From positions 3,844,001 to 3,908,000 of the forward strand of contig NZ_CP016076.1 of NCBI RefSeq assembly GCF_001941625.1: a stretch of 64,000 nucleotides of DNA, written 5' to 3'. Both the position numbers and the translations under genes were made by a program. Numbering within the stretch: the stretch's first letter is position 1; each line of letters begins with the position of its first letter. The stretch is from Actinoalloteichus fjordicus (GTDB lineage Bacteria; Actinomycetota; Actinomycetes; Mycobacteriales; Pseudonocardiaceae). Below, piece by piece: positions 1-64,000 of the stretch. The notes beneath the pieces were generated by a model. It was given only the letters and a program-made list of their open reading frames with translations, made no database searches and was not told the DNA's origin.

Positions 1-1
1 G

Positions 2-364
2 CAGGAGACGGTCACCGCAGGCGAGCTGGCCGAGCGACTCAAGATCAGTCCGGGCACGGTGTCCACCGCCGTCAAGAACCTCGCCACCGTCGGACTCATC
101 GAGCGGGTTCCGGCCCCCGGCAGCCGTCGAGAGCACTTCCGGTTCCGCGGCGATGCATGGACGACTCTGATGTCCAGCAAGAACACGACGCTCAAGGTCA
201 TGCAGGACGCAGCGCAGGAAGGCATCGACACGGCCGGTGAAGACAGTGTGGCAGGCCGTCGACTCGTCGAGATGCGCGACTTCTACGGCTACCTCATGGC
301 TGAGCTTCCGCCGGTCATCGACCGCTGGACCGCCGCCAAGATCGAGCGCGCCCGGCTGGAGTGA
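2..364 (+). CDS. MarR/GbsR-like winged-helix regulator, 5'-truncated by window edge
   Basis: Only the C-terminal ~120 residues are visible; the gene starts upstream of the window. The visible part begins inside a winged helix (segment AERLKISPGTVSTAVKNL, then a wing around RVPAPGSRREHFRF) and continues into a helical dimerisation region ending MAELPPVIDRWTAAK. It is clearly a paralogue of the complete regulator at 52956-53519, which shares the spacing of SPG/A-V-S, the REH/RRV wing and the E-MRDFYGYL/E-MADFYAFL helix. That paralogue is the last gene of an ABC-2 exporter operon, so this one may likewise regulate an exporter lying upstream. Effector unknown. Confidence 0.85.
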   Translation, partial: QETVTAGELAERLKISPGTVSTAVKNLATVGLIERVPAPGSRREHFRFRGDAWTTLMSSKNTTLKVMQDAAQEGIDTAGEDSVAGRRLVEMRDFYGYLMAELPPVIDRWTAAKIERARLE

Positions 365-666
365 CGCAGGCCACCCGGAGTCGACGAGGGCTGGGGGCTG
401 ACCAGACGTCTGCTGCCGAGAAGCCCTGGCTCGAGGTCACCCCACCGTGGCGAAACGGAGCCGCGTGGCAGGCGTCCTGCTACTGGCAGCGAGATCAGCA
501 GGAAGGTGATCGCCGACCGCGGCAGGAACGTGAAGCCCGTCCGCTGCCGGAGACGACTCGTCCTGCCGAGCTTCGACGTGGTACGGCGGGGGAAGAGGAG
601 TGCACCACCGCCTCGTCCCACGACGACGACGTGTCCAAGGCACGCGGTCCGCAGTGATCGCGCCGG
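365..666. other. intergenic gap, no gene seen
   Basis: About 300 bases between the MarR-like gene and the convergent UvrA-like gene. Frames open here are arginine-rich and lack the G/C third-position pattern of the neighbours. I see no convincing hairpin terminator or gene remnant. Confidence 0.5.
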
Positions 667-2988
667 TCAGCTGCGCCCGCCGGGGCATTCGCCGCTGACT
701 CGTTGCAGGTGTTCCCCGGTCAGCGACGGTCGGTGTGTGAGCAGTCCTGCGGGTGTTCCTTGGTAGACGATGGTGCCGCCTTGGTCGCCTGCACCTGGGC
801 CGATGTCGATGACGTGGTCTGCGTGGGCGATGACACGCTGGTTGTGTTCGATCACGACGACGGTCGCCCCGCCATCGATGAGGCGGTCGAGCAGGGCCAG
901 CAGCCTGTCGGTGTCGGAGCCGTGGAGGCCTGCGGTGGGTTCGTCGAGCACGATGCGAAGCCGAGCAGGATCGGTCGTGTCGGCGAGGTGCCTGGCGAGG
1001 AGAAGGCGTTGGCGTTCGCCTCCGGAGAGGGTGTCGGCCCCCTGCCCGATCGCGAGGTAGCCGAGGCCGACCTCCTCGAGCCAGCGCAGCCGCGGGACGA
1101 CGTCGACCTCGGCCGCGAGTAGTTCGGCGGCCTGGGCGGCCTTCATGGTGAGGACATCGGCGATCGTGTGTCCGTCCAGCGTTGCGGCGAGGGCGGTCGG
1201 GTTGAAGCGGGTGCCGTTGCATGCCTCGCAGGTGCTGCGGACATCGTCGAGGAAGGCCAGGTCGGTGACGACGACGCCTTTTCCCTTGCACGCCGGGCAG
1301 GCCCCACGCGCGTTCGCGCTGAACCACGAGGGTGACGTCCCGTTCGCGGCGGCGAACGCCTGTCGGAGCGGTTCGGCGACGCCGAGCACCGTCGCCGGAG
1401 TAGATCTGATGCCGCCGCGCAGCGGTTCTTGGCCTATGACGGTGAACTCGGGATGCTGACGCGGCAACTCGGCAGCGGCCAGGGTGCTCTTCCCTGAACC
1501 GGCGACCCCGGACACGGCGGTGAGAACCCCCAGCGGCACGTCCACGGTGACATCCCGCAGGTTGTGTCCCGTGGCATTCGCCACGGTGACCGTCTGCGAG
1601 GCTTCACGAGGGCGGCGATTGATGCGGACCCGGCCGCGCAGTATCCGACCCGTTGCGGTGTCCGTCGCGCCGAGCATGCTGGGTGCACCCTCGAACTGCA
1701 CACAGCCTCCGGCGGTTCCAGCGCCGGGTCCCAGGTCGATGACGTGATCGGCGGCAGCGATCACGTCCGGGTGATGCTCGACGACGAGGACGGTGTTGTG
1801 TGCGTCCCGCAACTGCACGAGCAGCGTCAGGAGCCGGTGCACGTCGTGCGGGTGCAGGCCGACGCTGGGCTCGTCGAAGACGAAGCAGACGTCGCTGAGC
1901 GCGCTCCCGAGATGGCGGACGATCTTTATCCGTTGTGCCTCGCCGCCAGAGAGCGTCGTCGACAAGCGACCGAGGCTGAGATATCCGAGGCCTACCGCAT
2001 CCAACGCCTCCAGGCGTTCGCGGATCGCGACGAGGACAGGCTCGACACGCACGTCGCGGAGGGCCGCGACCACCTGGCGAAGCTCACTGACAGGCAGGTC
2101 CGACCAGTCCGCGATGGAGCGATCTTCGATCAGACTTGCTCGGGCGGCGGCGTTCAGGCGTGCTCCACCGCACTCGGGGCAGGTTGCGCGCATGACCACC
2201 CGCGCAAGCCCTTCTTGTTCGTCGTCGGTGAGACGAGACGGGGTCTTGCGGAGGTAGGCGTTGCGCAGCCTGGGAATCACTCCGTCGAACAGGCCCGACT
2301 TGGGGTACTCGGGACCAGGATCGGTCAGCGGCAGATTCTCGGCGTACAGCAGGAGGTGCAGATCGTCTGCGGAGATTTCCGAGAGTGCCTGGTCGGGGTC
2401 GACGAGCGCGGAATGAACCATACGCTTCCACCGGTAGGTTCCAGGCGCGAAGGTCGGAAAGCGGATCGCTCCCTCATTCAGACTCCGCGACCTGTCGAGT
2501 AGTGCGTCGAGGTCGATATCGTCGACCGTGCCGAGGCCTTCGCAGCGCGGACACATCCCGCTCGGGTCGTTGAACGAGTACGCGGGCGAGTACCCCGCGT
2601 TCGGGATGCCGATCCGGGAGAACAGCATGCGCAGCAGCGGAGCAACGTCACTCGCCGTGCCGACCGTGGAACGGGCGTTGCCAGTGAACCGGCGTTGATC
2701 CACCACCGTGGTGTGCATCAGCCCGTCAAGTCGATCGGCATCGGCATGTCCACGCTGCGGTAGGCGATTTCGCACGAACAACGGGTACGAGTCGGCGACC
2801 AGACGCTGCGCCTCGGCGGCGATCGTGCCGAACGCCAGCGACGACTTCCCCGACCCCGAGACCCCGGTGAACACAGTGATTCGATGCTTCGGCACGCGCA
2901 CCGAGACTTCACGCAGGTTGTTCGTTCGCGCGCCCTCGACGGTGATCCACTCAGCTCTGTCCTCAACCTTGCCCATGCCTTCGGCCAC
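667..2988 (-). CDS. UvrA-like ABC ATPase (short UvrA/DrrC-type, drug-resistance class)
   Basis: 773 residues with two ABC ATPase halves. Walker A motifs are GVSGSGKSSLAFG near residue 41 and GVAGSGKSTLAA in the second half; signatures are LSGGEAQRIKI and LSGGERQRLLL. UvrA-type zinc-module cysteines are present (CPRCEGLG, CPECGGARLN, CPACKGKG and CEACNGTRFNP). It is about 170 residues shorter than housekeeping UvrA (~950), which is typical of the UvrA2/DrrC-like class often found with DNA-damaging antibiotics or in stress responses. The role (removing intercalated ligands or DNA repair) is inferred from the family. The long start is GTG at 2988; an internal ATG at 2976 preceded by GAAGG is an alternative. 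Divergent from the WYL regulator with a shared palindrome between them. Confidence 0.9.
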   Translation of the reverse strand: MAEGMGKVEDRAEWITVEGARTNNLREVSVRVPKHRITVFTGVSGSGKSSLAFGTIAAEAQRLVADSYPLFVRNRLPQRGHADADRLDGLMHTTVVDQRRFTGNARSTVGTASDVAPLLRMLFSRIGIPNAGYSPAYSFNDPSGMCPRCEGLGTVDDIDLDALLDRSRSLNEGAIRFPTFAPGTYRWKRMVHSALVDPDQALSEISADDLHLLLYAENLPLTDPGPEYPKSGLFDGVIPRLRNAYLRKTPSRLTDDEQEGLARVVMRATCPECGGARLNAAARASLIEDRSIADWSDLPVSELRQVVAALRDVRVEPVLVAIRERLEALDAVGLGYLSLGRLSTTLSGGEAQRIKIVRHLGSALSDVCFVFDEPSVGLHPHDVHRLLTLLVQLRDAHNTVLVVEHHPDVIAAADHVIDLGPGAGTAGGCVQFEGAPSMLGATDTATGRILRGRVRINRRPREASQTVTVANATGHNLRDVTVDVPLGVLTAVSGVAGSGKSTLAAAELPRQHPEFTVIGQEPLRGGIRSTPATVLGVAEPLRQAFAAANGTSPSWFSANARGACPACKGKGVVVTDLAFLDDVRSTCEACNGTRFNPTALAATLDGHTIADVLTMKAAQAAELLAAEVDVVPRLRWLEEVGLGYLAIGQGADTLSGGERQRLLLARHLADTTDPARLRIVLDEPTAGLHGSDTDRLLALLDRLIDGGATVVVIEHNQRVIAHADHVIDIGPGAGDQGGTIVYQGTPAGLLTHRPSLTGEHLQRVSGECPGGRS

Positions 2989-3011
2989 CTGCTCACGCTA
3001 CGATCAGATGC

Positions 3012-3026
3012 GGTCATATAATGACC
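3012..3026. promoter_or_regulatory. perfect palindromic operator overlapping a TATAAT -10 box
   Basis: GGTCAT-ATA-ATGACC is a perfect 6+3+6 inverted repeat in the gap between the UvrA-like gene and the WYL regulator. It contains a consensus -10 hexamer TATAAT (3017-3022) reading toward the WYL regulator. A protein bound here would block that promoter and probably the divergent one. The WYL regulator encoded next door is the obvious candidate, which is inference from position. Confidence 0.65.
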
Positions 3027-3055
3027 ACAACTCGCGGCACACGAGAGGTAGTGCG

Positions 3056-4045
3056 ATGGGCTCGCCCCGAGAGCGGATGCTCCGACTGCTCTCGCTGTTG
3101 CAGAGCGGCCGACGCTGGACTGCCACCGACCTTGCGGCTGCACTCGAGTGCACGCCCCGCACCCTGCGCCGCGACATCGAGTACCTGCGGGAGCTGGGCT
3201 ATCCCGTGACGAGCACGCGCGGTCCCGGTGGCAATTACCGGCTCGTCGCCGGCCGGGCACTGCCACCCCTCATGCTCGAAGACGACGAAGCGATCGCAAC
3301 GGTCCTGGGGTTGAAGCTGGCAGTGGCCGGGGACGTCGGGATCGGCTTCGCCGCCGAAGCCGCACAGCGAGCCGAGGAGAAGCTCCGCCGCATCCTGCCG
3401 CCCAAGTTGCGGCGCACCACCGACGAACTGCTGGTCGCCGTGGAGTTCGCTGCCGCCGCGCATCCACTGCCAGCATCCACGCTGCTGACGACGATCGCGG
3501 AAGCGATCTCCGGACACCGCAGGCTCACCTTCACATACGAGAGTAGAAAAGGCAGCGCCGAGCGTCAGGTCGAACCGACTCGACTCCTCCGGATGCAGCA
3601 ACGATGGTATCTGTTCGCCTGGGATCGGGGGCGTGCCGACTGGCGCACGTTTCGGCTGGACCGGATGACCGACAGCCCGGTCCCCGGCACCGGATTCATC
3701 CCGAGGCCGGTGCCCTCCGACGACCTCCTCGGATACACCCACGAGCACTTCCGTAGAACTCCGATGCACACCATCACGCTTACTCTCCAGACGAGTGCTC
3801 AGGACGCATCCGTGCGCCTGCATCGCATCGACGGTGTGCTCGAACCTCTCGCAAACGGCCGCTGCCGTTACACCGCCCATGTCGACTCTTACGAATGGCT
3901 CGCCCTCGTCCTGATCCTCACCGACATCGAGTTCACCATCGTAGGACCCGAGGAGTTCCGAGAATACATCGCAACACACGCGCAACGATGGACCCGCTCC
4001 GCTCGCCGAGATTCACGCCGTGACTCACCGCCCGCAGAAGATTGA
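3056..4045 (+). CDS. YafY-type transcriptional regulator (HTH + WYL domain)
   Basis: 329 residues. A DeoR/HTH_11-type winged helix occupies residues 1-60 (LAAALECTPRTLRRDIEYL, then GPGGNYRL in the wing). The WYL domain has its name-giving triplet in QQRWYLFAWD at residues 184-186, and a WCX-like C-terminal region follows. The ATG at 3056 is chosen because AGAGGT lies just upstream and the HTH starts directly after it; the frame is open further upstream but that part would overlap the promoter. WYL proteins sense ligands, often nucleic acids or nucleotides. Divergent placement suggests control of the UvrA-like gene and autoregulation through the palindrome at 3012-3026. Confidence 0.9.
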   Translation: MGSPRERMLRLLSLLQSGRRWTATDLAAALECTPRTLRRDIEYLRELGYPVTSTRGPGGNYRLVAGRALPPLMLEDDEAIATVLGLKLAVAGDVGIGFAAEAAQRAEEKLRRILPPKLRRTTDELLVAVEFAAAAHPLPASTLLTTIAEAISGHRRLTFTYESRKGSAERQVEPTRLLRMQQRWYLFAWDRGRADWRTFRLDRMTDSPVPGTGFIPRPVPSDDLLGYTHEHFRRTPMHTITLTLQTSAQDASVRLHRIDGVLEPLANGRCRYTAHVDSYEWLALVLILTDIEFTIVGPEEFREYIATHAQRWTRSARRDSRRDSPPAED

Positions 4046-4163
4046 GGACCACCCGGCCGCGCAGCGGAACGGCCCATTGGGTCGCCTCGGTCCACGCGCC
4101 AGCTTCCACCGGGAAGTCACCCCACCGCCGGGTCCTAGTCGATGAACTTGTCTACCGGTCGTC

Positions 4164-4412
4164 TCACCGGCTTCGGTGAACGAGTTGAACTCGGGAAACC
4201 CGTAGGCCAACTGCGGAGACATTCTTCGCCACCCTAGCCGTCCCGTGCCCGCGCGAAGCTCTGTTACCCGGCGGTTCGACCCGGAATCGGAGGCAGCCGT
4301 CCTCGATGACCGCGACCGCACCGTCGTGCGACGGCTTGATTCCGCAGCTGATCAGAGCACCTCGTCCCTCGTTTGATGACGACATATCTCGAGCCGTGGT
4401 GCGGAGCGGCAT
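4164..4412 (-). pseudogene. carbamoyltransferase N-terminal remnant
   Basis: An 82-codon frame whose segment ALISCGIKPSHDGAVAVIED closely matches the N-terminus of NodU/CmcH-type O-carbamoyltransferases (typically about 530-600 residues, starting with a GxKxSHDGxxAxxxD element of the ATP-binding fold). The similarity stops after ~35 residues and the rest of the family is absent. It lies just downstream of the exporter on the same strand, so both may come from a former natural-product tailoring and export locus. The rest of 4046-4439 shows nothing recognisable. Confidence 0.55.
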
Positions 4413-4439
4413 CGTCCGCGCGGCCGCGTATTCTCGCGC

Positions 4440-5696
4440 TCACTCGGCCGCCTCGTCCGGAGCGCTTACCAGGGCGCGATTGTTCAGCACGGGAGAGAAG
4501 ACCAGCGCCACCAGGATGAGAAAGACCCCACCGGCGGCATACGAGACCTGGACGGTGAACACGCTGGCGAGAACGCCGCCGAGTAGCGCACCGACCGGCC
4601 CGCCGGTCATTACCACCAGTCTGCTCGACGAGAGCACCTTCCCCAAGAGTTCAGGAGGCACGATCTGCTGGCGCAATGTGCTCACGACGACTTTCTCTGC
4701 AGTCATCAACGCACCGGTCACCATCATCATCGCGGCCGCAACCCACGCATTGTCGACGAGTCCCAGAACCAGAACGGCCGCGCCGACTCCGGTTTTTCCG
4801 GTGAGCAGCACCGTGCCGGAGCCGAACCGCTTCCTGGCGGCCGCGGCCGCCAGTCCCCCGACCGTTGCGCCCACCGCAGTGGCCATCAGTAACAGACCGA
4901 ACCCGAAATCCGGAAGTTCGAGGACCTCCTTGGCCAGCAGCGCGAGCATCGCGAACTGAGCGGTGGCGACGACGTTGCCAAGGCAGGACACCGTGGCCAG
5001 TGCCCGCAGGATCCGGTTCCCGAACAGCCACCGAATGCCCTCGACGATTTCGCTCCGCACGCTCTTGCGCGGAGCGTCGGACGTCGCCTTCGGCGTGCCA
5101 TCCGTCCTGATCGAGAGGATCACGAGGCCGCTGGCGGCGAACGAGAGAGCGTTGCCCGCGAACGGCAGGAAGTTCCACACACCGAACAGGGCGGCGCCGA
5201 GCGGGGGGCCCACGAAGTCCTCACCGTTGCTCTCCGCCGCGGCAATCCGCCCGTTCGCCGTTGCCAGGTTCCGCGGGTCCCGCGACACGAAATCGGGAAT
5301 GGCCGACTGGGCGGCGACGTCGAAGAAGACCTGGCCGATGCCCAGCAGGAACGCCGCGAGCACCAGCCACACCAGGTTCACCTGCGCAGTCAGGATGAGC
5401 ACCGCGAGAGCGACCAGGACGGCGAACCGGCCCAGATCCGCCCACACCATCACCCGCCTGCGGTCCAGCCGGTCCACCACGACACCGGCGTGCAGCGAGA
5501 CCAGCACCCAGGGAATCTCGGCGGCCACGACGACGAGGCTCAACGCCATCGGGCTGCTGCTGATCTGCAGGGCCAGCAGGGGCAACACGGCGGCGTGCAT
5601 GCCGGTGCCGATGGCCGACACGAGCGTGGCACCGAAGAGCCGGTGGAAGCGACTGCCCAGTCTCACCTTGGCGTCGTCGGACTCCTTCCTGGGCAC
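4440..5696 (-). CDS. MFS exporter (DHA3/EntS-like)
   Basis: 418 residues with about 12 hydrophobic segments, a motif-A-like loop DRLDRRRVM between TM2 and TM3, and a typical actinobacterial MFS_3 layout. The start is the GTG at 5696: it is preceded by GGAGGAA at good spacing, while the frame continuing upstream to 5921 is arginine-rich and unlike a transporter. Members of this group export drugs or siderophores by proton antiport; the substrate cannot be read from sequence. It is flanked on both sides by gene remnants, so its original operon is probably lost. Confidence 0.88.
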   Translation of the reverse strand: MPRKESDDAKVRLGSRFHRLFGATLVSAIGTGMHAAVLPLLALQISSSPMALSLVVVAAEIPWVLVSLHAGVVVDRLDRRRVMVWADLGRFAVLVALAVLILTAQVNLVWLVLAAFLLGIGQVFFDVAAQSAIPDFVSRDPRNLATANGRIAAAESNGEDFVGPPLGAALFGVWNFLPFAGNALSFAASGLVILSIRTDGTPKATSDAPRKSVRSEIVEGIRWLFGNRILRALATVSCLGNVVATAQFAMLALLAKEVLELPDFGFGLLLMATAVGATVGGLAAAAARKRFGSGTVLLTGKTGVGAAVLVLGLVDNAWVAAAMMMVTGALMTAEKVVVSTLRQQIVPPELLGKVLSSSRLVVMTGGPVGALLGGVLASVFTVQVSYAAGGVFLILVALVFSPVLNNRALVSAPDEAAE

Positions 5697-5917
5697 GTCG
5701 ATAATTCCTCCGGCCAGACTTTCACAACAGAAGACTCCAGCGCTGATTACCGCTCTGAACCGTACCGTGTGAACACGCCCGAGACGATCCTTCCGATGCT
5801 CAGAACTAGTTCCACGTTCGTCATCTCCTCGTGCCCGCAGTCGATCGAGTAGGTCTCCACTCCGCCCTGGGCGAGACCAGCCCGCCACGGTCGCGGCCGC
5901 TCCGCAGCGCCCTGCGA

Positions 5918-6222
5918 TCACGCCGTCTCGATGCTGACTAATTCTTCACTGAAGTTCCGTGACTCGTCGGCGTCGAGAAGCCGAACGCGGCGATCGGCCA
6001 TCGGCGACAGTCTGGCCACGTTGTCCTCGAACAGATCGTCGGCTCGTAAATCCTGACCCCGGCCGAACGTACTTCCGGAAAAAGAGACGTCAGGGTGTAC
6101 CATTCCGCCAGCGGCCCGGGCAGCCCAGACGCCTCTGTTGGCAGTTGGTCCGCGCAGCCTTCCGCAGAACCACGCCACCTGCGCAGTAGGTCAGCTACGT
6201 CGATATCGGCAGGGCTGATCAT
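5918..6222 (-). pseudogene. frameshifted small conserved protein
   Basis: Two overlapping frames each look protein-like over different halves. The first gives MISPADIDVADLLRRW followed by LPGPLAEWYTLTSLFPEV (from 6222); the second continues with DLRADDLFEDNVARLSPMAD and ends at 5918. Joined by a frameshift near 6070 they would make a protein of about 100 residues with an LPxxLxEWYxL start reminiscent of SMI1/KNR4-like proteins. That family call is tentative; the disruption itself is the main observation. Confidence 0.4.
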
Positions 6223-6396
6223 TACCTCATCATCACACTAACCCTGGCCCAGCCATCGACGCCGGAGTCCTAGCGCTGTTCTCAGGACCTGAATCCAACC
6301 ACACGGTCTCGCACAAGATCTACCAGAAGTCCACTAACCGAGCGGGTTTCCTCGCCAGAAATCTACCCGCAGCGACCACCGAGTACACCCGTCCGC

Positions 6397-6681
6397 TCAC
6401 CCGGCCACCGCTTCCCCGTCGAGATCGCGACCCACCAGAGACACCAGCGCATCGACCGCTGTCTGCTCGATCGCCGCGATCTCGACCTCGTCTCCCTGGT
6501 GCGCGCCCAGGGTCATCAGCCCGATGATGCTTGCGGCATCGACCGGCTCCCCCGCCACGCCGTCGACCACCTTCGCGATGGAGGTCGGGACTCCTTGTGC
6601 GGCAGCAGTCTTGGCCAGTAGTGCGGCAGGTCTGGCGTGCAGACCGGCGGCAGCTGCCACCCGGACACGTTGACGGTGCAT
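6397..6681 (-). CDS. ptsH: HPr phosphocarrier protein of the PTS
   Basis: 94 residues. The active-site motif GLHARPA places the phosphorylated histidine at residue 15 when ATG 6681 is used. This start also has GGAGAA immediately upstream and is preferred over the in-frame ATG at 6693. A SIIGLMTLG element (Ser51) corresponds to the regulatory Ser46 region of Gram-positive HPr. HPr passes phosphate from enzyme I to the EIIA next door. It is the last gene of the fructose operon but is separated from EIIBC by a 72-base self-complementary element. No enzyme I gene lies in the window. Confidence 0.95.
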   Translation of the reverse strand: MHRQRVRVAAAAGLHARPAALLAKTAAAQGVPTSIAKVVDGVAGEPVDAASIIGLMTLGAHQGDEVEIAAIEQTAVDALVSLVGRDLDGEAVAG

Positions 6682-6741
6682 CGTCTTCTCCATTCTCGGT
6701 TCGCCACTGCGAAAGCTGCGGGCCTGGTCACGCCAGGAGTC

Positions 6742-6813
6742 GCGGCTCGTGTCACGGCGAGGCGGCGGCTCTCGTCACGACGGGAGCCACCGCCTCGCCG
6801 CAACACGAGCCGC
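6742..6813. terminator. long near-perfect hairpin between fruA and ptsH
   Basis: Seventy-two bases fold on themselves almost completely. Outer arm GCGGCTCGTGT pairs with ACACGAGCCGC; after a 3-base internal bulge GGCGAGGCGG pairs with CCGCCTCGCC; inside, GGCTC-T-CGTC pairs with GACG-G-GAGCC around a 2-base loop. It starts a few bases after the fruA stop on the minus strand. There is no U-run. It could be a terminator, an attenuator or an mRNA-stability element setting the HPr:EII ratio. Confidence 0.7.
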
Positions 6814-6818
6814 AGACC

Positions 6819-8273
6819 TCACCCCGCCACAGCCGAAGTCCCGACACCCGCACCCGAAGGCGCCCGCCCAATCTGCTTCGCCAGGATCACCGCCCCGGCC
6901 GACACCACCATCCCGATGACGATCGCCAGCAGATAGAGCAGCGGCCCGCCGACCAGCGGGAGTACGAACAGGCCGCCGTGCGGAGCCCGCAGCGTCGAAC
7001 CGAAGGCCATCGACAGGGCTCCGGTGGTGGCGGAGCCGAGCATGATCGAGGGCAGCACCCGCAGTGGGTCCGCCGCCGCGAAGGGGATCACGCCCTCGGT
7101 GATGAAGGACGCTCCGAGCAGCCAGGCGGGTCGGGCGCTCTCCTGTTCGGACGGGCTGAACAGCTTGGCTCGCACGGTGACGGCCAGCGCCAGCGCCAGC
7201 GGCGGCACCATGCCTGCCGCCATCACCGCCGCCATCAACTCCAGGGCGGTCTCGCTGCCGGTGCTGAGTCCGCCGACGGCGAAGGTGTAGGCGGCCTTGT
7301 TCACCGGCCCGCCCGCGTCGAAGGCGATCATCGTTCCGACGACCAGGCCGAGTAAGGCCGCGTTCACCCCGGCCAGGCTGTTGAGCCAGTCGGTCAGGCC
7401 GACGGTGACCGAGGCGATCGGCCCGCCGAGCACCACGAACATCAGGGTGCCGACCACCGCCGAGCCCAGCAGCGGCAGTACCAGCACCGGCATCACGCCC
7501 GCGAGGGCGTGGGGCACCTTGATTCGGCGGAGCGCACCGACGACGGCGCCCGCGAGAAAGCCTGCGACCAGGCCGCCGAGGAAACCCGCCCCGACCACCA
7601 CCGCGATCGCTCCGCCGACGAATCCGGGGGCGATCGCCGGTCGGTCGGCCATGGCGAAGGCGATGAAGCCTGCGAGGACGGGGACCAGGAAGTCGAAGGA
7701 GATGCTGCCGATCTGGTTCGCCAGCGCGGCCCAGCCTGCCAGGCTGCCTGCGTCGAACCGCTCGGTGACCGGGGGCGCCTCGGTGATGTCGTAGCCGCCG
7801 AGCGCGAAGCTCAGCGCGATCAGCAGGCCGCCTGCGGCTACGAACGGGATCACGTAGCTGACGCCGGTCATCAGCCACTGCCGTAGCCGGGTTCCGAAAC
7901 CCGTCCCGGCGGGCTCGGCGGGGGGTCGTGGCACGGGGTCCGGTTCCGCAGGCTCGGTGCTGGTCTGCTGCTCGGCCGCGGTCTTCGCCCGGTCGATCAA
8001 GCCTGCCGAACCGCTGACGGCCTGTTTCACCGTCGCCTCGACGAAGGGCTTGCCTGCGAAGCGCTCCCGGTCTTGGACGCCGACGTCGACGGCGAAGATC
8101 ACCGCGTCGGCGGCCCGGATGTCCGCTATGGACAGCGGGGTGGATCCTGCGGAGCCCTGGGTCTCGACCTGGATCTGGTGTCCGGCGGCCTGGGCGGCCT
8201 GTTCCAGTGCCTCGGCGGCCATGTAGGTGTGCGCGATGCCCGTCGGGCACGCGGTGACGGCGACGAATCTCAT
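6819..8273 (-). CDS. fruA: PTS fructose transporter, fused EIIBC
   Basis: 484 residues. The EIIB domain (about 1-100) has the phospho-accepting Cys9 in VTACPTGIAHT. A proline/alanine-rich linker (about 105-130) leads to a membrane EIIC domain (about 135-475) with some ten hydrophobic segments. The enzyme imports fructose and phosphorylates it at C1, which matches the 1-phosphofructokinase two genes upstream. Its ATG overlaps the EIIA stop codon by four bases, implying translational coupling. In many bacteria EIIA, B and C are fused; here EIIA is a separate protein. Confidence 0.95.
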   Translation of the reverse strand: MRFVAVTACPTGIAHTYMAAEALEQAAQAAGHQIQVETQGSAGSTPLSIADIRAADAVIFAVDVGVQDRERFAGKPFVEATVKQAVSGSAGLIDRAKTAAEQQTSTEPAEPDPVPRPPAEPAGTGFGTRLRQWLMTGVSYVIPFVAAGGLLIALSFALGGYDITEAPPVTERFDAGSLAGWAALANQIGSISFDFLVPVLAGFIAFAMADRPAIAPGFVGGAIAVVVGAGFLGGLVAGFLAGAVVGALRRIKVPHALAGVMPVLVLPLLGSAVVGTLMFVVLGGPIASVTVGLTDWLNSLAGVNAALLGLVVGTMIAFDAGGPVNKAAYTFAVGGLSTGSETALELMAAVMAAGMVPPLALALAVTVRAKLFSPSEQESARPAWLLGASFITEGVIPFAAADPLRVLPSIMLGSATTGALSMAFGSTLRAPHGGLFVLPLVGGPLLYLLAIVIGMVVSAGAVILAKQIGRAPSGAGVGTSAVAG

Positions 8274-8722
8274 GGCGTGACCTCCCCGCGCACGTAGGAC
8301 GCGACCGCCTCGGGATCGACGGCGGTCAAGAGGGTCTGGGTGAACTCCGCACGCATCAGCCTGCGGGCCAGTGCGGCGAGCACTTTCAGGTGGTCGGCGT
8401 CGGCACCGTCGGGCGCGGCGATCAGGAAGACGAGCCGTGCGGGGCCGTCCTCGGCACCGAAGTCGACCCCGGCGGTGCTGCGGCCGAACGCCAGCGTCGG
8501 GGCGGTCACCGCCGTCGAACGGCAGTGCGGGATGCCGATGCCGCCCTCCAGGCCGGTGGGCATCTGCTGTTCGCGCGCCTCGACGTCGGCCAGGAACCTG
8601 TCGATGTCGGTGACCCTGCCTGCGGCGACGAGCCTGCTCGCCAGCGAGCGCACCACGGCGCGTCGTTCGGTGTCGACCAGTTCCAGGTCGACCAGATCCG
8701 AGGTGATCAGTGCGTCTGTCAT
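8270..8722 (-). CDS. PTS fructose EIIA component
   Basis: 150 residues of the PTS_EIIA_2 (fructose/mannitol) family. The phosphorylated histidine is His66 in GIGIPHCRS, and the C-terminal half carries VFLIAAPDGADADHLKVLA, typical of the fold. It takes phosphate from HPr and gives it to Cys9 of EIIBC. It overlaps both the fruK stop and the fruA start by four bases (ATGA), so the three genes are probably translated as a coupled unit. Confidence 0.94.
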   Translation of the reverse strand: MTDALITSDLVDLELVDTERRAVVRSLASRLVAAGRVTDIDRFLADVEAREQQMPTGLEGGIGIPHCRSTAVTAPTLAFGRSTAGVDFGAEDGPARLVFLIAAPDGADADHLKVLAALARRLMRAEFTQTLLTAVDPEAVASYVRGEVTP

Positions 8723-9663
8723 AAGGCCGCTCCGTCGAGGCTCAGAGATGCATCTGCTTCCGACACGCGCACGTCGCCCGTGCGCAGATCCTTCGGGGCG
8801 GGCATCCGGGTGCCCGCCTGTTCGACCGCCGCCGTGCCGTAGGCGACGGCGGTGCGCAGCGCCGAGGGTCCTGCCGCACCTGCGAGCAGGAAGCCGGCCA
8901 GGGTTGCATCACCGGCGCCGACTGTGCTGCGCACCACGGAGGCGGTGCTGCTGGCGTGCCAGCTTCCGGTGTCCTCCACCAGTACCGCGCCGTGTTCGCC
9001 GAGGCTGACCAGCACCGTGCCCACTCCCGATGCGCGCAGTCGCCGGGCGGTGTCGAGGACGTCGCCGAGGTGGTGGAGCGGACGTCCGGCGAGTTCGGCG
9101 CACTCGGCCAGGTTGGGGGTGACCAGGTCCGGATCGGCCGCGCAGGCCGCTGCCAGCGGAGGTCCGGAGGCGTCGACCGCCACTCGGGCGCCCGAGCGAC
9201 GCGCGGCGTGCACGAGTCGGGCGTGCAGATCGGCGGGGCAGCCCGGCGGCAGGCTGCCGCAGGCAACGAGCCAGTCCGCGCGCGCCCCGAGTTCGGCGGC
9301 CTTCGTCTCCAGGGCGGCGATCTCGGCCTCGGTCAGCTCCGGGCCGGGTTCGTTGAACTTGCTGGTGGTGCCGTCGGCATCCACCACGGCGAGGTTGCTG
9401 CGGGTGGCAGAGCGGATCGGCACCTCGACCACCGGAACCGCCTCGGGGGCGAGCAGTTCGGCCAGCCGGACGCCCTCCGCGCCGCCGGAGGGCAGCAGCG
9501 CCAGAGTGGACCGGCCGGCTGCGGCGAGGGCGCGGGCGACATTGACCCCCTTGCCACCCGGATCCAGTCGCACCCGCCGGGCCCGGTGCACCGCCCCGCG
9601 CACCAACTCGTCTACCAGGATCGTCCTGTCCAGGCTCGGATTGGGCGTCACAGTGACGATCAC
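8719..9663 (-). CDS. fruK: 1-phosphofructokinase (PfkB family)
   Basis: 314 residues. It starts IVTVTPNPSLDRTI, carries the PfkB substrate motif GGKGVNVARAL, and has the C-terminal signature TVGAGDATLAGFL with the catalytic aspartate in GAGD. It converts fructose 1-phosphate made by the PTS to fructose 1,6-bisphosphate. The start is the GTG at 9663, which overlaps the regulator's TGA; the frame continues upstream but that sequence lies inside the DeoR gene in another frame. Conserved operon context makes the function firm. Confidence 0.95.
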   Translation of the reverse strand: MIVTVTPNPSLDRTILVDELVRGAVHRARRVRLDPGGKGVNVARALAAAGRSTLALLPSGGAEGVRLAELLAPEAVPVVEVPIRSATRSNLAVVDADGTTSKFNEPGPELTEAEIAALETKAAELGARADWLVACGSLPPGCPADLHARLVHAARRSGARVAVDASGPPLAAACAADPDLVTPNLAECAELAGRPLHHLGDVLDTARRLRASGVGTVLVSLGEHGAVLVEDTGSWHASSTASVVRSTVGAGDATLAGFLLAGAAGPSALRTAVAYGTAAVEQAGTRMPAPKDLRTGDVRVSEADASLSLDGAAL

Positions 9664-10421
9664 GCGAGGATCACCTCGCTCTCGGCCTCGTTCAGTGCCG
9701 CGACCGCCACCTCGTCGAGCCTGGTGTCGGTGACCACGACGTCGATGTCGGAGATCTCGGCGAACCGGCTGAACTGGTCGTCGCCGTATTTGCTGCTGTC
9801 GGCCAGCAGGATCCGCCTGCGGCAGGCCCGGATCATCGCCGCCTTCACCGCGGCTTCCACCGGGTCGGGGGTGGTGCAGCCGCGCTGCGGCGAGAAACCG
9901 TTGGCACCGAAGAAACCGACGTCGATGGTGAGACCGGCCAGGACGTCCAGCGCCCACGATTCCACCGCTGCGAGTGTGGTGCCCCGGATCCGCCCGCCGA
10001 GCATGAACAGCGTGCAGTGCGATCGGGGGGCGAGCTGATTGGCCACCGGCAGCGCGTTGGTCACCACGGTCAGCTCTCGGTCCGAGGGCAGTAGACCGGC
10101 CAGCCTGGTCGTGGTGGTTCCGGCGTCGAACAACAGCGTGCCGCGCTGCGGAAGCAGGGCGACGGCGGTGCGGGCAATGCGTTCCTTCTCCGCAGCATTG
10201 GTGGCATCGCGCTGAGAGACACCCGGCTCGAAGTCCAATCGCTCGACGGGAATCGCGCCGCCGTAGACGCGCCGAACCAGCCCTTGTCGTTCCAGCGCAC
10301 CGAGGTCGCGGCGGATCGTCTCCGGTGCCACGGCCAGTTCGTCGGACGCGGCCATCACGTCGATACGCCCGTCCCGCCGGGCCCGCTGCATCAACAACTG
10401 CTGACGTTCCGCTCCGTACAT
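9660..10421 (-). CDS. DeoR-family regulator of the fructose operon
   Basis: 253 residues. The N-terminal winged helix includes ASDELAVAPETIRRDLGALERQ and the wing VRRVYGGAIPVE. A DeoRC sugar-phosphate sensor domain follows (GTLLFDAGTTTTRLA, GFFGANGFSPQRG). DeoR proteins of fru operons respond to fructose 1-phosphate or a related ester, so this is the likely local repressor. First gene of the operon; GCGGAG lies upstream of ATG 10421, and CAACAA-type repeats sit in the promoter. Confidence 0.92.
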   Translation of the reverse strand: MYGAERQQLLMQRARRDGRIDVMAASDELAVAPETIRRDLGALERQGLVRRVYGGAIPVERLDFEPGVSQRDATNAAEKERIARTAVALLPQRGTLLFDAGTTTTRLAGLLPSDRELTVVTNALPVANQLAPRSHCTLFMLGGRIRGTTLAAVESWALDVLAGLTIDVGFFGANGFSPQRGCTTPDPVEAAVKAAMIRACRRRILLADSSKYGDDQFSRFAEISDIDVVVTDTRLDEVAVAALNEAESEVILA

Positions 10422-10440
10422 GCCCGGTTAGCTCCGCTTC

Positions 10441-10485
10441 CTGTTTGTTGTTGCCTGATTCTGCCTTTTGTTGTCGCATTGTCAA
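10441..10485 (-). promoter_or_regulatory. fructose operon promoter with CAACAAA repeats
   Basis: On the minus strand TTGACA (10480-10485) is followed after 17 bases by AGAATC (10457-10462), a plausible sigma-70-type pair. Two related elements, CAACAAAAGG and CAACAAACAGG, lie within and after it. Repeated CAACA-type sites are what DeoR-family repressors commonly bind, so this is the candidate autoregulatory operator. Confidence 0.55.
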
Positions 10486-10915
10486 GGGATTCGGCAACGT
10501 GGGGGTCCTGGTGGCCGATCCGGACTCCGGCAAGCGAACGGCATGTTCGCGGGCGTGGTCGTGACATGGCGGCAGCGTCCACCGCGGACGGCAGGCAAGG
10601 CCGCCTGATCAGCACGTCGACGGTGCTGTCGGATCCGCCTCGCATCTCGTCGTCATCGCGACGATCACCATGCCCAGCACGGGTTCCGGCAGTCGGTCCG
10701 GCGGTGGTGACGACGAACAAAGCTGCGACGCTCCGCCCGTCGATGAGTCCGTGTTCCGCGACGGCCGAAGGGCTGCGACCAGGCAGCCGGCCTGCACAGC
10801 GAGCCCGAATGATCACCGCGCGCACACGACATCCGGGGCAGGCAGGACCGAAATGCGGCGCAGCTCACGAACAGTTGACTGTCCCTGTCGCGGCAGGCTT
10901 CACTGTCGAATCAAT
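10486..10915. other. intergenic gap, no gene seen
   Basis: About 430 bases separate the two divergent operons. I find no frame with convincing codon usage. The only structure is at the right-hand end, where the Zur-like box and the importer's start region lie. Confidence 0.45.
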
Positions 10916-10930
10916 TGACAACGATTTTCA
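10916..10930. promoter_or_regulatory. Zur-like box upstream of the importer operon
   Basis: TGACAACGATTTTCA matches 13 of 15 positions of the actinobacterial Zur palindrome TGAAAATGATTTTCA as I recall it. It overlaps a TTGACA hexamer (10915-10920) and ends about 45 bases before the permease start. It would make the importer zinc-repressed. The match is by eye only. Confidence 0.5.
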
Positions 10931-10974
10931 CTTCAATCAGTGCGGGAGTCTCGTCCCGCTAGGTGAGCCCGCTG

Positions 10975-12039
10975 GTGAACGCCTCGATCCCCGATTCTCT
11001 CGTGCCGCCGCGCAGGCGCGCGTCACGCGCCGTCCTCGTCCTCGGCTCGCTCGCGATGCTGTTGATCCTCGTCGTGATCGTGGCCGTGTCAGTCGGGCCG
11101 GTCCGGATCCCCTTCCTCGACACCATCGTCATCCTGCTCGACCAGGTCAGTCCCGAGTCGTCCGGAGGAAGCCGACATGAGCTCGTCGTCGAGACGATCC
11201 GGTTGCCGCGAGTCCTGGTCGCGCTGCTCGTCGGGATGGCGCTGGCGGTGGCGGGCACGATCATGCAGGCCCTGTTTCGCAATCCACTCGCCGATCCGGG
11301 GGTGACGGGAGTCTCCAGTGGCGCCGCTGCCGGATCGGTGCTGGTCCTGGCGGGCGGGGCCACGGCCGCAGGTCGCTGGGTCCTGCCCGCCGCTGCCTTC
11401 ACGGGTGCCCTGGCCGCGCTGATCTTGGTACATATGGTCGCCGCGGTGCGCCGGGATCGGTCTGCGGCGACGCTGCTGCTGATCGGGATCGCGCTCAATG
11501 CGCTGCTCGGAGCAGTGATCAGCGCGGTGATCGCGAACGTACCCGACGACCGGGACGTACGCGGCATCGTGTTCTGGCTCAACGGTGACCTGGTGGCTCG
11601 CACCTGGGAGCACGTCGGGATGGCGGTGCTGCCGGTGGCCCTCGGGGTGGCGGCATCCCTCGTCTTCACCCGTGACCTCAACATGCTCCTGCTCGGCGAG
11701 GGAGCGGCCCAGGCCGCCGGTGTGGACGTCGTCCGAACCCGGCGTGTCCTGCTGACACTCGCGGCGGTGATCACCGGAGCCTCCGTGGCCGTGGCGGGCG
11801 CCATCGGCTTCGTCGGCCTGGTCGTGCCGCATCTCGTCCGCCTGGCGATCGGCCCGGATCACCGGCTGCTGCTGCCCGCCTCGGCACTGCTCGGCGGCTC
11901 CTTCCTGGTACTGGCCGACCTCGGCGCGCGGATGCTGTTCAGCCCGGTGATCCTCCAGACCGGCACGGTGACCGCACTGATCGGCGCCCCGGTGTTCCTG
12001 CTGCTGGTGCTGCGACGCAAGCGGAAGGCCACGCCGTGA
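10975..12039 (+). CDS. FecCD/BtuC-type ABC importer permease
   Basis: About 354 residues with some nine to ten membrane segments and family motifs: RLPRVLVALLVGMALAVAG near the N-terminus, NPLADPGVTGVSSGAA, and AGAIGFVGLVVPHLVRL before the C-terminus. These permeases move iron-siderophore, heme, cobalamin or other metal chelates. GTG 10975 is chosen because AGGTGAG lies 7 bases upstream; GTG 10963, four codons earlier, is the alternative. It overlaps the ATPase gene by four bases (GTGA). Confidence 0.92.
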   Translation: MNASIPDSLVPPRRRASRAVLVLGSLAMLLILVVIVAVSVGPVRIPFLDTIVILLDQVSPESSGGSRHELVVETIRLPRVLVALLVGMALAVAGTIMQALFRNPLADPGVTGVSSGAAAGSVLVLAGGATAAGRWVLPAAAFTGALAALILVHMVAAVRRDRSAATLLLIGIALNALLGAVISAVIANVPDDRDVRGIVFWLNGDLVARTWEHVGMAVLPVALGVAASLVFTRDLNMLLLGEGAAQAAGVDVVRTRRVLLTLAAVITGASVAVAGAIGFVGLVVPHLVRLAIGPDHRLLLPASALLGGSFLVLADLGARMLFSPVILQTGTVTALIGAPVFLLLVLRRKRKATP

Positions 12040-12872
12040 CCGACCTGGATCGAATCCGGACCGACGGGCCGCCCCGACTCGTCGCCGAGGGCGTCGGCGT
12101 AGTGATCGACGGGCGACCCGTGCTCACCGACGTCGAGCTGGCAGTCCGCCCCGGTGAGGTGCTGGCCCTGGTGGGCCCCAATGGTGCGGGCAAGAGCACC
12201 CTGTTGTCCGCGCTGGCGGGGCTACGACGACCTGACAGCGGCACGGTGCGGTTAGGCGAGAAACCGCTGCGGACGCTACGGCCCCGCACCGTGGCCAGAA
12301 GCCTCGCCCACGTGCCGCAGGACACCAGACTCGACTTTGATTTCACCGCCAGGCAGGTGGTCCTGATGGGACGACATCCGCATCTGGGCCGGTTCGCCCC
12401 GTTGCGGGCCGAAGACGAAGGCATCGCCGACCAGGCACTGCGCACGGCAGGAGCCGAGCGGTGGGCGGACCAGGAGGTCACCACCCTCTCCGGCGGCGAA
12501 CGACAGCTCGTCCACATCGCCAAGGCACTGACTCAACAACCCGAGGTGCTGTTGCTCGACGAGCCGGTCGCCGCGCTGGATCTGCGCCATCAGCTCCACG
12601 TTCTCCAGCTGTTACGAAACCTCTCCACCGAGGGGACCGCGCTGGTCGTCGTCCTGCACGACCTGGACCAGGCAGCTCGCTTCTGCGACCGAGTGGCCCT
12701 GCTCCACGAGGGCCGCGTGCTCGCCGACGGCACACCGGAGCACGTGCTGACCGAGCAGAACATCGCACTCGCGTACCAGGTGCGCAGCGTCATCCGACGA
12801 GATCCCGACACCCGCTGCCTGCGGGTGATCCCACTGGACATCATCGACACGAGATCAGGAGACGACGCATGA
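12036..12872 (+). CDS. ABC importer ATPase (HmuV/FecE-like)
   Basis: 278 residues. Walker A GPNGAGKSTLLSAL, signature LSGGERQLVHIAKAL, Walker B VLLLDEPVAALD and the H-loop VLHDLDQAARF are all intact. The segment VPQDTRLDFDFTARQVVLMG resembles heme-importer ATPases, though this subgroup does not fix the substrate. It overlaps the permease stop (GTGA) and the binding-protein start (ATGA), so the three proteins are made from one message. Confidence 0.92.
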   Translation: MTDLDRIRTDGPPRLVAEGVGVVIDGRPVLTDVELAVRPGEVLALVGPNGAGKSTLLSALAGLRRPDSGTVRLGEKPLRTLRPRTVARSLAHVPQDTRLDFDFTARQVVLMGRHPHLGRFAPLRAEDEGIADQALRTAGAERWADQEVTTLSGGERQLVHIAKALTQQPEVLLLDEPVAALDLRHQLHVLQLLRNLSTEGTALVVVLHDLDQAARFCDRVALLHEGRVLADGTPEHVLTEQNIALAYQVRSVIRRDPDTRCLRVIPLDIIDTRSGDDA

Positions 12873-13864
12873 GCGTCCCCAGACGAGTATCTTCCCTGGC
12901 AGGAGCGGTGCTGGTGGCGGTACTGCTGGCCGCAGGCTGCGGCACGACCCCGGCCGAGGCGCCGGAAACAGATCCCACCGCCGTTCAGTCGGGCTATCCG
13001 AAAGTGATCGACCAAGGGGGCGCCGAACCCGTGACCATCGAGGCCGAACCCCAGCGCATCGCCGCGTTGTCCCCGGACGTGGCCGAAGCTGCCTTGGAGC
13101 TGATCGGCCCGGAGCGACTCGTCGCCGTACCCAGGAACCTCAGCTCGCCGAGCCTCGGCAATCACGTCGAGGACGCCGCATCCGTGCCCGAACAGCTGGC
13201 ACCAGGCAACGACCCCGATCCGGACCAGGTGCTCTCATACGAACCCGACCTCATCCTGCTCACCCCTCGCCATGAGGGCGAGCAGGACGCAGCGTCCGTG
13301 CTCGGGGGCACCGGCATCCCGGTGTTGGCGATGGAGCACTGGGACGACCTCGACGACATCGCCGCCAATCTGATGCTGCTCGGAGAAGCACTCGATGCCG
13401 AGGAACAGGCCGAGAGCCTCGTCGAGGAGATGAACCTCAGACGCGACGCCGTCGCCGATGCGGTCGCCGACCTGGATCGACCCTCGGTGCTGGCGCTGAG
13501 CAATCAGGCAGGCACCCCGTTCGTCATCGGCCCCGACGCCTTCACCTCCGCCCTCATCGAGCTCGGCGGCGGCGAATCGGCCGCCGAGGCCGCCGGAGTA
13601 CGCGCCACCGGACCCGCCGACCCGGAGCTGATCGTCTCCGCGGAACCCGACGCCATCCTGCTCGTCGACGTCAAGGGCAGCGGCCGTGACTCCTTCGACG
13701 CCGTACTCGAGAACCCTGCCGTCGCCGACCTTCCCGCGATGACGGAGGACCGCGTGTTGATCCTGCCCGCCGCATCGGCGTTGGCCACCGGCATCACTCA
13801 CACCCTCGACGGGCTGGAGGAGTTGGCAGGCTGGCTGCATCCCGATGCTCTCGACCACGACTAA
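12869..13864 (+). CDS. substrate-binding lipoprotein of the importer
   Basis: 331 residues. Lipoprotein signal with lipobox LAAGC (Cys24), then a PF01497-type periplasmic-binding fold: RIAALSPDVAEAALELIG near the start, SYEPDLILLTP in the middle, and an LEELAGWLHP ending. AGGAG precedes ATG 12869. It delivers the metal or metal-chelate to the FecCD permease from the outer face of the membrane. The substrate is not readable; heme, a metallophore or cobalamin are all possible, and the Zur-like box argues for a zinc-linked one. Confidence 0.92.
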   Translation: MSVPRRVSSLAGAVLVAVLLAAGCGTTPAEAPETDPTAVQSGYPKVIDQGGAEPVTIEAEPQRIAALSPDVAEAALELIGPERLVAVPRNLSSPSLGNHVEDAASVPEQLAPGNDPDPDQVLSYEPDLILLTPRHEGEQDAASVLGGTGIPVLAMEHWDDLDDIAANLMLLGEALDAEEQAESLVEEMNLRRDAVADAVADLDRPSVLALSNQAGTPFVIGPDAFTSALIELGGGESAAEAAGVRATGPADPELIVSAEPDAILLVDVKGSGRDSFDAVLENPAVADLPAMTEDRVLILPAASALATGITHTLDGLEELAGWLHPDALDHD

Positions 13865-13879
13865 GGGAACTGGCGAACC

Positions 13880-13951
13880 ATGAAGAAGTCACAGCTGGCA
13901 GGCGCCGCCCTGCTCACCGGCCTCGCGATCGGGCTCGCCGGACCGGCCTGA
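13880..13951 (+). pseudogene. signal-peptide-only remnant after the importer
   Basis: A 23-codon frame, MKKSQLAGAALLTGLAIGL then AGPA and a stop. It has the charged start, hydrophobic core and small-residue end of a Sec signal peptide but no mature protein. It lies 15 bases after the binding protein with AAGGGA upstream. It looks like the start of a lost exported protein; a real short peptide cannot be excluded. Confidence 0.45.
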
Positions 13952-14315
13952 CCGCAGTAGACGGGCTGGACCGGCTCTGGTCGCTGCCTCCGGCGATCGA
14001 GGAAACCGGGACGCGCACCGCCTCCTCCCCTGCCGGTCACCAAACCACGGATCGTCCCGTCCGGCATGGGAGTCGGGTTCCGGATCGCGTCGTCGTAGGC
14101 AGTGGATCACCCGGTATCGTGACAGCCAGCGCTCACCGGCTCCCCTCCTGATCACGATCGCCTGCGGTCTCAGGATCGACGTCATAGGCGGCGAGGTGGG
14201 CGGGAAGACCGATGGACCGGCCCGCGTGTCTGCGAGTCATCGAGTGCCCATCAGAACCGGCCGCGATGTCGAGAGCGACGCCTCAGCTGGATCCTCGACC
14301 GAGTGGGAACGGTCC
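13952..14315. other. intergenic gap, no gene seen
   Basis: About 360 bases between convergent units. Frames here are short or arginine-rich without codon bias. No clear terminator was found. Confidence 0.4.
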
Positions 14316-14678
14316 CTACTGCCATAGAACGGCGACCAACACGTTCACAATCGCCAGTCCGCCTGCGGTATGGAACAGCGGCTTGACCTTGCCTTCGCGG
14401 CGCTGTGCGCGGTTGGCGAGAACGGCGGCGATGAGTACCGCCAGCGCGATGAGGAGCTTCGCAGCGATCTTGACGTGATTGACCCCGCCATCTGATACCT
14501 GAAGCACGCCGACCAGGGCGAGACCGCTGGCCATCTGGACGGCAGCTCCGCCGAGCATGACGCCGGTGGCGAAGTTCGCCTGCGCACGCATCTGCACGAA
14601 GAACGTGCCTACGATCGCGGCCATGCCGAGTAGGTGAGTGGCCAGGAGGCACAAGTGGATGATGTCCAACACGGTCAC
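14316..14678 (-). CDS. small integral membrane protein, four TM segments
   Basis: 120 residues with four hydrophobic stretches (LDIIHLCLLATHLLGMAAIV; ATGVMLGGAAVQMASGLALV; KIAAKLLIALAVLIAAVLA; AGGLAIVNVLVAVLW). The start is the GTG at 14678 because the frame upstream is proline-rich and outside the hydrophobic pattern; the Shine-Dalgarno is weak. This resembles uncharacterised four-TM proteins common in actinobacteria. It is divergent from a MarR gene, suggesting it is the regulator's target, for example a small stress or efflux-related membrane protein. Function unknown. Confidence 0.8.
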   Translation of the reverse strand: MTVLDIIHLCLLATHLLGMAAIVGTFFVQMRAQANFATGVMLGGAAVQMASGLALVGVLQVSDGGVNHVKIAAKLLIALAVLIAAVLANRAQRREGKVKPLFHTAGGLAIVNVLVAVLWQ

Positions 14679-14928
14679 AGGGTTCCGATCCGTTCGCAGC
14701 GTCAGAATGGGAGCAGTCAGGGGATCCGACGGGCCCGTCGGCCCGCGAGGCGTGGGCGGTGGGCCGGATGTCGACGACGGCAGCGCACCGGGCGACACAG
14801 GGGCAACAGACTCTCATCGCCCACACCCAACCTTCAGCCAGCCTGAAGGCTAGCAGAGCCACCTTACGGGACGACCATGGACTGACCCAGCGGGTGCGAC
14901 CGGGGCTCCCCGTGGGGAAAATGGCGGG

Positions 14929-15369
14929 GTGGCAGACGAAGATGAGTGCATGGACGCGCCGACGATCAGTCCGTCGATTGTGCTGCTCAGTTTGGCCCGC
15001 CGCATCGAGATCGAGCTGGCCGAGGCTCTTGCGGACCTCGGATTGACGGTGAGCCGCTTCGGGCTGCTCGGGCATATCACCGGCGTGCCGGGAGTCTCCT
15101 TCAGCGATTTGGCCCGCATGTCTGGGATCACCGTCCAGAGCGTCCATGCGGCAGTGAAATCACTCGCGGCCGCCGGCCTCGTACGCGACAACACCGCTCG
15201 GGCGGGTGCCGCCTCCGCGATCGAGCTCACCGAAGAAGGGCGCCGCATCATGGATGCGGCGATGAGGAGCGTCAGTAAGGTCGATGAGCGACTCTTCGGC
15301 ACCGACGCCGACCCGAGCCAGCAGCAGATCGGCGCGACCGTGCACGCGACCTTCGGAGCCGGCCGCTAG
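14929..15369 (+). CDS. MarR-family regulator
   Basis: 146 residues. The core winged helix is FSDLARMSGITVQSVHAAVKSLAAAGLV with a wing rich in Ala/Arg/Gly (DNTARAGAASAIELTEEGRR). The long start is GTG 14929; ATG 14950 is possible. It is divergent from the four-TM membrane protein at 14316-14678, the usual MarR-target arrangement. Downstream lies transposase debris, so no operon partner is present. Confidence 0.85.
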   Translation: MADEDECMDAPTISPSIVLLSLARRIEIELAEALADLGLTVSRFGLLGHITGVPGVSFSDLARMSGITVQSVHAAVKSLAAAGLVRDNTARAGAASAIELTEEGRRIMDAAMRSVSKVDERLFGTDADPSQQQIGATVHATFGAGR

Positions 15370-15372
15370 TCC

Positions 15373-15600
15373 GTGTTCCAGGTTCGGATTCCTGTGCGCG
15401 CCCTGAACGATGCTGATCAAGATGTGGGGCGAGGCGATCTCTCTGATGCGCAGTGGTCGGTGCTGGAGCCGTTGCTGCCTGCGGTGGGTGTAAGTCGCGA
15501 GTGGCCTGGCTGTCGGCGGCTGGTAGACGGGGTGCGGTGGCGAGTTCGGACCGGAGTTCCGTGGCGGGATCTGCCTTTGCCGGCACCACGCCACGGGCGA
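15373..15600 (+). mobile_element. IS5-family transposase N-terminal fragment
   Basis: The frame contains RGDLSDAQWSVLEPLLP and GCRRLVDGVRWRVRTGVPWRDLP, the N-terminal (DUF4096-type) region of IS5-like transposases. It breaks off after WRDLP, where sequence of a MerR regulator takes over. The DDE catalytic part and any terminal inverted repeat are absent, so this is an inactive scar. Confidence 0.75.
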
Positions 15601-16433
15601 TTCGCCATTACCACGAGATCGGCCTGCTCCCCGAGCCTGAGCGGGGCGGTAATGATCGCCGCCGCTACGGGTACGAGGACATGATCCGCCTGCTGTGGAT
15701 TCGCAAGATGGCCGACGCCGGGATCGCCTGGACGACATCCGTGATGCCTTCACCACCGGCATGGCTTCCGCCGGTGCGGACGGCAGAGACGGTATCGCGG
15801 GCATCCTGGAGCGGTTGGAGGAAACCCTCGCCGAGCAGGAGGCGGAACTGCGGCGGCAACGAACCGCCGTGCAGCGGATGCGCACCGAAGGCAGCCGGAT
15901 GGGCCTGCTCACCGACTTCGTCACCGAACGCCTCAAGAGCCTGCCCGAAAGCTCCCTGCGTCAGGCGGACCTGGACACTCTGCTGGTCACGGAGCGGATC
16001 TTCGGCCCGCTCGGCGCGGCCGTCCAGGCCACCCGCTTCATCGTCCTGGCCACGCACCCCACTCTGCGGGAGGATTCCGACCGCATCGACGACGTCGAGG
16101 AGGCACTCGATGACAGCGTCGCCGTCGATGATCCACGGGTGGCTCACGTGGCCGTCGAGCGGCACGCCTTCGAAAAGCGCCCTGCATGCCGTCATCGAGG
16201 AGTCCGGCTTGGACAAGGACGACGATGCCCTCTTCGACGCCTGGGACGCTCTGCACCCTGCTACCGCCGATGACGGCGAGGACGAGGCCGACCTCGGCGC
16301 TGGCAGGCGGGAGGCGAACTCCATGAGCGCGTTCGAAGCCATCGGCAAGATGCCCTACGACTTCTCCCCAGCCCGCCTGCGCTGTATGGAACTGGCCGTA
16401 GAGCTATCCGCCCAAGACTCACCCGCTACCTGA
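15585..16433 (+). pseudogene. MerR-family regulator, N-terminally deleted and frameshifted
   Basis: The sequence enters mid-helix at TTPRAIRHYHEIGLLPEPER, the second helix of a MerR DNA-binding domain, directly abutting the transposase fragment, so the first helix is missing. Near 15728 the frame shifts (from IRKMADAGI to LDDIRDAFTTG). It then runs through a coiled region (ILERLEETLAEQEAELRRQR) and an effector region, and shifts back near 16175 (HAFEK to ALHAVIEESGLDKDDDALFD). With restored frames it would be a normal-length MerR protein of about 300 residues. IS insertion plus decay explains the structure. Confidence 0.75.
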
Positions 16434-16544
16434 AACACGGCCTAGTCACGTCCCGAAGTGCCGCGACCTGACGGGATCGGTGCGGCCGGGATTGGTGGAG
16501 TCGGTGACATCGAGCACCGCGATCATCCGATGGTGCCCTGATGG

Positions 16545-16883
16545 ATGAGTCTTCAGCACCGCCGCTGTGTGGAGGTCGCCCGCACAGGCTCGACGCAAAG
16601 GGGCACCGCGTGGAGTGTGCAGGATGCGGACCACACACTCCTCGGTATTCGCTTCGTCGGTACCGACCACGTCTTCCGGCTGAACGGGACCCGGGTGGAG
16701 GCCTTCTCCGGCGTAGCCGACGACCTGTACGGCCTCCTCACTCGCGGACAAGTGAACCAGTATCGTCGCGAGATCTACCAGCGCCGCTCCACCTGGCCCG
16801 GCAAGTCCGCAGACCGCTCGTGGGGTGGGCCGGTGTCGGTTCACCCGGATGGAACCGTGCTCGCCATGCGCTTACTCCGCTGA
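16545..16883 (+). CDS. hypothetical protein
   Basis: 112 residues, not recognised. The second half (FSGVADDLYGLLTRGQVNQY, then REIYQRRSTWPGKSADRSW) has G/C third positions and balanced composition; the first 30 residues are less convincing. An overlapping minus-strand frame (16446-16844) exists but is less protein-like. It lies between the MerR pseudogene and a short gap, so it may itself be a fragment. Confidence 0.4.
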   Translation: MSLQHRRCVEVARTGSTQRGTAWSVQDADHTLLGIRFVGTDHVFRLNGTRVEAFSGVADDLYGLLTRGQVNQYRREIYQRRSTWPGKSADRSWGGPVSVHPDGTVLAMRLLR

Positions 16884-17041
16884 CATGACGATTCGGCATG
16901 AGGCCGCCTGCCCGAGACGCAGGCGAGCGTGTCCGTGATCACTTCCCTTTCCAGGTTTGAGTTGGTCAGCGAAGGCCTGGGCATGGTGGCGGTGTCGTAT
17001 CGGTGGTGCCGTCAGCGGCTGACGGGCCGCACTTCAGCAGC

Positions 17042-17087
17042 GGAGTGGACTTCCTCCACGGCCTCATCCCGGAAGGAAGTCCACTCC
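17042..17087 (-). terminator. hairpin terminator downstream of the secreted protein
   Basis: GGAGTGGACTTCCT and AGGAAGTCCACTCC form a perfect 14-base-pair stem with an 18-base loop, about 35 bases past the stop of the minus-strand gene at 17122. There is no U-run, which is common for actinobacterial terminators. Confidence 0.65.
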
Positions 17088-17121
17088 TGGAGCGCGCCTC
17101 GGTCGGATCGGCGGCCCGGTG

Positions 17122-17547
17122 TCAGGGGCAGCGCTCCTGGTAGTTGAGCCGCACTGGTGCGGTCTGAGTCACGGTGCCGTCGTCGGCCCACACCTCGGCG
17201 TGGTAGACGCCGACGGGAGCGGGCGCAAGCGAGAGCTCGGCGAAGTACCTGATCCCCGGGCCAGGGTGCGATCCGGGCGCGATGGTTCCCTCCGGGCTGG
17301 TCGAGCCGGCAGGCATGTTCCGCACCCCGATGATGATCGGGGTGGACCACTCTCCGAATATGGGCGCCCAGACGTAAGTGTCCCGCCACCCTCGCTCGGC
17401 CACGACGCACAACCGCTGCTCGAAGTCGTCCAGATACCACGTTCCCGACTCCGTCGTCCCTCCCGAGCTCGCGGCGGCGGGTGCACCCGCCAGCAGCATC
17501 CCGACCAGGCCGACCGCCACACCCATGACATCGAGCCTTGTTCTCAT
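17122..17547 (-). CDS. secreted DUF5980-like protein
   Basis: 141 residues. A signal peptide of about 26 residues (hydrophobic core GVAVGLVGMLLAGAPAAA) is followed by a compact domain: SGTWYLDDFEQRLCVV, WRDTYVWAPIFGEWSTPI, RNMPAGSTSPEGTIAPGSH and a C-terminal NYQERCP. Two cysteines (near residues 46 and 140) could form a disulfide. The pattern recalls the actinobacterial DUF5980 family; that call is from memory. AGGAG precedes ATG 17547. The gene stands alone and the function is unknown. Confidence 0.8.
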   Translation of the reverse strand: MRTRLDVMGVAVGLVGMLLAGAPAAASSGGTTESGTWYLDDFEQRLCVVAERGWRDTYVWAPIFGEWSTPIIIGVRNMPAGSTSPEGTIAPGSHPGPGIRYFAELSLAPAPVGVYHAEVWADDGTVTQTAPVRLNYQERCP

Positions 17548-17803
17548 TTCGCATCTCCTGGGCTCGAACGGCGTCGTCGGGAACGACGCTACGAACCGGC
17601 GACACCGGTGTCAGCCTCCCGTGCACCCGATTCGCCTTCTCGGAGCAGTAACTGCTTGTCAAGCATCGATGCTCCGACAACTGTCACGGCCCCGCGCCGT
17701 GCGGCCGACGACTCGAGACGGGCCATCAGGTCATCGACGATGGAGCCCGCAGCCGGTGTTCCTTCTCCTCGGCACCGACGCCCCACCGCGCCCCGACCGA
17801 TCA

Positions 17804-18592
17804 TCAGAGGCCGTGCCTGCGCCGGTATCTCCGCAGTCCCGGCTGTGCCAGGCGTTCGAGCAGGGGGCGGAGGCGCGGCAGCAGACCCGGCGTCAGGCCG
17901 ACGGTCTTGAGCAGCCATCCGTCGTATCGGGGCAGGTAGGTCTCGAGCCGGGGGCGGTCGAGATTGGCCACGACGGCCGCGGCGACGGTGTCCGCGCTCA
18001 TCGGGTCGCCGAGGAAGTTGAGTGCGGACCCGCCGTCGGTGACCTCGTGCCGCAGCATCGCGGTGTCCACCGAGGCGGGATGCACCATGCCGACGCGCAC
18101 CCCGGTCTCGCGTTCGAGCATCGCCAGAGCGAGCATGAAGGCTCGTAGTCCCGCCTTCGAGGCGCTGTAGCCCGCGCTCTCCGCCAGCGGTAGCAGCGCG
18201 CCCATCGACACGACGGACACGATGTGGCCTCGGGCGGCCCGCAATGCGGGGTACAGCGCGCGGCTGAGCTGCATGGGTGCCTGGAGGTTGACCGACTGTT
18301 CGCGACGGCTCTCCGCGACGGTGACCTCCTCGAACGGCCTGGTCACCACGATGCCCGCGTTGTTGACGAGCAGATCGCACCGCGCGCCCCGTGCCGCGAT
18401 CTCGGCCACGACGGCCGGATGGAAGTCGGGGGCCGTGAGGTCGATCGCGAGCCGGGTCACCGGCTCCGGGAGTCGGTCCAGCCCCTCGGTGTCCAGGTCC
18501 ACGGCGATGACATGGAAGCCGCGTAGGTTCAGTCTCCTGCAGACGGCGGTGCCGATGGCGCCTGCCGCTCCGGTGACGACCGCCGTCTTCAT
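17804..18592 (-). CDS. SDR-family oxidoreductase
   Basis: 262 residues of a classical short-chain dehydrogenase: cofactor motif TGAAGAIG near residue 8, NNAG at about 88, catalytic SAGYSASKAGLRAF (Tyr-x-x-x-Lys), and MVHPASVDT after it. An acidic residue after the second strand (AVDLD) suggests NAD preference. Its ATG overlaps the stop of the monooxygenase gene (ATGA), so the two form an operon. A ketone/alcohol or lactone pathway with the monooxygenase is plausible. Confidence 0.92.
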   Translation of the reverse strand: MKTAVVTGAAGAIGTAVCRRLNLRGFHVIAVDLDTEGLDRLPEPVTRLAIDLTAPDFHPAVVAEIAARGARCDLLVNNAGIVVTRPFEEVTVAESRREQSVNLQAPMQLSRALYPALRAARGHIVSVVSMGALLPLAESAGYSASKAGLRAFMLALAMLERETGVRVGMVHPASVDTAMLRHEVTDGGSALNFLGDPMSADTVAAAVVANLDRPRLETYLPRYDGWLLKTVGLTPGLLPRLRPLLERLAQPGLRRYRRRHGL

Positions 18593-19935
18593 CCTCGCAC
18601 CCCCTGCGGCGCCGCAGGCCGGTCGAACATGCCCGAGGTCAGGTCAGTCCAGCCGACGCGGTCGCGCACCTCGGCCAGATGTCGACGGTAGGCGTGCGCG
18701 TCCACATAGGAGCGATGTCGTGGCGAGTTCACGAACCGGATGCCGCCGCTGAGGTCCGGGCGGTCGGCGGCGATCATCCGGTCGAACCGCTCGGCGCGGT
18801 CGGGCGCGTGGGCCTGGTCGTGCAGATACTGGGCGATGATGTTGCTGATGTGGTCGAAGACGGTGTACGCGCTGGAGTTGATCTCGATGTAGCCGAGCCC
18901 GAACAGGTTGTGGTGTCGCCGGTTGAACGCCGTCAGGTAGAGGTCCGGCCTGCCGTCCCGCCAGTCGAAGTACTTCTCCGCGTAGGGGATGTTCCAGTCG
19001 TAGCCGGTGGCGTACAGCACGAGGTCGATCTCCTCGGTGCTGCCGTCGGCGAACCGGACCCGAGAGCCTGCCAGCCGGGCGACGTCGGGACGGATCGCGA
19101 CGTCGCCGTGTTGCAGGTGGTGGATGAGCTGACTGTTGAGCAGCGGATGCGTCTCGAACAACTGGTGATCCGGTTTCGGCAGCCCGTACCTGGTGAGATC
19201 GCCCTGGATCAGACGCAGCAGCGCCCGGAACAGCCGCTGCTCGATTCGCGGCGGCAGCCTCGGACCGCGTTCGCTGAACTCGTCGCTCGGAATGCCGAAG
19301 ACATGCTTCGGGATCACGTGGTAGCCCCGCCGGACGCTGACGAAAGCGGCGGCGGCATGGGCCGCGGCATCGCAGGCGATGTCGGCGCCGGAATTGCCAA
19401 GACCGACCACCAGGACGCGCCTGCCCCGGAACTCCAGCGGGTCACGATAGGTCGAGGAATGCCGGATCTCCCCGGCGAACTCGCCGGCAGGCGCAGGCAT
19501 GCGCGGCGCCCATGTGGTTCCCGTCGCGCACACTACCGCGCGATAGTCCTGGCGGGAGCCGTCGTCGAGGGTCACCCGCCAGGCGTCGTCGACGCGCTCG
19601 ACCGCGTCGACGACCGTGCGGAACCGGATCGACTCGAGTAGACCGTGGGTGGTCGCGAAATCCCGCGTGTACCGGAGGATCAGCCGGTTGCTCGGGTAGT
19701 CGGGGAACGAGTCGGGCATCGGGAAGTCGAAGAAGCCGGAGGTCTTCCGTGAGGAGATGAAATGCGCGGACTCGTACATCGGTGTTCCGGGATTGTCCAG
19801 ATCCCAGATGCCGCCGACGTCGGAATGCCGTTCGTACTGGTCGTAGGGAATACCGAGCCGCCGAAAGGCCCTGGCCGCCGACAAGCCGGCTGGCCCGGCA
19901 CCGATGATGCACACCCGCCCGCGATCCGCCGTCAT
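18589..19935 (-). CDS. flavin-containing monooxygenase (FMO/Baeyer-Villiger type)
   Basis: 448 residues. The FAD-binding motif GAGPAG is at residues 12-17, the FMO fingerprint FAGEIRHSSTY at 153-163 (FxGxxxHxxxY/F), and the NADPH-binding VVGLGNSGAD at 176-185. ATG 19935 is chosen because GGGAGGAACC lies directly upstream; the frame extends to 20016 but into the promoter gap. Such enzymes oxygenate ketones, amines or sulfides. Operon with the SDR gene and divergent AraC regulator suggest an inducible oxidation pathway for an alcohol or ketone, which is inference. Confidence 0.92.
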   Translation of the reverse strand: MTADRGRVCIIGAGPAGLSAARAFRRLGIPYDQYERHSDVGGIWDLDNPGTPMYESAHFISSRKTSGFFDFPMPDSFPDYPSNRLILRYTRDFATTHGLLESIRFRTVVDAVERVDDAWRVTLDDGSRQDYRAVVCATGTTWAPRMPAPAGEFAGEIRHSSTYRDPLEFRGRRVLVVGLGNSGADIACDAAAHAAAAFVSVRRGYHVIPKHVFGIPSDEFSERGPRLPPRIEQRLFRALLRLIQGDLTRYGLPKPDHQLFETHPLLNSQLIHHLQHGDVAIRPDVARLAGSRVRFADGSTEEIDLVLYATGYDWNIPYAEKYFDWRDGRPDLYLTAFNRRHHNLFGLGYIEINSSAYTVFDHISNIIAQYLHDQAHAPDRAERFDRMIAADRPDLSGGIRFVNSPRHRSYVDAHAYRRHLAEVRDRVGWTDLTSGMFDRPAAPQGVRG

Positions 19936-20045
19936 GGTTCCTCCCGCCGTGGACGTGACATCAGCCCAGTGAAACGGTCTCGACCACGATTCCGACAGGG
20001 CGGATTCGGCTAACATGGGGGGCAGACCGGACCAGGAGGTGCCGG

Positions 20046-21110
20046 GTGGCCGAACGAAGAGTTCCGAGCCTGACCCAGGCCGTCATCCCGCCGTCCGTGT
20101 TGTCCGGCACCGTCGAGGTCGGCAGGCGCGAGGGCCGCCCGATCGTCCCCTGGTTCGCAGGCACCGGACTGGATCCGACCGACCTCGTCACCTCGGGCTC
20201 GGTCCGGGTGTCCTACCGCCAGGCCGCCGTCGTGCTGCGCCGCGCGGTACACGCGATGCCAGGCAGGCCGCTCGGCATGCGGGTCGGCTGCCGGGACACG
20301 CTGCTGTCGTTCGGCATGCTCGGCATCGCGATGCGATCGTGCGCCACCGCGGCGGACGCCCTGACCCTCGCCCGCGAACTGCATCAGGCCGCGGGCAGCC
20401 TGATGGACCTGGACGTCGAGACCTTCGGCGACGAGATGGCGCTGCGGCTGCACGAACTACGCCCCGACCCCGAACTGGTCGCCTTCCTCTGTGAGGAGGC
20501 GCTGTGCAGCACCCTGGTCGTCATCCGTGCGATGCTCGGCGCGGCCTGGTCTCCCACCCGAGTCGAACTCGCCTATCCGGCCCCGCAGTACGTCCAGGAG
20601 TATCACCGCCTCTTCCGATGCCCGCTGCGATTCGACGCCGAGGCCAACCGCCTGGTCTTCCCCACCGAGGTGTTGGCACGCCCGCTCCCCACCCACCACG
20701 AACCGACCCGCGCGGTCGCCGTGGAGACCTGCCGCCGCCTGCTCGACCTCGACGACAGCCGCCCGGACGTCGTCGCCTCGGTCGAGAGCCTGCTCAGGCG
20801 GAATCTCCGGTCTCGCCTCACCATGACCGAGACCGCACGGCACCTGCGGATCACCGAGCGAACCCTGCGTCGCCGACTCACCGCCGCAGGCGAGCATTTC
20901 AGCACCATCCGCGACCGCGTGCGCAGACACCGTGCGATCACCCTGCTCCGCGATTCCACGCTCACGATCGAAGCCGTCGCGCACGAGATCGGTTTCAGCG
21001 ACGCCCGCGAGTTCCGCCGCGCCTACCTCCGCTGGACCGGAGAAACACCCAGCACGACCCGCCGTCGGCAGGGCCAAGCCCACCAGGCTGAGGCTGCCGA
21101 GCTCGACTAA
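20046..21110 (+). CDS. AraC-family regulator (OruR/ArgR-like sensor domain)
   Basis: 354 residues. An N-terminal arabinose_bd_2-type domain (about 20-215, with GCRDTLLSFGMLGIAMRSC) is followed by a C-terminal AraC double HTH (TMTETARHLRITERTLRRRL; IEAVAHEIGFSDAREFRRAY). The start is GTG 20046 with AGGAGGT upstream. Divergence from the monooxygenase-SDR operon suggests it activates that operon in response to the substrate; this arrangement is common for alkane, ketone and terpenoid oxidation genes. Confidence 0.92.
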   Translation: MAERRVPSLTQAVIPPSVLSGTVEVGRREGRPIVPWFAGTGLDPTDLVTSGSVRVSYRQAAVVLRRAVHAMPGRPLGMRVGCRDTLLSFGMLGIAMRSCATAADALTLARELHQAAGSLMDLDVETFGDEMALRLHELRPDPELVAFLCEEALCSTLVVIRAMLGAAWSPTRVELAYPAPQYVQEYHRLFRCPLRFDAEANRLVFPTEVLARPLPTHHEPTRAVAVETCRRLLDLDDSRPDVVASVESLLRRNLRSRLTMTETARHLRITERTLRRRLTAAGEHFSTIRDRVRRHRAITLLRDSTLTIEAVAHEIGFSDAREFRRAYLRWTGETPSTTRRRQGQAHQAEAAELD

Positions 21111-21554
21111 CCGCGCCCCAGCGGGTCCGCGACGATGTCGAATGCGCGACCTCGGTCACGAATTCCGTTGCCGCAGCAGTCCTCGCGGAAAGACACGAAA
21201 GCAGTTCACCAGGGCCGGGATTGACCACGGCCCCTCGGGCGGGCCTACTTCTGAGGCGGCGACCTCGAGTCCCTGCGCCGTCAGATGGGAAGGTCGGCCG
21301 CCGCGACCGGCAGACCGAAGATCCCTTGCGAGGCTCCTGATCGACTGCCCTCGCGGACGAAATCCTGAAACCGTATGACGTCGACCCGGTCGCGCGGCGT
21401 GTGCAGCGCGTGGCCGGTGCTTACCCGCTCCCGCCGGACGCGATGGGGCGCCGTCCGGGCCTGCAGTGCACGTCGTCTTCGGCGACGCCGGGCGGACGGG
21501 GATCAGCCCATCCGGGAGCGAGAAGCCTGCCAGGGGAACCCGATCAGCCGTCGC
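21111..21554. other. intergenic gap, no gene seen
   Basis: About 440 bases between convergent genes. Open frames here are short, arginine-rich and without codon bias, and I recognise no remnant. Confidence 0.4.
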
Positions 21555-21905
21555 TCAGTCGCGGCCCAGGGACCGGCGAATCTCGTCGAGTTTCGCCCGA
21601 CCCGCCTCCTCGCGTTTCGCCCACTGCTCGTCGAGGGACTTCACATCGGGCCCCGAGCCGCCGATTCCGGCCAGTTCGATCGACCCCACGGCCGTGTTGG
21701 ACCGGTTCTCGATCTTGTCCCGCACGTAGTCGAAGCTGGGAACGCCACCCTCCGAGTAGTCCGCCGGCGGCACCGCGACGGGCGGCACCGACGCGGCAGA
21801 CGCAGGCGATGTGGTGGGGACCGACGCGGACGGGGAGCCGACCGCGGGTTCGCCGACGATCTCGGCGTCCACCACGTTGGGGTCGTCGCTCTGGGGCCCG
21901 CTCAT
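21555..21905 (-). CDS. conserved actinobacterial hypothetical protein
   Basis: 116 residues. A disordered Ser/Pro/Val/Ala-rich N-terminal half is followed by an ordered C-terminal segment (GGVPSFDYVRDKIENRSNTA, DVKSLDEQWAKREEAGRAKL, ending EIRRSLGRD) that looks coiled and charged. ATG 21905 is used because GGAGGAGG lies just upstream; a TTG one codon earlier is less likely. It is divergent from the type VII-like cassette that begins at 22430 and may belong with it. Function unknown. Confidence 0.75.
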   Translation of the reverse strand: MSGPQSDDPNVVDAEIVGEPAVGSPSASVPTTSPASAASVPPVAVPPADYSEGGVPSFDYVRDKIENRSNTAVGSIELAGIGGSGPDVKSLDEQWAKREEAGRAKLDEIRRSLGRD

Positions 21906-22429
21906 CAACTGCCTCCTCCGTCGAATGTCGCTCCCCCGACCCTACTTGGCCGCGAGACCGGCAGCGCTCGATCGCTGTCGTGAGCCCGGGCGCAGCGCGC
22001 CCAGAGCCGCGACGGGCGATCGGTGCGGAGCGGGCGGCCCGGCAGGCAGCACGTGACGACGCCCGTAGCGATCTCCGATCTACCCATCGTGATCAACAGG
22101 GCGGCCGGGGCAGGCACGGTGGCCGCGTAGTACGTCGGCCCGATCGCGCGGTGTGGTGATCGGCACCGAAGCCGACGACCCGCGGAGCAGGGCCGGCCTG
22201 CGGATCGCACGTAACCGAGGTTGCGGTCACGGGCACCGGCCGGGTCTCCTCGCCCCTGCACCCGCCTCCCGACGGCGGGCACCGCTCCCGGTCTGTCGGG
22301 TTTGCCCGGTAGCAAGCCGCTCACCAGCGCAGCCGCCGGACCTATTGACTCGTTCCGCCCCCACGCAGGCATGGCGATCACTACGCTCCGCACCTGATGC
22401 GTCACTCCGCTACGTGAATCGGAGGGGAC
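21906..22429. other. divergent promoter gap of the toxin cassette
   Basis: About 520 bases with no convincing gene. A TTGACT hexamer at 22345-22350 could be a -35 element for the rightward operon, but I see no good -10 partner. The start at 22430 has a strong GGAGGGG. Confidence 0.35.
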
Positions 22430-22882
22430 ATGGACGAGAGCATCCTCGATCCCGGCGGCGCCCGTGCGCGGCTGGCCGCCTGGAAGGGCCGGATCGACAA
22501 GCTGGCCGCCGACACTCAGGCGATGAGCGACCGGTTTCAGGCGGTGCGGATCACCGCGAACGACTCGACCGGCTTGACCGAGGTCACCATCGATTCGACC
22601 GGTGCGCTGGTGGACCTCAAGTTGACCGACCGGATTCAGCGGGTGGCGCCTGCCGTCGTCGCTCAGACGATCATGGCCACGCTCGGCGAGGCACGGACCA
22701 GGCTTGCCGAGCGGTCGCAGGAGATCATCGCGGAGACGGTGGGCACCGAGTCAGCCACGGCGAGGGCCGTCTCGGACAGCGTCGGCAGGCACCTGCGCGG
22801 CGATCCCCCACCGAAACGCCCCTCGGCACCGGACGAGGACGACGGTGACTACGACACGCGGTCCTATCTCGGGGGGCGGTGA
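22430..22882 (+). CDS. YbaB/EbfC-like protein of a type VII-like cassette
   Basis: 150 residues. The central part (VRITANDSTGLTEVTIDSTG then ALVDLKLTDRI) matches the YbaB/EbfC fold, preceded by a helix and followed by a long helix and an acidic Pro/Asp-rich tail. In actinobacteria such proteins regularly open WXG/EspC operons as small cytoplasmic helpers, rather than as nucleoid proteins beside recR. It overlaps the next gene by four bases (GTGA). First gene of the toxin operon. Confidence 0.85.
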   Translation: MDESILDPGGARARLAAWKGRIDKLAADTQAMSDRFQAVRITANDSTGLTEVTIDSTGALVDLKLTDRIQRVAPAVVAQTIMATLGEARTRLAERSQEIIAETVGTESATARAVSDSVGRHLRGDPPPKRPSAPDEDDGDYDTRSYLGGR

Positions 22883-23205
22883 GCGTGAGCGAGGGATACG
22901 AGGTCGACGTCGAGCAGTTACGCACCCATGCGGGCAATGTGGACTCCGTCGGTGCCCGGTTCGAGGCGGTGATCTCCGCCAGTTCGCATATCGCGCAGAA
23001 CGACGAGGCGTACGGGCTGCTGTGCGGATGGATCGCCGCCGTGTTGGAGGGCAGGCACACCAGACAGGACGAACTGATCGCCTATGTGGCGGAGAACCTC
23101 GCGCTCGCCGCCGAGGCCCTGCGCACCACCGCGTCCGACTACGAGGCCATGGAGGACACGGCCTCGGGGCTGATCGGCTCGGCGGGCGGTGAACTGACGC
23201 CATGA
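22879..23205 (+). CDS. EspC-like type VII secretion-associated protein
   Basis: 108 residues, all-helical, of the ESX-1-associated EspC type: YEVDVEQLRTHAGNVDSVGA at the start and LALAAEALRTTASDYEAMED in the second helix. Such helical-hairpin proteins partner with WXG-type carriers for export. GTG start overlaps the YbaB-like stop, and its own stop overlaps the next start by four bases. Confidence 0.85.
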   Translation: MSVSEGYEVDVEQLRTHAGNVDSVGARFEAVISASSHIAQNDEAYGLLCGWIAAVLEGRHTRQDELIAYVAENLALAAEALRTTASDYEAMEDTASGLIGSAGGELTP

Positions 23206-23903
23206 CCGACGACTCGCTGATCGCCCCGGTCGAGTCCTCCCGCGAGGCGTGGACGGGATCTGGTCTCGCGGAGAGTATCGAAGGGCTGGTCGATGCGATC
23301 AAGAGCGAGGGCTGGGTCGACGACGCACTGGCGGGCACCACACTGGCCGTCGAGGCCGCGGCGACCGCGATGGACCCGATCAGCGCATTGCTGGCCAACG
23401 GGCTCGGCTGGGCGATCGAGCACTTCGAGCCGCTGCGGGAGATGCTCGACGAGCTGACGGGGATACCGGACGTGGTCGCGTCCCATGCCGCTACCTGGGA
23501 CAACATGGCGTCCGAGCTGAGCGGGATGTCCACCGAACTCGGCGCTCGGCTCGACGCGGACCTCCCGGGTTGGAACGGCGACGCGGCGGACGCCTACCGG
23601 AGCATGATGTCCAACAACGTCACGGCCATCGGGGGCCTGTCCGCGATCTCGGCGGCGATGGCTGCGGCCACCGAGGGCGCGGGCGGTCTGGTGCAGTCGA
23701 CCCGCGAGCTCGTCCGCGATCTGATCGCGGACCTGGTGGCCAGGGTGATCGTCTGGGCGGTCGAGGCGATCTTCGTGGTCACCATTCCGGTGATCGCGAG
23801 CCAGATCGCGGCCGCAGTAGTCAAATGGACCGGCCGCATCCTCACCTACACCCTGGGCCTGATCGACAGCCTCACCAACCTCACCAAGCTCCTCGACGGG
23901 TAG
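23202..23903 (+). CDS. WXG100-like secretion carrier protein
   Basis: 233 residues. A helical region (about 90-170) has a WNG turn at residues 124-126 with an A-x-x-Y pattern after it (DLPGWNGDAADAYRSMM), which is the WXG100 hairpin. A hydrophobic C-terminal part follows (VIVWAVEAIFVVTIPVIAS). There is no toxin domain: the protein stops at TAG 23901, 6 bases before the toxin gene, and the toxin start is in the same reading frame. It is probably the N-terminal targeting half of what is elsewhere a single LXG/WXG toxin. Confidence 0.85.
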   Translation: MTDDSLIAPVESSREAWTGSGLAESIEGLVDAIKSEGWVDDALAGTTLAVEAAATAMDPISALLANGLGWAIEHFEPLREMLDELTGIPDVVASHAATWDNMASELSGMSTELGARLDADLPGWNGDAADAYRSMMSNNVTAIGGLSAISAAMAAATEGAGGLVQSTRELVRDLIADLVARVIVWAVEAIFVVTIPVIASQIAAAVVKWTGRILTYTLGLIDSLTNLTKLLDG

Positions 23904-23909
23904 GCGGCC

Positions 23910-24668
23910 ATGTTGAGACTGCTCGTGTTACTCCTGCTGACCGTCCGGTTCCTCTTGCACCAGAGGAGATCAGACGGCGGTGACGGCGACGGAACCTCGG
24001 ACGGCGACGGAACCCGGGACCAGCACCACGGCTCGATCGATGCGGGCGCCGGGGTGAGCAGTGCGCAGGACACCACCATGGACCTCGCACAGCGAGGCCG
24101 CCGGACGGAGACCGGCCACCAGCCCACCTCCCCGGGTCAGGACGAGACCGGCACCCAGTGGGACAACACCGAAGAGGGGACAAGCCCGCCCCGCCCCGAG
24201 GACCTCTCCCTCAGCGACGAGCGCCGCAACCACATCATGGACGGCCATGGCGAGGACGACGGCGGTGGTCACTTTCCGGGTACCGGCAAGCCGGACAAGA
24301 CCGAGTTCCCCGAGAGGTGGGCGCCCGAGGATGAGAACCGCCCCGGCGACCTGATCACCCAGCAGATCCTCGACATAGCCAGGAACCCGGACGAACCGCC
24401 GTTCTTGCAGGACAACGGGAACTGGAACGTTCAAGGCACCCGCGACGGCGTCACGGTCGAGATCATCGTCGATTCCGACGGCAACATCGTGACCGCGTTC
24501 CCCGAGGCAGGCGGGCACGGCGTGTTCAAGAACGACGAGAACGGCGATCCTGGGGTGTACACCGAGGACGGCACGTTGATTCAGCCGGACGAGAACGGCC
24601 GATGGTTCGGAGAAGATGAACGGGGCGACCCGATCGAATACGACGAGCACGGCAACCCGATCGATTAG
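23910..24668 (+). CDS. EndoU-family RNase toxin
   Basis: 252 residues. A short hydrophobic N-terminus (LRLLVLLLLTVRFLL) and a disordered charged linker lead to an EndoU domain (about 100-200). The catalytic candidates are His108 (RRNHIMDG), His121 (GGGHFPG) and Lys130 (KPDKTEFP), with the family end GVTVEIIVDSDGNIVTAFP. Known bacterial EndoU toxins cleave tRNA or other RNA. A 50-residue tail with Asp/Glu-x-x-G repeats (DENGRWFGEDERGDPIEYDE) follows and is unusual for the domain. It sits after the WXG carrier and before the presumed immunity gene. Confidence 0.85.
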   Translation: MLRLLVLLLLTVRFLLHQRRSDGGDGDGTSDGDGTRDQHHGSIDAGAGVSSAQDTTMDLAQRGRRTETGHQPTSPGQDETGTQWDNTEEGTSPPRPEDLSLSDERRNHIMDGHGEDDGGGHFPGTGKPDKTEFPERWAPEDENRPGDLITQQILDIARNPDEPPFLQDNGNWNVQGTRDGVTVEIIVDSDGNIVTAFPEAGGHGVFKNDENGDPGVYTEDGTLIQPDENGRWFGEDERGDPIEYDEHGNPID

Positions 24669-24694
24669 GGCAGACAGAGCAAGGAGACACACTG

Positions 24695-25000
24695 TTGGAC
24701 GTCGTCAAGCTGGGCAAGGCGCTGCGCAACCTGTTGGAGCGGCTCGACAGCCGTCTTGCGGAGCGGATCTCGCCGCGACAGCTCAGGTCCTACTGGTCCT
24801 ATCTCGACGCCGGGGAGCGCACCGAACTGCTCGACGCACTGTGCGCGACGCTGGTGAAGCGACAGGTCCCGGTCACCGGGGAGGAGCGGGACATCCTCGC
24901 CGGGATCCTGGCCATGTACGACAACCCCGACGCGCGCCACACCTACGTCAAGGACCCGGAGGGGGTGCTCGCGAAGCTCAACGTCACGTCCGCGTCGTGA
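24695..25000 (+). CDS. putative EndoU immunity protein
   Basis: 101 residues, predicted helical (VVKLGKALRNLLERLDSRLA; RTELLDALCATLVKRQ; DILAGILAMYDNPD). The start is TTG 24695 with AAGGAG eight bases upstream, giving a 26-base gap after the toxin. Size, helical character and position directly behind the toxin fit a cognate immunity protein that would bind and block the RNase in the producing cell. I do not recognise a named immunity family, so the role is inferred from context. Confidence 0.7.
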   Translation: MDVVKLGKALRNLLERLDSRLAERISPRQLRSYWSYLDAGERTELLDALCATLVKRQVPVTGEERDILAGILAMYDNPDARHTYVKDPEGVLAKLNVTSAS

Positions 25001-25027
25001 CCACGGCGCCTAGCCCGCCGCAGCCGG

Positions 25028-25071
25028 TCCGCCGCGCCTGCTCACCGTCTCCGCTGGGCAGGCGCGGCGGA
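25028..25071. terminator. bidirectional hairpin terminator
   Basis: TCCGCCGCGCCTGC and GCAGGCGCGGCGGA form a perfect 14-base-pair stem with a 16-base loop. It lies between the convergent immunity gene and DHA2 exporter, so it can end both transcripts. Confidence 0.7.
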
Positions 25072-25137
25072 ATCAGCGGCCGCCTCGGTTGATCGTCGGG
25101 TCTGCGGCGGGTGGAGTGCCTGCCTGCCTGCGAGGTG

Positions 25138-26736
25138 TCACGAGACGACGGTCTCGGGGGTCCCGGTGTCCGATCCGGCGGCGGGTGCCGAACGCCGGGG
25201 CCTGCGGGCGAGGATGTACAGGAAGAGGACTGCCATGAGGGCGACTCCCGCCCACATCGCGGTCTGCCACCCGCTGACGAAGGAGTCCTGGGCGGCTCGG
25301 ACCAGTGTCTGCGCGTGGACGCCTGCGCCGTCGGCGGCTTCGAGGGCGTTGGCGATGCCTTCGCGTGCGGTGTCGGCGAGGTCCGGGGGAACGCCGTCGA
25401 GTGTGGGCGTGATGGCACTGCGGTAGGAGGCCGACAGCAGCGCTCCGAGTAGCGCGACGCCGATCGCGGTGCCGAACTCCCTGGTGACGTCGTTGAGCGC
25501 GGAGGCGACGCCTTGGCGTTCCCGAGGCAGCGCACTGGTGATGGCCTCGGTGGCGGGCGGCATCGACAGGCCCATGCCCGTTCCCATGACGATCATGCCG
25601 GGCAGGACGGTGAGGTATCCGCCGTCGACGGAGACGAGCGTGGCCAGGAGGGCCAGGCCCGCGCCTGCCAGGAAGACTCCCGTCGTCATCGTCGCGCGGG
25701 CTCCGACCCGCTCGGCCAGGCGGGGGGCGAGGCCGGAGGCGACCATCATCAACCCGGCCATGGGCAGGATCGCCGCGGTGGACAGCAGGCCCGACCAGCC
25801 GAAGACGGTCTGAAAGAACGGGTAGAGGACGACGGAGACGCCCGCCTGGACCCCGAAGACCGCCAGGAGTGCCACGGAGCCGGTTGCCAGGCCGCGCTCA
25901 CGGAAGAGGCGGACGTCCAGCAGCGGAGCGCGGTGGCGCAGCTCCCAGGCCACGAAGCCGACGGTGCCGACGACACCGATGAGCAGGCTGATGACCGTGC
26001 CGGGTGCGGTCCAGCCCTTCTCTGGGCCTTCGTGGAGGAAGTAGATGAGCCCGACCACGGCGAGGAGCGACGCCAGCGAGCCGACCGTGTCGAAGGAATG
26101 CTGCGACGCCTCGCGCGAGTCGGGGACCGAGCGCCGCACCATGATGACCGCGACGAGGACGAGTGCGATGGGAAGAACGAACAGGAAGCGCCAGTTCGCC
26201 ACATCGACGAGGATGGCCGACAGGAACATGCCCAGCAGACCGCCGCCGCCTGCGACGGCGGTCCATACACCGATCGCCCGGCCGCGCTCCTTCTCCGGGA
26301 AGGTCGAGGTGATGACGGCGAGCGTGACGGGCATGATCATCGCGGCCCCGATCCCGCTGAGGGAGCGTGCCACGAGCATGACCTCGGCCGACGGGGCAAG
26401 ACCCGCGACCGCGTTCGCGACGCCGAAGGCGGCCAGTCCCGCGAGGAGCACGGGCCTGCGACCCCAGCGGTCGCCGACCGCGCCGAGCGGCAGCAGGAGC
26501 GCGGCCAGCGTGAGGATGTAGATGTTGATGATCCACAGGACCGTGCTCTGGGAGGCGTCGAAGTCGACGGCGAGGTCCGGCTGGGCGACGTTCAGGCCGG
26601 TCACCGAGGAGATGACGGCCATCAGCGCGACCGAGACCGCGATGAGGATCGAGCGACGCTGTCGGGCGTCTGAGACCGTCACGCCGAGGGCGCCACTCGG
26701 ATCAGCAGGCCCCTTCACAGGCCGGTTCGGGTTCAT
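25138..26736 (-). CDS. DHA2-family (14-TM) drug exporter
   Basis: 532 residues with about 14 hydrophobic segments. Motif A is GDRWGRRPVLL between TM2 and TM3, motif C-like GGGGLLGMFLSAILV lies in TM5, and NVAQPDLAVDFDAS follows TM1, all typical of QacA/EmrB-type proton-coupled exporters. It lies 112 bases downstream of the CPYC flavoprotein on the same strand and is probably cotranscribed with it. The export substrate is unknown. Confidence 0.92.
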   Translation of the reverse strand: MNPNRPVKGPADPSGALGVTVSDARQRRSILIAVSVALMAVISSVTGLNVAQPDLAVDFDASQSTVLWIINIYILTLAALLLPLGAVGDRWGRRPVLLAGLAAFGVANAVAGLAPSAEVMLVARSLSGIGAAMIMPVTLAVITSTFPEKERGRAIGVWTAVAGGGGLLGMFLSAILVDVANWRFLFVLPIALVLVAVIMVRRSVPDSREASQHSFDTVGSLASLLAVVGLIYFLHEGPEKGWTAPGTVISLLIGVVGTVGFVAWELRHRAPLLDVRLFRERGLATGSVALLAVFGVQAGVSVVLYPFFQTVFGWSGLLSTAAILPMAGLMMVASGLAPRLAERVGARATMTTGVFLAGAGLALLATLVSVDGGYLTVLPGMIVMGTGMGLSMPPATEAITSALPRERQGVASALNDVTREFGTAIGVALLGALLSASYRSAITPTLDGVPPDLADTAREGIANALEAADGAGVHAQTLVRAAQDSFVSGWQTAMWAGVALMAVLFLYILARRPRRSAPAAGSDTGTPETVVS

Positions 26737-26848
26737 GATGTCCTCTCGAGAAGGCAGGGAAGAGCCACGCCGGAGCGAGTGCGCAGGCGCGGTGCGGTGG
26801 CTGTTGACGCGTCGTGGCGCGCACGGAGTCGTCGTGCGGCGCGGATGC

Positions 26849-27853
26849 TCAGGCGTGCGTGGTGCCGGACTCGCCGGCGGCGAGGAGGGCCGCGTCGGTG
26901 TCGGCGGCGGCGAGGTGGGCGTTCATGTGAGCGCCTGCGAGGGCTCCGGCCGCGGCGGAGGCGCCGACCTGTGCGGTCAAGTCGGTGGCGTTGCCCGCCA
27001 CCCACACGCCCGGCACCTCGGTGGTGCCTGCCATCCCGGTGACGAAGCGGCGACCCATGCCGCCCGGCAGATCCTCCATCGGCAGCCGCAGGCCGTCGAG
27101 TCCGTCCGTGCGGGCCAGCGTCGTGGTGGCGACGGCGAGCACCCGGCGCGGCACGACCTGTCCATCGGCCAGCCGCACGCCCGTGATGCCGCTCTCGCCG
27201 CTGTCGACCCCGGTCACCGGGGTGTCGACGACGCGGACGCCTCGGGCGGCGAATCGGGCGCGCGCGTCCTCGTCCAGGTCGGTTCCTCGGGTGAAGTACA
27301 CCAGGTCCTCGGTCAGCTGACGGAACAACAGCACGTGGTGGACCGAGGCCGGGCCCACGGCCAGGATGCCGATGGACTTGTCGCGGACCTCCCAGCCATG
27401 GCAGTACGGGCAGTGCACCACGCCGCGGCCCCAGTGCCGGGCCAGGCCGGGGATGTCGGGGAGCACGTCGCGTAGTCCGGTGGCGACCAGCACCCGACGC
27501 GCCGTCACCAGGCTGCCGTCGGTCAGGGTGACGGCGAAACGCGGGTCGCCGTCGGCCGAGGGCGCGGCGGGCGCGGCGGAGGTCACCTCACCGGTCGTGA
27601 CCTGCCCGCCGTAGCGGCGCACCTCCTCCCGGCCGAGGCGCAACAGCTCCGCGGGCGGCGTGCCGTCCAAGCCGAGCAGGCCGTGCACGCCCTCGGCCTG
27701 CGCGTTGCGGGGAGTGCCGCTGTCGATCACGACGACCGACCGGCGGGAGCGGGCCAGCATCAGTGCGCCGTTCAAGCCTGCGGCACCACCGCCGATCACC
27801 ACGGCGTCGACGGTCTCGTCTGGTAGCGGGCTCGTCCCGTTCGTCTCAGGCAT
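26849..27853 (-). CDS. thioredoxin-reductase-like FAD/NAD(P) oxidoreductase with CPYC
   Basis: 334 residues. FAD motif GGGAAGLNGALML is near residue 20, the redox centre is CPYCHGWE in place of the CATC of thioredoxin reductase, and the C-terminal FAD motif is VWVAGNATDLTAQVG. The start is ATG 27853 with GGAGG upstream. Relatives include dithiol oxidases of natural-product pathways (the GliT/HlmI group), but a plain reductase role is equally possible. Divergent from the XRE-cupin regulator. Confidence 0.9.
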   Translation of the reverse strand: MPETNGTSPLPDETVDAVVIGGGAAGLNGALMLARSRRSVVVIDSGTPRNAQAEGVHGLLGLDGTPPAELLRLGREEVRRYGGQVTTGEVTSAAPAAPSADGDPRFAVTLTDGSLVTARRVLVATGLRDVLPDIPGLARHWGRGVVHCPYCHGWEVRDKSIGILAVGPASVHHVLLFRQLTEDLVYFTRGTDLDEDARARFAARGVRVVDTPVTGVDSGESGITGVRLADGQVVPRRVLAVATTTLARTDGLDGLRLPMEDLPGGMGRRFVTGMAGTTEVPGVWVAGNATDLTAQVGASAAAGALAGAHMNAHLAAADTDAALLAAGESGTTHA

Positions 27854-27907
27854 GGCGGTGCCTCCGTTCTTCGGGTGGGTGGGCGGCCCTGGTCGTGGGG
27901 CGCTACG

Positions 27908-27932
27908 CCGCAAGAGTAGGCACAGCTTGCGG
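27908..27932. promoter_or_regulatory. inverted repeat between flavoprotein and XRE regulator
   Basis: CCGCAAG-N11-CTTGCGG is a perfect 7+11+7 inverted repeat. It sits upstream of a TAAGAT -10 hexamer (27941-27946) whose expected start coincides with the regulator's ATG 27954. A second short repeat, TAGGCAC (27917-27923) with GTGCCTA (27948-27954), brackets the -10. Either could be the autoregulatory operator; which protein binds is inference. Confidence 0.5.
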
Positions 27933-27953
27933 ATTGGGCATAAGATCGTGCCT

Positions 27954-28541
27954 ATGACGCAAGATGATGGCGAGTTGGACAGCCTGGTACGCAAACGCAT
28001 TCGCGCCCTGCGCGTGGCGCAGGGCTGGTCGCTGGAGGAACTGGCCACCCGTGCTCGGCTGAGTCCGTCGTCGCTCAGCCGGATCGAGAACGGCCAGCGC
28101 CGCCTCGCCCTGGACCAGCTCGTGACCCTCGCCCGAGCCCTGGACACCTCTCTCGATCAGCTGGTCGAGACGGACACCGACGACGTGATCTCCAATCCGA
28201 TGATCGACGGCGCCCATAGCGTGATGCGGTGGCCGATCAAGGCAGATCCCGGGATGACGGTCATGCGTCAGCGCATGACCGATCCGCCGCCGGACAGTCC
28301 CGCCCGCCTGCGCGCGCACCCGGGCCGCGAGTGGCTCGTCGTGCTCTCCGGCACCGCCGTCCTCCTGCTGGGCAACCGACGCTTCCGCGTGGAGGCCAAC
28401 CAGGCCGCCGAGTTTCCCACCATGCTCCCGCACGCGATCGGCACCGCGGGCGGACCGTGCGAGATCCTGGGCATCTTCGACCGCGAGGCCCGCCGCGGGC
28501 ACAACACCGAGAAGGCTCGACCGGAGACGGAGCCGTCATGA
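27954..28541 (+). CDS. XRE-family regulator with C-terminal cupin
   Basis: 195 residues. The HTH_3 domain (about 12-66: LEELATRARLSPSSLSRIEN then LVTLARALDTSLDQLVE) is followed by a cupin barrel (about 105-190: HPGREWLVVLSGTAVLLLGN, MLPHAIGTAGGPCEILGIFD). ATG 27954 has no Shine-Dalgarno but a TAAGAT -10 box 7 bases upstream, so it is probably leaderless. XRE-cupin proteins sense small ligands. This one lies between the flavoprotein-exporter pair and the methyltransferase and is the likely local regulator. Confidence 0.9.
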   Translation: MTQDDGELDSLVRKRIRALRVAQGWSLEELATRARLSPSSLSRIENGQRRLALDQLVTLARALDTSLDQLVETDTDDVISNPMIDGAHSVMRWPIKADPGMTVMRQRMTDPPPDSPARLRAHPGREWLVVLSGTAVLLLGNRRFRVEANQAAEFPTMLPHAIGTAGGPCEILGIFDREARRGHNTEKARPETEPS

Positions 28542-28603
28542 TGATCGGCCGACGCTCGTTCCTGGCCGTCACTTGCGTGGTGAGCTGCCCTAACACCGAT
28601 CGC

Positions 28604-28620
28604 CTTGCTCTCTAAGCAAG
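28604..28620. promoter_or_regulatory. palindrome upstream of the methyltransferase
   Basis: CTTGCTCTCTAAGCAAG has perfect 6-base arms (CTTGCT/AGCAAG). Its first base lies 45 bases before the first base of the putative -10 box TACCGT (28649-28654), which in turn sits 7 bases before the ATG. A nearly identical palindrome with identical geometry precedes the DUF1684 gene at 29601-29617, so both probably bind the same activator. Confidence 0.6.
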
Positions 28621-28660
28621 AAGTCATGCATCTGACGCACAATCGCCTTACCGTGGCGTC

Positions 28661-29533
28661 ATGAAGCCCACTGCGCAGGACCCTGGCGGGTCACACGGTC
28701 ACGGACACGGCCACGGACACCGGAGCGACGTGCACGGCCAGACTGAGATCCTCGATCTCGATGCGGAGGTCCTCGCCGAGCACACCGCGTCGATCACCGC
28801 GTGGCTGCCCGTCGAGGCGAGTCCCCGTCAGATCGTGGACCTGGGCTGCGGGACCGGCGCAGGCACCGCCGCCCTGCTCGCCCGCTTTCCCGATGCACAC
28901 GTCACCGCCGTCGACTCGTCGGTCGACCACCTGCAGCGCCTGCAGGAGAAGGCCTGCAAGCAAGGGGTGGCCGACCGCGTGCGCACCGTCCAGACCGACC
29001 TCGACTCGACATGGCCGGAACTCGGCAGGCCCGAGCTGGTGTGGGCGTCGGCTTCGCTGCACCACCTGGCCGATCCCGACCGCACCCTGCGTCAGGTGCG
29101 TGACACGCTTGCGCCCGGCGGGCTGTTCGTCGTCGTCGAGCTCGCAGGCTTCCCTCGGTTCCTGCCCGACGATGCTCCCGAGCATCGTCCCGGCCTGGAG
29201 GCACGCTGCCACGCCGCAAGCGACCGCCGCCACGCCGAGCACCTGCCCCACCGAGGCGCCGACTGGGGCCACAAGCTGACCGCCGCCGGCTTCACCCTCG
29301 TCGGCGAACGCACCATCACCGTCGACGTCGAGCGCTCCCGTTCCGAGGCGGTCGCCCGCTACGCGCTCACCGGCCTGCGACGCATGCGCGACGCCGTCGC
29401 CGATGTGCTCTCGGCCGACGACCTCACCGCGCTGGACCAGCTGCTCGACACCGACGGCCCCCACAGCATCCTGCGCCGCGACGATCTCGCGGTCCGCACC
29501 GAACGCGTCGTGTGGGCCGCACGCCGCACCTGA
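28661..29533 (+). CDS. class I SAM-dependent methyltransferase with His-rich N-terminus
   Basis: 290 residues. Residues 12-26 are a histidine/glycine run (HGHGHGHGHRSDVHG), a likely metal-binding arm. The methyltransferase core has motif I VDLGCGTGAGTAALL near 59, the acidic AVDSS of motif II, and WASASLHHLADP at the motif IV region. The C-terminal 70 residues are helical. TACCGT 7 bases before the ATG suggests a leaderless message. The substrate is unknown; relatives methylate metabolites. Confidence 0.9.
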   Translation: MKPTAQDPGGSHGHGHGHGHRSDVHGQTEILDLDAEVLAEHTASITAWLPVEASPRQIVDLGCGTGAGTAALLARFPDAHVTAVDSSVDHLQRLQEKACKQGVADRVRTVQTDLDSTWPELGRPELVWASASLHHLADPDRTLRQVRDTLAPGGLFVVVELAGFPRFLPDDAPEHRPGLEARCHAASDRRHAEHLPHRGADWGHKLTAAGFTLVGERTITVDVERSRSEAVARYALTGLRRMRDAVADVLSADDLTALDQLLDTDGPHSILRRDDLAVRTERVVWAARRT

Positions 29534-29600
29534 ACACCACGCTCCAGGTCACACCACGACATCGTCGCGTTTGCCCGACCGGCAGCGCCAGGCCCGACTC

Positions 29601-29617
29601 CTTGCTTCATAAGCAAT
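29601..29617. promoter_or_regulatory. palindrome upstream of the DUF1684 gene
   Basis: CTTGCTTCATAAGCAAT has arms TTGCTT/AAGCAA around CAT. It matches the palindrome at 28604 in 13 of 17 positions. Its distance to a TACGTT -10-like hexamer (29646-29651) is again 45 bases start to start, which supports one shared regulator. Confidence 0.6.
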
Positions 29618-29754
29618 CCCTTGTGCTTTTAGCGCATGGAAGTCGTACGTTGATCTCAGGCGCACCGGTCCGACACGCGGGCGCCCCGCCGGTCACGTGA
29701 CCTCCCGACGCGGGGCAGCACCACGACGCCGACAGAGGAGAAAGGACGACACCT

Positions 29755-30597
29755 GTGACGAATACAGATCACGTTCCCGCGCACCAGCGGACAGCGAACG
29801 ACGCAGCCGACAGCGGGCCCGCCGACTACGAGGCGTGGCGCGAGGCCAGGTGGGACGAGATCGCAGGCCCGAACGGCAAGGCGAGGGTCGTCGCCAACGG
29901 CAGGGTGACCGGCCGCGACGCCCACATCATTGCGGGCGTTCCCGGGCAGTGGAGCACCACCGAGAATGGCGCCTTGACGGTGTCGGTCGCTGCCGAGGAC
30001 AGCGTGACCGTCAACGGCGAAGCGGTGACCGGAACAGCCGAGGTGCCGTCCGGCAGCTCACTCGGGTTCTCCGGGGGGCGCGTGGGCTTCGCGGGCGGCG
30101 CGGACGGCGCCTACGGCCTGGTCGTCATGGACCACGAGGCTCTCGCCCGATCGGGACTCAGCGGGATCGACACCTACCCCTACGACCCCGCCTGGGTCTT
30201 CGAAGGGGAATATCGAGCGGCTCCCGAGGGCCGCCGCATCGACGTGGAACGCCTGACGACTCCCCGCAGCACGGAGGCCATCCTGGCGCCCGTCGACCTC
30301 GTCGTCACCGTCAAGGGCACGGAACACGTGCTGTCCGTGCTCGAGGACATGCCGGGCCAGCGACTCGTGGTCTTCACCGACGAGACCAACGGAACCGAGA
30401 CACCCGACATCGGCCGCTGGCTGGTCCTGCCCCTCCTGGAGCCCGGCAGCACCCTGACGGTCGACTTCAACCAGGCCACGCTCTCCCACCACCACCTGGT
30501 CCCCGCCGTCTTCACCTGCCCGCTCTCGCCTCCCGGCAATCACGTGCCCATGCGAGTCGAGGCAGGAGAACGCGCTCTCGTCTACGCCGACGACTGA
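29755..30597 (+). CDS. DUF1684-family protein
   Basis: 280 residues. The C-terminal half has the family pattern: IDTYPYDPAWVFEGEY in the middle, then RWLVLPLLEPGSTLTVDFNQ and VFTCPLSPPGNHVPMRVEAG at the end. The canonical histidine/cysteine-rich stretch appears as TLSHHHLVPAVFTCP. The start is GTG 29755 with AAAGGA upstream. The function of the family is unknown. The shared palindrome links it to the methyltransferase gene, and a SnoaL-like gene follows in the same direction. Confidence 0.85.
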   Translation: MTNTDHVPAHQRTANDAADSGPADYEAWREARWDEIAGPNGKARVVANGRVTGRDAHIIAGVPGQWSTTENGALTVSVAAEDSVTVNGEAVTGTAEVPSGSSLGFSGGRVGFAGGADGAYGLVVMDHEALARSGLSGIDTYPYDPAWVFEGEYRAAPEGRRIDVERLTTPRSTEAILAPVDLVVTVKGTEHVLSVLEDMPGQRLVVFTDETNGTETPDIGRWLVLPLLEPGSTLTVDFNQATLSHHHLVPAVFTCPLSPPGNHVPMRVEAGERALVYADD

Positions 30598-30649
30598 AGC
30601 GCCCCGCAGTTCCCGACAGAGCACCTCCCGTACAGAAGGAAGCGACACC

Positions 30650-31018
30650 ATGAGCCAGGACCTCAAAGACAAGGCGATCGCCTACCTCCGCCACCTGGAG
30701 AACAGGGAATGGGCCGAGGCGCAGGCGATGTGCACCGAGGAGACCACCGTCTGGCACAACGACGGCAAGGGCGATTCGACGATCCAGGAGAACATCGCGG
30801 GCATGGCGGCCCAGATCGAGCCCATCGAGTCGATGCGCTACGACATCACCCGGCAGTTCTCCCAGCCGGACGAGGTCCTCCAGCAGCACGTCGTGAACGT
30901 GGTCATGAAGGCAGGAGCCCGATTCCGGGTCGACGCCGCCGTGTACTTCCGCTTCGAAGGCGGCCGCATCACTCGCATTGAGGAATACGCAGGCCTGCCG
31001 GGCGAGGACGCCGCCTGA
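30650..31018 (+). CDS. SnoaL-like (NTF2-fold) protein
   Basis: 122 residues with a cone-shaped NTF2 fold pattern: KDKAIAYLRHLENREWAEAQ at the start, a central IQENIAGMAAQIEPIES helix and VYFRFEGGRITRIEEYAGLP at the end. Relatives are polyketide cyclases, limonene-epoxide hydrolase-like enzymes or unknown binding proteins. GAAGGAAG precedes ATG 30650. It is 52 bases after the DUF1684 gene and probably cotranscribed, ending at the strong hairpin at 31052. Confidence 0.85.
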   Translation: MSQDLKDKAIAYLRHLENREWAEAQAMCTEETTVWHNDGKGDSTIQENIAGMAAQIEPIESMRYDITRQFSQPDEVLQQHVVNVVMKAGARFRVDAAVYFRFEGGRITRIEEYAGLPGEDAA

Positions 31019-31051
31019 TCGAGCGGCATCCCCCTGGGCGTCACGGTCGCG

Positions 31052-31089
31052 CCGGGTCGCACCAGCTGGTTCGAGCTGGTGCGACCCGG
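31052..31089 (+). terminator. strong hairpin terminator
   Basis: CCGGGTCGCACCAGCT and AGCTGGTGCGACCCGG make a perfect 16-base-pair stem with a six-base loop, 34 bases after the SnoaL-like gene. It has no U-run, but length and position make it a convincing intrinsic terminator. Confidence 0.8.
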
Positions 31090-31121
31090 CCGCTCCCGAC
31101 CGACTCCGCTCCCGACCGACT
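31090..31121. repeat. two tandem 16-base copies
   Basis: CCGCTCCCGACCGACT occurs twice in direct succession immediately after the terminator and is followed by a partial third copy (CCGCT). No coding function is seen. Confidence 0.6.
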
Positions 31122-31257
31122 CCGCTGCGTGGCCGACGCCCTGTTCGGCAGGCCCCGGCGGTGTGCCGGCGTCGTCGTCCCGGCGGGCTCGTGCCGTGCG
31201 GTCGGGTGTCGGTGCGCCGCAGGCGGGAATACCTCGGCGGCGTCCGAGCCGGACACC

Positions 31258-31689
31258 TCACCCGTTCAGCACCCCCGTGTTCCGGCAGGCCACCAGCCGC
31301 CACTCTCCGTCCTCGGTGGACATGACGAACAACGGAGTGCCTTCGCCCTCAGCCTCCGTCTGCCGCCCGTCATGACTCACGTACAGCTGGCGTACCTTGA
31401 CGGCGGCCACGTCGGCCCGGATGAACAGCACGTGGACCACCTCGAGTGTCATCGTGAGGCCCGCCATCCCGCCAGGAAGCACCTCCCGAGCGAACACCGC
31501 GATCTCATCGCGACCGAGAAGCCGCCTCCCGCCGCCCGTCGTCCACACCGCATCGGCCCGGAACAGGCTGAGGAACTCCTCGACGAGTTCGTTCTGAACG
31601 GCGTGCTGGACGGCGGCGACCACCCGCCTGATCGCGTCCATCTCGGATTCACGGGTCGGTCTGTCGGTCTCCTTCGTATCCACGCGCAT
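31258..31689 (-). CDS. SgcJ/EcaC-type NTF2-fold protein
   Basis: 143 residues. The fold elements are IRRVVAAVQHAVQNELVEEF, ADAVWTTGGGRRLLGRDEIA, VLFIRADVAAVKVRQLYVS and TPLFVMSTEDGEWRLVACRN, the pattern of the SgcJ/EcaC (DUF4440-like) family found near natural-product and drug-response genes. It runs against the neighbouring SnoaL-like gene, with the terminator and repeat between them. No active site can be assigned. Confidence 0.82.
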   Translation of the reverse strand: MRVDTKETDRPTRESEMDAIRRVVAAVQHAVQNELVEEFLSLFRADAVWTTGGGRRLLGRDEIAVFAREVLPGGMAGLTMTLEVVHVLFIRADVAAVKVRQLYVSHDGRQTEAEGEGTPLFVMSTEDGEWRLVACRNTGVLNG

Positions 31690-31884
31690 CAGCGTGCAAC
31701 CCGAAGTCGACGTGAGGTCAAGGCGCGCTCGGTCGCCTCAGGCCTCCATCCGCGGCCGCCACGGTGAGCCGGGACCAGCGGGGACCCCCGATGCGGGATC
31801 ATCGGCAGGGTGTGGAACAGGATCGCCCGCTGGATCGCGTCGGCGTGACGGTGGACGTGGAGCTGGACATCCTCGAACCTGGTT

Positions 31885-31915
31885 CGGGTGGATCAAGTCG
31901 GTTTTGATCCACCCG
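31885..31915 (-). terminator. hairpin terminator after the hydrolase gene
   Basis: CGGGTGGATCAA and TTGATCCACCCG form a perfect 12-base-pair stem with a seven-base loop, 19 bases beyond the hydrolase stop on the minus strand. The bases between 31690 and 31884 show no gene. Confidence 0.75.
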
Positions 31916-31933
31916 CACTTTGTGCAGTAGCTG

Positions 31934-32878
31934 TCAATTCATGTGGCGTGCCAGGAACTCAAGCTTGGGCTGCGGGTCGCGTTGGAAGTCGAGGTAGCCG
32001 TCCCAGCGGGCGGTCGTGCCCTCGATCCAGTGCAGCTCCTTCTCCTCGATGGGGATGTTGTCGTACATGCTCTGCACGTCACTCGGTTCCGTCATCAGAT
32101 CGTCCTTCACCTGATACAGGTAGGTGGGCGTTCGGACGCACTTGGCCCAGGTCACCGGCGTCATCTCCTCGAAGGTGAAGCTGACCCGCAGTTGGATCTC
32201 TCGCTCAAGTTCGTCGATGCGGTCAGGGAAGCCGAGCATCTCGAGGCTCCGCCTCATGGTGACGCCGACCGACAGCGGCTGGGGGGCCAACACGCATCGG
32301 ACGTCCACGAACTCGCCGGGGTGCTCTTGCATCGCGAACATCGTGGCGTTCATGCCCTGACAGCGGCTGAAGAGTCCGATGGTCATTCCGCTGGTTCGGG
32401 CGTCGGCTCGCGCGAACTTCAGCGAGCCGACGACGTCGCGGGCCTCGAAACGACCCCCGCTTCCGCCGCCCGAGTTGGCGCTGCCGCTCTGTCCCAGATT
32501 CCGAAAGTCGTAAGTCAGGACGTTGTAGCCGGCATCGTGAAGGATGCGGTAGTCGGGCACGTAGTCGACCTCGAAGTCATTGCCGGTCGCGGCGCCGATC
32601 GACTTCCACGGCTCGAGGTGGGCGGGTAAGCCATAGCGGCTGAACCACAGCGGGTGGTTGGCGATGATGAGCTTCTTGGACCCTTCGCGGGGGATCCACC
32701 AGGCCTCGAGCGGCGTGCCGTCGAGGGACGGGAACGTGATGTTCTCGTAGCCGAGGCCGTAGTCACCGGGATTCTTCAGGAGCGGTGACCGCACGAGCGT
32801 TCCGTATCCGGCGGCGAGGGCCTTGATGGTCTCCGTCACCACATCATGGGTGAGGGCGCGTTCGGATATATCGGTCAT
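31934..32878 (-). CDS. alpha/beta-hydrolase with predicted cysteine nucleophile
   Basis: 314 residues of the alpha/beta-hydrolase fold: ANHPLWFSRYG (oxyanion region), NVLTYDFRNLGQSG, then the nucleophile elbow GLFSRCQGMNA. There the small-x-Nu-x-small pattern puts Cys173, not serine, at the nucleophile position, as in dienelactone hydrolases. A catalytic histidine is not obvious near the C-terminus (WIEGTTARWDGYLDF). ATG 32878 is preferred over 32890 because GGAGAG lies directly upstream. It follows the TetR gene by 19 bases and is probably its target in an autoregulated operon. Confidence 0.85.
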   Translation of the reverse strand: MTDISERALTHDVVTETIKALAAGYGTLVRSPLLKNPGDYGLGYENITFPSLDGTPLEAWWIPREGSKKLIIANHPLWFSRYGLPAHLEPWKSIGAATGNDFEVDYVPDYRILHDAGYNVLTYDFRNLGQSGSANSGGGSGGRFEARDVVGSLKFARADARTSGMTIGLFSRCQGMNATMFAMQEHPGEFVDVRCVLAPQPLSVGVTMRRSLEMLGFPDRIDELEREIQLRVSFTFEEMTPVTWAKCVRTPTYLYQVKDDLMTEPSDVQSMYDNIPIEEKELHWIEGTTARWDGYLDFQRDPQPKLEFLARHMN

Positions 32879-32897
32879 GTGTCTCTCCATTGCTCTG

Positions 32898-33632
32898 TCA
32901 TATGGAGCTGTCCGCGAGGGACGCGAGCCATTCACGCAGCAGCGCGACCTCAGTCGGGCGCAAGCGCTCCAGGGGGCCACGCGGCAACGCGTCCAGAAGT
33001 TGTCGCGCCGGGCGCGTGACACCGTCTGCGAAGGTGTCGCCCGGGTTCAGAGGGTGAAACAGTGCGTGGGCGATGGTGTCGCGAACGTTCGTTGAGATTG
33101 GGTGCGTGCTGTCAGCCTGCGCGGCGATCAGCTGCAGCGTCACACCGACCGCGGCGGCGGACATCGTCTCCGTTGCCGCGTCGACGGAGACCATCAGTTG
33201 GCCCTTGGCCCCCCACTCAGCGACCGTGCGAGCGAGTTCGTCCCGCGCCACCAACGCAGCAGGAGCTGTCTGATCAGCCTGAGGGTTGCCGAACATCAGC
33301 CGGTAGTGGGCAGGATGCTCGCAGCCGAAGGACACGTGCACATCCCAACCGGTGCGGAAGTCTTCGAGCACATCGCCGCTCCACGCGATGGCACGCTTTC
33401 CGTCGAGATACGTGTTGAACCCCTCCAGCACCACCGCATCCAGCAGTGCGTGTTTGTCTTTGAAGTGGTGGTAGAGGGTCGGGGCCGTGACCTGCGCTCC
33501 CGAGCAGATCTCGCGCGTGGAGATCTGACCGTCGGCAGACGAGGCGAGAAGCTGCTCCGCAGCACGCATCAGCCTGGTACGGACATCGCCGTCGATCGCT
33601 CGTGCAGATCCGTTCTCGCCCACGGGTAGCAA
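32898..33632 (-). CDS. TetR-family regulator
   Basis: About 244 residues. The N-terminal HTH is ISTREICSGAQVTAPTLYHHFKDKHALLDA and the ligand domain is all-helical (HVSFGCEHPAHYRLMFGN). The reading frame begins with TTG 33632; GTG 33623 is an alternative, and neither has a clear Shine-Dalgarno. It is upstream of and close to the hydrolase, so it probably represses both until the hydrolase substrate appears. The 280 bases upstream (33633-33915) contain no gene I can support. Confidence 0.88.
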   Translation of the reverse strand: MLPVGENGSARAIDGDVRTRLMRAAEQLLASSADGQISTREICSGAQVTAPTLYHHFKDKHALLDAVVLEGFNTYLDGKRAIAWSGDVLEDFRTGWDVHVSFGCEHPAHYRLMFGNPQADQTAPAALVARDELARTVAEWGAKGQLMVSVDAATETMSAAAVGVTLQLIAAQADSTHPISTNVRDTIAHALFHPLNPGDTFADGVTRPARQLLDALPRGPLERLRPTEVALLREWLASLADSSI

Positions 33633-33915
33633 CGGTACACGATCTAGCGACTTTCAGGGTAGTGGCGATATACAGGGCCGCCCTGGCGTCACGCCGGGGA
33701 GCGGGTGGAAGGTGCCCTGTCCTGCACACCCCGCAGGTCGGCCGCGCGTCTCGCCGGGGTGGGGAGTCCTGATCGGACCATCACCGAGGTGCGACGGCCC
33801 CGTCGCGGACTCCACGGACGGCGCCTCCGCCATGCGGGCGTTCCCGCGCGGCCTGATACCCCTCACCGGCCACGGCACGGTGAATCCAGCGGTGAGTCGG
33901 ATCGCCGCCGCCGTG

Positions 33916-34521
33916 CTAGGCGAGCGGGCGGGCGCCGCGCAGGAACTGTTCGGCTGCGGTGGCCACGAGCCCGTCCAGCAGTTCCGGCTTGACGATGTTG
34001 CCGTTGATGATCGAGGCGATGCCCTGCAGAGTCGCGAACAGGACGATCCCGATCCGCTCTGAGTTCCCCGTCTGCAGTGCGCCCTGCGCCTGCCCCTGGA
34101 TGATCAGGTCGTTCATCAGCCCGAAGGGCGCCTCGGCCGCCTTGACGATCCGCGCCGCGTCCGGCCGGTGCTTGCCCGCATACATCAGTTCGACGAGCGC
34201 GGCGTTCTCGGTGGCGAAGCGGGTGTAGGCCGTCATCGTGGCGAGCACGCGCGAGGGGAAGTCGTCGTCCGCGCCGGTCAACGCGGCGCGCAGGGTCGTG
34301 TCCAGCCGGGCGAACCCGGCTTCGGCGAGTGCGTCGAGCAGTGCCTGGCGGTTCGGGAAGTGTCGGCGCGGTGCGGCGTGGCTGACGCCGATCTCCCTGG
34401 CCAGATCGCGCAGCGCCAGCCGGTCCGCCCCGTGTTCCCGCAGACCGCGCTCGGCCGCATCGAGCAGTGCGGTGCGGAGGTTGCCGTGGTGGTAGGGCCG
34501 CTCGTCGATGGCGTCTGACAT
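33916..34521 (-). CDS. TetR-family regulator (WHG-type C-terminal domain)
   Basis: 201 residues. The HTH is LALRDLAREIGVSHAAPRRHFPNRQALLDA, which starts after the YHHGNLRTALLDAA signature of this subgroup; the helical C-terminal domain contains YAGKHRPDAARIV. A -10 box TACGAT (34529-34534) lies 7 bases before the ATG, so translation is probably leaderless. It is divergent from an SDR-esterase operon; the gap is full of palindromes, so it is the likely repressor of both. Confidence 0.9.
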   Translation of the reverse strand: MSDAIDERPYHHGNLRTALLDAAERGLREHGADRLALRDLAREIGVSHAAPRRHFPNRQALLDALAEAGFARLDTTLRAALTGADDDFPSRVLATMTAYTRFATENAALVELMYAGKHRPDAARIVKAAEAPFGLMNDLIIQGQAQGALQTGNSERIGIVLFATLQGIASIINGNIVKPELLDGLVATAAEQFLRGARPLA

Positions 34522-34528
34522 GGAGCCG

Positions 34529-34584
34529 ATCGTAGCAACCTAGTTGCCGTTGCCAACATTGTTGTCGTCGTCTACTTTGTAGAC
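34529..34584. promoter_or_regulatory. compact divergent promoters with three palindromes
   Basis: Leftward: TTGGCA (34551-34556), 16 bases, TACGAT (34529-34534). Rightward: TTGCCA (34550-34555), 17 bases, TACTTT (34573-34578). The two -35 boxes overlap and both -10 boxes are 7 bases from their start codons. Perfect inverted repeats GCAAC-CTA-GTTGC (34535-34547), CAAC-ATT-GTTG (34554-34564) and GTCTAC-TTT-GTAGAC (34570-34584) cover the region, so one bound TetR could block both directions. Confidence 0.65.
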
Positions 34585-34585
34585 T

Positions 34586-35494
34586 ATGACAACATTCTCG
34601 GCTTCAGGCATCCCCTCTCAGGCGGGACGCACCGTCGTCGTCACCGGCGGGAACAGCGGAATCGGCCGCGTCGCCGCCCGCGCACTCGCGGCCAGGGGCG
34701 CGCACGTCGTGCTCGCCGTGCGCGATCTCGCCAAGGGCCGTACGGCCGCCGCCGCGATGACCGGCCACGTCGAGGCCCGACGGCTCGACCTCGCCGACCT
34801 GGCCTCGGTCCGCGCGTTCGCCGAGGGTCTCGGCGGGCCCGTCGACATCCTGATCAACAACGCAGGCGTGATGATCCCGCCGCACTCCCGCACCGCCGAC
34901 GGTTTCGAGCTGCAGTTCGGCACCAACCACCTGGGGCATTTCGCGTTGACGAACCTCCTCCTGCCTCAGATCAGACAACGGGTCGTCACCGTGTCCTCCA
35001 ACGGCCACAAGGTGGGCTCGATCGACTTCGACGACCTCAACTGGGAACGCAGGCCGTACCGGGCGATGCGTGCCTACGCGCAGTCCAAGCTCGCCAATCT
35101 GTTGTTCACCTCGGAGCTCCAGCGACGACTCGCCGAGGTCGGCTCACCGGTGATCTCGACCGCCGCCCATCCGGGCATGGCGGCCACGAGCCTGCTGAAG
35201 TCCGACGGGCGGCCACGGGTGCGCCACCTCGCGGAGAAGGTGATTGCCGGTCTGTTAGCGCAGAGCGAGGACGACGGCGCCCTGCCGACGTTGTACGCGG
35301 CGGTGGCGGACGTCCCTGGCGACGGTTATGCGGGCCCGAGCGGCTTCCTGGAGGGGCGCGGAGCGCCGAAGCTGGTCGGCCGCTCGGCGCGAGCGCGGGA
35401 CACGGAAGCGGGCCGCCGGCTGTGGGAGGCCTCTGAAGAGCTGACCGGAGTCGCCTTTCCTCGCCGGTCTCTCCAGGCCGGGGTGGACGCATGA
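34586..35494 (+). CDS. SDR-family oxidoreductase (retinol-dehydrogenase-like)
   Basis: 302 residues. Cofactor motif TGGNSGIG near 21, NNAGVM near 92, FGTNHLGHFALTNLL, and the catalytic YAQSKLANLLFTSEL (Tyr-x-x-x-Lys). The long C-terminal extension fits the light-dependent protochlorophyllide/retinol dehydrogenase-like group. ATG 34586 directly follows the operator and is probably leaderless. Its stop overlaps the esterase start (ATGA). Confidence 0.92.
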   Translation: MTTFSASGIPSQAGRTVVVTGGNSGIGRVAARALAARGAHVVLAVRDLAKGRTAAAAMTGHVEARRLDLADLASVRAFAEGLGGPVDILINNAGVMIPPHSRTADGFELQFGTNHLGHFALTNLLLPQIRQRVVTVSSNGHKVGSIDFDDLNWERRPYRAMRAYAQSKLANLLFTSELQRRLAEVGSPVISTAAHPGMAATSLLKSDGRPRVRHLAEKVIAGLLAQSEDDGALPTLYAAVADVPGDGYAGPSGFLEGRGAPKLVGRSARARDTEAGRRLWEASEELTGVAFPRRSLQAGVDA

Positions 35495-36984
35495 GCCGAG
35501 TCCGGACCGACCACGGCGTCGTCGAAGGAGTCGAGAGCGGCGGGCTGCACCTCTTCCGGAACATCCCTTTCGCCGCGCCGCCGTTCGGCCGCCGTCGGTT
35601 CCGCCCGCCCGTGCCGCCCGAGCCGTGGGACGGGGTGCGCGACGGGACCCGGTCGGGACCGGCTGCTCCGCAGCCCGCAGGGCAGGGCCTGCTCGGCAGT
35701 GTGTACGCGCCGCAGCGCACCGGTGCGGACTGCCTCACCCTGGAGGTGTGCACGCCCGATCCGGGGACCACTGGTCTGCCGGTGATGGTGCACGTTCACG
35801 GTGGCGCCTATGTCTACGGCGCGGGTTCGGCGCCGGGCTTTCGCGGGCACACCTTCGCCCGGCACGGGATCGTGCACGTCGGTGTCAACTACCGGCTGGG
35901 TGTCGACGGCTTCCTCTACCTGGGTGCCGGTGCGGACAACCTCGGGTTACGCGACCAGACTGCCGCGCTGGAGTGGGTGCACCGCAACATCGCCGCCTTC
36001 GGCGGTGACCCAGGGCAGGTGACGATCTTCGGTCAGTCCGGCGGAGCGGTCAGCGTGTTCACTCACCTGGCGATGCCTGCCTCGCGCGGGCTGTTCACCC
36101 GCGCGATCGCGCAGAGCGGACACCCTGCGGCGACGGTGGGGCCGGACGAGGCGATGCGGATCACGCGGCACGTCGCGCGCCGCCTCGGCGTCGCAGCGAC
36201 CGTCGAGGGGCTGCGCGACGTCCCGATCGCACGGACCGTGGCCGCCACGGAAGCGGCGTTGGCAGGCTTCGGCCGGAACATCATCGTGGGCGACCGGCGT
36301 TCCCTTCTTCTCAGTCCTTTTCGGGCGATCCACGACACCGAGACCCTGCCCACCCCTCCCGGCCGGATCGCAGGCACCGGCACCGCGTCCGACGTGCCGG
36401 TGCTGACCGGCACCGTGCGCAACGAGGCCGTCGACATCATCACCGCGATGGCGAGCAGTCCCTTCTCTGCCCCGCTGATCCGCCGAGGGCTCCGATCGGC
36501 GCTCGGCATCGATCGCACACTGCGCGACGCCTACCGGGACGGACCGCGTCGCATCACCGATCCCTCCGCGCTGATCGAGGCGGCCTGGACGGACTGGGCA
36601 TTCCGCATGCCCACCCTCCGCTTCGCGGTGGCCCGAGCCGCACCCACCTGGATCTACGAGTTCCGCTGGCAGTCCGAAGCCCGCCCGCCCCTGCTCGGTG
36701 CGTCGCACGGCATCGACCTCTGTTTCGTGCGCGACGACGTCGATCTCGTGGCGACGGCAGGCAAGGCAGGGCGGGAACTGCTCGGGGCACGGCGACCGCA
36801 CGGCCTGGCGACCGCCATGCACGACGCGTGGGTGCGGTTCGTCAGGTCCGGCGATCCCGGCTGGCCCCGCTACGAATCCCGGGAGCGGGCGACGATGGTG
36901 TTCGACACCTCCTCCCACGTCGTGGCGGACGCGGCAGGCGCAGAGCGTCGGGTGTGGGAGGGGCGTGCGCTGCACGGACTGTGA
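35491..36984 (+). CDS. type-B carboxylesterase/lipase
   Basis: 497 residues. The oxyanion hole is HGGA at 103-106 (VHVHGGAYVYG), and the nucleophile elbow is FGQSGGA with Ser183, a variant of the usual GESAG. The catalytic histidine is probably in GASHGIDLCFV. This is a typical family length (about 500). Translationally coupled to the SDR gene, it could hydrolyse an ester whose alcohol the SDR oxidises. The substrate is unknown. Confidence 0.92.
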   Translation: MSRVRTDHGVVEGVESGGLHLFRNIPFAAPPFGRRRFRPPVPPEPWDGVRDGTRSGPAAPQPAGQGLLGSVYAPQRTGADCLTLEVCTPDPGTTGLPVMVHVHGGAYVYGAGSAPGFRGHTFARHGIVHVGVNYRLGVDGFLYLGAGADNLGLRDQTAALEWVHRNIAAFGGDPGQVTIFGQSGGAVSVFTHLAMPASRGLFTRAIAQSGHPAATVGPDEAMRITRHVARRLGVAATVEGLRDVPIARTVAATEAALAGFGRNIIVGDRRSLLLSPFRAIHDTETLPTPPGRIAGTGTASDVPVLTGTVRNEAVDIITAMASSPFSAPLIRRGLRSALGIDRTLRDAYRDGPRRITDPSALIEAAWTDWAFRMPTLRFAVARAAPTWIYEFRWQSEARPPLLGASHGIDLCFVRDDVDLVATAGKAGRELLGARRPHGLATAMHDAWVRFVRSGDPGWPRYESRERATMVFDTSSHVVADAAGAERRVWEGRALHGL

Positions 36985-37331
36985 ATCGCGTCCCGGCGAC
37001 CGGCCCGATAGACGGGTGGCCGACACTGCGCCGGTCCACTCGTCGAGCGGGTCGAGCACGGCTGTTCCGAGGAAGGTCGACGTATCGCCCGGACCCCCGC
37101 TCGGCCAGGGCGGGCGAGCGAGAAGCCGATGCTTTCCGCGCGGGGAGAACGACCTCCGGCGCCACCAGCTGGTGACCACGCACCCGGCCCGTGCCGGTTC
37201 GGCGTGCGCACGGTGGCGTCTCCCCGTCGGAGACCTCCGTCGGCGAAGGCGGCCACCGTGGCGGACCATGCGGCGGCCCGCCTCGGCCCACGCCTACCTC
37301 ACCGACGGGTCCGCTGCCGTGACGACGGCGA
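36985..37331. other. convergent gap with nested hairpin
   Basis: No gene is seen. CACGGTGGC (37209-37217) pairs with GCCACCGTG (37252-37260); inside it GTCTCC-CCGTC-GGAGAC (37218-37234) forms a second perfect hairpin. This lies between the convergent esterase and SDR genes and may be their shared terminator. Confidence 0.45.
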
Positions 37332-38147
37332 TCAGGCGACGTCGACCACCTCGTGCAGGCGCAGTCTGCGGTTGAATCCGCCCGCGATCCGCGCGACGAC
37401 GGTGCGCGGCAGCAGCCGCGCAAGCCAGGTCATGACCCGATTCACCTTCCGGCCCGGGTAGGACACCGCGCGTCGTCGGGTGTAGTCGTCCAGCGTCTGG
37501 GCCGCGAGCGGGGCGGGCGAGTCCGCCGCGCGGGGGTCGATCTCGGCCGAGGTTCCGTCGAAGAAACCGGTCGCGATCGCGCCGGGGTGCGCGGCCATGA
37601 TGTGGACGCCGGTGCCCCGAAGCTCCTCGGCCAGCGCCTCGGTGAAGGAGAGCACGAAGGCCTTGGTCGCGGCATAGCCCGCCTGGTAGGGCATGGGCTG
37701 GAAGGCTGCGGTGGACGAGACGTTGATGATGCCTCCGGAGCCGCGGGCGACCAGCTCGGCCCCGATCGCGTGGGTCAGCGTGAGCAGGCCGCTGATGTTG
37801 AGCCCGACGGAGCGCAGCTGCGGCTCGAGCGGGCGGGTGAGGAACGGGCCCACGCTGCCCGCGCCCGCGTTGTTGAGCAGCAGGTCGACCGTCAGACCGC
37901 GATCGCGCAGCTCCTGGAGGATGCGCTCCGGGCCGTCCGGAACGGCGAGGTCGCCGACGATCACCTCGGCCTCCGGGCCGCCGTGCCGTTCCCGGATCTG
38001 TGCGGCGACCTCCCGCAGGTCCGCATCCGAACGGGCCAGCAGGATCACCCGCGCTCCCCGGCGTGCCAGCTCCAGCGCGTACTCCCGCCCCAGTCCCTTG
38101 GACGCACCCGTGACGAGCGCAGTGACACCACGGTAGTCATCTCTCAT
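37332..38147 (-). CDS. SDR-family oxidoreductase
   Basis: 271 residues. Motifs: TGASKGLG near residue 13, NNAGAGSVG, and catalytic YAATKAFVLSF with a preceding Ser in VSSTAAF. The Arg-rich start of strand two (ILLARSD) suggests NADP preference. A C-terminal hydrophobic extension (VNRVMTWLARLLPRTVVARI) is typical of membrane-associated SDRs (the DltE/YqjQ group). ATG 38147 has GGAG upstream. Divergent from a MarR regulator with two strong palindromes between. Confidence 0.9.
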   Translation of the reverse strand: MRDDYRGVTALVTGASKGLGREYALELARRGARVILLARSDADLREVAAQIRERHGGPEAEVIVGDLAVPDGPERILQELRDRGLTVDLLLNNAGAGSVGPFLTRPLEPQLRSVGLNISGLLTLTHAIGAELVARGSGGIINVSSTAAFQPMPYQAGYAATKAFVLSFTEALAEELRGTGVHIMAAHPGAIATGFFDGTSAEIDPRAADSPAPLAAQTLDDYTRRRAVSYPGRKVNRVMTWLARLLPRTVVARIAGGFNRRLRLHEVVDVA

Positions 38148-38158
38148 CAGATCTCCAT

Positions 38159-38177
38159 TGCTTCGAGTCTCGAAGCA
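38159..38177. promoter_or_regulatory. MarR operator 1
   Basis: TGCTTCGAGTCTCGAAGCA is a perfect 9+1+9 palindrome 12 bases upstream of the SDR start. Together with operator 2 it shares the core TTCGAGTCTCGAA, and it lies where bound protein would block leftward transcription. Confidence 0.75.
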
Positions 38178-38195
38178 TTGAGCCTAACAGGGTCC

Positions 38196-38210
38196 TTTCG
38201 AGTCTCGAAA
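38196..38210. promoter_or_regulatory. MarR operator 2
   Basis: TTTCGAGTCTCGAAA is a perfect 7+1+7 palindrome 37 bases from operator 1, centre to centre 35. It lies upstream of a TATGAT -10 box (38217-38222) that sits 7 bases before the MarR ATG, so this regulator too is probably leaderless and autoregulated. Confidence 0.75.
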
Positions 38211-38228
38211 CATCGATATGATGGCGGC

Positions 38229-38672
38229 ATGACCACGCCCGAGCTCTCCGCGGTGGTCGCCGCGACCCACGACATCTGGATGCGGACCAACGATCTGATC
38301 GCGCACGCGCTGGCCGGGCACCGGCTGACACCGGCGACGTTCCAGGCGCTGTGGGCCATCGACCCGGCCGAGCCGCCACCCTCGATGAAGGTGATGGCCG
38401 CACGCCTGTACTGCAACGCACCGAACCTCACCTTCATCACCGACCAACTCGTGGACCGAGGCCTGGTGGAACGCGCGGTGGACCCGGCCAACCGCCGCTC
38501 CCGCCTCCTGGTGCTGACCGCCAAGGGCCGCCGGGTTCGCGACGAACTGGTCCAGACGGCCATGGAGAAGACGCCGTTCGCGGGGCTGACCCACGAGGAG
38601 CTGGGGCAGCTCGCGACCCTGCTGTACCGGGTCGTCGACGGGTCTGACGGGGTGCTGTCTCGCCAATCATGA
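38229..38672 (+). CDS. MarR-family regulator
   Basis: 147 residues. The winged helix is PPSMKVMAARLYCNAPNLTF followed by ITDQLVDRGLVERAVDPANR, and the wing is RRSRLLVLTAKGRRVRDELV. ATG 38229 is used because the promoter and operators lie directly before it; the frame stays open upstream only through the SDR gene. Two copies of TTCGAGTCTCGAA in the gap are its evident targets, giving control of itself and the SDR gene. Confidence 0.92.
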   Translation: MTTPELSAVVAATHDIWMRTNDLIAHALAGHRLTPATFQALWAIDPAEPPPSMKVMAARLYCNAPNLTFITDQLVDRGLVERAVDPANRRSRLLVLTAKGRRVRDELVQTAMEKTPFAGLTHEELGQLATLLYRVVDGSDGVLSRQS

Positions 38673-39087
38673 GCGGGGAGCGCCGGGGCCGGGTCACTCC
38701 GACGCCACACCCCGCTGACCAGTCAGGACCGGCATGACAAGACAGTCTGGACGAGAACGGCCGGATCGACGTCGAGGCGGGACTCGAACGTCGTGCGTTG
38801 CGGTTGCCGGTCTGGTCGCCGGCATACTGCCGGGAAGCACCCCGTGCACCGCGCCGCACCGACGCGCATCTCGCCGCAGCGTCGCAGTCGTCACGACGAG
38901 CAGGCCGCCGAGCACGATGACGAGGGGAGACGTGACGGCGTTCCTCGGCTTCGGCGGGCAGCCCGACGTCGGGGCGGGCGGTTTCCGCGCGCGCCGCGTC
39001 GCTACCGCCGCCTCGGCGCGGCGGGACACGGCGGCCCGGTGTCTGGCGCCGCCATCGTCGCCACCAACACGGCGCCGCCTGATCATC
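38673..39087. other. intergenic gap, no gene seen
   Basis: About 415 bases between convergent genes. The frames present are arginine-rich and show no codon bias or recognisable remnant. Confidence 0.4.
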
Positions 39088-40182
39088 TCACTCGGAGGGT
39101 CCCGGAGCGGCCTCGATCACTGCGGCGCCGCCGGTCAGCCGCACGGCGGGGCTCGGGACGAACCCGGCGGAGGTCAGCAGGACGGCGAACTCCTCGAGGG
39201 TGCGTTCACGTCCGTCCAGGACCGACAGCATGTACAGGTCCATCAGCCCGGTCAGTCGCGCCGCCGGGTCCGAGGACAGGACCGGGTCCGAGACCCGCTC
39301 GATGATCATCAGTGTGGCGGTGGGCGCCATGGCACGGCGGCACACCGTCAGGAGTTCGAGACATCGCGCATCCGGCCAGTCGTGCAGGATGTCGCGTAAC
39401 AGGTACAGATCACCGCCTGCCGGCACTGCGGTGAAGAAGTCCCCCGCCGAGACCGCACACCGATCGCCCAGCCCGGCGGCGGCAAGCCGCTCCCGCGCCT
39501 GCGCTGCCGCTCCGGGCAGGTCGAGGAGCACTCCCCTGCCCGCCGGATGGTCGGTCAGCACTCGCCGCAACAGCGCGCCGTCTCCGCCGCCGACGTCCAC
39601 GATCGTCGGGAATCTCGTGAAGTCGACCCGGCTCAGCCGATCGAGGGTGAGATCGAGATCGGCGGCCTGGGAGGCGTAGAACAACGAACTCAGTTCCGGG
39701 TCTCCGGCGAGCAGGCCGAAGACGTCGACGCCGTGAACCCGTTCGAAGGACGGGGTCCCCGTACGCACGGTGTCCAGGAGCCGGTCCCAGCCCGGTCCGA
39801 ACTCGGCCGCGAGCATCGCCGTGGGCCAGGCGGACCCTGGCACGTCGCTGCGGAGCGTCTCCCCGAGCGAGGTGAGGGCGAACGCGCCGTCGGCGCCGAC
39901 GGTCACGGTGTCGAAGTTGGCCAGCACGCGGAGCAGCCTGGCGAGCGGACCGGGGAGTGCCCCGCACCGCCGGGCCAGCTGCTCCGCTGTCTGCGGGCCC
40001 TCGTGGAGCAGGTCGGGAAGACGCAGCGCGGCTGCCGTGCACAGCGCGGCGGACAGCAGGCGACCGAAGATCATGGCGCGCATCTCGGCGGCGGACGCGA
40101 GGTGTTCGGCCTGCGAGACGGCGACGGCGGTCTCGGCCGCCGCTCCGTTCCGCTCGTGGCCCTGCGGATCACCGACCATCAC
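39088..40182 (-). CDS. SAM-dependent O-methyltransferase (family 2)
   Basis: 364 residues. An N-terminal dimerisation domain (about 25-110, AALRLPDLLHEGPQTAEQLA) is followed by a Rossmann domain with VDVGGGDGALLRRVL, DLPGAAAQARERL, FFTAVPAGGDLYLLRDILHD (the catalytic-base region) and ERTLEEFAVLLTSAGF. Such enzymes methylate phenolic hydroxyls of polyketides and other aromatics. Its start overlaps the DUF6875-like stop (ATGA). As last gene of the halogenase locus it may methylate the chlorinated product. Confidence 0.92.
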   Translation of the reverse strand: MMVGDPQGHERNGAAAETAVAVSQAEHLASAAEMRAMIFGRLLSAALCTAAALRLPDLLHEGPQTAEQLARRCGALPGPLARLLRVLANFDTVTVGADGAFALTSLGETLRSDVPGSAWPTAMLAAEFGPGWDRLLDTVRTGTPSFERVHGVDVFGLLAGDPELSSLFYASQAADLDLTLDRLSRVDFTRFPTIVDVGGGDGALLRRVLTDHPAGRGVLLDLPGAAAQARERLAAAGLGDRCAVSAGDFFTAVPAGGDLYLLRDILHDWPDARCLELLTVCRRAMAPTATLMIIERVSDPVLSSDPAARLTGLMDLYMLSVLDGRERTLEEFAVLLTSAGFVPSPAVRLTGGAAVIEAAPGPSE

Positions 40183-40934
40183 TGCGTCGTCTCGGAACTC
40201 GGCCGCAGGCCCGCGAGCGCGACGGCCTCATCCGGTTCGGGAACCCGTTCCTCGCCGGTTCCCCTGGAAGGACCCATCGCCGGATCTCCCCGCCGCACGG
40301 CCTCGGCGGCGAGGCTCGCCTCCTCGTCGAGTCGGCCCGCCCAGTAGTCGTTGAGCCGGTCGGCGAAGACCTCCCTGAAGTATCCGAGATAGGTGAGACG
40401 GCGGGCGGAGTCGCGTTCATGGGTGACGAAGAACATCAGGTCCGCCGGGACCATCGGGCGCATCCCCAGCATCGGCAGCGGGCTGGCGAAGGGGCGGAAG
40501 TCCGAATGGTGGAGCCCTGGCGTGTCATGGTTTGGCCAGAAGTCTCCTGCCATGTAGCCCCTGGTGACGAACTCGGCGCGCAGCCTTCCGTGCACTCGGT
40601 CGACCATGGCCTTCAGTTCCGGTTCCGGCAGACCGTGGGGCACCACGACGGAGACGAGATAGATCCGGTCCGATCCCAATTCGGTGGATCGGGCCAGCAT
40701 CCCGTCGCGCAGGGTTCGGGCTCGGTCGGCGAGCGCGTCGTCGCCCTGCGCGGCCGCGAAACCCTCGACGTGGACGTAGTCACGTGCCAATGCACGAACC
40801 ATGTAGGGGCAGACCACCCCGGACCTGCCCAGTTCCGGATGGGGCTTCGGCGGGTACTCGCCGACCCATCGGCGGGCCAACGCCACCCGAGCCTCGGGGT
40901 CCGTCGGGAGCGTCGTACCGGTCTCCGTCGTCAT
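40179..40934 (-). CDS. DUF6875-like protein of the halogenase locus
   Basis: 251 residues. It contains VVCPYMVRALARDYVHVEGF, RIYLVSVVVPHGLPEPELKA, GYMAGDFWPNHDTPGLHHSD and SPLPMLGMRPMVPADLMFFV. This arrangement matches what I recall of the DUF6875 family, often found in biosynthetic loci and of unknown function. It has no signal peptide or TM segment. It is coupled to the O-methyltransferase by a four-base overlap, and its presence in the halogenase locus suggests a role in the same pathway. Confidence 0.75.
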   Translation of the reverse strand: MTTETGTTLPTDPEARVALARRWVGEYPPKPHPELGRSGVVCPYMVRALARDYVHVEGFAAAQGDDALADRARTLRDGMLARSTELGSDRIYLVSVVVPHGLPEPELKAMVDRVHGRLRAEFVTRGYMAGDFWPNHDTPGLHHSDFRPFASPLPMLGMRPMVPADLMFFVTHERDSARRLTYLGYFREVFADRLNDYWAGRLDEEASLAAEAVRRGDPAMGPSRGTGEERVPEPDEAVALAGLRPSSETTQ

Positions 40935-41024
40935 GACCTTCGCCCTCCTCGATTCGGTTGTCGTCTCCGTGCCATCGTTTCCGTGTCGTGGTCTCGTACG
41001 GCGACGTTCGCCACCCGAAGAAGG

Positions 41025-42844
<1,820 letters not shown>

Positions 42845-42891
42845 CTAGAGAACGCTCTGGTCCATGTCATTGGGACGGCACGACCACCCGG

Positions 42892-43195
42892 TCAGGTCGC
42901 GGTGAGCAGGTACCGCCAGGTCGAGGGGGACCCCGACGGTCCTCGGCGAGTGACCTCCAGTCCCGCCTCGACGAACGCCTTCTCGTAGACCTCCCGCCCC
43001 GCAATCCGGGGTGTCCATGACGGCGTGGACGAGTTCGCAGGCAAGGGAGGAGGTCGAGCGCACCCGGTGCGCCGCCCGGTTCTGGCGGACGGCGTCGGCG
43101 ATCAGGACACGGCATCGGGGAAGCCGGACGCCACAGCCGCAGGGCACCGGGCGGACCGCGCGTCGAAGCCGATGACCTCGCTGCCTCACCGCCAT
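42892..43195 (-). pseudogene. methyltransferase C-terminal remnant upstream of the halogenase
   Basis: One frame carries CRVLIADAVRQNRAAHRV and SLACELVHAVMDTP; after a frameshift near 43015 a second frame ends IAGREVYEKAFVEAGLEVTR then STWRYLLTAT and a stop at 42892. The order (LIxD, ELvhalmDT, AGREVYEKAFxEAGLEV) resembles the end of O-methyltransferases. The N-terminal cofactor domain is missing. Confidence in the family is moderate; the broken state is clear. Confidence 0.45.
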
Positions 43196-43753
43196 CGGCT
43201 TCGCGGAATCTCGAAGTAGTCCGCGTTATTCATCGCCCGAGAGGACCACGCCGGAGAGCACTCGAAGAAGAAGGGAGGATTCAGTCTTCATTCTGCGATC
43301 CGCCTTACTGCCAGCGACGCTACGACGAGGTTCCACGGTAGACACGACACGCAATCGCGTAACGCACGGGAGACGATTGCGGTCGAACAATCACCAGAAT
43401 TCAAACACAGCAGGTTGAATATGTAACTAAGTCGACATCAAGGCTGCCCGAGGGACCCGAGACCGGTTCACGAAAGGGCACGATCGTGGCTACTGCCATC
43501 GGCCGCCGAGGACCCGCCAGCCTTCGTCGCCGTAGGGCCGCGCGTGCGACGGGAGAACATCGAGGGGCCGAGATCACCGGACGCCTCGACGACCCGCGCG
43601 TGATCTGCCGACGATGGTCGAGCAGGTTCGCGACTCGAGGAAGTGATCCGAACTCCGTTCTGCCGTTGACTCCTTCGGCCTGCGTGATCACGCGACGACG
43701 ACGGCCAGAAGAGCATGGCGGGCGTGGCGGCCAGATCAGTAGTGCGATGACGA
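43196..43753. other. intergenic gap, partly AT-richer
   Basis: About 560 bases. The stretch 43300-43440 has noticeably lower GC than the surroundings (for example TTGAATATGTAACTAAGT) and could hold the promoter of the halogenase operon or be foreign DNA. I see no gene in it. Confidence 0.35.
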
Positions 43754-43957
43754 TCAGCGCCGATGCCCGTGAATGACGGGCTTGGTCCCGTCCAGACGTT
43801 GGACGAGCACTCCCGCGACGAGCGGGCCCACGATCGAACCGAGCAGATTCGTCAGGCCGAGAGCGGACAGGGCCGCGATGGCGCCGTCTCCCAGTACGAG
43901 GCAGTCGCCGATTCCGTCCAGTCCGGCATCGACGAGATCGAGAACGTGCGTGCCAGT
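43754..43957 (-). pseudogene. MFS transporter fragment
   Basis: A minus-strand frame reads VLDLVDAGLDGIGDCLVLGD, GAIAALSALGLTNLLGSIVG and PLVAGVLVQRLDG, then stops. This is an MFS-like TM pair with the GPLVAGVLVxRL element that precedes motif A. The rest of a transporter (about 400 residues) is missing. It abuts the TetR gene and is probably the remainder of an exporter from the decayed halogenase locus. Confidence 0.5.
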
Positions 43958-43966
43958 ACCGGACGG

Positions 43967-44593
43967 TCAGCCGGCGTTCGTCCCGGACGCACCGGGGGGC
44001 GAGCTGTGCTGATCGAGGATTCCCGCGACGAATCTCATCAGCCGCTCCCCCGCGCGATCGATGCTGCCGTTCTGCGTGCTGACCTGTGCGCCTTCGAGGA
44101 CGAAGGTGATCTCGGCCGCAGCCTGCTCGGGGTCGGGCAGCCCGGCCTCGGCGCACATGGCGGTCAGCCTGCGGGTCTGCCTGGCCTTGTGCTCCTCGAT
44201 CACCTGCCGTGCCGGGTGGGCACGGTCGGGCAGCTCGGCGATGGAGTTGATGAACGGGCAGCCCCGGTGTGAGATCGCGGGCAGCCCCTCGGCGATGAAG
44301 CGGGCCATGGCCAGGATCTGCTCCCTCGGCCTGTCGGCATACTGCGTCTCGACGCGGTCGAAGGCCGCCTGGTAGTCGGCGGCGACGATCCGCAGCCACT
44401 CCGCGACCAGCGCGTCCTTGGTCTCGAAGTGCCGGTAGATCGCCGCCTTGGTGGTCTCGGCCTTCTCGGCGATCGCCTGGACCCCGACCCGCCGAATCCC
44501 CTCACCGTGGAAGAGCTCCTCCGCCGCGTCGAGGATGCGCTCACGCGGCGGCAGCCTCGCCACCCTGCTCGGCCTGCCTGCGGTCGATGTCAT
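43967..44593 (-). CDS. TetR-family regulator
   Basis: 208 residues. The HTH is VGVQAIAEKAETTKAAIYRH, preceded by RERILDAAEELFHGEG; the C-terminal domain includes SHRGCPFINSIAELPDRAHP, a pattern of the TetR_C_16/YcdC-like group with a conserved Cys. ATG 44593 is chosen (GGAG upstream); the frame continues far upstream inside the amidase gene. Divergent from the amidase with two palindromes between, so it probably controls the amidase. Confidence 0.9.
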   Translation of the reverse strand: MTSTAGRPSRVARLPPRERILDAAEELFHGEGIRRVGVQAIAEKAETTKAAIYRHFETKDALVAEWLRIVAADYQAAFDRVETQYADRPREQILAMARFIAEGLPAISHRGCPFINSIAELPDRAHPARQVIEEHKARQTRRLTAMCAEAGLPDPEQAAAEITFVLEGAQVSTQNGSIDRAGERLMRFVAGILDQHSSPPGASGTNAG

Positions 44594-44661
44594 GACTGCT
44601 CCGTGACGTCCGGTCGGCCGTGCGGCTCGTACCCCTGGTGACGGTACCATCCCGTTCCATG

Positions 44662-44698
44662 CGATACCGTTCGGTATCGTCAGATACTCGAAGGTATC
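44662..44698. promoter_or_regulatory. double TetR operator
   Basis: CGATACCGTTCGGTATCG (44662-44679) is a perfect 8+2+8 palindrome. GATACTCGAAGGTATC (44683-44698) has GATAC/GTATC arms. Both lie in the gap between the TetR and amidase starts and share the GATACC-type half-site. Confidence 0.65.
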
Positions 44699-44717
44699 GT
44701 TCGTTCCGGGAGTGACA

Positions 44718-46181
44718 GTGAGAGTTGCCGAGTACGTGAGCCACGACGCAGTCGGGCTCGCCGAGCTGGTGGCCGCAGGTGAGGTGACCCCCGCCGAGCT
44801 GGCGGCGGCCGCCCGCGAGGCCGCGCAGGCCGTCGGTCCGCAGATCAACGCCATTGTGGAGACCTGGTCTGCCGACGACGCCCCAGCCCAGGACCCCGAC
44901 CCCGGCAGCACGCCGCTGGCCGGGGTCCCCTTCCTGATCAAGGACATCGGAGTCGCCATGGCCGGGCGGCGGATGGAGCTGGGCAGCAGGCTCGCGGCGG
45001 GCAACGTCGCGGCCGCCGACTCCGCCCTGATGCAGCGATTCCGTCGCGCAGGCCTGGTGACGTTCGGGCGCACCGCGACCCCGGAGCTGGCCTACAGCAT
45101 CACGACGGAGCCGGTGCTGTCCGGCGTGACCCGCAACCCGTGGGATCTGGCGCGGAGCGCAGGCGGATCGAGCGGCGGCGCGGGGGCGGCCGTCGCTGCC
45201 GGGGTGGTCCCGATCGCCCACGCCACCGACGCCGCAGGTTCGCTTCGCATCCCCGCCGCCTACAACGGACTGTTCGGGTTGAAGCCCACTCGTGGCCGGG
45301 TCTCGATGGGTCCGGACGCCGACGAGGTCTTCAACGGCCTGGGCGTGCATGGCAGCGTCAGCCGCACCGTCCGCGACAGTGCGGTACTGCTCGACCTGAT
45401 CCGAGGCCCGGAGCCGGGTGACCCCTACTTCGCCCAGCAGCCGCTCCGGCCGTACGCGGCGGAGGTCACCCGGCCGCCCGGCACACTGCGGATCGGCGTC
45501 CTCGCGCAGGCCTGGGGCGGACGGCGCACCACCGCACCAGTGGTCGACGCACTCGCCCACACGGTGCGCCTGCTCGACTCCCTCGGCCACCAGGTCGAGG
45601 AGGTCGCGGTCGACCTCGGAGTCGGCTGGGAGGAGTTCGTCCTGGCCAATGCCCGCCTGTCGACGGCGAATCTCACGGCCTTGATCGACACGCTGGCCGC
45701 CGCCTTCGATCGCCCGGTCGACTCCTCGACGCTCGAGCCCGCGAGCCTGGCGGGCTACCACTACGGACGGCAGGTCAGCGGCGCCCAGCTCGTCGGCGCG
45801 CTCGCGCTCCGGAACCGAGTCGCGCGGAGTCTGGCCCGGTACTTCGACGCCTACGACATGCTGCTCACCCCGACCCTGCCCGAGCTTCCCCTGCCGGTCG
45901 ACGCCTATGCCGACGGGGAGGCGGCGCTGGACGGCCTCGGCTGGATCGACCGGCTCAACGACCGCTCGCCGTTCACCACGGCGTTCAACATGGCGGGCAC
46001 GCCCGCCATGTCCGTGCCCGCGACGAACGACGTCGAGACGGGACTCCCGATCGGTGTGCAGTTCGCGGCCGGGTACGGCCGCGAGGACAGTCTCTTCCGC
46101 CTGGCAGGCCAACTCGAACGTGCCGCCCCGTGGTCGGACCGCGTTCCCCCGGTGTGGCCCGGGAACCGTACCGGGGGCTGA
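44718..46181 (+). CDS. amidase-signature hydrolase
   Basis: 487 residues of the amidase signature family. The catalytic triad is visible: Lys in PFLIKDIG, cis-Ser in [16 protein letters not shown], and nucleophile Ser in [14 protein letters not shown] (GTDGGGSIRIPA in most members). GTG 44718 has GGGAG at good spacing; GTG 44712 is an alternative. The enzyme hydrolyses a linear amide; the substrate is unknown. The neighbouring TetR with its double operator suggests induction by the amide. Confidence 0.92.
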
Positions 46182-46514
46182 GCAGCGGCTCGTGCAGGCA
46201 TCGCCGCGTCGCGGACCCTGCCGGACGGCCACGGCGCCGAGCACGTCGGCGACGCGCCTCGCGGCACGATCCCGGCCCGCTTCCCTGCGGGACCGAACTC
46301 CCCCGGAGCCTGCGTCACTCCGCCGCAGGCGGGCGTCCGGCCCGATCAGCTACTGCCTCTGATCACCATCTCGTGCAGGTCGCGGTCCTGAACCAAGGAG
46401 CGAGGCTCGTCATCGAACCGGCAGAACTCGGCCGAGGCCGGTGCTGCCGCCAGCGCGCTTCAGGCCGGCACGGGAGTTGTCCGGCTGTCGTGCCATCGGC
46501 AGCATCGCCCGGGA
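46182..46514. other. convergent gap with a short gene fragment
   Basis: No full gene. On the minus strand 46346-46444 reads AEFCRFDDEPRSLVQDRDLH then EMVIRGSS and a stop, which looks like the real end of some protein cut off upstream; I do not recognise it. The remainder has no codon bias. Confidence 0.35.
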
Positions 46515-48017
46515 TCAGGTGGCGGCGACCGCCTCCGACGAGTTGTCGTCCCTCGGCTGGTTCCGGTGTTCCTCGCGGGCCCTCGGCTCCGGCTTACGCA
46601 GGAACAGCGCCGCCACGGCCGCTCCGGCGAAGGTCACCAGCGCCCCGACGAGCAGGCCTGCCCGCAGGCCGACCAGGGAGCCTGCCTCCGCCGTCACGCC
46701 CTCGGTGATGGTCGCCGACGCGACCACCGCGGCCAGCACGGCGACGCCGACCGCGCTGCCGACATGCTGTGCCGTCTGGGCGAGCCCGCCTGCGAGGCCC
46801 TGATCCGCGTTGGACACGCCCGAGGTCATGGTGCCGATGAACGACACCACCGCGAGCACGTGCCCGAAGCCGAGCGCCGAGGTCGTGAGCAACAGCAGGG
46901 TCAGGTTGCCCTCCTGCGGCAGCAGCAGCATCGCCGCAGTGCCGATCCCCTGCACCAGCAGGCCGATGACGAGAGTCCTCGGCGTGCCGATCGCGGCGAT
47001 GAACCTCGCGGCCAGCGCCCCCGCCACGATGGCGGCGACACCCTCGGCGAGGAAGCCCGCGCCGGTCGCCAGCGGACTCCACAAGAGCACATCCTGCATG
47101 TAGAGGCTCAACAGGACCGTGGTGCCGCCGCACATGCCGAAGGTGACGAAGCCGGTCAGGCCGCCCCATGTCACCGAACGACGCCGGAGGATCGACAAGG
47201 GTGCGAGCGGAGCCTTGGTCCTGCCCTCGACGTAGCGGAACGCGCCCAACAGGAGCACCGCGGCGAGCAGCAACGACAGGGCGAGCGGGTCCGTCCAACC
47301 GGTGGTGCCGACCGTGGAGATCCCGTAGACCAACGCGAGCAGACCGCTGGTGGCCAGCAGCGCGCCGGGGACGTCGAGCCGGGCGGAACGTCGTTCCTCG
47401 TGTCGGGGCAGGAGGGTCACCGCGCCGAGGAGCACGACGGCGCCCATGATGACCAGGATCAACATCGTCCAACGCCAGCTCAGCCCGCTGGTGACGACCC
47501 CGCCGCCGATGGTGCCCGCGACGAAGCCGAATGAGAGCAGCGCACCGCTGACGCCGAGGGCCTTGTCCCGGCGAGGCCCCTCCGGGAACAGCGAGGTGAG
47601 CAGCGCGAGCGCGGTGGCGCCGACCATCGCCGAGCCGACGCCCTGCCCCGCCCTGGCCGCGATCAGCACCCACGGCACCGAGGCCAGCCCCGCGACCAGC
47701 GAGAACACGGTCACGATCACCATGCCCACGATGAACAACCGCCTACGGCCGAACAGGTCGGAGAGCCTGCCGAACAACAGCAGCAGTCCTGCGGTGGGCA
47801 GGATGAACGCGGTCACGACCCACTGCAGTGCGCCGGGTCCGCCGAAGTTCAGGCTACGGTCGATGGCGGGCAGTGCGACCGTGACGATGGAGAAGTCGAG
47901 CGCGATCATGAACTGGGCGGCGCACACGGTAATCAACGTGAGCGCGCCTCGGATACCGAATCCCATCGGGATCGCACTCCCCGAAGGTGGAGTTCCAGAG
48001 ACCGTCGTCCTGGCCAT
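46515..48017 (-). CDS. DHA2-family (14-TM) drug exporter
   Basis: 500 residues with about 14 hydrophobic segments. Motif elements: DFSIVTVALPAIDRSL after TM1, GRLSDLFGRRRLFIVGM (motif A), and GTIGGGVVTSGLSWRW around TM5. ATG 48017 (MARTTVSG...) is the likely start, with ATG 47966 possible; the frame continues upstream only through the opposite-strand regulator. Divergent from the MmyB-type regulator at 48171, which probably controls it. Confidence 0.9.
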   Translation of the reverse strand: MARTTVSGTPPSGSAIPMGFGIRGALTLITVCAAQFMIALDFSIVTVALPAIDRSLNFGGPGALQWVVTAFILPTAGLLLLFGRLSDLFGRRRLFIVGMVIVTVFSLVAGLASVPWVLIAARAGQGVGSAMVGATALALLTSLFPEGPRRDKALGVSGALLSFGFVAGTIGGGVVTSGLSWRWTMLILVIMGAVVLLGAVTLLPRHEERRSARLDVPGALLATSGLLALVYGISTVGTTGWTDPLALSLLLAAVLLLGAFRYVEGRTKAPLAPLSILRRRSVTWGGLTGFVTFGMCGGTTVLLSLYMQDVLLWSPLATGAGFLAEGVAAIVAGALAARFIAAIGTPRTLVIGLLVQGIGTAAMLLLPQEGNLTLLLLTTSALGFGHVLAVVSFIGTMTSGVSNADQGLAGGLAQTAQHVGSAVGVAVLAAVVASATITEGVTAEAGSLVGLRAGLLVGALVTFAGAAVAALFLRKPEPRAREEHRNQPRDDNSSEAVAAT

Positions 48018-48170
48018 GCCTGCCGTCGCCTTCCGCCGAGCCGCTTCGTTCTCACGGCAATCCTGATCGGCGGCGAACCGGTTACCCAGCCCTCTGGTTG
48101 AGGTAGGAACCCTGTTGGTACCACCCGGAGTGTCAGTCTCGATTCGGTTCGGTGCGCGAAAATTCCTGAT

Positions 48171-49058
48171 ATGAACCGGCTCAGCGACCTCGGTGACTTC
48201 CTCCGCACCAGACGCGCACAGTTGCGACCCGAGCAGCTCGACCTGGTGGACTACGGTGGCCGTCGCCGGGTCCCGGGCCTGCGCCGAGAAGAACTGGCCC
48301 AGCTCGCCGGTATCAGCGTCAGCTACTACATCCGGTTGGAGCAGGGGCACGACGTCAACGCCTCCGACTCGGTGCTGGACGCGCTGGCGAGCGCACTGCG
48401 ACTCACTCCGGAGGAGCACACTCACCTGTACAGCCTCACCCGTGCCGAACCGCGCCCCCGTGCTCGGGCCACGCCGGAACGGGTGCGCGAGAGCATCAGA
48501 GTCGTCGTCGACTCCCTGGAGCACCTGCCCGCGCTGGTCCTCGGTCGGTTCGGTGACGTGCTCGTCTGGAATCGGCTCGCCCACTCGCTCCTCGCCGGGC
48601 ATCTCCCCTTCGATTCGGTCCGCCGCGCAGCCGATCGACCGAACTGGCCTCGGATGCTCTTCCTCGACCCGCAGGTCCGGGAGCTGTTCTGCGACTGGGA
48701 GGCGAAGTCGCGCGACACCGTCGCGGATCTGAGAATGATCGCGGGCAGCCATGCCGATGCCGCGAGGCTCGCCGAACTCGTCGGCGAGCTGTCGAGGAAG
48801 AGCAGCGAGTTCCGCGCTCTCTGGTCGGCGCACTCGGTACAACGGTGCGCATTTCACGACCGGCGCTTCCACCATCCGGTCGTCGGAGAACTGACCCTCA
48901 CCGACGAGCTGATGACGCTGCCCGACGACGACGGTCAGCGCCTCATCCTGTTCCACGCCCGGCCCGGTTCCTCCTCGGCAGCCGCGCTGACTCTGCTCGC
49001 GGAGCTCTCGATGAAGGGAGTCGAGCGACTGCCACCGCAGGAGGCCGACCACCGGTGA
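48171..49058 (+). CDS. XRE regulator with MmyB-like ligand domain
   Basis: 295 residues. The N-terminal HTH (LGDFLRTRRAQLRPEQLDL; VPGLRREELAQLAGISVSYY, IRLEQG) is followed by a MmyB-type PAS-like domain (about 110-285, with LVWNRLAHSLLAG and ADRPNWPRMLFLDPQVRELF). Such regulators bind fatty acids or related ligands and commonly sit next to exporters or SDR genes. It is divergent from the DHA2 exporter with a 153-base gap. Confidence 0.92.
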   Translation: MNRLSDLGDFLRTRRAQLRPEQLDLVDYGGRRRVPGLRREELAQLAGISVSYYIRLEQGHDVNASDSVLDALASALRLTPEEHTHLYSLTRAEPRPRARATPERVRESIRVVVDSLEHLPALVLGRFGDVLVWNRLAHSLLAGHLPFDSVRRAADRPNWPRMLFLDPQVRELFCDWEAKSRDTVADLRMIAGSHADAARLAELVGELSRKSSEFRALWSAHSVQRCAFHDRRFHHPVVGELTLTDELMTLPDDDGQRLILFHARPGSSSAAALTLLAELSMKGVERLPPQEADHR

Positions 49059-49213
49059 TCGGGTGTCACCGGCCGCAGACCGAGGAGTCGTCGACAGATC
49101 GACGGCCCGACCTGTCGGCGCCTGCGCCGGAGCGTCGGTCTGCTCGTCGCAGGGCGGGCAGCCACCACGCTGCGCCGTGGCATGGCGCCCATGGACGGTG
49201 CCCCTCCGCCGAG

Positions 49214-49300
49214 AATCCCGGTTTCGATCATCTACTGCACCGGGTGCCCGATGTGGAATCGGCGGCGAGTCGGTACCGCGCGGCGGGCTTCCCGCCCCCT
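49214..49300 (+). pseudogene. glyoxalase-like (VOC) N-terminal remnant
   Basis: The plus frame reads FDHLLHRVPDVESAASRYRA then AGFP, the first strand-helix of a VOC/glyoxalase-like domain (usually about 200 residues). The expected continuation is broken up over several frames. The rest of the 49059-49592 gap shows no gene. Confidence 0.5.
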
Positions 49301-49592
49301 TTCAGTCGGCGGTGGACGGGCCGGGGCGCCTCGCACGACGGATGTGCTCCCAGCAGATACCGTGCCGTCGCGGCACCCCGGAGCCCCGGATCGGGAAAGG
49401 CGATCTCGGTCTTCGGCGTAGGTCGACCGCCGTTCAAAGCACCGCGACACCTTCGGGGTTCTCCTCACTCGAGGAATGAGCGGGGGTCTGCCCTTCTTCC
49501 ACCGATCCCGAGACACCGGAGTTCCTCCGAACACGTGGCACGGTGAGCGGGGCGAGCGTCTCGGGTGGCGGCGCGGTTGAGAGACTGCGGCG

Positions 49593-49979
49593 GTGAGTGT
49601 GATTCGGGCATGCCCGTGCGGGCTCGGCGAGCCGTTCGCCGACTGTTGCGCGCTGCTGCACGCGGGCAGCCGTCGAGCGGCCACGGCCGAGCAGCTCATG
49701 CGCTCGCGATACTCGGCCTTCGCCGTCGGCGACACCGCCTACCTGCTGCGGACCTGGCATTCCTCGCGCCGTCCGACCGAGCTCAGTCTCGATCCCGAGC
49801 AACGCTGGATTCGCCTCGACATCCTCGGCCGCACCGGCGGCGGACCGTTCGACAGCGAAGGGACCGTACGTTTCCGGGCGCACTACCGGCTGCCCGGGCA
49901 CGCGGGGTCGCTCACCGAGAACAGCCGCTTCCGGCGCACCGACGGCTCCTGGTTCTACGTCGACGGCGATCACGACTGA
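49593..49979 (+). CDS. YchJ-family (UPF0225) protein
   Basis: 128 residues. The N-terminal metal-binding SEC-C-like motif is CPCGLGEPFADCC, then ATAEQLMRSRYSAFAVGDTA, YLLRTWHSSRRP and a NTF2-like second half (FRAHYRLPG, FRRTDGSWFYVDGD). This is the normal length for YchJ-like proteins with one SEC-C motif. The biochemical role is unknown. The gene stands alone between gaps. Confidence 0.92.
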   Translation: MSVIRACPCGLGEPFADCCALLHAGSRRAATAEQLMRSRYSAFAVGDTAYLLRTWHSSRRPTELSLDPEQRWIRLDILGRTGGGPFDSEGTVRFRAHYRLPGHAGSLTENSRFRRTDGSWFYVDGDHD

Positions 49980-50383
49980 TCACTCGCTCAGCCGCGACAC
50001 GGACGCAGCCTGCGCATCCCCCGGGCGCCTGATCGCATCGTAGGCACCCGGCCCGATCGCGTCGCCGCCACTCGCTTGTTCGCGACGATGGCCCCCTCAT
50101 CGCGGAACAGCACACTCCTTCGGCGAATCCGACCGGGGATCCGATTGATGGCACGCCCGACGGGAGAGCAGGCGATCACCCCTCGTGACGAGCGCCTGCT
50201 CTTGTCTCTGCTGCCACGGTGAGGCTGTCTTGACTTGACCAGCCGGCGGATCTTGATTTACTTTCAATCAACACTGAAATAATGATCTCTAATGAGGGTT
50301 CGGGGCAGGGAGTCGCGAGCGGATCGCACCGCACCGCACCGCACCGCACCAGATGGTGCACCTGCGGATCTTTCTGCACTAGT
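49980..50383. other. intergenic gap with an AT-rich stretch
   Basis: About 400 bases without a gene. The stretch 50240-50300 is unusually AT-rich for this genome (TTGATTTACTTTCAATCAAC) and may hold an upstream promoter or protein-binding site. GCACC-AGAT-GGTGC (50346-50359) is a small hairpin. Confidence 0.4.
50326..50350. repeat. five tandem GCACC units
   Basis: Exactly five copies of the pentamer GCACC in a row upstream of the ABC exporter operon. The last copy forms a hairpin with the following GGTGC. Length variation here could alter promoter spacing; that is speculation. Confidence 0.7.
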
Positions 50384-50412
50384 TTCACGAATTAGTGAAT
50401 CTAATGTAGATT
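50384..50412 (+). promoter_or_regulatory. ABC exporter promoter with palindromic operator
   Basis: TTCACG (50384-50389) and TAGATT (50407-50412) are 17 bases apart; the -10 box is 7 bases from ATG 50420, a leaderless arrangement. TTCAC-GAATTA-GTGAA (50384-50399) covers the -35 and ATCTA-ATG-TAGAT (50399-50411) covers the -10. The MarR-like protein encoded by the operon's last gene is the likely repressor. Confidence 0.6.
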
Positions 50413-50419
50413 GTGCGGC

Positions 50420-51346
50420 ATGACCACAGTGGTGCGGGCCGAGGGCCTGCGGAAGTCGTTCGGCGCGTTCGCCGCGCTCGACGGGCTGGATCTGGCGGTG
50501 TCCGAAGGTGAGGTCCACGGTTTCCTCGGGCCGAACGGTGCGGGGAAGTCGACGACGATCCGGGTGCTCTTAGGCCTGTACCGGCCCAACGGCGGCGAGG
50601 TGCTGCTGTTCGGCGAGAGTCCGTGGCAGCGCCCGGCGGATCTGCACCGCCGACTGGCGTACGTGCCCGGCGACGTGAACCTGTGGCCGTCGTTGACCGG
50701 CGGCGAGGCGATCGACCTGCTCATCCGGCTGCGCGGCGCCTCGCCACAGGGGTCGCAGCGCGAGCGGCTGATCGAGGCGTTCGAGTTCGATCCGACCAAA
50801 CGCATCCGGACCTACTCCAAGGGCAACCGGCAGAAGGTCGCGCTGATCGCGGCGTTCGCACTGCCTGCCGAGCTGTACATCCTGGACGAACCGACCTCGG
50901 GCCTGGACCCGCTGATGGCGCGACGCTTCCAGCGGGAGGTCGCCAGAGTCGCCGCCGAGGGCTCCTCAGTCCTGTTGTCCAGTCACATCCTGGCCGAGGT
51001 CGAGGAGGTCGCCGACCGCATCTCGATCATCCGCAACGGCAGGCGGGTGGAGACCGGGACGTTGCGGGAGCTGCGGCACCTGACCCGCACCGAGTACTCG
51101 ATCCCCGCCACGCTGGCGCCAGAGCACGCCGAGCGGCTCGAACCGTTCACCCACGACTGGGCGGCGAGCGACGGCCGAACCACCTTCGCCGTCGAACCCG
51201 CCGACACGGGACACGTCCTTGCGCTCCTCGCCGAGGCGGGGGTGCCCGGTCTGACGGCTCAGCCGCCGTCTCTGGAAGAGCTGTTCCTGCGTCACTACAG
51301 CGACGACCACCGTGCCGACGGGAACTCCGGGGCAGGTCGGCGGTGA
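50420..51346 (+). CDS. ABC-2 exporter ATPase
   Basis: 308 residues. Walker A GPNGAGKSTTIRVLL, a variant signature YSKGNRQKVALIAAF in place of LSGGQ, Walker B YILDEPTSGLDPL and the H-loop LLSSHILAEVEEV. The C-terminal extension is typical of drug-export ABC-2 ATPases. ATG 50420 has no Shine-Dalgarno and lies 7 bases after the -10 box. Its stop overlaps the permease GTG. Operon of ATPase, permease, MarR-type regulator. Confidence 0.93.
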   Translation: MTTVVRAEGLRKSFGAFAALDGLDLAVSEGEVHGFLGPNGAGKSTTIRVLLGLYRPNGGEVLLFGESPWQRPADLHRRLAYVPGDVNLWPSLTGGEAIDLLIRLRGASPQGSQRERLIEAFEFDPTKRIRTYSKGNRQKVALIAAFALPAELYILDEPTSGLDPLMARRFQREVARVAAEGSSVLLSSHILAEVEEVADRISIIRNGRRVETGTLRELRHLTRTEYSIPATLAPEHAERLEPFTHDWAASDGRTTFAVEPADTGHVLALLAEAGVPGLTAQPPSLEELFLRHYSDDHRADGNSGAGRR

Positions 51347-52959
51347 CCGGATCGTTCGCACTGACCCTGGTCGCGCTGCGCCGAGATCGAGGTCAGCTGC
51401 TGCTGTGGGCGCTCGGTCTGCTGGTCGCAGCGCTGATCTGCGCAGTCAACATCGCGGGGGGATTCGGCGAGGAGTCGCAGCGTCTCGCCGCCCTGGCGGT
51501 GGCGGTCGACAGCCCCGCGCTGCTCATCGGGCGAGGGCTTCCGATGGGCACCTCCGAGGGCGCCTTCCTGTTCTACACCTACGGCGTCGTGTTCGCGACG
51601 GTCTTCGCGCTGTTCGCCACGGTCTTCGCCGTACGCCATGGGCGGACCGAGGAGGAGGACGGCACTCGGGAGCTAATGCGTGCCGCCGTCACCGGCCGAC
51701 TGGCGAACGTGATCGCCGTCTTCGCCGCCGGAGCGATCGCGACCGCGGGCCTGGCCGCCGCGATGGTCGTGGGGCTCGTCGTCGGGGGCGGCGATCCGGT
51801 CGGATCGGTGTGGGCAGGCCTGACCTGCACGCTGGTCGGGGTGGTGTTCCTGGCCGCCGGGACGCTGTGCAGCCAGTTCGCGCCGACCTCGCGCGGCGCC
51901 ATCGGTCTGGGCACTGCACTCATCCTGCTGTTCTTCGTCCTCCGAGTCGTCGCCGATGTCGCGGCCGACATCGACGCGCTGACCTTCGTCGGCACGCCCG
52001 TCGTCCTCGGCTGGCTCTCGCCGTTCAGCCTGGCAGGGATCGCCGATCCCTACGGATCCGTCGACCCTCGGCCGTTGCTCCTCCTCGCCTGCGCCGCGAC
52101 TCTCGGTGCAGCGGGTGCCGTCGCGGTCGAACGCGGCCGGGAGTTCGGGGCGTCGCTCCTGCCCGCCCGGCCCGGCCCCGTGCACGCCGCGCCCAGCCTG
52201 CGCACCCCGCTGCGGCTCACCCTGCGTCTCCACCGAGGAACACTGCTCGCGATGATGTGCGCAGGCGCCGGAGTCGGAGCGTTCGCCGCCGTCCTGACCG
52301 TGTTCGCCGTCGCAGGCGACGAACAGAACGACGCCGTCGGTCAGACGATCCGCGAACTCGTCGGCCGGGACGGTCCGCTGTACGACCTGCTGCTCAGTTA
52401 CGTCATGGTCCTGGTCGGCGAATGCGCCGCCATCGCGGGTGCCCTGGTCATCCTCCGCGCCCGGCGTGAGGAGGCGGCCGGGAACGTCGAACTGGTCCGA
52501 GGCACCGCCGCAGGACCCGGCCGCTGGTTCTCGTCCGTGCTCGCCGTGGGAGCGGGCTCGATCCTGCTCGTCCTGACGACCGCCTGGCTCGGGGCGACGA
52601 CCGTCTACGTCGCGCAGGGCAGGAACGCCGAGGCGATCTGGCAGGTGCTCGCCGCGACCGTGGCACAGCTGCCCGCCACCGCCCTCTACCTCGGCGTCAT
52701 CGCCATCACGTTCGCCGTCGTGCCCCGCCTCACCAGCGGGATCGCCTGGACTATCCTCGTGCTGGGCGTCGTCCTCGCCGAACTCGGCGGGCGACTCGGC
52801 CTTCCGGACTGGGCGATCGCGATCTCCCCATTCGTGCACACCCCACTGGTCACCACGGCAGATCCCGACTGGAGCGGCGCGGTCTGGATGACCGTCGTCG
52901 CGGTGGTGACCATCGCGCTCGCCGTCGTCGCCTACCGCAGGAGGGACCTCAGCCCATGA
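51343..52959 (+). CDS. ABC-2 type exporter permease
   Basis: 538 residues with about 12 hydrophobic segments arranged as two six-helix halves separated by a cytoplasmic stretch near residue 270-290 (REFGASLLPARPGPVHAAPS). This two-repeat layout is typical of actinobacterial tetronasin/polyketide exporters (TnrB-like). The start is GTG 51343, overlapping the ATPase stop; its own stop overlaps the regulator start. The substrate is probably a hydrophobic drug, by family only. Confidence 0.9.
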   Translation: MTGSFALTLVALRRDRGQLLLWALGLLVAALICAVNIAGGFGEESQRLAALAVAVDSPALLIGRGLPMGTSEGAFLFYTYGVVFATVFALFATVFAVRHGRTEEEDGTRELMRAAVTGRLANVIAVFAAGAIATAGLAAAMVVGLVVGGGDPVGSVWAGLTCTLVGVVFLAAGTLCSQFAPTSRGAIGLGTALILLFFVLRVVADVAADIDALTFVGTPVVLGWLSPFSLAGIADPYGSVDPRPLLLLACAATLGAAGAVAVERGREFGASLLPARPGPVHAAPSLRTPLRLTLRLHRGTLLAMMCAGAGVGAFAAVLTVFAVAGDEQNDAVGQTIRELVGRDGPLYDLLLSYVMVLVGECAAIAGALVILRARREEAAGNVELVRGTAAGPGRWFSSVLAVGAGSILLVLTTAWLGATTVYVAQGRNAEAIWQVLAATVAQLPATALYLGVIAITFAVVPRLTSGIAWTILVLGVVLAELGGRLGLPDWAIAISPFVHTPLVTTADPDWSGAVWMTVVAVVTIALAVVAYRRRDLSP

Positions 52960-53519
52960 CCCGACGCCGCGCAGCCGACCACGGCGCTGCTCGCCTCGAC
53001 GGGGACGTCGTGGCGGATCGCGGGAACGAGGAGCTGCCGGACGAGGCCGCCCGACGCCACGCCGACCGGCTCGCCGGTCTGCTGGACGCGGCAGGCTTCC
53101 CGCGAATGCCCGCGCGGACCCTGATGGCGCTGTTGACCAGCCCGAGCGGCGAGCTGACCGCCGAGCAGATCAGCAAGACCCTCGACGTCAGCCCGGCGGC
53201 CGTGTCCGGTGCGATCCGCTATCTCCAGTCGACGCACCTCGTGCACACCGGGTCGCTGCGCGGGACCCGTCGCCGGGTCTACAGCCTCGCCCCGAACTGG
53301 TACACGGCCACGCTGACTCGATCCTCCATGTACGGGGAACTGCGCGAACTCGCCCGCGCGAGCCCGCCGTCGCTGCGTCCCGACACCGCCGCCGGGCAGC
53401 GCGTCGAGGAGATGGCCGACTTCTACGCCTTCCTCAACCGCAAGTTCCCCGAACTCCTCACCGAGTGGAACGAGCTTCGGGCACAGGGCGGCACGCACCG
53501 GGAACCGCCGGAGGCGTAG
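52956..53519 (+). CDS. MarR/GbsR-like regulator of the exporter operon
   Basis: 187 residues. The winged helix is LTAEQISKTLDVSPAAVSGA then IRYLQSTHLVHTGSLRGTRR. The C-terminal helices contain QRVEEMADFYAFLNRKFPEL. It is the third gene of the ABC operon with a four-base overlap, so it probably autoregulates the operon through the palindromes at 50384-50411. It is a paralogue of the truncated regulator at the left edge of the window. Confidence 0.92.
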   Translation: MTRRRAADHGAARLDGDVVADRGNEELPDEAARRHADRLAGLLDAAGFPRMPARTLMALLTSPSGELTAEQISKTLDVSPAAVSGAIRYLQSTHLVHTGSLRGTRRRVYSLAPNWYTATLTRSSMYGELRELARASPPSLRPDTAAGQRVEEMADFYAFLNRKFPELLTEWNELRAQGGTHREPPEA

Positions 53520-53794
53520 CACTCCCGCATGCTGCCGTCGACCATCCGCGCCCCGCACCTCGACATGCCGAGGTGCACTCGCCACGCAGGCAGCTCGTTC
53601 GGCGGCAATGCCGAGACGAATGCCACGTTCGACCTCGGCGCGTCCAGCAGGTGCCAGGTGACGACCAGCGGGGCGGGGCCGTCGGCGGCAGGCGGCAGGG
53701 CGGTGAACGGCACGCAGGCGGCGGTGCCGGTGATCGGTGAGTGCATCCCGTCACGGTAGGTCGACGGCGGCGAGGCGTCGCCGGTGATCGCCAT
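53423..53794 (-). pseudogene. alpha/beta-hydrolase N-terminal remnant
   Basis: A minus-strand frame reads APLVVTWHLLDAPRSNVAFV, SALPPNELPAWRVHLGMSRC, GARM, resembling the beginning of actinobacterial hydrolases with an LDAPR oxyanion loop. After about 100 residues it loses similarity and runs antisense through the last 97 bases of the MarR-type gene. The catalytic part is absent, so it was probably cut when the exporter operon arrived. Confidence 0.5.
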
Positions 53795-53909
53795 CGGCGG
53801 AATCGACGCGGCGAGCGCCCGGGCTCGGCGGCACGGTGCGGCCGAGGATCACCGGGAGCGTCGGCGACGGGCCGAGTGCCCGCAGGCGCGGGGCGGTCCT
53901 CGTCCGTCC

Positions 53910-54479
53910 TCACGCGCAGCCGAGGGCTGCGGTGTCGGATCGACGTCCGACAGCGGGCAGTAATCGGCCGGTCCGGGTGGCGTAGGCCGGGTAGTCGGCC
54001 CCGTGGACGCGGTGGAGGCAGGGCTTCTCGACCACCCGTACCTGCACCTGGCCTCCGACGAGGAGGCAGAGCAGGGCGAGCAGCCGTGGCGAGGTGGGCA
54101 CCATCGCGGTCAGGCCGACCGAGGCGACGATCATGCCGGTGAAGGCCGGGGTGCGGGCCGACAGGACGACGCCGTCAGTGACCAGGTCGGTGGTCTCGGA
54201 CGGGTCGGCGCCGACTCGCCGGAAGCGCCTCATCGCCGCCTGCGCGGCGCGGACGCCGACGAAGCCCGTGACCGCCAGGAACCAGGCCGGGAATGGTCTG
54301 CCCGGTCGAGCTTCTGGCGGCCAGACGGCGCCGCCCGCGGCCGGCAGCGGGGCGAGGAGCAGCGCCGCCGCCATCGGCAGCCGGGGCCCACCAACCGGCG
54401 GAGGCGACAGCGGTCGGGAGAGGCGACGGCCGGTGTCGCCGGTGGCTCGGCGATGCCACCACGCACGGAGTCCGAACAC
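53910..54479 (-). CDS. isoprenylcysteine carboxyl methyltransferase-like membrane protein
   Basis: 189 residues with several hydrophobic segments (MAAALLLAPLPAAGGAVW; FTGMIVASVGLTAMV; LLALLCLLVGGQVQV). The ICMT signature is VLSARTPAFTGMIV then VEKPCLHRVHGADYPAYATR, TGRLLP, corresponding to the usual RNPxYxG and EExxLxxxxGxxYxxYxxxxxRxlP. Bacterial members are SAM-dependent methyltransferases of unknown substrate. GTG 54479 is a weak start with GGAAT upstream. Confidence 0.8.
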   Translation of the reverse strand: MFGLRAWWHRRATGDTGRRLSRPLSPPPVGGPRLPMAAALLLAPLPAAGGAVWPPEARPGRPFPAWFLAVTGFVGVRAAQAAMRRFRRVGADPSETTDLVTDGVVLSARTPAFTGMIVASVGLTAMVPTSPRLLALLCLLVGGQVQVRVVEKPCLHRVHGADYPAYATRTGRLLPAVGRRSDTAALGCA

Positions 54480-54557
54480 CGTGGTGATTCCGAGCAGGTA
54501 CCGGACGAAGAGACACCCCTGCGGTCATGCTCTACTCCGAGCCGGGGGTCGGTCGGG

Positions 54558-56579
54558 TCAACAGACGTCGCAGCACGGCGCTGCCGGTTGGGGGCGCCCG
54601 CCGTCGGACGAGGACGGTGGCGACGTCCCAGCCGGTGTCGCGACGCCGGGCAGGGCGACGATGCGCGCCGCTCGGACGGCGTTGAGGATGACCAGGACCT
54701 CGGCCAGTTCATGGATGAACACGACACTCGCCAGCCCGAGGACGCCGACGGCGCCGAGCGGGATGAGTACGGCGATGATCGCCAGGGAGAGTGCGACGTT
54801 CTGCAGCATGACGGCTCGGGCGTGGCGGGCATGGGCGAGTGTCTGGGGCAGGTGCCGGAGGTCCTCGCCCATCAGGGCGACGTCGGCGGTCTCGATGGCG
54901 ACGTCGGTGCCCATAGCGCCCATGGCGATGCCGACGTCGGCGGTCGCCAGCGCCGGTGCGTCGTTGACGCCGTCGCCGACCATGGCGATCCGGCCGCCGC
55001 CCCGCAGGTCAGCCAGGAGACGGGCCTTGTCCTCGGGGAGCAGTTCGGCGTGCACGGTGTGGATGCCTGCCTGGGCGGCCAGCGCTGCGGCGGTGCGGGA
55101 GTTGTCGCCGCTGAGCATCGCGGTGTCGATGTTCATCCGGCGCAGCCGGTCGACGACCACGGGGACCTCGGCGCGCAGTTCGTCGCGGACGGCGATCACC
55201 CCGGCCAGGGTGCCGTCCCGTTCCAGAAGCACCACGGTGGCGCCGAGGGCCTGAAGTCGCTCGACCTCCTCGGCCGAGGAGCCCGCGTCGATCCAGCCGG
55301 GTCTGCCAAGCCGCAGTAGTCGCCCGTGACGGCGTCCCCGCAGGCCGTGGCCGGGGATCGCCGTGACGTCGTCGGCGGCGGAGACGTCCCCGGCGGCGGC
55401 GAGGATCGCGCGGGACAGGGGGTGTTCGCTGCGGATCTCCAGCGCCGCCGCCGCGGCGAGGACATCCGCCCTGCTGGTGTCCTGCTCGGTCGAGATCACG
55501 GCCACGACCTCGGGGGTGTTGCGGGTCAAGGTGCCGGTCTTGTCCAGTGCCACGGTGTCGACGCGGCCGAGTTCCTCCAGCGCCATGCCGCCCTTGATCA
55601 GCACACCGTGTCTTCCTGCCGCGCCGACGGCGGCGACCACAGTCAGCGGCACGGAGATCGCCAGCGCGCAGGGCGAGGCGGCGACGAGCACGACGAGGGC
55701 GCGTTCCAACCAGACCAGGGGGTCGCCGAGCAGCGCACCGCCCGCGGCGATGAGCAGCGCCAAGACCATGATCGCCGGGACTAGCGGCCGGGCGATGCGG
55801 TCGGCCAGGCGTTGGCCGCTGCCCTTGCGCTCCTGGGCCTCCTCGACGATGTGCACGATGCGGGCCAGCGAGGAGTCCGAGGTCCGCGCGGTGACGTCGA
55901 CCTCGATCGCGCCGCCGCCGTTGATCGCCCCGGCATGCACGACGGCGCCGGGACCCGCTTCGACCGGCATCGACTCGCCGGTGATCGCCGAGAGGTCCAG
56001 GGTGGTGCGGCCGGTGCGGACCACGCCGTCGGTGGCCGCTCGCTCGCCGGGCCGCAGCAGCAGCCGATCCCCGACGACGAGGTCTCCCGGCGCCACCCGG
56101 CTCTCGGCACCGTCCCGGAGCACCGACGCCGTCGGGGGCACCAGGCCGAGCAGGGCGCGCAGGCTGCGACGGGTGCGAGCGATCGCGTAGTGCTCCAGCC
56201 CTTCGGCGACGGAGAAGAGCACGCCGAGCATGGCGGCCTCGGTGAGCTGTCCCAGGGCGACGGCGCCGACGGCGGCGATGGACATCAGCGTGCCGACTCC
56301 GACTCGGCGACGCAGCAGGTTGCGCAGGGCGCCGGGCACGAACGTCGCGGCACCCGCTATCGCCGAGGCCAGCGTCAGACCGGTGCCGATCGCCTCCGCG
56401 CCTGCGGCGGTCGCAGGCCAGGCTCCGGCGAGCAGCAGCGCGGCCACGGCCGCGAATCGCAGTTCGCGGACCTGCCATAACCGCTCCACCGCGTGCGGTC
56501 GACCCGGTTCCGTCTCGGAGGTCGTGCCGCCCGGCCGGTGTTCCCCCGAGCCGCAGCACTCGTCAGCCACGCCGTCCAC
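54558..56579 (-). CDS. heavy-metal P1B-type ATPase (Cd/Zn-type)
   Basis: 673 residues. N-terminal Cys-Cys (residues 8-9), TGES at 200-203 in the actuator domain, the transmembrane SPC at 302-304, phosphorylation site DKTGT from 346, SEHPLSRAI in the nucleotide domain, MVGDGVNDAPAL in the hinge and a C-terminal CCDVC tail. SPC with the later FIHELAEVLVILNA fits Zn/Cd/Pb export rather than copper. GTG 56579 overlaps the ArsR gene; GTG 56570 is an alternative with a better Shine-Dalgarno. Confidence 0.92.
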   Translation of the reverse strand: MDGVADECCGSGEHRPGGTTSETEPGRPHAVERLWQVRELRFAAVAALLLAGAWPATAAGAEAIGTGLTLASAIAGAATFVPGALRNLLRRRVGVGTLMSIAAVGAVALGQLTEAAMLGVLFSVAEGLEHYAIARTRRSLRALLGLVPPTASVLRDGAESRVAPGDLVVGDRLLLRPGERAATDGVVRTGRTTLDLSAITGESMPVEAGPGAVVHAGAINGGGAIEVDVTARTSDSSLARIVHIVEEAQERKGSGQRLADRIARPLVPAIMVLALLIAAGGALLGDPLVWLERALVVLVAASPCALAISVPLTVVAAVGAAGRHGVLIKGGMALEELGRVDTVALDKTGTLTRNTPEVVAVISTEQDTSRADVLAAAAALEIRSEHPLSRAILAAAGDVSAADDVTAIPGHGLRGRRHGRLLRLGRPGWIDAGSSAEEVERLQALGATVVLLERDGTLAGVIAVRDELRAEVPVVVDRLRRMNIDTAMLSGDNSRTAAALAAQAGIHTVHAELLPEDKARLLADLRGGGRIAMVGDGVNDAPALATADVGIAMGAMGTDVAIETADVALMGEDLRHLPQTLAHARHARAVMLQNVALSLAIIAVLIPLGAVGVLGLASVVFIHELAEVLVILNAVRAARIVALPGVATPAGTSPPSSSDGGRPQPAAPCCDVC

Positions 56580-56979
56580 CCTCGGTCGACGTCCCGGTCC
56601 CGATCGCGGCGCCGACGATCGGGGCGACGTGCTCCCCCAGGACCGCGGTGAGGAGGCGGCGACCTCGCCCGGTCAGGGAGTACATCACCAGCTTGCCGTC
56701 CCGCCGGGAGGACACCAGGGCGGCGATCTTGAGCTGCCGCAGGTGGTGGGAGACCAGGTTCTGCGCGTGCCCCACGATCCAGGCCACGTCGCAGACGCAC
56801 AACTCGCCGCCGGCGGCCAGGGCCACGGCGATGGTCAGCCGGGTCGGGTCGCTCAACGCCCGCGCGGCCGCCGCAGCGGGCTCCACCGCAGACAGCGCGG
56901 GCAGGCCCGCCCTGATCTCCTCCGCATGCGGCAGATCAAGGCACAACAGGTCACAGGCGTCGTCACGATCAACGGTCAC
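56563..56979 (-). CDS. ArsR-family metal sensor (CadC/CmtR-type)
   Basis: 138 residues. The HTH contains CDVAWIVGHAQNLVSHHLRQ. Metal-binding cysteines are visible: Cys9 and Cys13 near the N-terminus and the ELCVCD motif with Cys61 and Cys63, the arrangement of CadC-like Cd/Pb/Zn sensors. The start is GTG 56979, inside the operator, which implies a leaderless or very short leader. It overlaps the ATPase gene by 17 bases and represses both until metal binds. Confidence 0.92.
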   Translation of the reverse strand: MTVDRDDACDLLCLDLPHAEEIRAGLPALSAVEPAAAAARALSDPTRLTIAVALAAGGELCVCDVAWIVGHAQNLVSHHLRQLKIAALVSSRRDGKLVMYSLTGRGRRLLTAVLGEHVAPIVGAAIGTGTSTEGGRRG

Positions 56980-57006
56980 ATCAATAAACTAACACTCGTT
57001 GATGTG
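56977..57006. promoter_or_regulatory. ArsR operator at the metal-resistance promoter
   Basis: CACATCAA (56977-56984) and TTGATGTG (56999-57006) form a perfect 8+14+8 inverted repeat of the ATCAA-type bound by ArsR/SmtB repressors. It spans the ArsR start codon and a minus-strand TTAACA (57005-57010). Confidence 0.7.
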
Positions 57007-57729
57007 TTAACCAGTAGTAGCGGTGCTCGTCTCACCGTGCGTGAGTGTCTGGCGGTCATCGGCGGGCCGATGACCGGACGTCGAGGCGATGCGGAGGGCG
57101 CGGGCGACCGCCGCCTGCTCCGGCGGCGAGCAGGCCTCGCGCGACCCGTCGCCGGGTTGCCCTCGTCGCGAACATCGCTCTCCTCCAGGGCTCGGTCTGC
57201 GGCTATGCCACGACCACGCCGGGCTTCGCGGCCGAGTACACCGTCATCTCCGCGCTCTACTGGCTGACGCTGTTCTGACCACCAGCGTCGGGCTTGACAC
57301 TGCGCCTCGGCCCGAGTGTGCGGCGTGGATACGGGGCGCGCCCGGCACGTCGAGGCGGCCGAGGGCGCCGCCGCCTCGACGTGCGCGGCCGAATCGGCCT
57401 GGTTCGGCCGCGCGGGCGGTCCACGGGAGGTCGGACAAGGAGCCGCATGATCCTCCGGTTCGTCTGGCGAGCGCGTCCCGGACACGGCGAGCGCCCTACG
57501 CACCCTGCCGCCCGCGTGAGCAGCGGCGGCGGACTGCGGCGGCTCCTCGCGGGTGTCCGGCGGGGCGGGTGCGGACGTCGGCACCGTGACGATCCCCGCC
57601 CCGCCAGGGCAGGTCGTCCTCGCGCCCGCAAGACGGCAGGGCAGACATCGCCGTGAAGGTCTCGCCCTCGGGAACTGGTCAGATCGCCGAGAAGTCTCCA
57701 CCGAAGCTTCAACGATACGGTCGAACACC
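57007..57729. other. long gap with a membrane-protein fragment and hairpin
   Basis: Over 700 bases with no full gene. A plus frame ending at 57278 reads RVALVANIALLQGSVCGYAT then a short hydrophobic tail (ISALYWLTLF) and may be the end of a lost membrane protein. GCACGTCGAGGCGGC (57345-57359) pairs perfectly with GCCGCCTCGACGTGC (57370-57384) to form a terminator-like hairpin. Confidence 0.4.
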
Positions 57730-58293
57730 ATGACGACGGCAGGAGAGCACCCGACGATCGAACTCAGCCTGGCGGAACTGCGCGAGATCGCCGGTTATGC
57801 CGTGGCCTGTGCCGAACCCGCGATGGCGATCTTCGATCGCGCACGCCCGTCGGATCGGCGCTCACGGGCCGCCGTCGACGCTGCGCAGGCGTTCGCCGCC
57901 GGGGCGGCCCGCACGAAGGGAATCCGGGAGGCGGCGTGGGCGGCGCAGCGGGCGTTCGGGGCTGCCCGTGATGCCGGGCAGGCCGCGGCTGCCGAAGCTG
58001 CGCGCGCCGCCGTCGCCTCGGCCGGTGCGGCGTTCCTGCACCCCCTGGCGAGGGCGACCCAGGTCTGGCACCTCCTCGGATCGGCCGCCCACGCGGCTCG
58101 GGCATTCGAACTGGCGGCCTGCGACGACCCCGCCGTCGGCGCCGCGCACCTGGAACAGGCGCGGGTGCTGGCCCGTCCCGTCGTGGTGCGCGTCCTGCTC
58201 CGGTATCCGAACGCCCCCGGTGGTCGTGGCCGGACCGGAGAACTGCTGCGGAGTCTGGACGCGGCGCTGCGACAGCAGGCGGCCGGGGCCTGA
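57730..58293 (+). CDS. Imm5-like putative immunity protein
   Basis: 187 residues, mostly helical and alanine-rich: LSLAELREIAGYAVACAEPA, AVDAAQAFAAGAARTKGIRE, AAWAAQRAFGAARDAGQAAA, FLHPLARATQVWHLLGSAAH. This resembles proteins called putative immunity (Imm5-like) in actinobacteria. It stands alone, with no toxin gene beside it, and its link to the EndoU cassette 33 kb away is unknown. ATG 57730 lacks a strong Shine-Dalgarno. Confidence 0.7.
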   Translation: MTTAGEHPTIELSLAELREIAGYAVACAEPAMAIFDRARPSDRRSRAAVDAAQAFAAGAARTKGIREAAWAAQRAFGAARDAGQAAAAEAARAAVASAGAAFLHPLARATQVWHLLGSAAHAARAFELAACDDPAVGAAHLEQARVLARPVVVRVLLRYPNAPGGRGRTGELLRSLDAALRQQAAGA

Positions 58294-58392
58294 GAGGCCG
58301 CCCCGCCGCACCATGAACCGGCTGGATCGAGTTCCCGCTTCGGCCACTCGGCAGCGATCTCGAACCGTGATCGGGCACCCGATCCGCTTCCG

Positions 58393-58414
58393 GGATATTA
58401 GTCGGATATTAGTC
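58393..58414. repeat. two direct GGATATTAGTC half-sites
   Basis: GGATATTAGTC occurs twice in immediate succession (58393-58403 and 58404-58414). The ATTAGTC half-site is the same as in the two LacI-type operators downstream, so these may be auxiliary binding sites upstream of the -35 box TTGACG (58426-58431). Confidence 0.55.
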
Positions 58415-58458
58415 AGTTGATTCTCTTGACGGTGCCGGCGCCCCGGCGACAAACTGCT

Positions 58459-58476
58459 GGCTAATCCGCATTAGTT
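58459..58476. promoter_or_regulatory. LacI-type operator 1
   Basis: GGCTAATCCGCATTAGTT has GCTAAT/ATTAGT arms around a CG-rich centre. It lies about 30 bases downstream of TTGACG, where it would cover the transcription start. Confidence 0.6.
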
Positions 58477-58502
58477 ACGTGAGAAAGCGGCTCGCAGCCC
58501 GC

Positions 58503-58520
58503 GACTAATGCGTATTAGTC
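58503..58520. promoter_or_regulatory. LacI-type operator 2
   Basis: GACTAATGCGTATTAGTC has 7-base perfect arms (GACTAAT/ATTAGTC), the classic shape of a LacI-family site. It is 44 bases from operator 1, about four helical turns, and 12 bases before the regulator's start, so it probably mediates autoregulation of the whole operon. Confidence 0.7.
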
Positions 58521-58532
58521 GAGGAGTCGCGT

Positions 58533-59600
58533 ATGGCCGAGAAACGACCGGTGAAAGCTCGCCGGGGGCGGCCGAGGCAGGCGGAGGTCGCCCGGCTCGC
58601 CGGGGTGTCGCAGACGACGGTGTCGCTGGTGATCGGCGGCAACAAGCAGGGCATCGTGCTGCATCCCGACACCCGCGCCCGCGTGCTGGAGGCGGCCAGG
58701 GCGTTGGGCTACGTGCCCGACCCGGCGGCTCGGCGACTGGCCGCCGCCCGCAACAACCTGTTGGGGGTCTTCAGCTTCACCGCCACGTTCCCGACCGCCG
58801 TGGAGCACTCGTACTACCCGTTCCTCGTCGGCATCGAGCAGGAGGCGGCCGCGCGCGGCTACGACATGGTGCTGTTCACCGGCTCCAGTTCCGGCGGCGC
58901 ACAGGCAGGCGCGTCCGGCGCGCTGGAACGGGTACGACTCGCCGACGGATGTCTGTTCCTCGGCCGCCACATCCCCGCCGACGAGCTGCGCAGGCTGGTC
59001 GAGGACGGCTATCCGGCCGTGCACATCGGCCGCCGCGACGAACTCGACGGCCTGGCCTGGGTCGGCGCCGACTACGTGGACGCCAGCGCCGAGGTGGTCC
59101 GACACCTCGCCGGGCTCGGCCACCGCCGCATCGTGCTCGTCCGCGAGGACGACGACGCCCCCGCGTCCACCGACCGCGAGCGCGGCTTCCGCGAGGCGCT
59201 GGCCGCCGCCGGACTCCCCGACGCCGTTCCCGTGGCACGTGCCGCCGATCCGGTCGCGGAGATCACGCCGGACTGGCTCCGGGACCGGCACGCCGAGGGC
59301 GTCACCGCCTTCGTCGCGGAGGAGACCGACACCGGGGCGGCCTGGCGGGCGCTGCTGGCGGCCGTCGAGGGCGCGGGACTCGACGTCCCCGCCGACGTCT
59401 CGCTCGCGCTGCTCGGCTCCCCGCCCGCCGACTTCGCAGGCCGTCCCCTTCCCACCGGATTCGACGTTCCCCGTGCCGAACTCGGCGCGGCCGCCGTGCG
59501 GGCGCTCACCGCCCTGCTCACCACCGGCGAGACCGAGTCTCCCCTGGTGGCCTGCGCCTTCCGGCCGGGGAGCACGGCGGGCCCTGCGGCCGTCCAGTGA
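58533..59600 (+). CDS. LacI-family regulator
   Basis: 355 residues. The HTH is QAEVARLAGVSQTTVSLVIG with hinge helix DPAARRLAAARNNLLG; a periplasmic-binding-like sensor domain follows (GVFSFTATFPTAVEHSYYPF, LVGIEQEAAARGYDMVLFTG). ATG 58533 has GAGGAG upstream. First gene of an operon with the FAD oxidoreductase, the HyuA-family protein and an unknown gene; tandem operators sit directly before it. The inducer is probably the pathway substrate. Confidence 0.93.
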   Translation: MAEKRPVKARRGRPRQAEVARLAGVSQTTVSLVIGGNKQGIVLHPDTRARVLEAARALGYVPDPAARRLAAARNNLLGVFSFTATFPTAVEHSYYPFLVGIEQEAAARGYDMVLFTGSSSGGAQAGASGALERVRLADGCLFLGRHIPADELRRLVEDGYPAVHIGRRDELDGLAWVGADYVDASAEVVRHLAGLGHRRIVLVREDDDAPASTDRERGFREALAAAGLPDAVPVARAADPVAEITPDWLRDRHAEGVTAFVAEETDTGAAWRALLAAVEGAGLDVPADVSLALLGSPPADFAGRPLPTGFDVPRAELGAAAVRALTALLTTGETESPLVACAFRPGSTAGPAAVQ

Positions 59601-59641
59601 CCAGCAGCCTTCACCAGAACGAGCAGAGGAGTACGCACCAC

Positions 59642-61270
59642 ATGCCCACCCCCATCGGCACTCCGACCGAGACCGACGTCCTCATCGTGGGCGGCGGACT
59701 AGGCGGCGTGGCCGCCGCCCTCGCCGTCTGTCGGGCCGGGCGCACCGCCGTCCTGACCGAGGAGACCGACTGGATCGGCGGCCAGCTCACCGCGCAGGCC
59801 GTGCCCCCGGACGAGCACCCCTGGGTGGAGCAGTTCGGCGTCACCGCCACCTATCGGGCGCTGCGCGAGTCGATCCGCGAGCACTACCGCCGCTGGTATC
59901 CGCTGCGCGCCGAGGCCCTCGACCTGCCGTACCTCAATCCGGGTGCGGGGCGGGTCAGCAAGCTCTGCCACGAGCCGAAGGTGGCGCTCGCCGTGCTGGA
60001 GGCGATGCTGGCACCGCACCGCGCCGCAGGCAGGCTCACCGTCCTCACCGAGCAGCGGCCCGTCGCCGCCGAGACCGACCACGACGCCGTCCGCGCCGTC
60101 ACCGTCGCCGACGTCCGCGACGGCGCCCGGCACACCATCACGGCCGCCTACGTCATCGACGCCACCGAGACCGGCGAACTGCTCGAACTGGCAGGCGTCG
60201 AGCACGCCCTGGGCGCCGAGTCCCGCGCCGAGTACGACGAGCCGCACGCCCCCGAGGTCGCGGACCCGCTCAACCAGCAGGGCATCACCGTCTGCTTCGC
60301 CCTCTCCCATCACGAGGGCGCCGACCACACCATCGACCGGCCTGCGGGCTACGACTTCTGGCGTTCGTACCGCCCCGACTTCTGGCCCGGTCCGCTGCTC
60401 GGCTTCCTGGCCCCCGACCCGCGCACGCTCGCGCCGGTCGAACGCACTTTCGTGCCGAACCCGGACGTCGATCCGCTCGCCGTCACGGCCGATCAGAGCG
60501 CCGACGCGGGTGACAAGGAGCTGTGGGGCTTCCGCCGCATCATCGCCAGGGGGATGCACCGCCCCGGCGCCGTCGACTCGGACGTCACGCTCGTCAACTG
60601 GCCGCTCAACGACTACTGGCTCAAGCCGCTCGTCGGTGCGGGCGAGGAGACCTCCCGGCAGGCGCTGGCCGGGGCGAGGGAGTTGTCGCTGTCGGTCCTG
60701 TACTGGCTGCAGACCGAGGCGCCGCGCACCGACGGCGGCACCGGCTTCCCCGGGCTCCGGCTGCGTCCCGACATCACGGGCACCGCCGACGGCCTGGCCA
60801 AGTCCGCGTACGTCCGCGAGGCCCGCCGCATCAAGGCCGTCACCACCGTCACCGAGCATGACGTGGCCATCGACATCGTCGGCCCGTACGGCGGCACCCG
60901 GTACCGCGACTCCGTGGGCGTCGGCGGTTACCGCATCGACCTGCATCCCTCCACGGGCGGCGACGACTACATCGACGTCGGCTCCGTTCCGTTCGAGATC
61001 CCGCTCGGCGCGCTCGTGCCACGCCGGGTCCGCAACCTGCTGCCCGCAGGCAAGAACATCGGCACCACGCACATCACCAACGGCTGCTACCGCCTGCACC
61101 CGGTCGAGTGGAACGTCGGCGAGGTCGCCGGGGCGCTCGCCGCGCACTGCGTCACCGAGAACGTGCAGCCGCACCAGGTGCAGGAGCAGGACAAGAGGTT
61201 CGACGAGTTCGCCCGCGTGCTCGACCGGGCCGGGGTGCAGCGGCACTGGCCCGACGTTCGCGGCTACTAG
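59642..61270 (+). CDS. FAD-dependent oxidoreductase (FAD_oxidored type)
   Basis: 542 residues. FAD motif VLIVGGGLGGVAAALAVCRA is followed by TDWIGGQLTAQAVPPDEHPW, the pattern of the FAD_oxidored (PF12831) family, and a C-terminal flavin closing segment (LLPAGKNIGTTHITNGCYRL, HPVEWNVGEVAGALAA). The start is ATG 59642 with GAGGAG upstream. Characterised relatives are few; the context suggests oxidation of a ring or amino compound before the HyuA-family step. Confidence 0.9.
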   Translation: MPTPIGTPTETDVLIVGGGLGGVAAALAVCRAGRTAVLTEETDWIGGQLTAQAVPPDEHPWVEQFGVTATYRALRESIREHYRRWYPLRAEALDLPYLNPGAGRVSKLCHEPKVALAVLEAMLAPHRAAGRLTVLTEQRPVAAETDHDAVRAVTVADVRDGARHTITAAYVIDATETGELLELAGVEHALGAESRAEYDEPHAPEVADPLNQQGITVCFALSHHEGADHTIDRPAGYDFWRSYRPDFWPGPLLGFLAPDPRTLAPVERTFVPNPDVDPLAVTADQSADAGDKELWGFRRIIARGMHRPGAVDSDVTLVNWPLNDYWLKPLVGAGEETSRQALAGARELSLSVLYWLQTEAPRTDGGTGFPGLRLRPDITGTADGLAKSAYVREARRIKAVTTVTEHDVAIDIVGPYGGTRYRDSVGVGGYRIDLHPSTGGDDYIDVGSVPFEIPLGALVPRRVRNLLPAGKNIGTTHITNGCYRLHPVEWNVGEVAGALAAHCVTENVQPHQVQEQDKRFDEFARVLDRAGVQRHWPDVRGY

Positions 61271-61353
61271 GCAGGACGGCCCCACCGCACCCGTAGTCCC
61301 CCGACCCGCACCATCCGCTCGACCCGCGTACGACACAAGGAGGTGTCCATAAC

Positions 61354-63483
61354 GTGGCTCCGCACCGCATCCGCGTCGGCATCGACGTGGGCGGAACCTT
61401 CACCGACGCCGTCGCGATCGACTCCGCCACGCTGGAGCTCGTCGCCCAGGTGAAGGTCCCGACCAGTCACCATCACGCCGACGGCGTCGCGCACGGCATC
61501 GTGGAGGCGCTGAACCGGCTGTTGACCGACGTCGGCCGCACGCCGGACGACGTCGCGTTCCTCGCCCACGGCACCACGCAGGCCACCAACGCCCTGTTGG
61601 AGGGCGATGTGGCGCCGGTCGGCCTGATCGGCATCGGCACCGGACTCGGCGCCGTGCCGACCAGACGCCTCGCCGGGCTCGCGAAGCTCGACCTCACGCC
61701 CGGCAGACGGTTCCCGCTGCACTACGCGCACGTGGCCGATCCCGGCGAGGCCGCGAACGTGCGCACCGCCGTCGAGCAGCTCGTCGCGGCGGGCGTCGAG
61801 GTGCTCGTGGCCAGCGAGCCGTTCAGCGTCGACCTGCCGGACGGCGAGGCCGCGGTGTTGGAGACGGCCCGTCCCTATGGGCTTCCGATGACCGCGGCGC
61901 ACGAGATCACCTCGCTGTACGGGCTGCGCAAGCGCACCCGCACCGCCGTGGTCAACGCCGCGATCATGCCGAAGATGCTGGCCACCGCCGAACTGGTGGA
62001 CGCGGGCATCACGGCGGCCGGGGTGCAGGCGCCGCTGATGGTGATGCGGTGCGACGGCGGCGTCATGTCGCTCACCGAGATGCGGCGACGACCGCTGCTG
62101 ACCGTGCTGTCCGGGCCCGCGGCCGGGGTGGCCGGGGCATTGATGCAGGAACGGGTCAGCGAGGGCGTGTTCCTGGAGACCGGCGGCACGTCCACCGACA
62201 TCAGCGTGATCCGCCGGGGCAAGGTCGCCGTCAAGCACGCCACCATCCTCGGCAAGACCTCGTACCTCTCCGCGTTGGACGTGCGCACGGTCGGCGTCGG
62301 CGGCGGCTCCCTGGTGCGGCTCGGCGACGGCCGGGTGCACGGCGTCGGGCCGCGCAGCGCGCACATCGCGGGCCTGCCGTACGCCTGCTACGCCGACCCG
62401 GCGGACCTGCGCGACGCGAAGCTCACCACCGTGAGCCCGCTGCCGGGCGATCCTGGCGACTACGCGGTCCTCGACGCCGCAGGCGGCCGCTTCGCCATCA
62501 CCATGACCTGCGCGGCGAACGCGCTGGGCCGGGTCCCCGACGGCGACTTCGCCGCCTGCGACCCGGCGGCAGCCCTGGCGGCACTCGCGCCGCTCGCCCA
62601 GGCCCTCGGCACCGACGTCGCGGGCGCCGCGACGCGGGTGCTGGACGCGGGCGTGCGGCAGGTGCGCGAGGTGGTGGACGAGATGATCGGCGACTACCGC
62701 CTCGACCGCGACACCGTCGTCCTGGTCGGCGGCGGGGGCGGGGCGGCGGCCGTGACCCCGCATCTGGCCGCCACGACCGGCCTCTCGGGTCGGATCGCCG
62801 CGCACAACGAGGTCATCAGCCCGATCGGCGTGGCGCTCGCCTTAGTACGGGAACAGGTCGAGCGGATCATCCCCGGCGCCACCCAGGAGCAGATCCTCGG
62901 CGTACGGGGCGAGGCGGAGGCCGCCGTCGTGGCGCAGGGCGCCGCGCCTGCGGCGGTGGAGGTCGAGGTCACGGTCGACCCGCAGACCAACACGGTCCGG
63001 GCGGTCGCGACCGGCGCGACCGAGCTGCGCACTCAGGACCGGGCCCACCGCGCCGATGACGCCGAGCGGCTCTCGGCGGCGGCGACCAGCCTCAAAGTCG
63101 ATCCGTCCACTGTGGAGGTCTTGGCTGGCACGTCCGCGCACACCGTCTACGGCACCACCCACCGTCGCCGTTTCCGCAGGGCTCGCCGCCCTGTCCGCGT
63201 GATCGACGCCGACGGCGTGGTGCGGCTCCACGCCGCCGACGCGCACGTCGCGACGACCACGGTCGGCGAGGCGCCGGAGCTGCTGAATCGTCTGATCCAC
63301 GAGTCCACCTCGTACGGTGACGGCGGCGTCCGCGCTCCGGCGTTGCGCCTGCTGCTCGGCTCTCGGATCGCGGACCTGTCCGGGGTGCTCGACGCGGAGT
63401 CGCTGCTGGCGCTGGCCCGCAGCGAGCTGCGCTCCCGCGCGGCCGACGAACCGGTGATCGCGGTGCTGGAGGCCCGGTCATGA
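61354..63483 (+). CDS. hydantoinase/oxoprolinase-family protein (HyuA-like)
   Basis: 709 residues. The ATP-binding start is GIDVGGTFTDAVAIDS at 8-23, then AHGTTQATNALLEGDVAPVG, GGVMSLTEMRRRPLLTVLSG, PAAGVAG and GGTSTDISVI, which define the HyuA/acetone-carboxylase-beta-like fold. It could be an ATP-dependent hydrolase or carboxylase subunit. No HyuB partner is in view, but the operon continues past the window. GTG 61354 has AGGAGG upstream. Confidence 0.9.
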   Translation: MAPHRIRVGIDVGGTFTDAVAIDSATLELVAQVKVPTSHHHADGVAHGIVEALNRLLTDVGRTPDDVAFLAHGTTQATNALLEGDVAPVGLIGIGTGLGAVPTRRLAGLAKLDLTPGRRFPLHYAHVADPGEAANVRTAVEQLVAAGVEVLVASEPFSVDLPDGEAAVLETARPYGLPMTAAHEITSLYGLRKRTRTAVVNAAIMPKMLATAELVDAGITAAGVQAPLMVMRCDGGVMSLTEMRRRPLLTVLSGPAAGVAGALMQERVSEGVFLETGGTSTDISVIRRGKVAVKHATILGKTSYLSALDVRTVGVGGGSLVRLGDGRVHGVGPRSAHIAGLPYACYADPADLRDAKLTTVSPLPGDPGDYAVLDAAGGRFAITMTCAANALGRVPDGDFAACDPAAALAALAPLAQALGTDVAGAATRVLDAGVRQVREVVDEMIGDYRLDRDTVVLVGGGGGAAAVTPHLAATTGLSGRIAAHNEVISPIGVALALVREQVERIIPGATQEQILGVRGEAEAAVVAQGAAPAAVEVEVTVDPQTNTVRAVATGATELRTQDRAHRADDAERLSAAATSLKVDPSTVEVLAGTSAHTVYGTTHRRRFRRARRPVRVIDADGVVRLHAADAHVATTTVGEAPELLNRLIHESTSYGDGGVRAPALRLLLGSRIADLSGVLDAESLLALARSELRSRAADEPVIAVLEARS

Positions 63484-64000
63484 CCGGGCCGAGACCGGCG
63501 CGCACTGCCCTCGCCCAAGCGGGGGCGTCTCTCGACCGGCTCACCGAGGGCAGGCGCGAGATGCTGCGCGCCGAGTGCGCGCGGTCGGCGGAGACGGACG
63601 ACGCGGAGTTCGGCCGCAGACTGCTGGCGGACTCCCCGACGCACGAGGGCCGCGACCCGGCGCTGCTGCACCGTTGGGCGACGACGGCGACGGAGTTCGG
63701 CACGGGGCTCGCCGAAGGGGACCGCGACGGCGAGACGGTGCGCGACCGCAGGCGACACCAGGAGCCGCTCGTCGTCGAGTGCACGGGCGGAATCGAACGA
63801 CTCCTGCTCGCCCGCTACGTGTCGCGGCCCGTCCCGGCCGTCGAGCTGTTCACCGACACCCTCGCGCTGGGCGAACAACTCGTCGAGATGCTCGGGTGGC
63901 GCGAGTGGTACGCCCCCGGGGCGCTCCGCGCGGCGGCGCTGGCGCATGAGGAGGCGCATCGGCTCCTGCACGAGGACGCCGGTCTGCGCCGGGCGCTGCG
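63480..64000 (+). CDS. unrecognised protein, 3'-truncated by the window edge
   Basis: 174 codons to the edge, frame open throughout. It starts with ATG 63480 overlapping the HyuA-family stop (ATGA). Visible sequence is charged and helical: ALAQAGASLDRLTEGRREML at the start, DALLHRWATTATEFG-like spacing in the middle and AALAHEEAHRLLHEDAGLRR near the edge, where His-Glu-Glu and a second His might bind metal. I do not recognise the family. Tight coupling says it belongs to the same pathway. Confidence 0.8.
   Translation, partial: MTGPRPARTALAQAGASLDRLTEGRREMLRAECARSAETDDAEFGRRLLADSPTHEGRDPALLHRWATTATEFGTGLAEGDRDGETVRDRRRHQEPLVVECTGGIERLLLARYVSRPVPAVELFTDTLALGEQLVEMLGWREWYAPGALRAAALAHEEAHRLLHEDAGLRRAL

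Follow-up and report, generated by a model that had tools for sequence, protein, structure and literature searches.

A stand-alone WXG carrier gene followed by a separate EndoU toxin gene in a predicted type VII polymorphic toxin cassette of Actinoalloteichus fjordicus

Toxins of the WXG and LXG kinds are usually carried on the same polypeptide as their carrier. CpnT of Mycobacterium tuberculosis, as described in PMC8092274, is a single chain with its YxxxE signal in the N-terminal part. The cassette reported here has a secretion domain, a toxin and a YxxxE signal in common with CpnT; however, its signal lies on an EspC-like protein and its toxin is a separate gene product. The ESX-1 set of EspA, EspC and EspD, together with EspE and EspH, shares with our locus the EspC partner, an EspA-like carrier (by a weak match) and a YbaB-like stabiliser, but as described in PMC6107294 it includes neither a toxin nor an immunity gene, whereas a toxin gene and a probable immunity gene are present here.

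The cassette lies in a window of 64,000 nucleotides, the whole stretch of A. fjordicus DNA that was analysed. Direct reading of the open reading frames bore out the five-gene order of the initial annotation, namely a YbaB-like gene, an EspC-like gene, a WXG carrier, an EndoU toxin and a small partner gene, all on the plus strand, with the following features:

22430..22882, plus strand: YbaB/EbfC-family protein (PF02575, 31.2 bits, cut-off 25.5); 103 of 110 loci have a homologue ahead of the carrier gene
22879..23205, plus strand: EspC-like protein (PF10824, 31.2 bits, cut-off 23.5), with a homologue in 108 of 110 loci
23140..23154, plus strand: YxxxE, the type VII export motif, close to the EspC-like C-terminus (read from the translation)
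23202..23903, plus strand: WXG carrier of 233 aa, a stand-alone gene (WXG100_2, PF25547, 31.0 bits, cut-off 27)
23571..23579, plus strand: WxG motif of the carrier (W124-G126; W124 and G126 invariant in 69 aligned rows)
23901..23903, plus strand: carrier stop codon TAG (replaced by TGA or TAA at 53 of the 110 loci)
23910..24668, plus strand: separate toxin gene, 252 aa (EndoU, PF14436, 31.4 bits, cut-off 25.3)
23910..23972, plus strand: toxin leader, hydrophobic by a hydropathy threshold, covering roughly residues 1-21
24018..24125, plus strand: conserved motif, residues 37-72, a candidate docking tag (59.5 bits, the window sequence itself being a row of the model)
24231..24494, plus strand: EndoU domain with H108, H121, K130 and T195 (conserved without exception in the 19 EndoU second genes aligned)
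24695..25000, plus strand: probable immunity protein, 101 aa, TTG start (19 of 20 EndoU genes are followed by a small gene that can be aligned; weak MafI match)

The in-frame ATG at 23910, six bases beyond the TAG at 23901, was found as annotated. Four-base overlaps, described as present at most junctions, occur at two of the four (22879-22882 and 23202-23205) and are absent from the other two, so "mostly" was generous; the toxin and the putative immunity gene are 26 nt apart. A promoter and terminator scan found neither. Besides WXG100_2, the carrier gave a weak match to EspA_EspE.

The comparison covered 110 related carrier loci, at 57% identity or more. Of these, 69 come from 64 genomes out of 390 of the family (E ≤ 1e-55) and one, L038, from another family; the other 40 are sequences from a named collection, where the best 80 of 127 relatives were taken and those already in the set were not counted again. 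The two-gene form was found in soil actinobacteria of several families. L039, a stand-alone carrier of 44% identity whose next gene is not toxin-like by eye, was excluded before counting. A usable second gene is present in 94 loci. Among the 16 without one, the toxin comes after an immunity homologue in L085 and L087, L117 has a TTG start, and the toxin start lies farther away in L129, L130 and L133; L227, L233, L245, L247, L249, L250 and L255 also fall outside the 94, as do L232, L243 and L251, whose frames were judged by eye to be misassigned and which stay in the carrier-tree counts.

The delivery genes are nearly constant across these loci. WxG on one partner and YxxxD/E on the other, the pattern of a T7SSa substrate pair, was found in 109 of the 110 carriers and in all 108 EspC homologues, where YxxxD/E lies 10-40 residues from the C-terminus. 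Against so neat a division of the two motifs, a YxxxD/E also occurs somewhere in 13 of the 110 carriers themselves. The same genome encodes EccC (926.9 bits) and EccD (284 bits), each at one locus above cut-off, although these core genes are far from the cassette, at a distance of about 2.7 Mb. From the role of YbaB-like proteins reported in PMC6107294, the YbaB-like protein is probably a substrate chaperone with an EspD/EspH-like role. A module that acts inside the cell and exports nothing, for toxin-antitoxin action or phage defence, could likewise consist of an EndoU protein and a small partner, but the constant EspC and WXG genes with their export motifs, together with the T7SSa locus, make this very unlikely. 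Searched against solved structures, the carrier profile gave a best E value of 0.17, and no carrier relative turned up when viral contigs were scanned by pattern.

The initial annotation had proposed a split LXG-type toxin, possibly fused now and then by readthrough of the TAG, and had named a fused homologue, or the lack of an EndoU match above threshold, as observations that would count against it. The separate carrier and EndoU genes of a polymorphic toxin were upheld; the LXG assignment was not, the carrier being WXG100_2. An LXG toxin was rejected, as neither protein had an LXG family among its matches at E ≤ 1 and carrier and toxin are on separate genes. The position of the carrier's end differs by no more than a few residues across all 110 loci, and no fused carrier-toxin gene was found in any of them. 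The stop codon is TAG in 57 loci, TGA in 45 and TAA in 8, and the second gene is in frame with the carrier in 33 of 94 loci. By chance, one gap in three is expected to be in frame. On the carrier tree the frame changed at least 32 times, against a minimum of 33 and a mean of 39 in 60 shuffles, and in L085 and L087 an immunity homologue sits between carrier and toxin. Since the stops vary, the frame is not conserved and these two loci carry an intervening gene, a readthrough site was rejected; occasional fusion through the TAG is highly improbable, even though the window shares its in-frame TAG and six-base gap with L032, a locus of the same genus, and an in-frame TAG occurs in 23 of 94 loci. 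Distant relatives are of both kinds: eight carriers chosen for their short frames (L040-L047) are stand-alone, and the 22 best-ranked ones and seven paralogues in the same genome are one chain. The latter would accord with a one-chain toxin broken by mutation or a sequencing artefact, but the shared carrier end in every locus and the lack of a close one-chain relative among those examined leave this explanation with next to no probability. Collectively, these data revealed that the split between carrier and toxin is a conserved gene boundary, neither an artefact nor a readthrough site.

Beyond this boundary the second genes vary greatly, falling into 16 clusters among the first 64 and about 25 among the 94 usable ones, with predicted cargo ranging from toxins of about 150 residues to RHS proteins of about 1,250 residues. 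In the pair L206/L212 the carriers are 97% identical and the toxins belong to different clusters. The family shows the hallmarks of polymorphic toxins, namely a constant delivery part, a variable toxin and an adjacent putative immunity gene, the last having been checked at the EndoU loci. The check suggested for the window toxin, a search with the EndoU model, gave a score above the gathering cut-off, though the match covers positions 64-128 of the 129 in PF14436, half the model, at toxin residues 126-199. The EndoU-holding cluster had 22 rows, of which two, L078 and L241, were judged by eye to be something other than EndoU; this left 20, and 19 aligned rows once L135, which looks shortened, was omitted. 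The invariant H108, H121, K130 and T195 are what we take to be the two His, the Lys and the Thr/Ser of the EndoU active site. The Pfam score and these residues mark the 23910 product as a predicted bacterial EndoU nuclease. Against solved structures the EndoU profile retrieved nothing at E ≤ 0.1, and no WXG family was detected in the window toxin or in 20 second genes scanned. The 24695 product is probably an immunity protein. Its matches to Pfam and family models are sub-threshold only (MafI 17.3 against 31 bits, NNH1 18.2 against 27); MafI (NF033691) was matched at E ≤ 0.1 in 8 of 19 relatives, with a best E value of 0.0019, and a remote kinship with MafI, below the membership cut-off, is possible.

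For all their variety, the second genes have two elements in common, a leader and a motif some 35 residues long. By a hydropathy threshold that we set ourselves, the leader is hydrophobic in 28 of 94 second genes, the window's included, and polar in the other 66. A hydrophobic leader could serve as a signal or anchor by which the toxin takes a route of its own, or the carrier could be a channel rather than a companion; we consider this quite unlikely, given the polar majority and a leader type that follows the carrier tree (10 changes against a minimum of 19 in 60 shuffles), as if matched to the carrier. The first motif model matched 76 of 94 second genes; with its 46 seed rows set aside, it recognised only 10 of the 18 that remained from the first set and 15 of the 33 added later. 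After two rebuilds it matched 84 of 94, an in-sample figure that leaves 10 without the motif, and 1 of 940 shuffled N-termini. Around one-chain relatives (the 22 best-ranked distant ones and L136-L140) an earlier scan gave weak matches only, the best at E 0.015 (L030), and the rebuilt model matched none of 443 frames at the 27 loci, the search in most of the 22 covering only about 1.5 kb beyond the carrier. Across the 390 genomes 58 of 59 matches lay within 1152 bases of a carrier, in a search that scored 19 candidates per genome, that included mostly matches which had fed the model and that could miss weak tags elsewhere. The sole candidate away from a carrier, in G218 (24.7 bits), is in an open frame whose other strand holds a long frame that looks coding; the 8 kb covered there contain no carrier, and the match was judged to be due to chance. 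In the A. fjordicus genome the window motif is the sole clear copy, the next match having an E value of 0.118.

The motif may not be a dock after all. The conserved start of the second gene could be a mere recombination anchor at which toxin ends are swapped, with export proceeding without docking to the carrier. As expected of a crossover zone, L206 and L212 keep their DNA identity over the first 240 nt past the carrier stop and lose it beyond, and covariation of motif and carrier identity is weak (Spearman 0.137 over different-toxin pairs, with 39 of 999 permutations as high). However, this clean pattern was seen in one of four pairs, identity in the other three falling at or near the carrier stop; moreover, what is conserved in the motif is a protein pattern, which occurs with either leader type and, in 36 aligned rows, is 31-58% identical to that of the window; it was found only beside carriers and not around one-chain relatives. 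On balance, we regard a mere anchor as unlikely.

The reading that we favour, and hold to be rather probable, is a type VIIa polymorphic toxin in which the WXG carrier acts in trans, EspC supplies YxxxD/E and the motif docks the cargo. The EspC-like protein with its YxxxE and the WXG carrier would probably form the helical pair recognised by EccC, while the YbaB-like protein probably holds one or both partners soluble until export. The EndoU toxin, which has no recognised WXG or LXG domain, is probably gripped by the carrier via its leader and motif and would leave the cell together with it; export of carrier and toxin as a complex, as the initial annotation had envisaged, is plausible. Outside, the EndoU domain would cleave the RNA of a competitor, and the 101-aa protein would protect the producer. 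Because carrier and toxin are on separate genes, a tagged toxin could be swapped without touching the carrier. Gene order, conservation, stops, frames, motif distribution, exchange of toxins, the EndoU residues and a T7SSa locus were observed directly, whereas pairing, chaperoning, docking, export, killing and immunity are inferred. The comparison points to a predicted weapon made of two genes, one for a near-constant export carrier and one for a toxin that can be exchanged but always begins in much the same way. Whether this extends to a trans-acting type VII platform, a fixed YbaB-EspC-WXG module that exports unfused cargo recognised by a short N-terminal tag, we judge to be evenly poised. 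If so, type VII cargo would need no helical targeting domain of its own; with that domain on another gene, carrier and cargo would be naturally separated and the role of the one separable from that of the other. The family would then allow one to ask how type VII secretion selects RHS-sized cargo and how toxins are exchanged while the export genes stay.

Among the matches listed from open-licence papers, we found no description of a separate WXG carrier gene with a tagged toxin gene. Some MafB proteins are EndoU toxins, and the secretion route of MafB differs from that of a type VII cassette. The MafB/MafI system of Neisseria (PMC4287609) likewise combines a toxin with a small immunity protein, to which the window's is remotely similar at a MafI score below cut-off. 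LXG toxins with Lap partners and the reverse toxin TslA (PMC10730906) resemble our locus in their small helical partners and composite signal, and Listeria LrhA (PMC10327511) in its RHS cargo, which some related cassettes also have; in the accounts given there, however, the toxin chain itself includes the helical targeting domain (N-terminal, or C-terminal in TslA), which in our cassette is encoded by another gene. As described in PMC12691689, the actinobacterial toxin AaEAS of Amycolatopsis azurea has a type VII targeting factor and a small immunity gene next to it, as here, but is fused to an N-terminal LXG domain, unlike the window toxin. The PEST cassettes of Mycobacterium prophages, in the description of PMC10654092, share with the window a small helical partner, a polymorphic toxin, an immunity gene, predicted type VII export and recombining toxin ends; the PEST toxin bears its own N-terminal WXG domain, whereas in the window the WXG carrier is a separate gene.

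The cassette was located by direct reading of the window as five consecutive genes:

22430-25000, + strand: YbaB-like, EspC-like, WXG carrier, EndoU toxin and small gene, in this order

This is the series claimed by the initial annotation, which had also correctly placed the carrier stop (TAG, 23901-23903) and, in the same frame, the toxin ATG at 23910; the junctions were said to be mostly four-base overlaps, and such overlaps exist, but at only two of the four. The first four products exceeded their Pfam cut-offs, including the toxin, whose proposed EndoU identity was thereby confirmed, while the fifth yielded sub-threshold matches only, MafI among them (17.3 versus 31 bits). Within the 129-position EndoU model, the match spans positions 64-128, and the two histidine motifs lie just upstream of the matched stretch, visible in an alignment of relatives. 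Divergent to the cassette is a 117-aa ORF (21555-21908, − strand) with no family above cut-off.

Carriers were searched for among 100 relatives, in 390 genomes of the family, and with an alignment query against a named collection. The family search gave 69 places in 64 of the 390 genomes at E≤1e-55, and of the best 80 of 127 relatives kept from the collection, 40 were new by sequence. Together with one locus from another family these made up a set of 110 loci, all at ≥57.5% identity. The end point of the carrier differs by no more than a few residues across the 110 loci; most commonly it follows a sequence resembling '...SLTNLTKLLNG', and full-length carriers measure 227-234 residues. The stop codon itself varies (TAG in 57, TGA in 45, TAA in 8). 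A usable second gene, that is, the gene following the carrier, was present in 94 loci and starts 0-13 nt past the carrier stop in 93 of them and 36 nt past it in one; relative to the carrier frame, 33 are in register, 46 are offset by one and 15 by two. At two loci (L085 and L087), a homologue of the small, probable immunity gene stands between carrier and EndoU toxin, in contrast to the usual order of carrier, toxin and small gene. Because the carrier end is common while stops and frames vary and a gene can intervene, both the fusion by TAG readthrough suggested by the initial annotation, as a conserved trait, and an artefactual TAG, the alternative it had raised, are ruled out on sequence grounds at the level of the family. 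Within the genus, the in-frame TAG of both loci seen (the window and L032) counts as one shared state.

More distant relatives are built differently. The best-ranked 22 that were fetched (34-43% identity) and seven paralogues in the source genome (35-37%) have a single frame that does not stop at the split point; it usually adds 20-30 residues of helix-like character before a linker in which Pro, Gly, Ser and Asp are often abundant. Several one-chain paralogues of about 600 aa in the source genome (L137, L139 and L140) have PF21725 (T7SS_signal) matches; no toxin family was found at E≤0.01 in the five scanned. Eight other distant carriers, chosen for short frames, are stand-alone (L040-L047). 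In two of these, a gene of about 620 residues with a Pro-rich start and weak metallopeptidase matches begins 54 nt (L045, 3870-5780) or 50 nt (L047, 3866-5728) downstream of the carrier, and the lineage of these two carriers perhaps represents a second, independent split.

The second genes begin with a leader, hydrophobic in 28 of 94 and polar in 66, after which comes a motif of about 35 residues, a candidate docking tag. Our first motif model was built on 46 seed rows; beyond these, it matched 10 of the 18 second genes remaining in the first set and 15 of 33 newly added. The twice-rebuilt model matched 84 of 94 (in-sample), 1 of 940 shuffled N-termini, and none of 443 frames from 27 one-chain-relative loci, for most of which the searched stretch reached only about 1.5 kb past the carrier. 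In the 390 genomes, with 19 candidates scored per genome, 58 of 59 matches fell within 1152 bases of a carrier, most being loci that fed the model, and 56 of 57 genomes with a match also have a carrier; the single match away from any carrier looks like a chance frame. We compared the DNA of four pairs with close carriers but different toxins. In L206/L212 (carriers 97% identical), identity was 0.92-0.97 as far as the stop, 0.73-0.85 in the 240 nt that follow it and ≤0.57 beyond; in this pair, then, the carrier kept its leader and motif. L206/L209 was intermediate (0.53-0.72 over 240 nt after the stop). In L209/L212 and L074/L076, identity dropped at the stop, to 0.43-0.65 and 0.47-0.62 respectively; exchange can thus take in the entire second gene as well. 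Motif identity was weakly correlated with carrier identity (Spearman 0.137 across different-toxin pairs, a value reached in 39 of 999 permutations).

The second genes vary, forming 16 clusters among the first 64, 28 when 97 were clustered and 25 for the 94 usable ones. On a carrier tree of 96 rows having a second gene, compared with 60 shuffles, toxin type changed at least 44 times (shuffle minimum 66), leader type at least 10 (minimum 19) and frame at least 32 (minimum 33, mean 39). A Pfam scan of 20 second genes gave RHS with an LHH end, EndoU (three of four), CdiA_C, XOO_2897 deaminase, Ntox33 and WHH/colicin DNase above cut-off, YwqJ deaminase (L100) and EndoU (L135) below it, one sub-threshold match unlikely to matter (L112), and no Pfam family in nine. 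By similarity, the RHS cluster comprises 18 second genes, including the one that was Pfam-scanned. In the source genome, L138 (749-5632) is a 1628-residue open frame in which a distant carrier paralogue is fused to DUF6531/RHS repeats; RHS is therefore found in two settings, joined to a distant carrier in one chain and encoded by a second gene of its own.

The delivery genes are constant: homologues of EspC were present in 108 of the 110 loci, all 108 with YxxxD/E near the C-terminus, and of YbaB in 103. WxG was found in 109 carriers, and 13 also have a YxxxD/E of their own somewhere in the protein. One carrier-RHS locus (L125) lacks a recognisable EspC or YbaB upstream; the second locus of that genome (L126) has both. 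The source genome encodes one EccC and one EccD above cut-off, about 2.7 Mb from the cassette.

Residues H108, H121, K130 and T195, presumably the catalytic positions of EndoU, were invariant in all 19 aligned EndoU second genes, and at E≤0.001 the source genome matched EndoU nowhere else. A small gene alignable with that of the window follows 19 of 20 EndoU genes, with products of 96-101 (4) or 200-204 residues (15). Pairwise, 15 of the 19, including the window's, matched at E≤0.01 in a database of these 19 only (weakest 0.92, L103); MafI was matched at E≤0.1 by eight (best E 0.0019). At L135 (2504-3133), the EndoU second gene is seemingly cut short, and the adjoining carrier matched from residue 70 only.

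The mechanism proposed for the whole cassette combines demonstrated steps with inferred ones. In ESX-1, YbaB-like proteins are described as chaperones dedicated to substrates, and EspA/EspC as stabilised by EspD (PMC6107294); RHS has been linked with type VII systems (PMC11217815). The YxxxD/E rule and CpnT are drawn from PMC8092274, PEST from PMC10654092, LrhA from PMC10327511, and both TslA and a statement about which substrates were known up to 2023 from PMC10730906. Actinobacterial WXG toxins are described as fused (PMC3482391), and the Amycolatopsis toxin as LXG-fused (PMC12691689).
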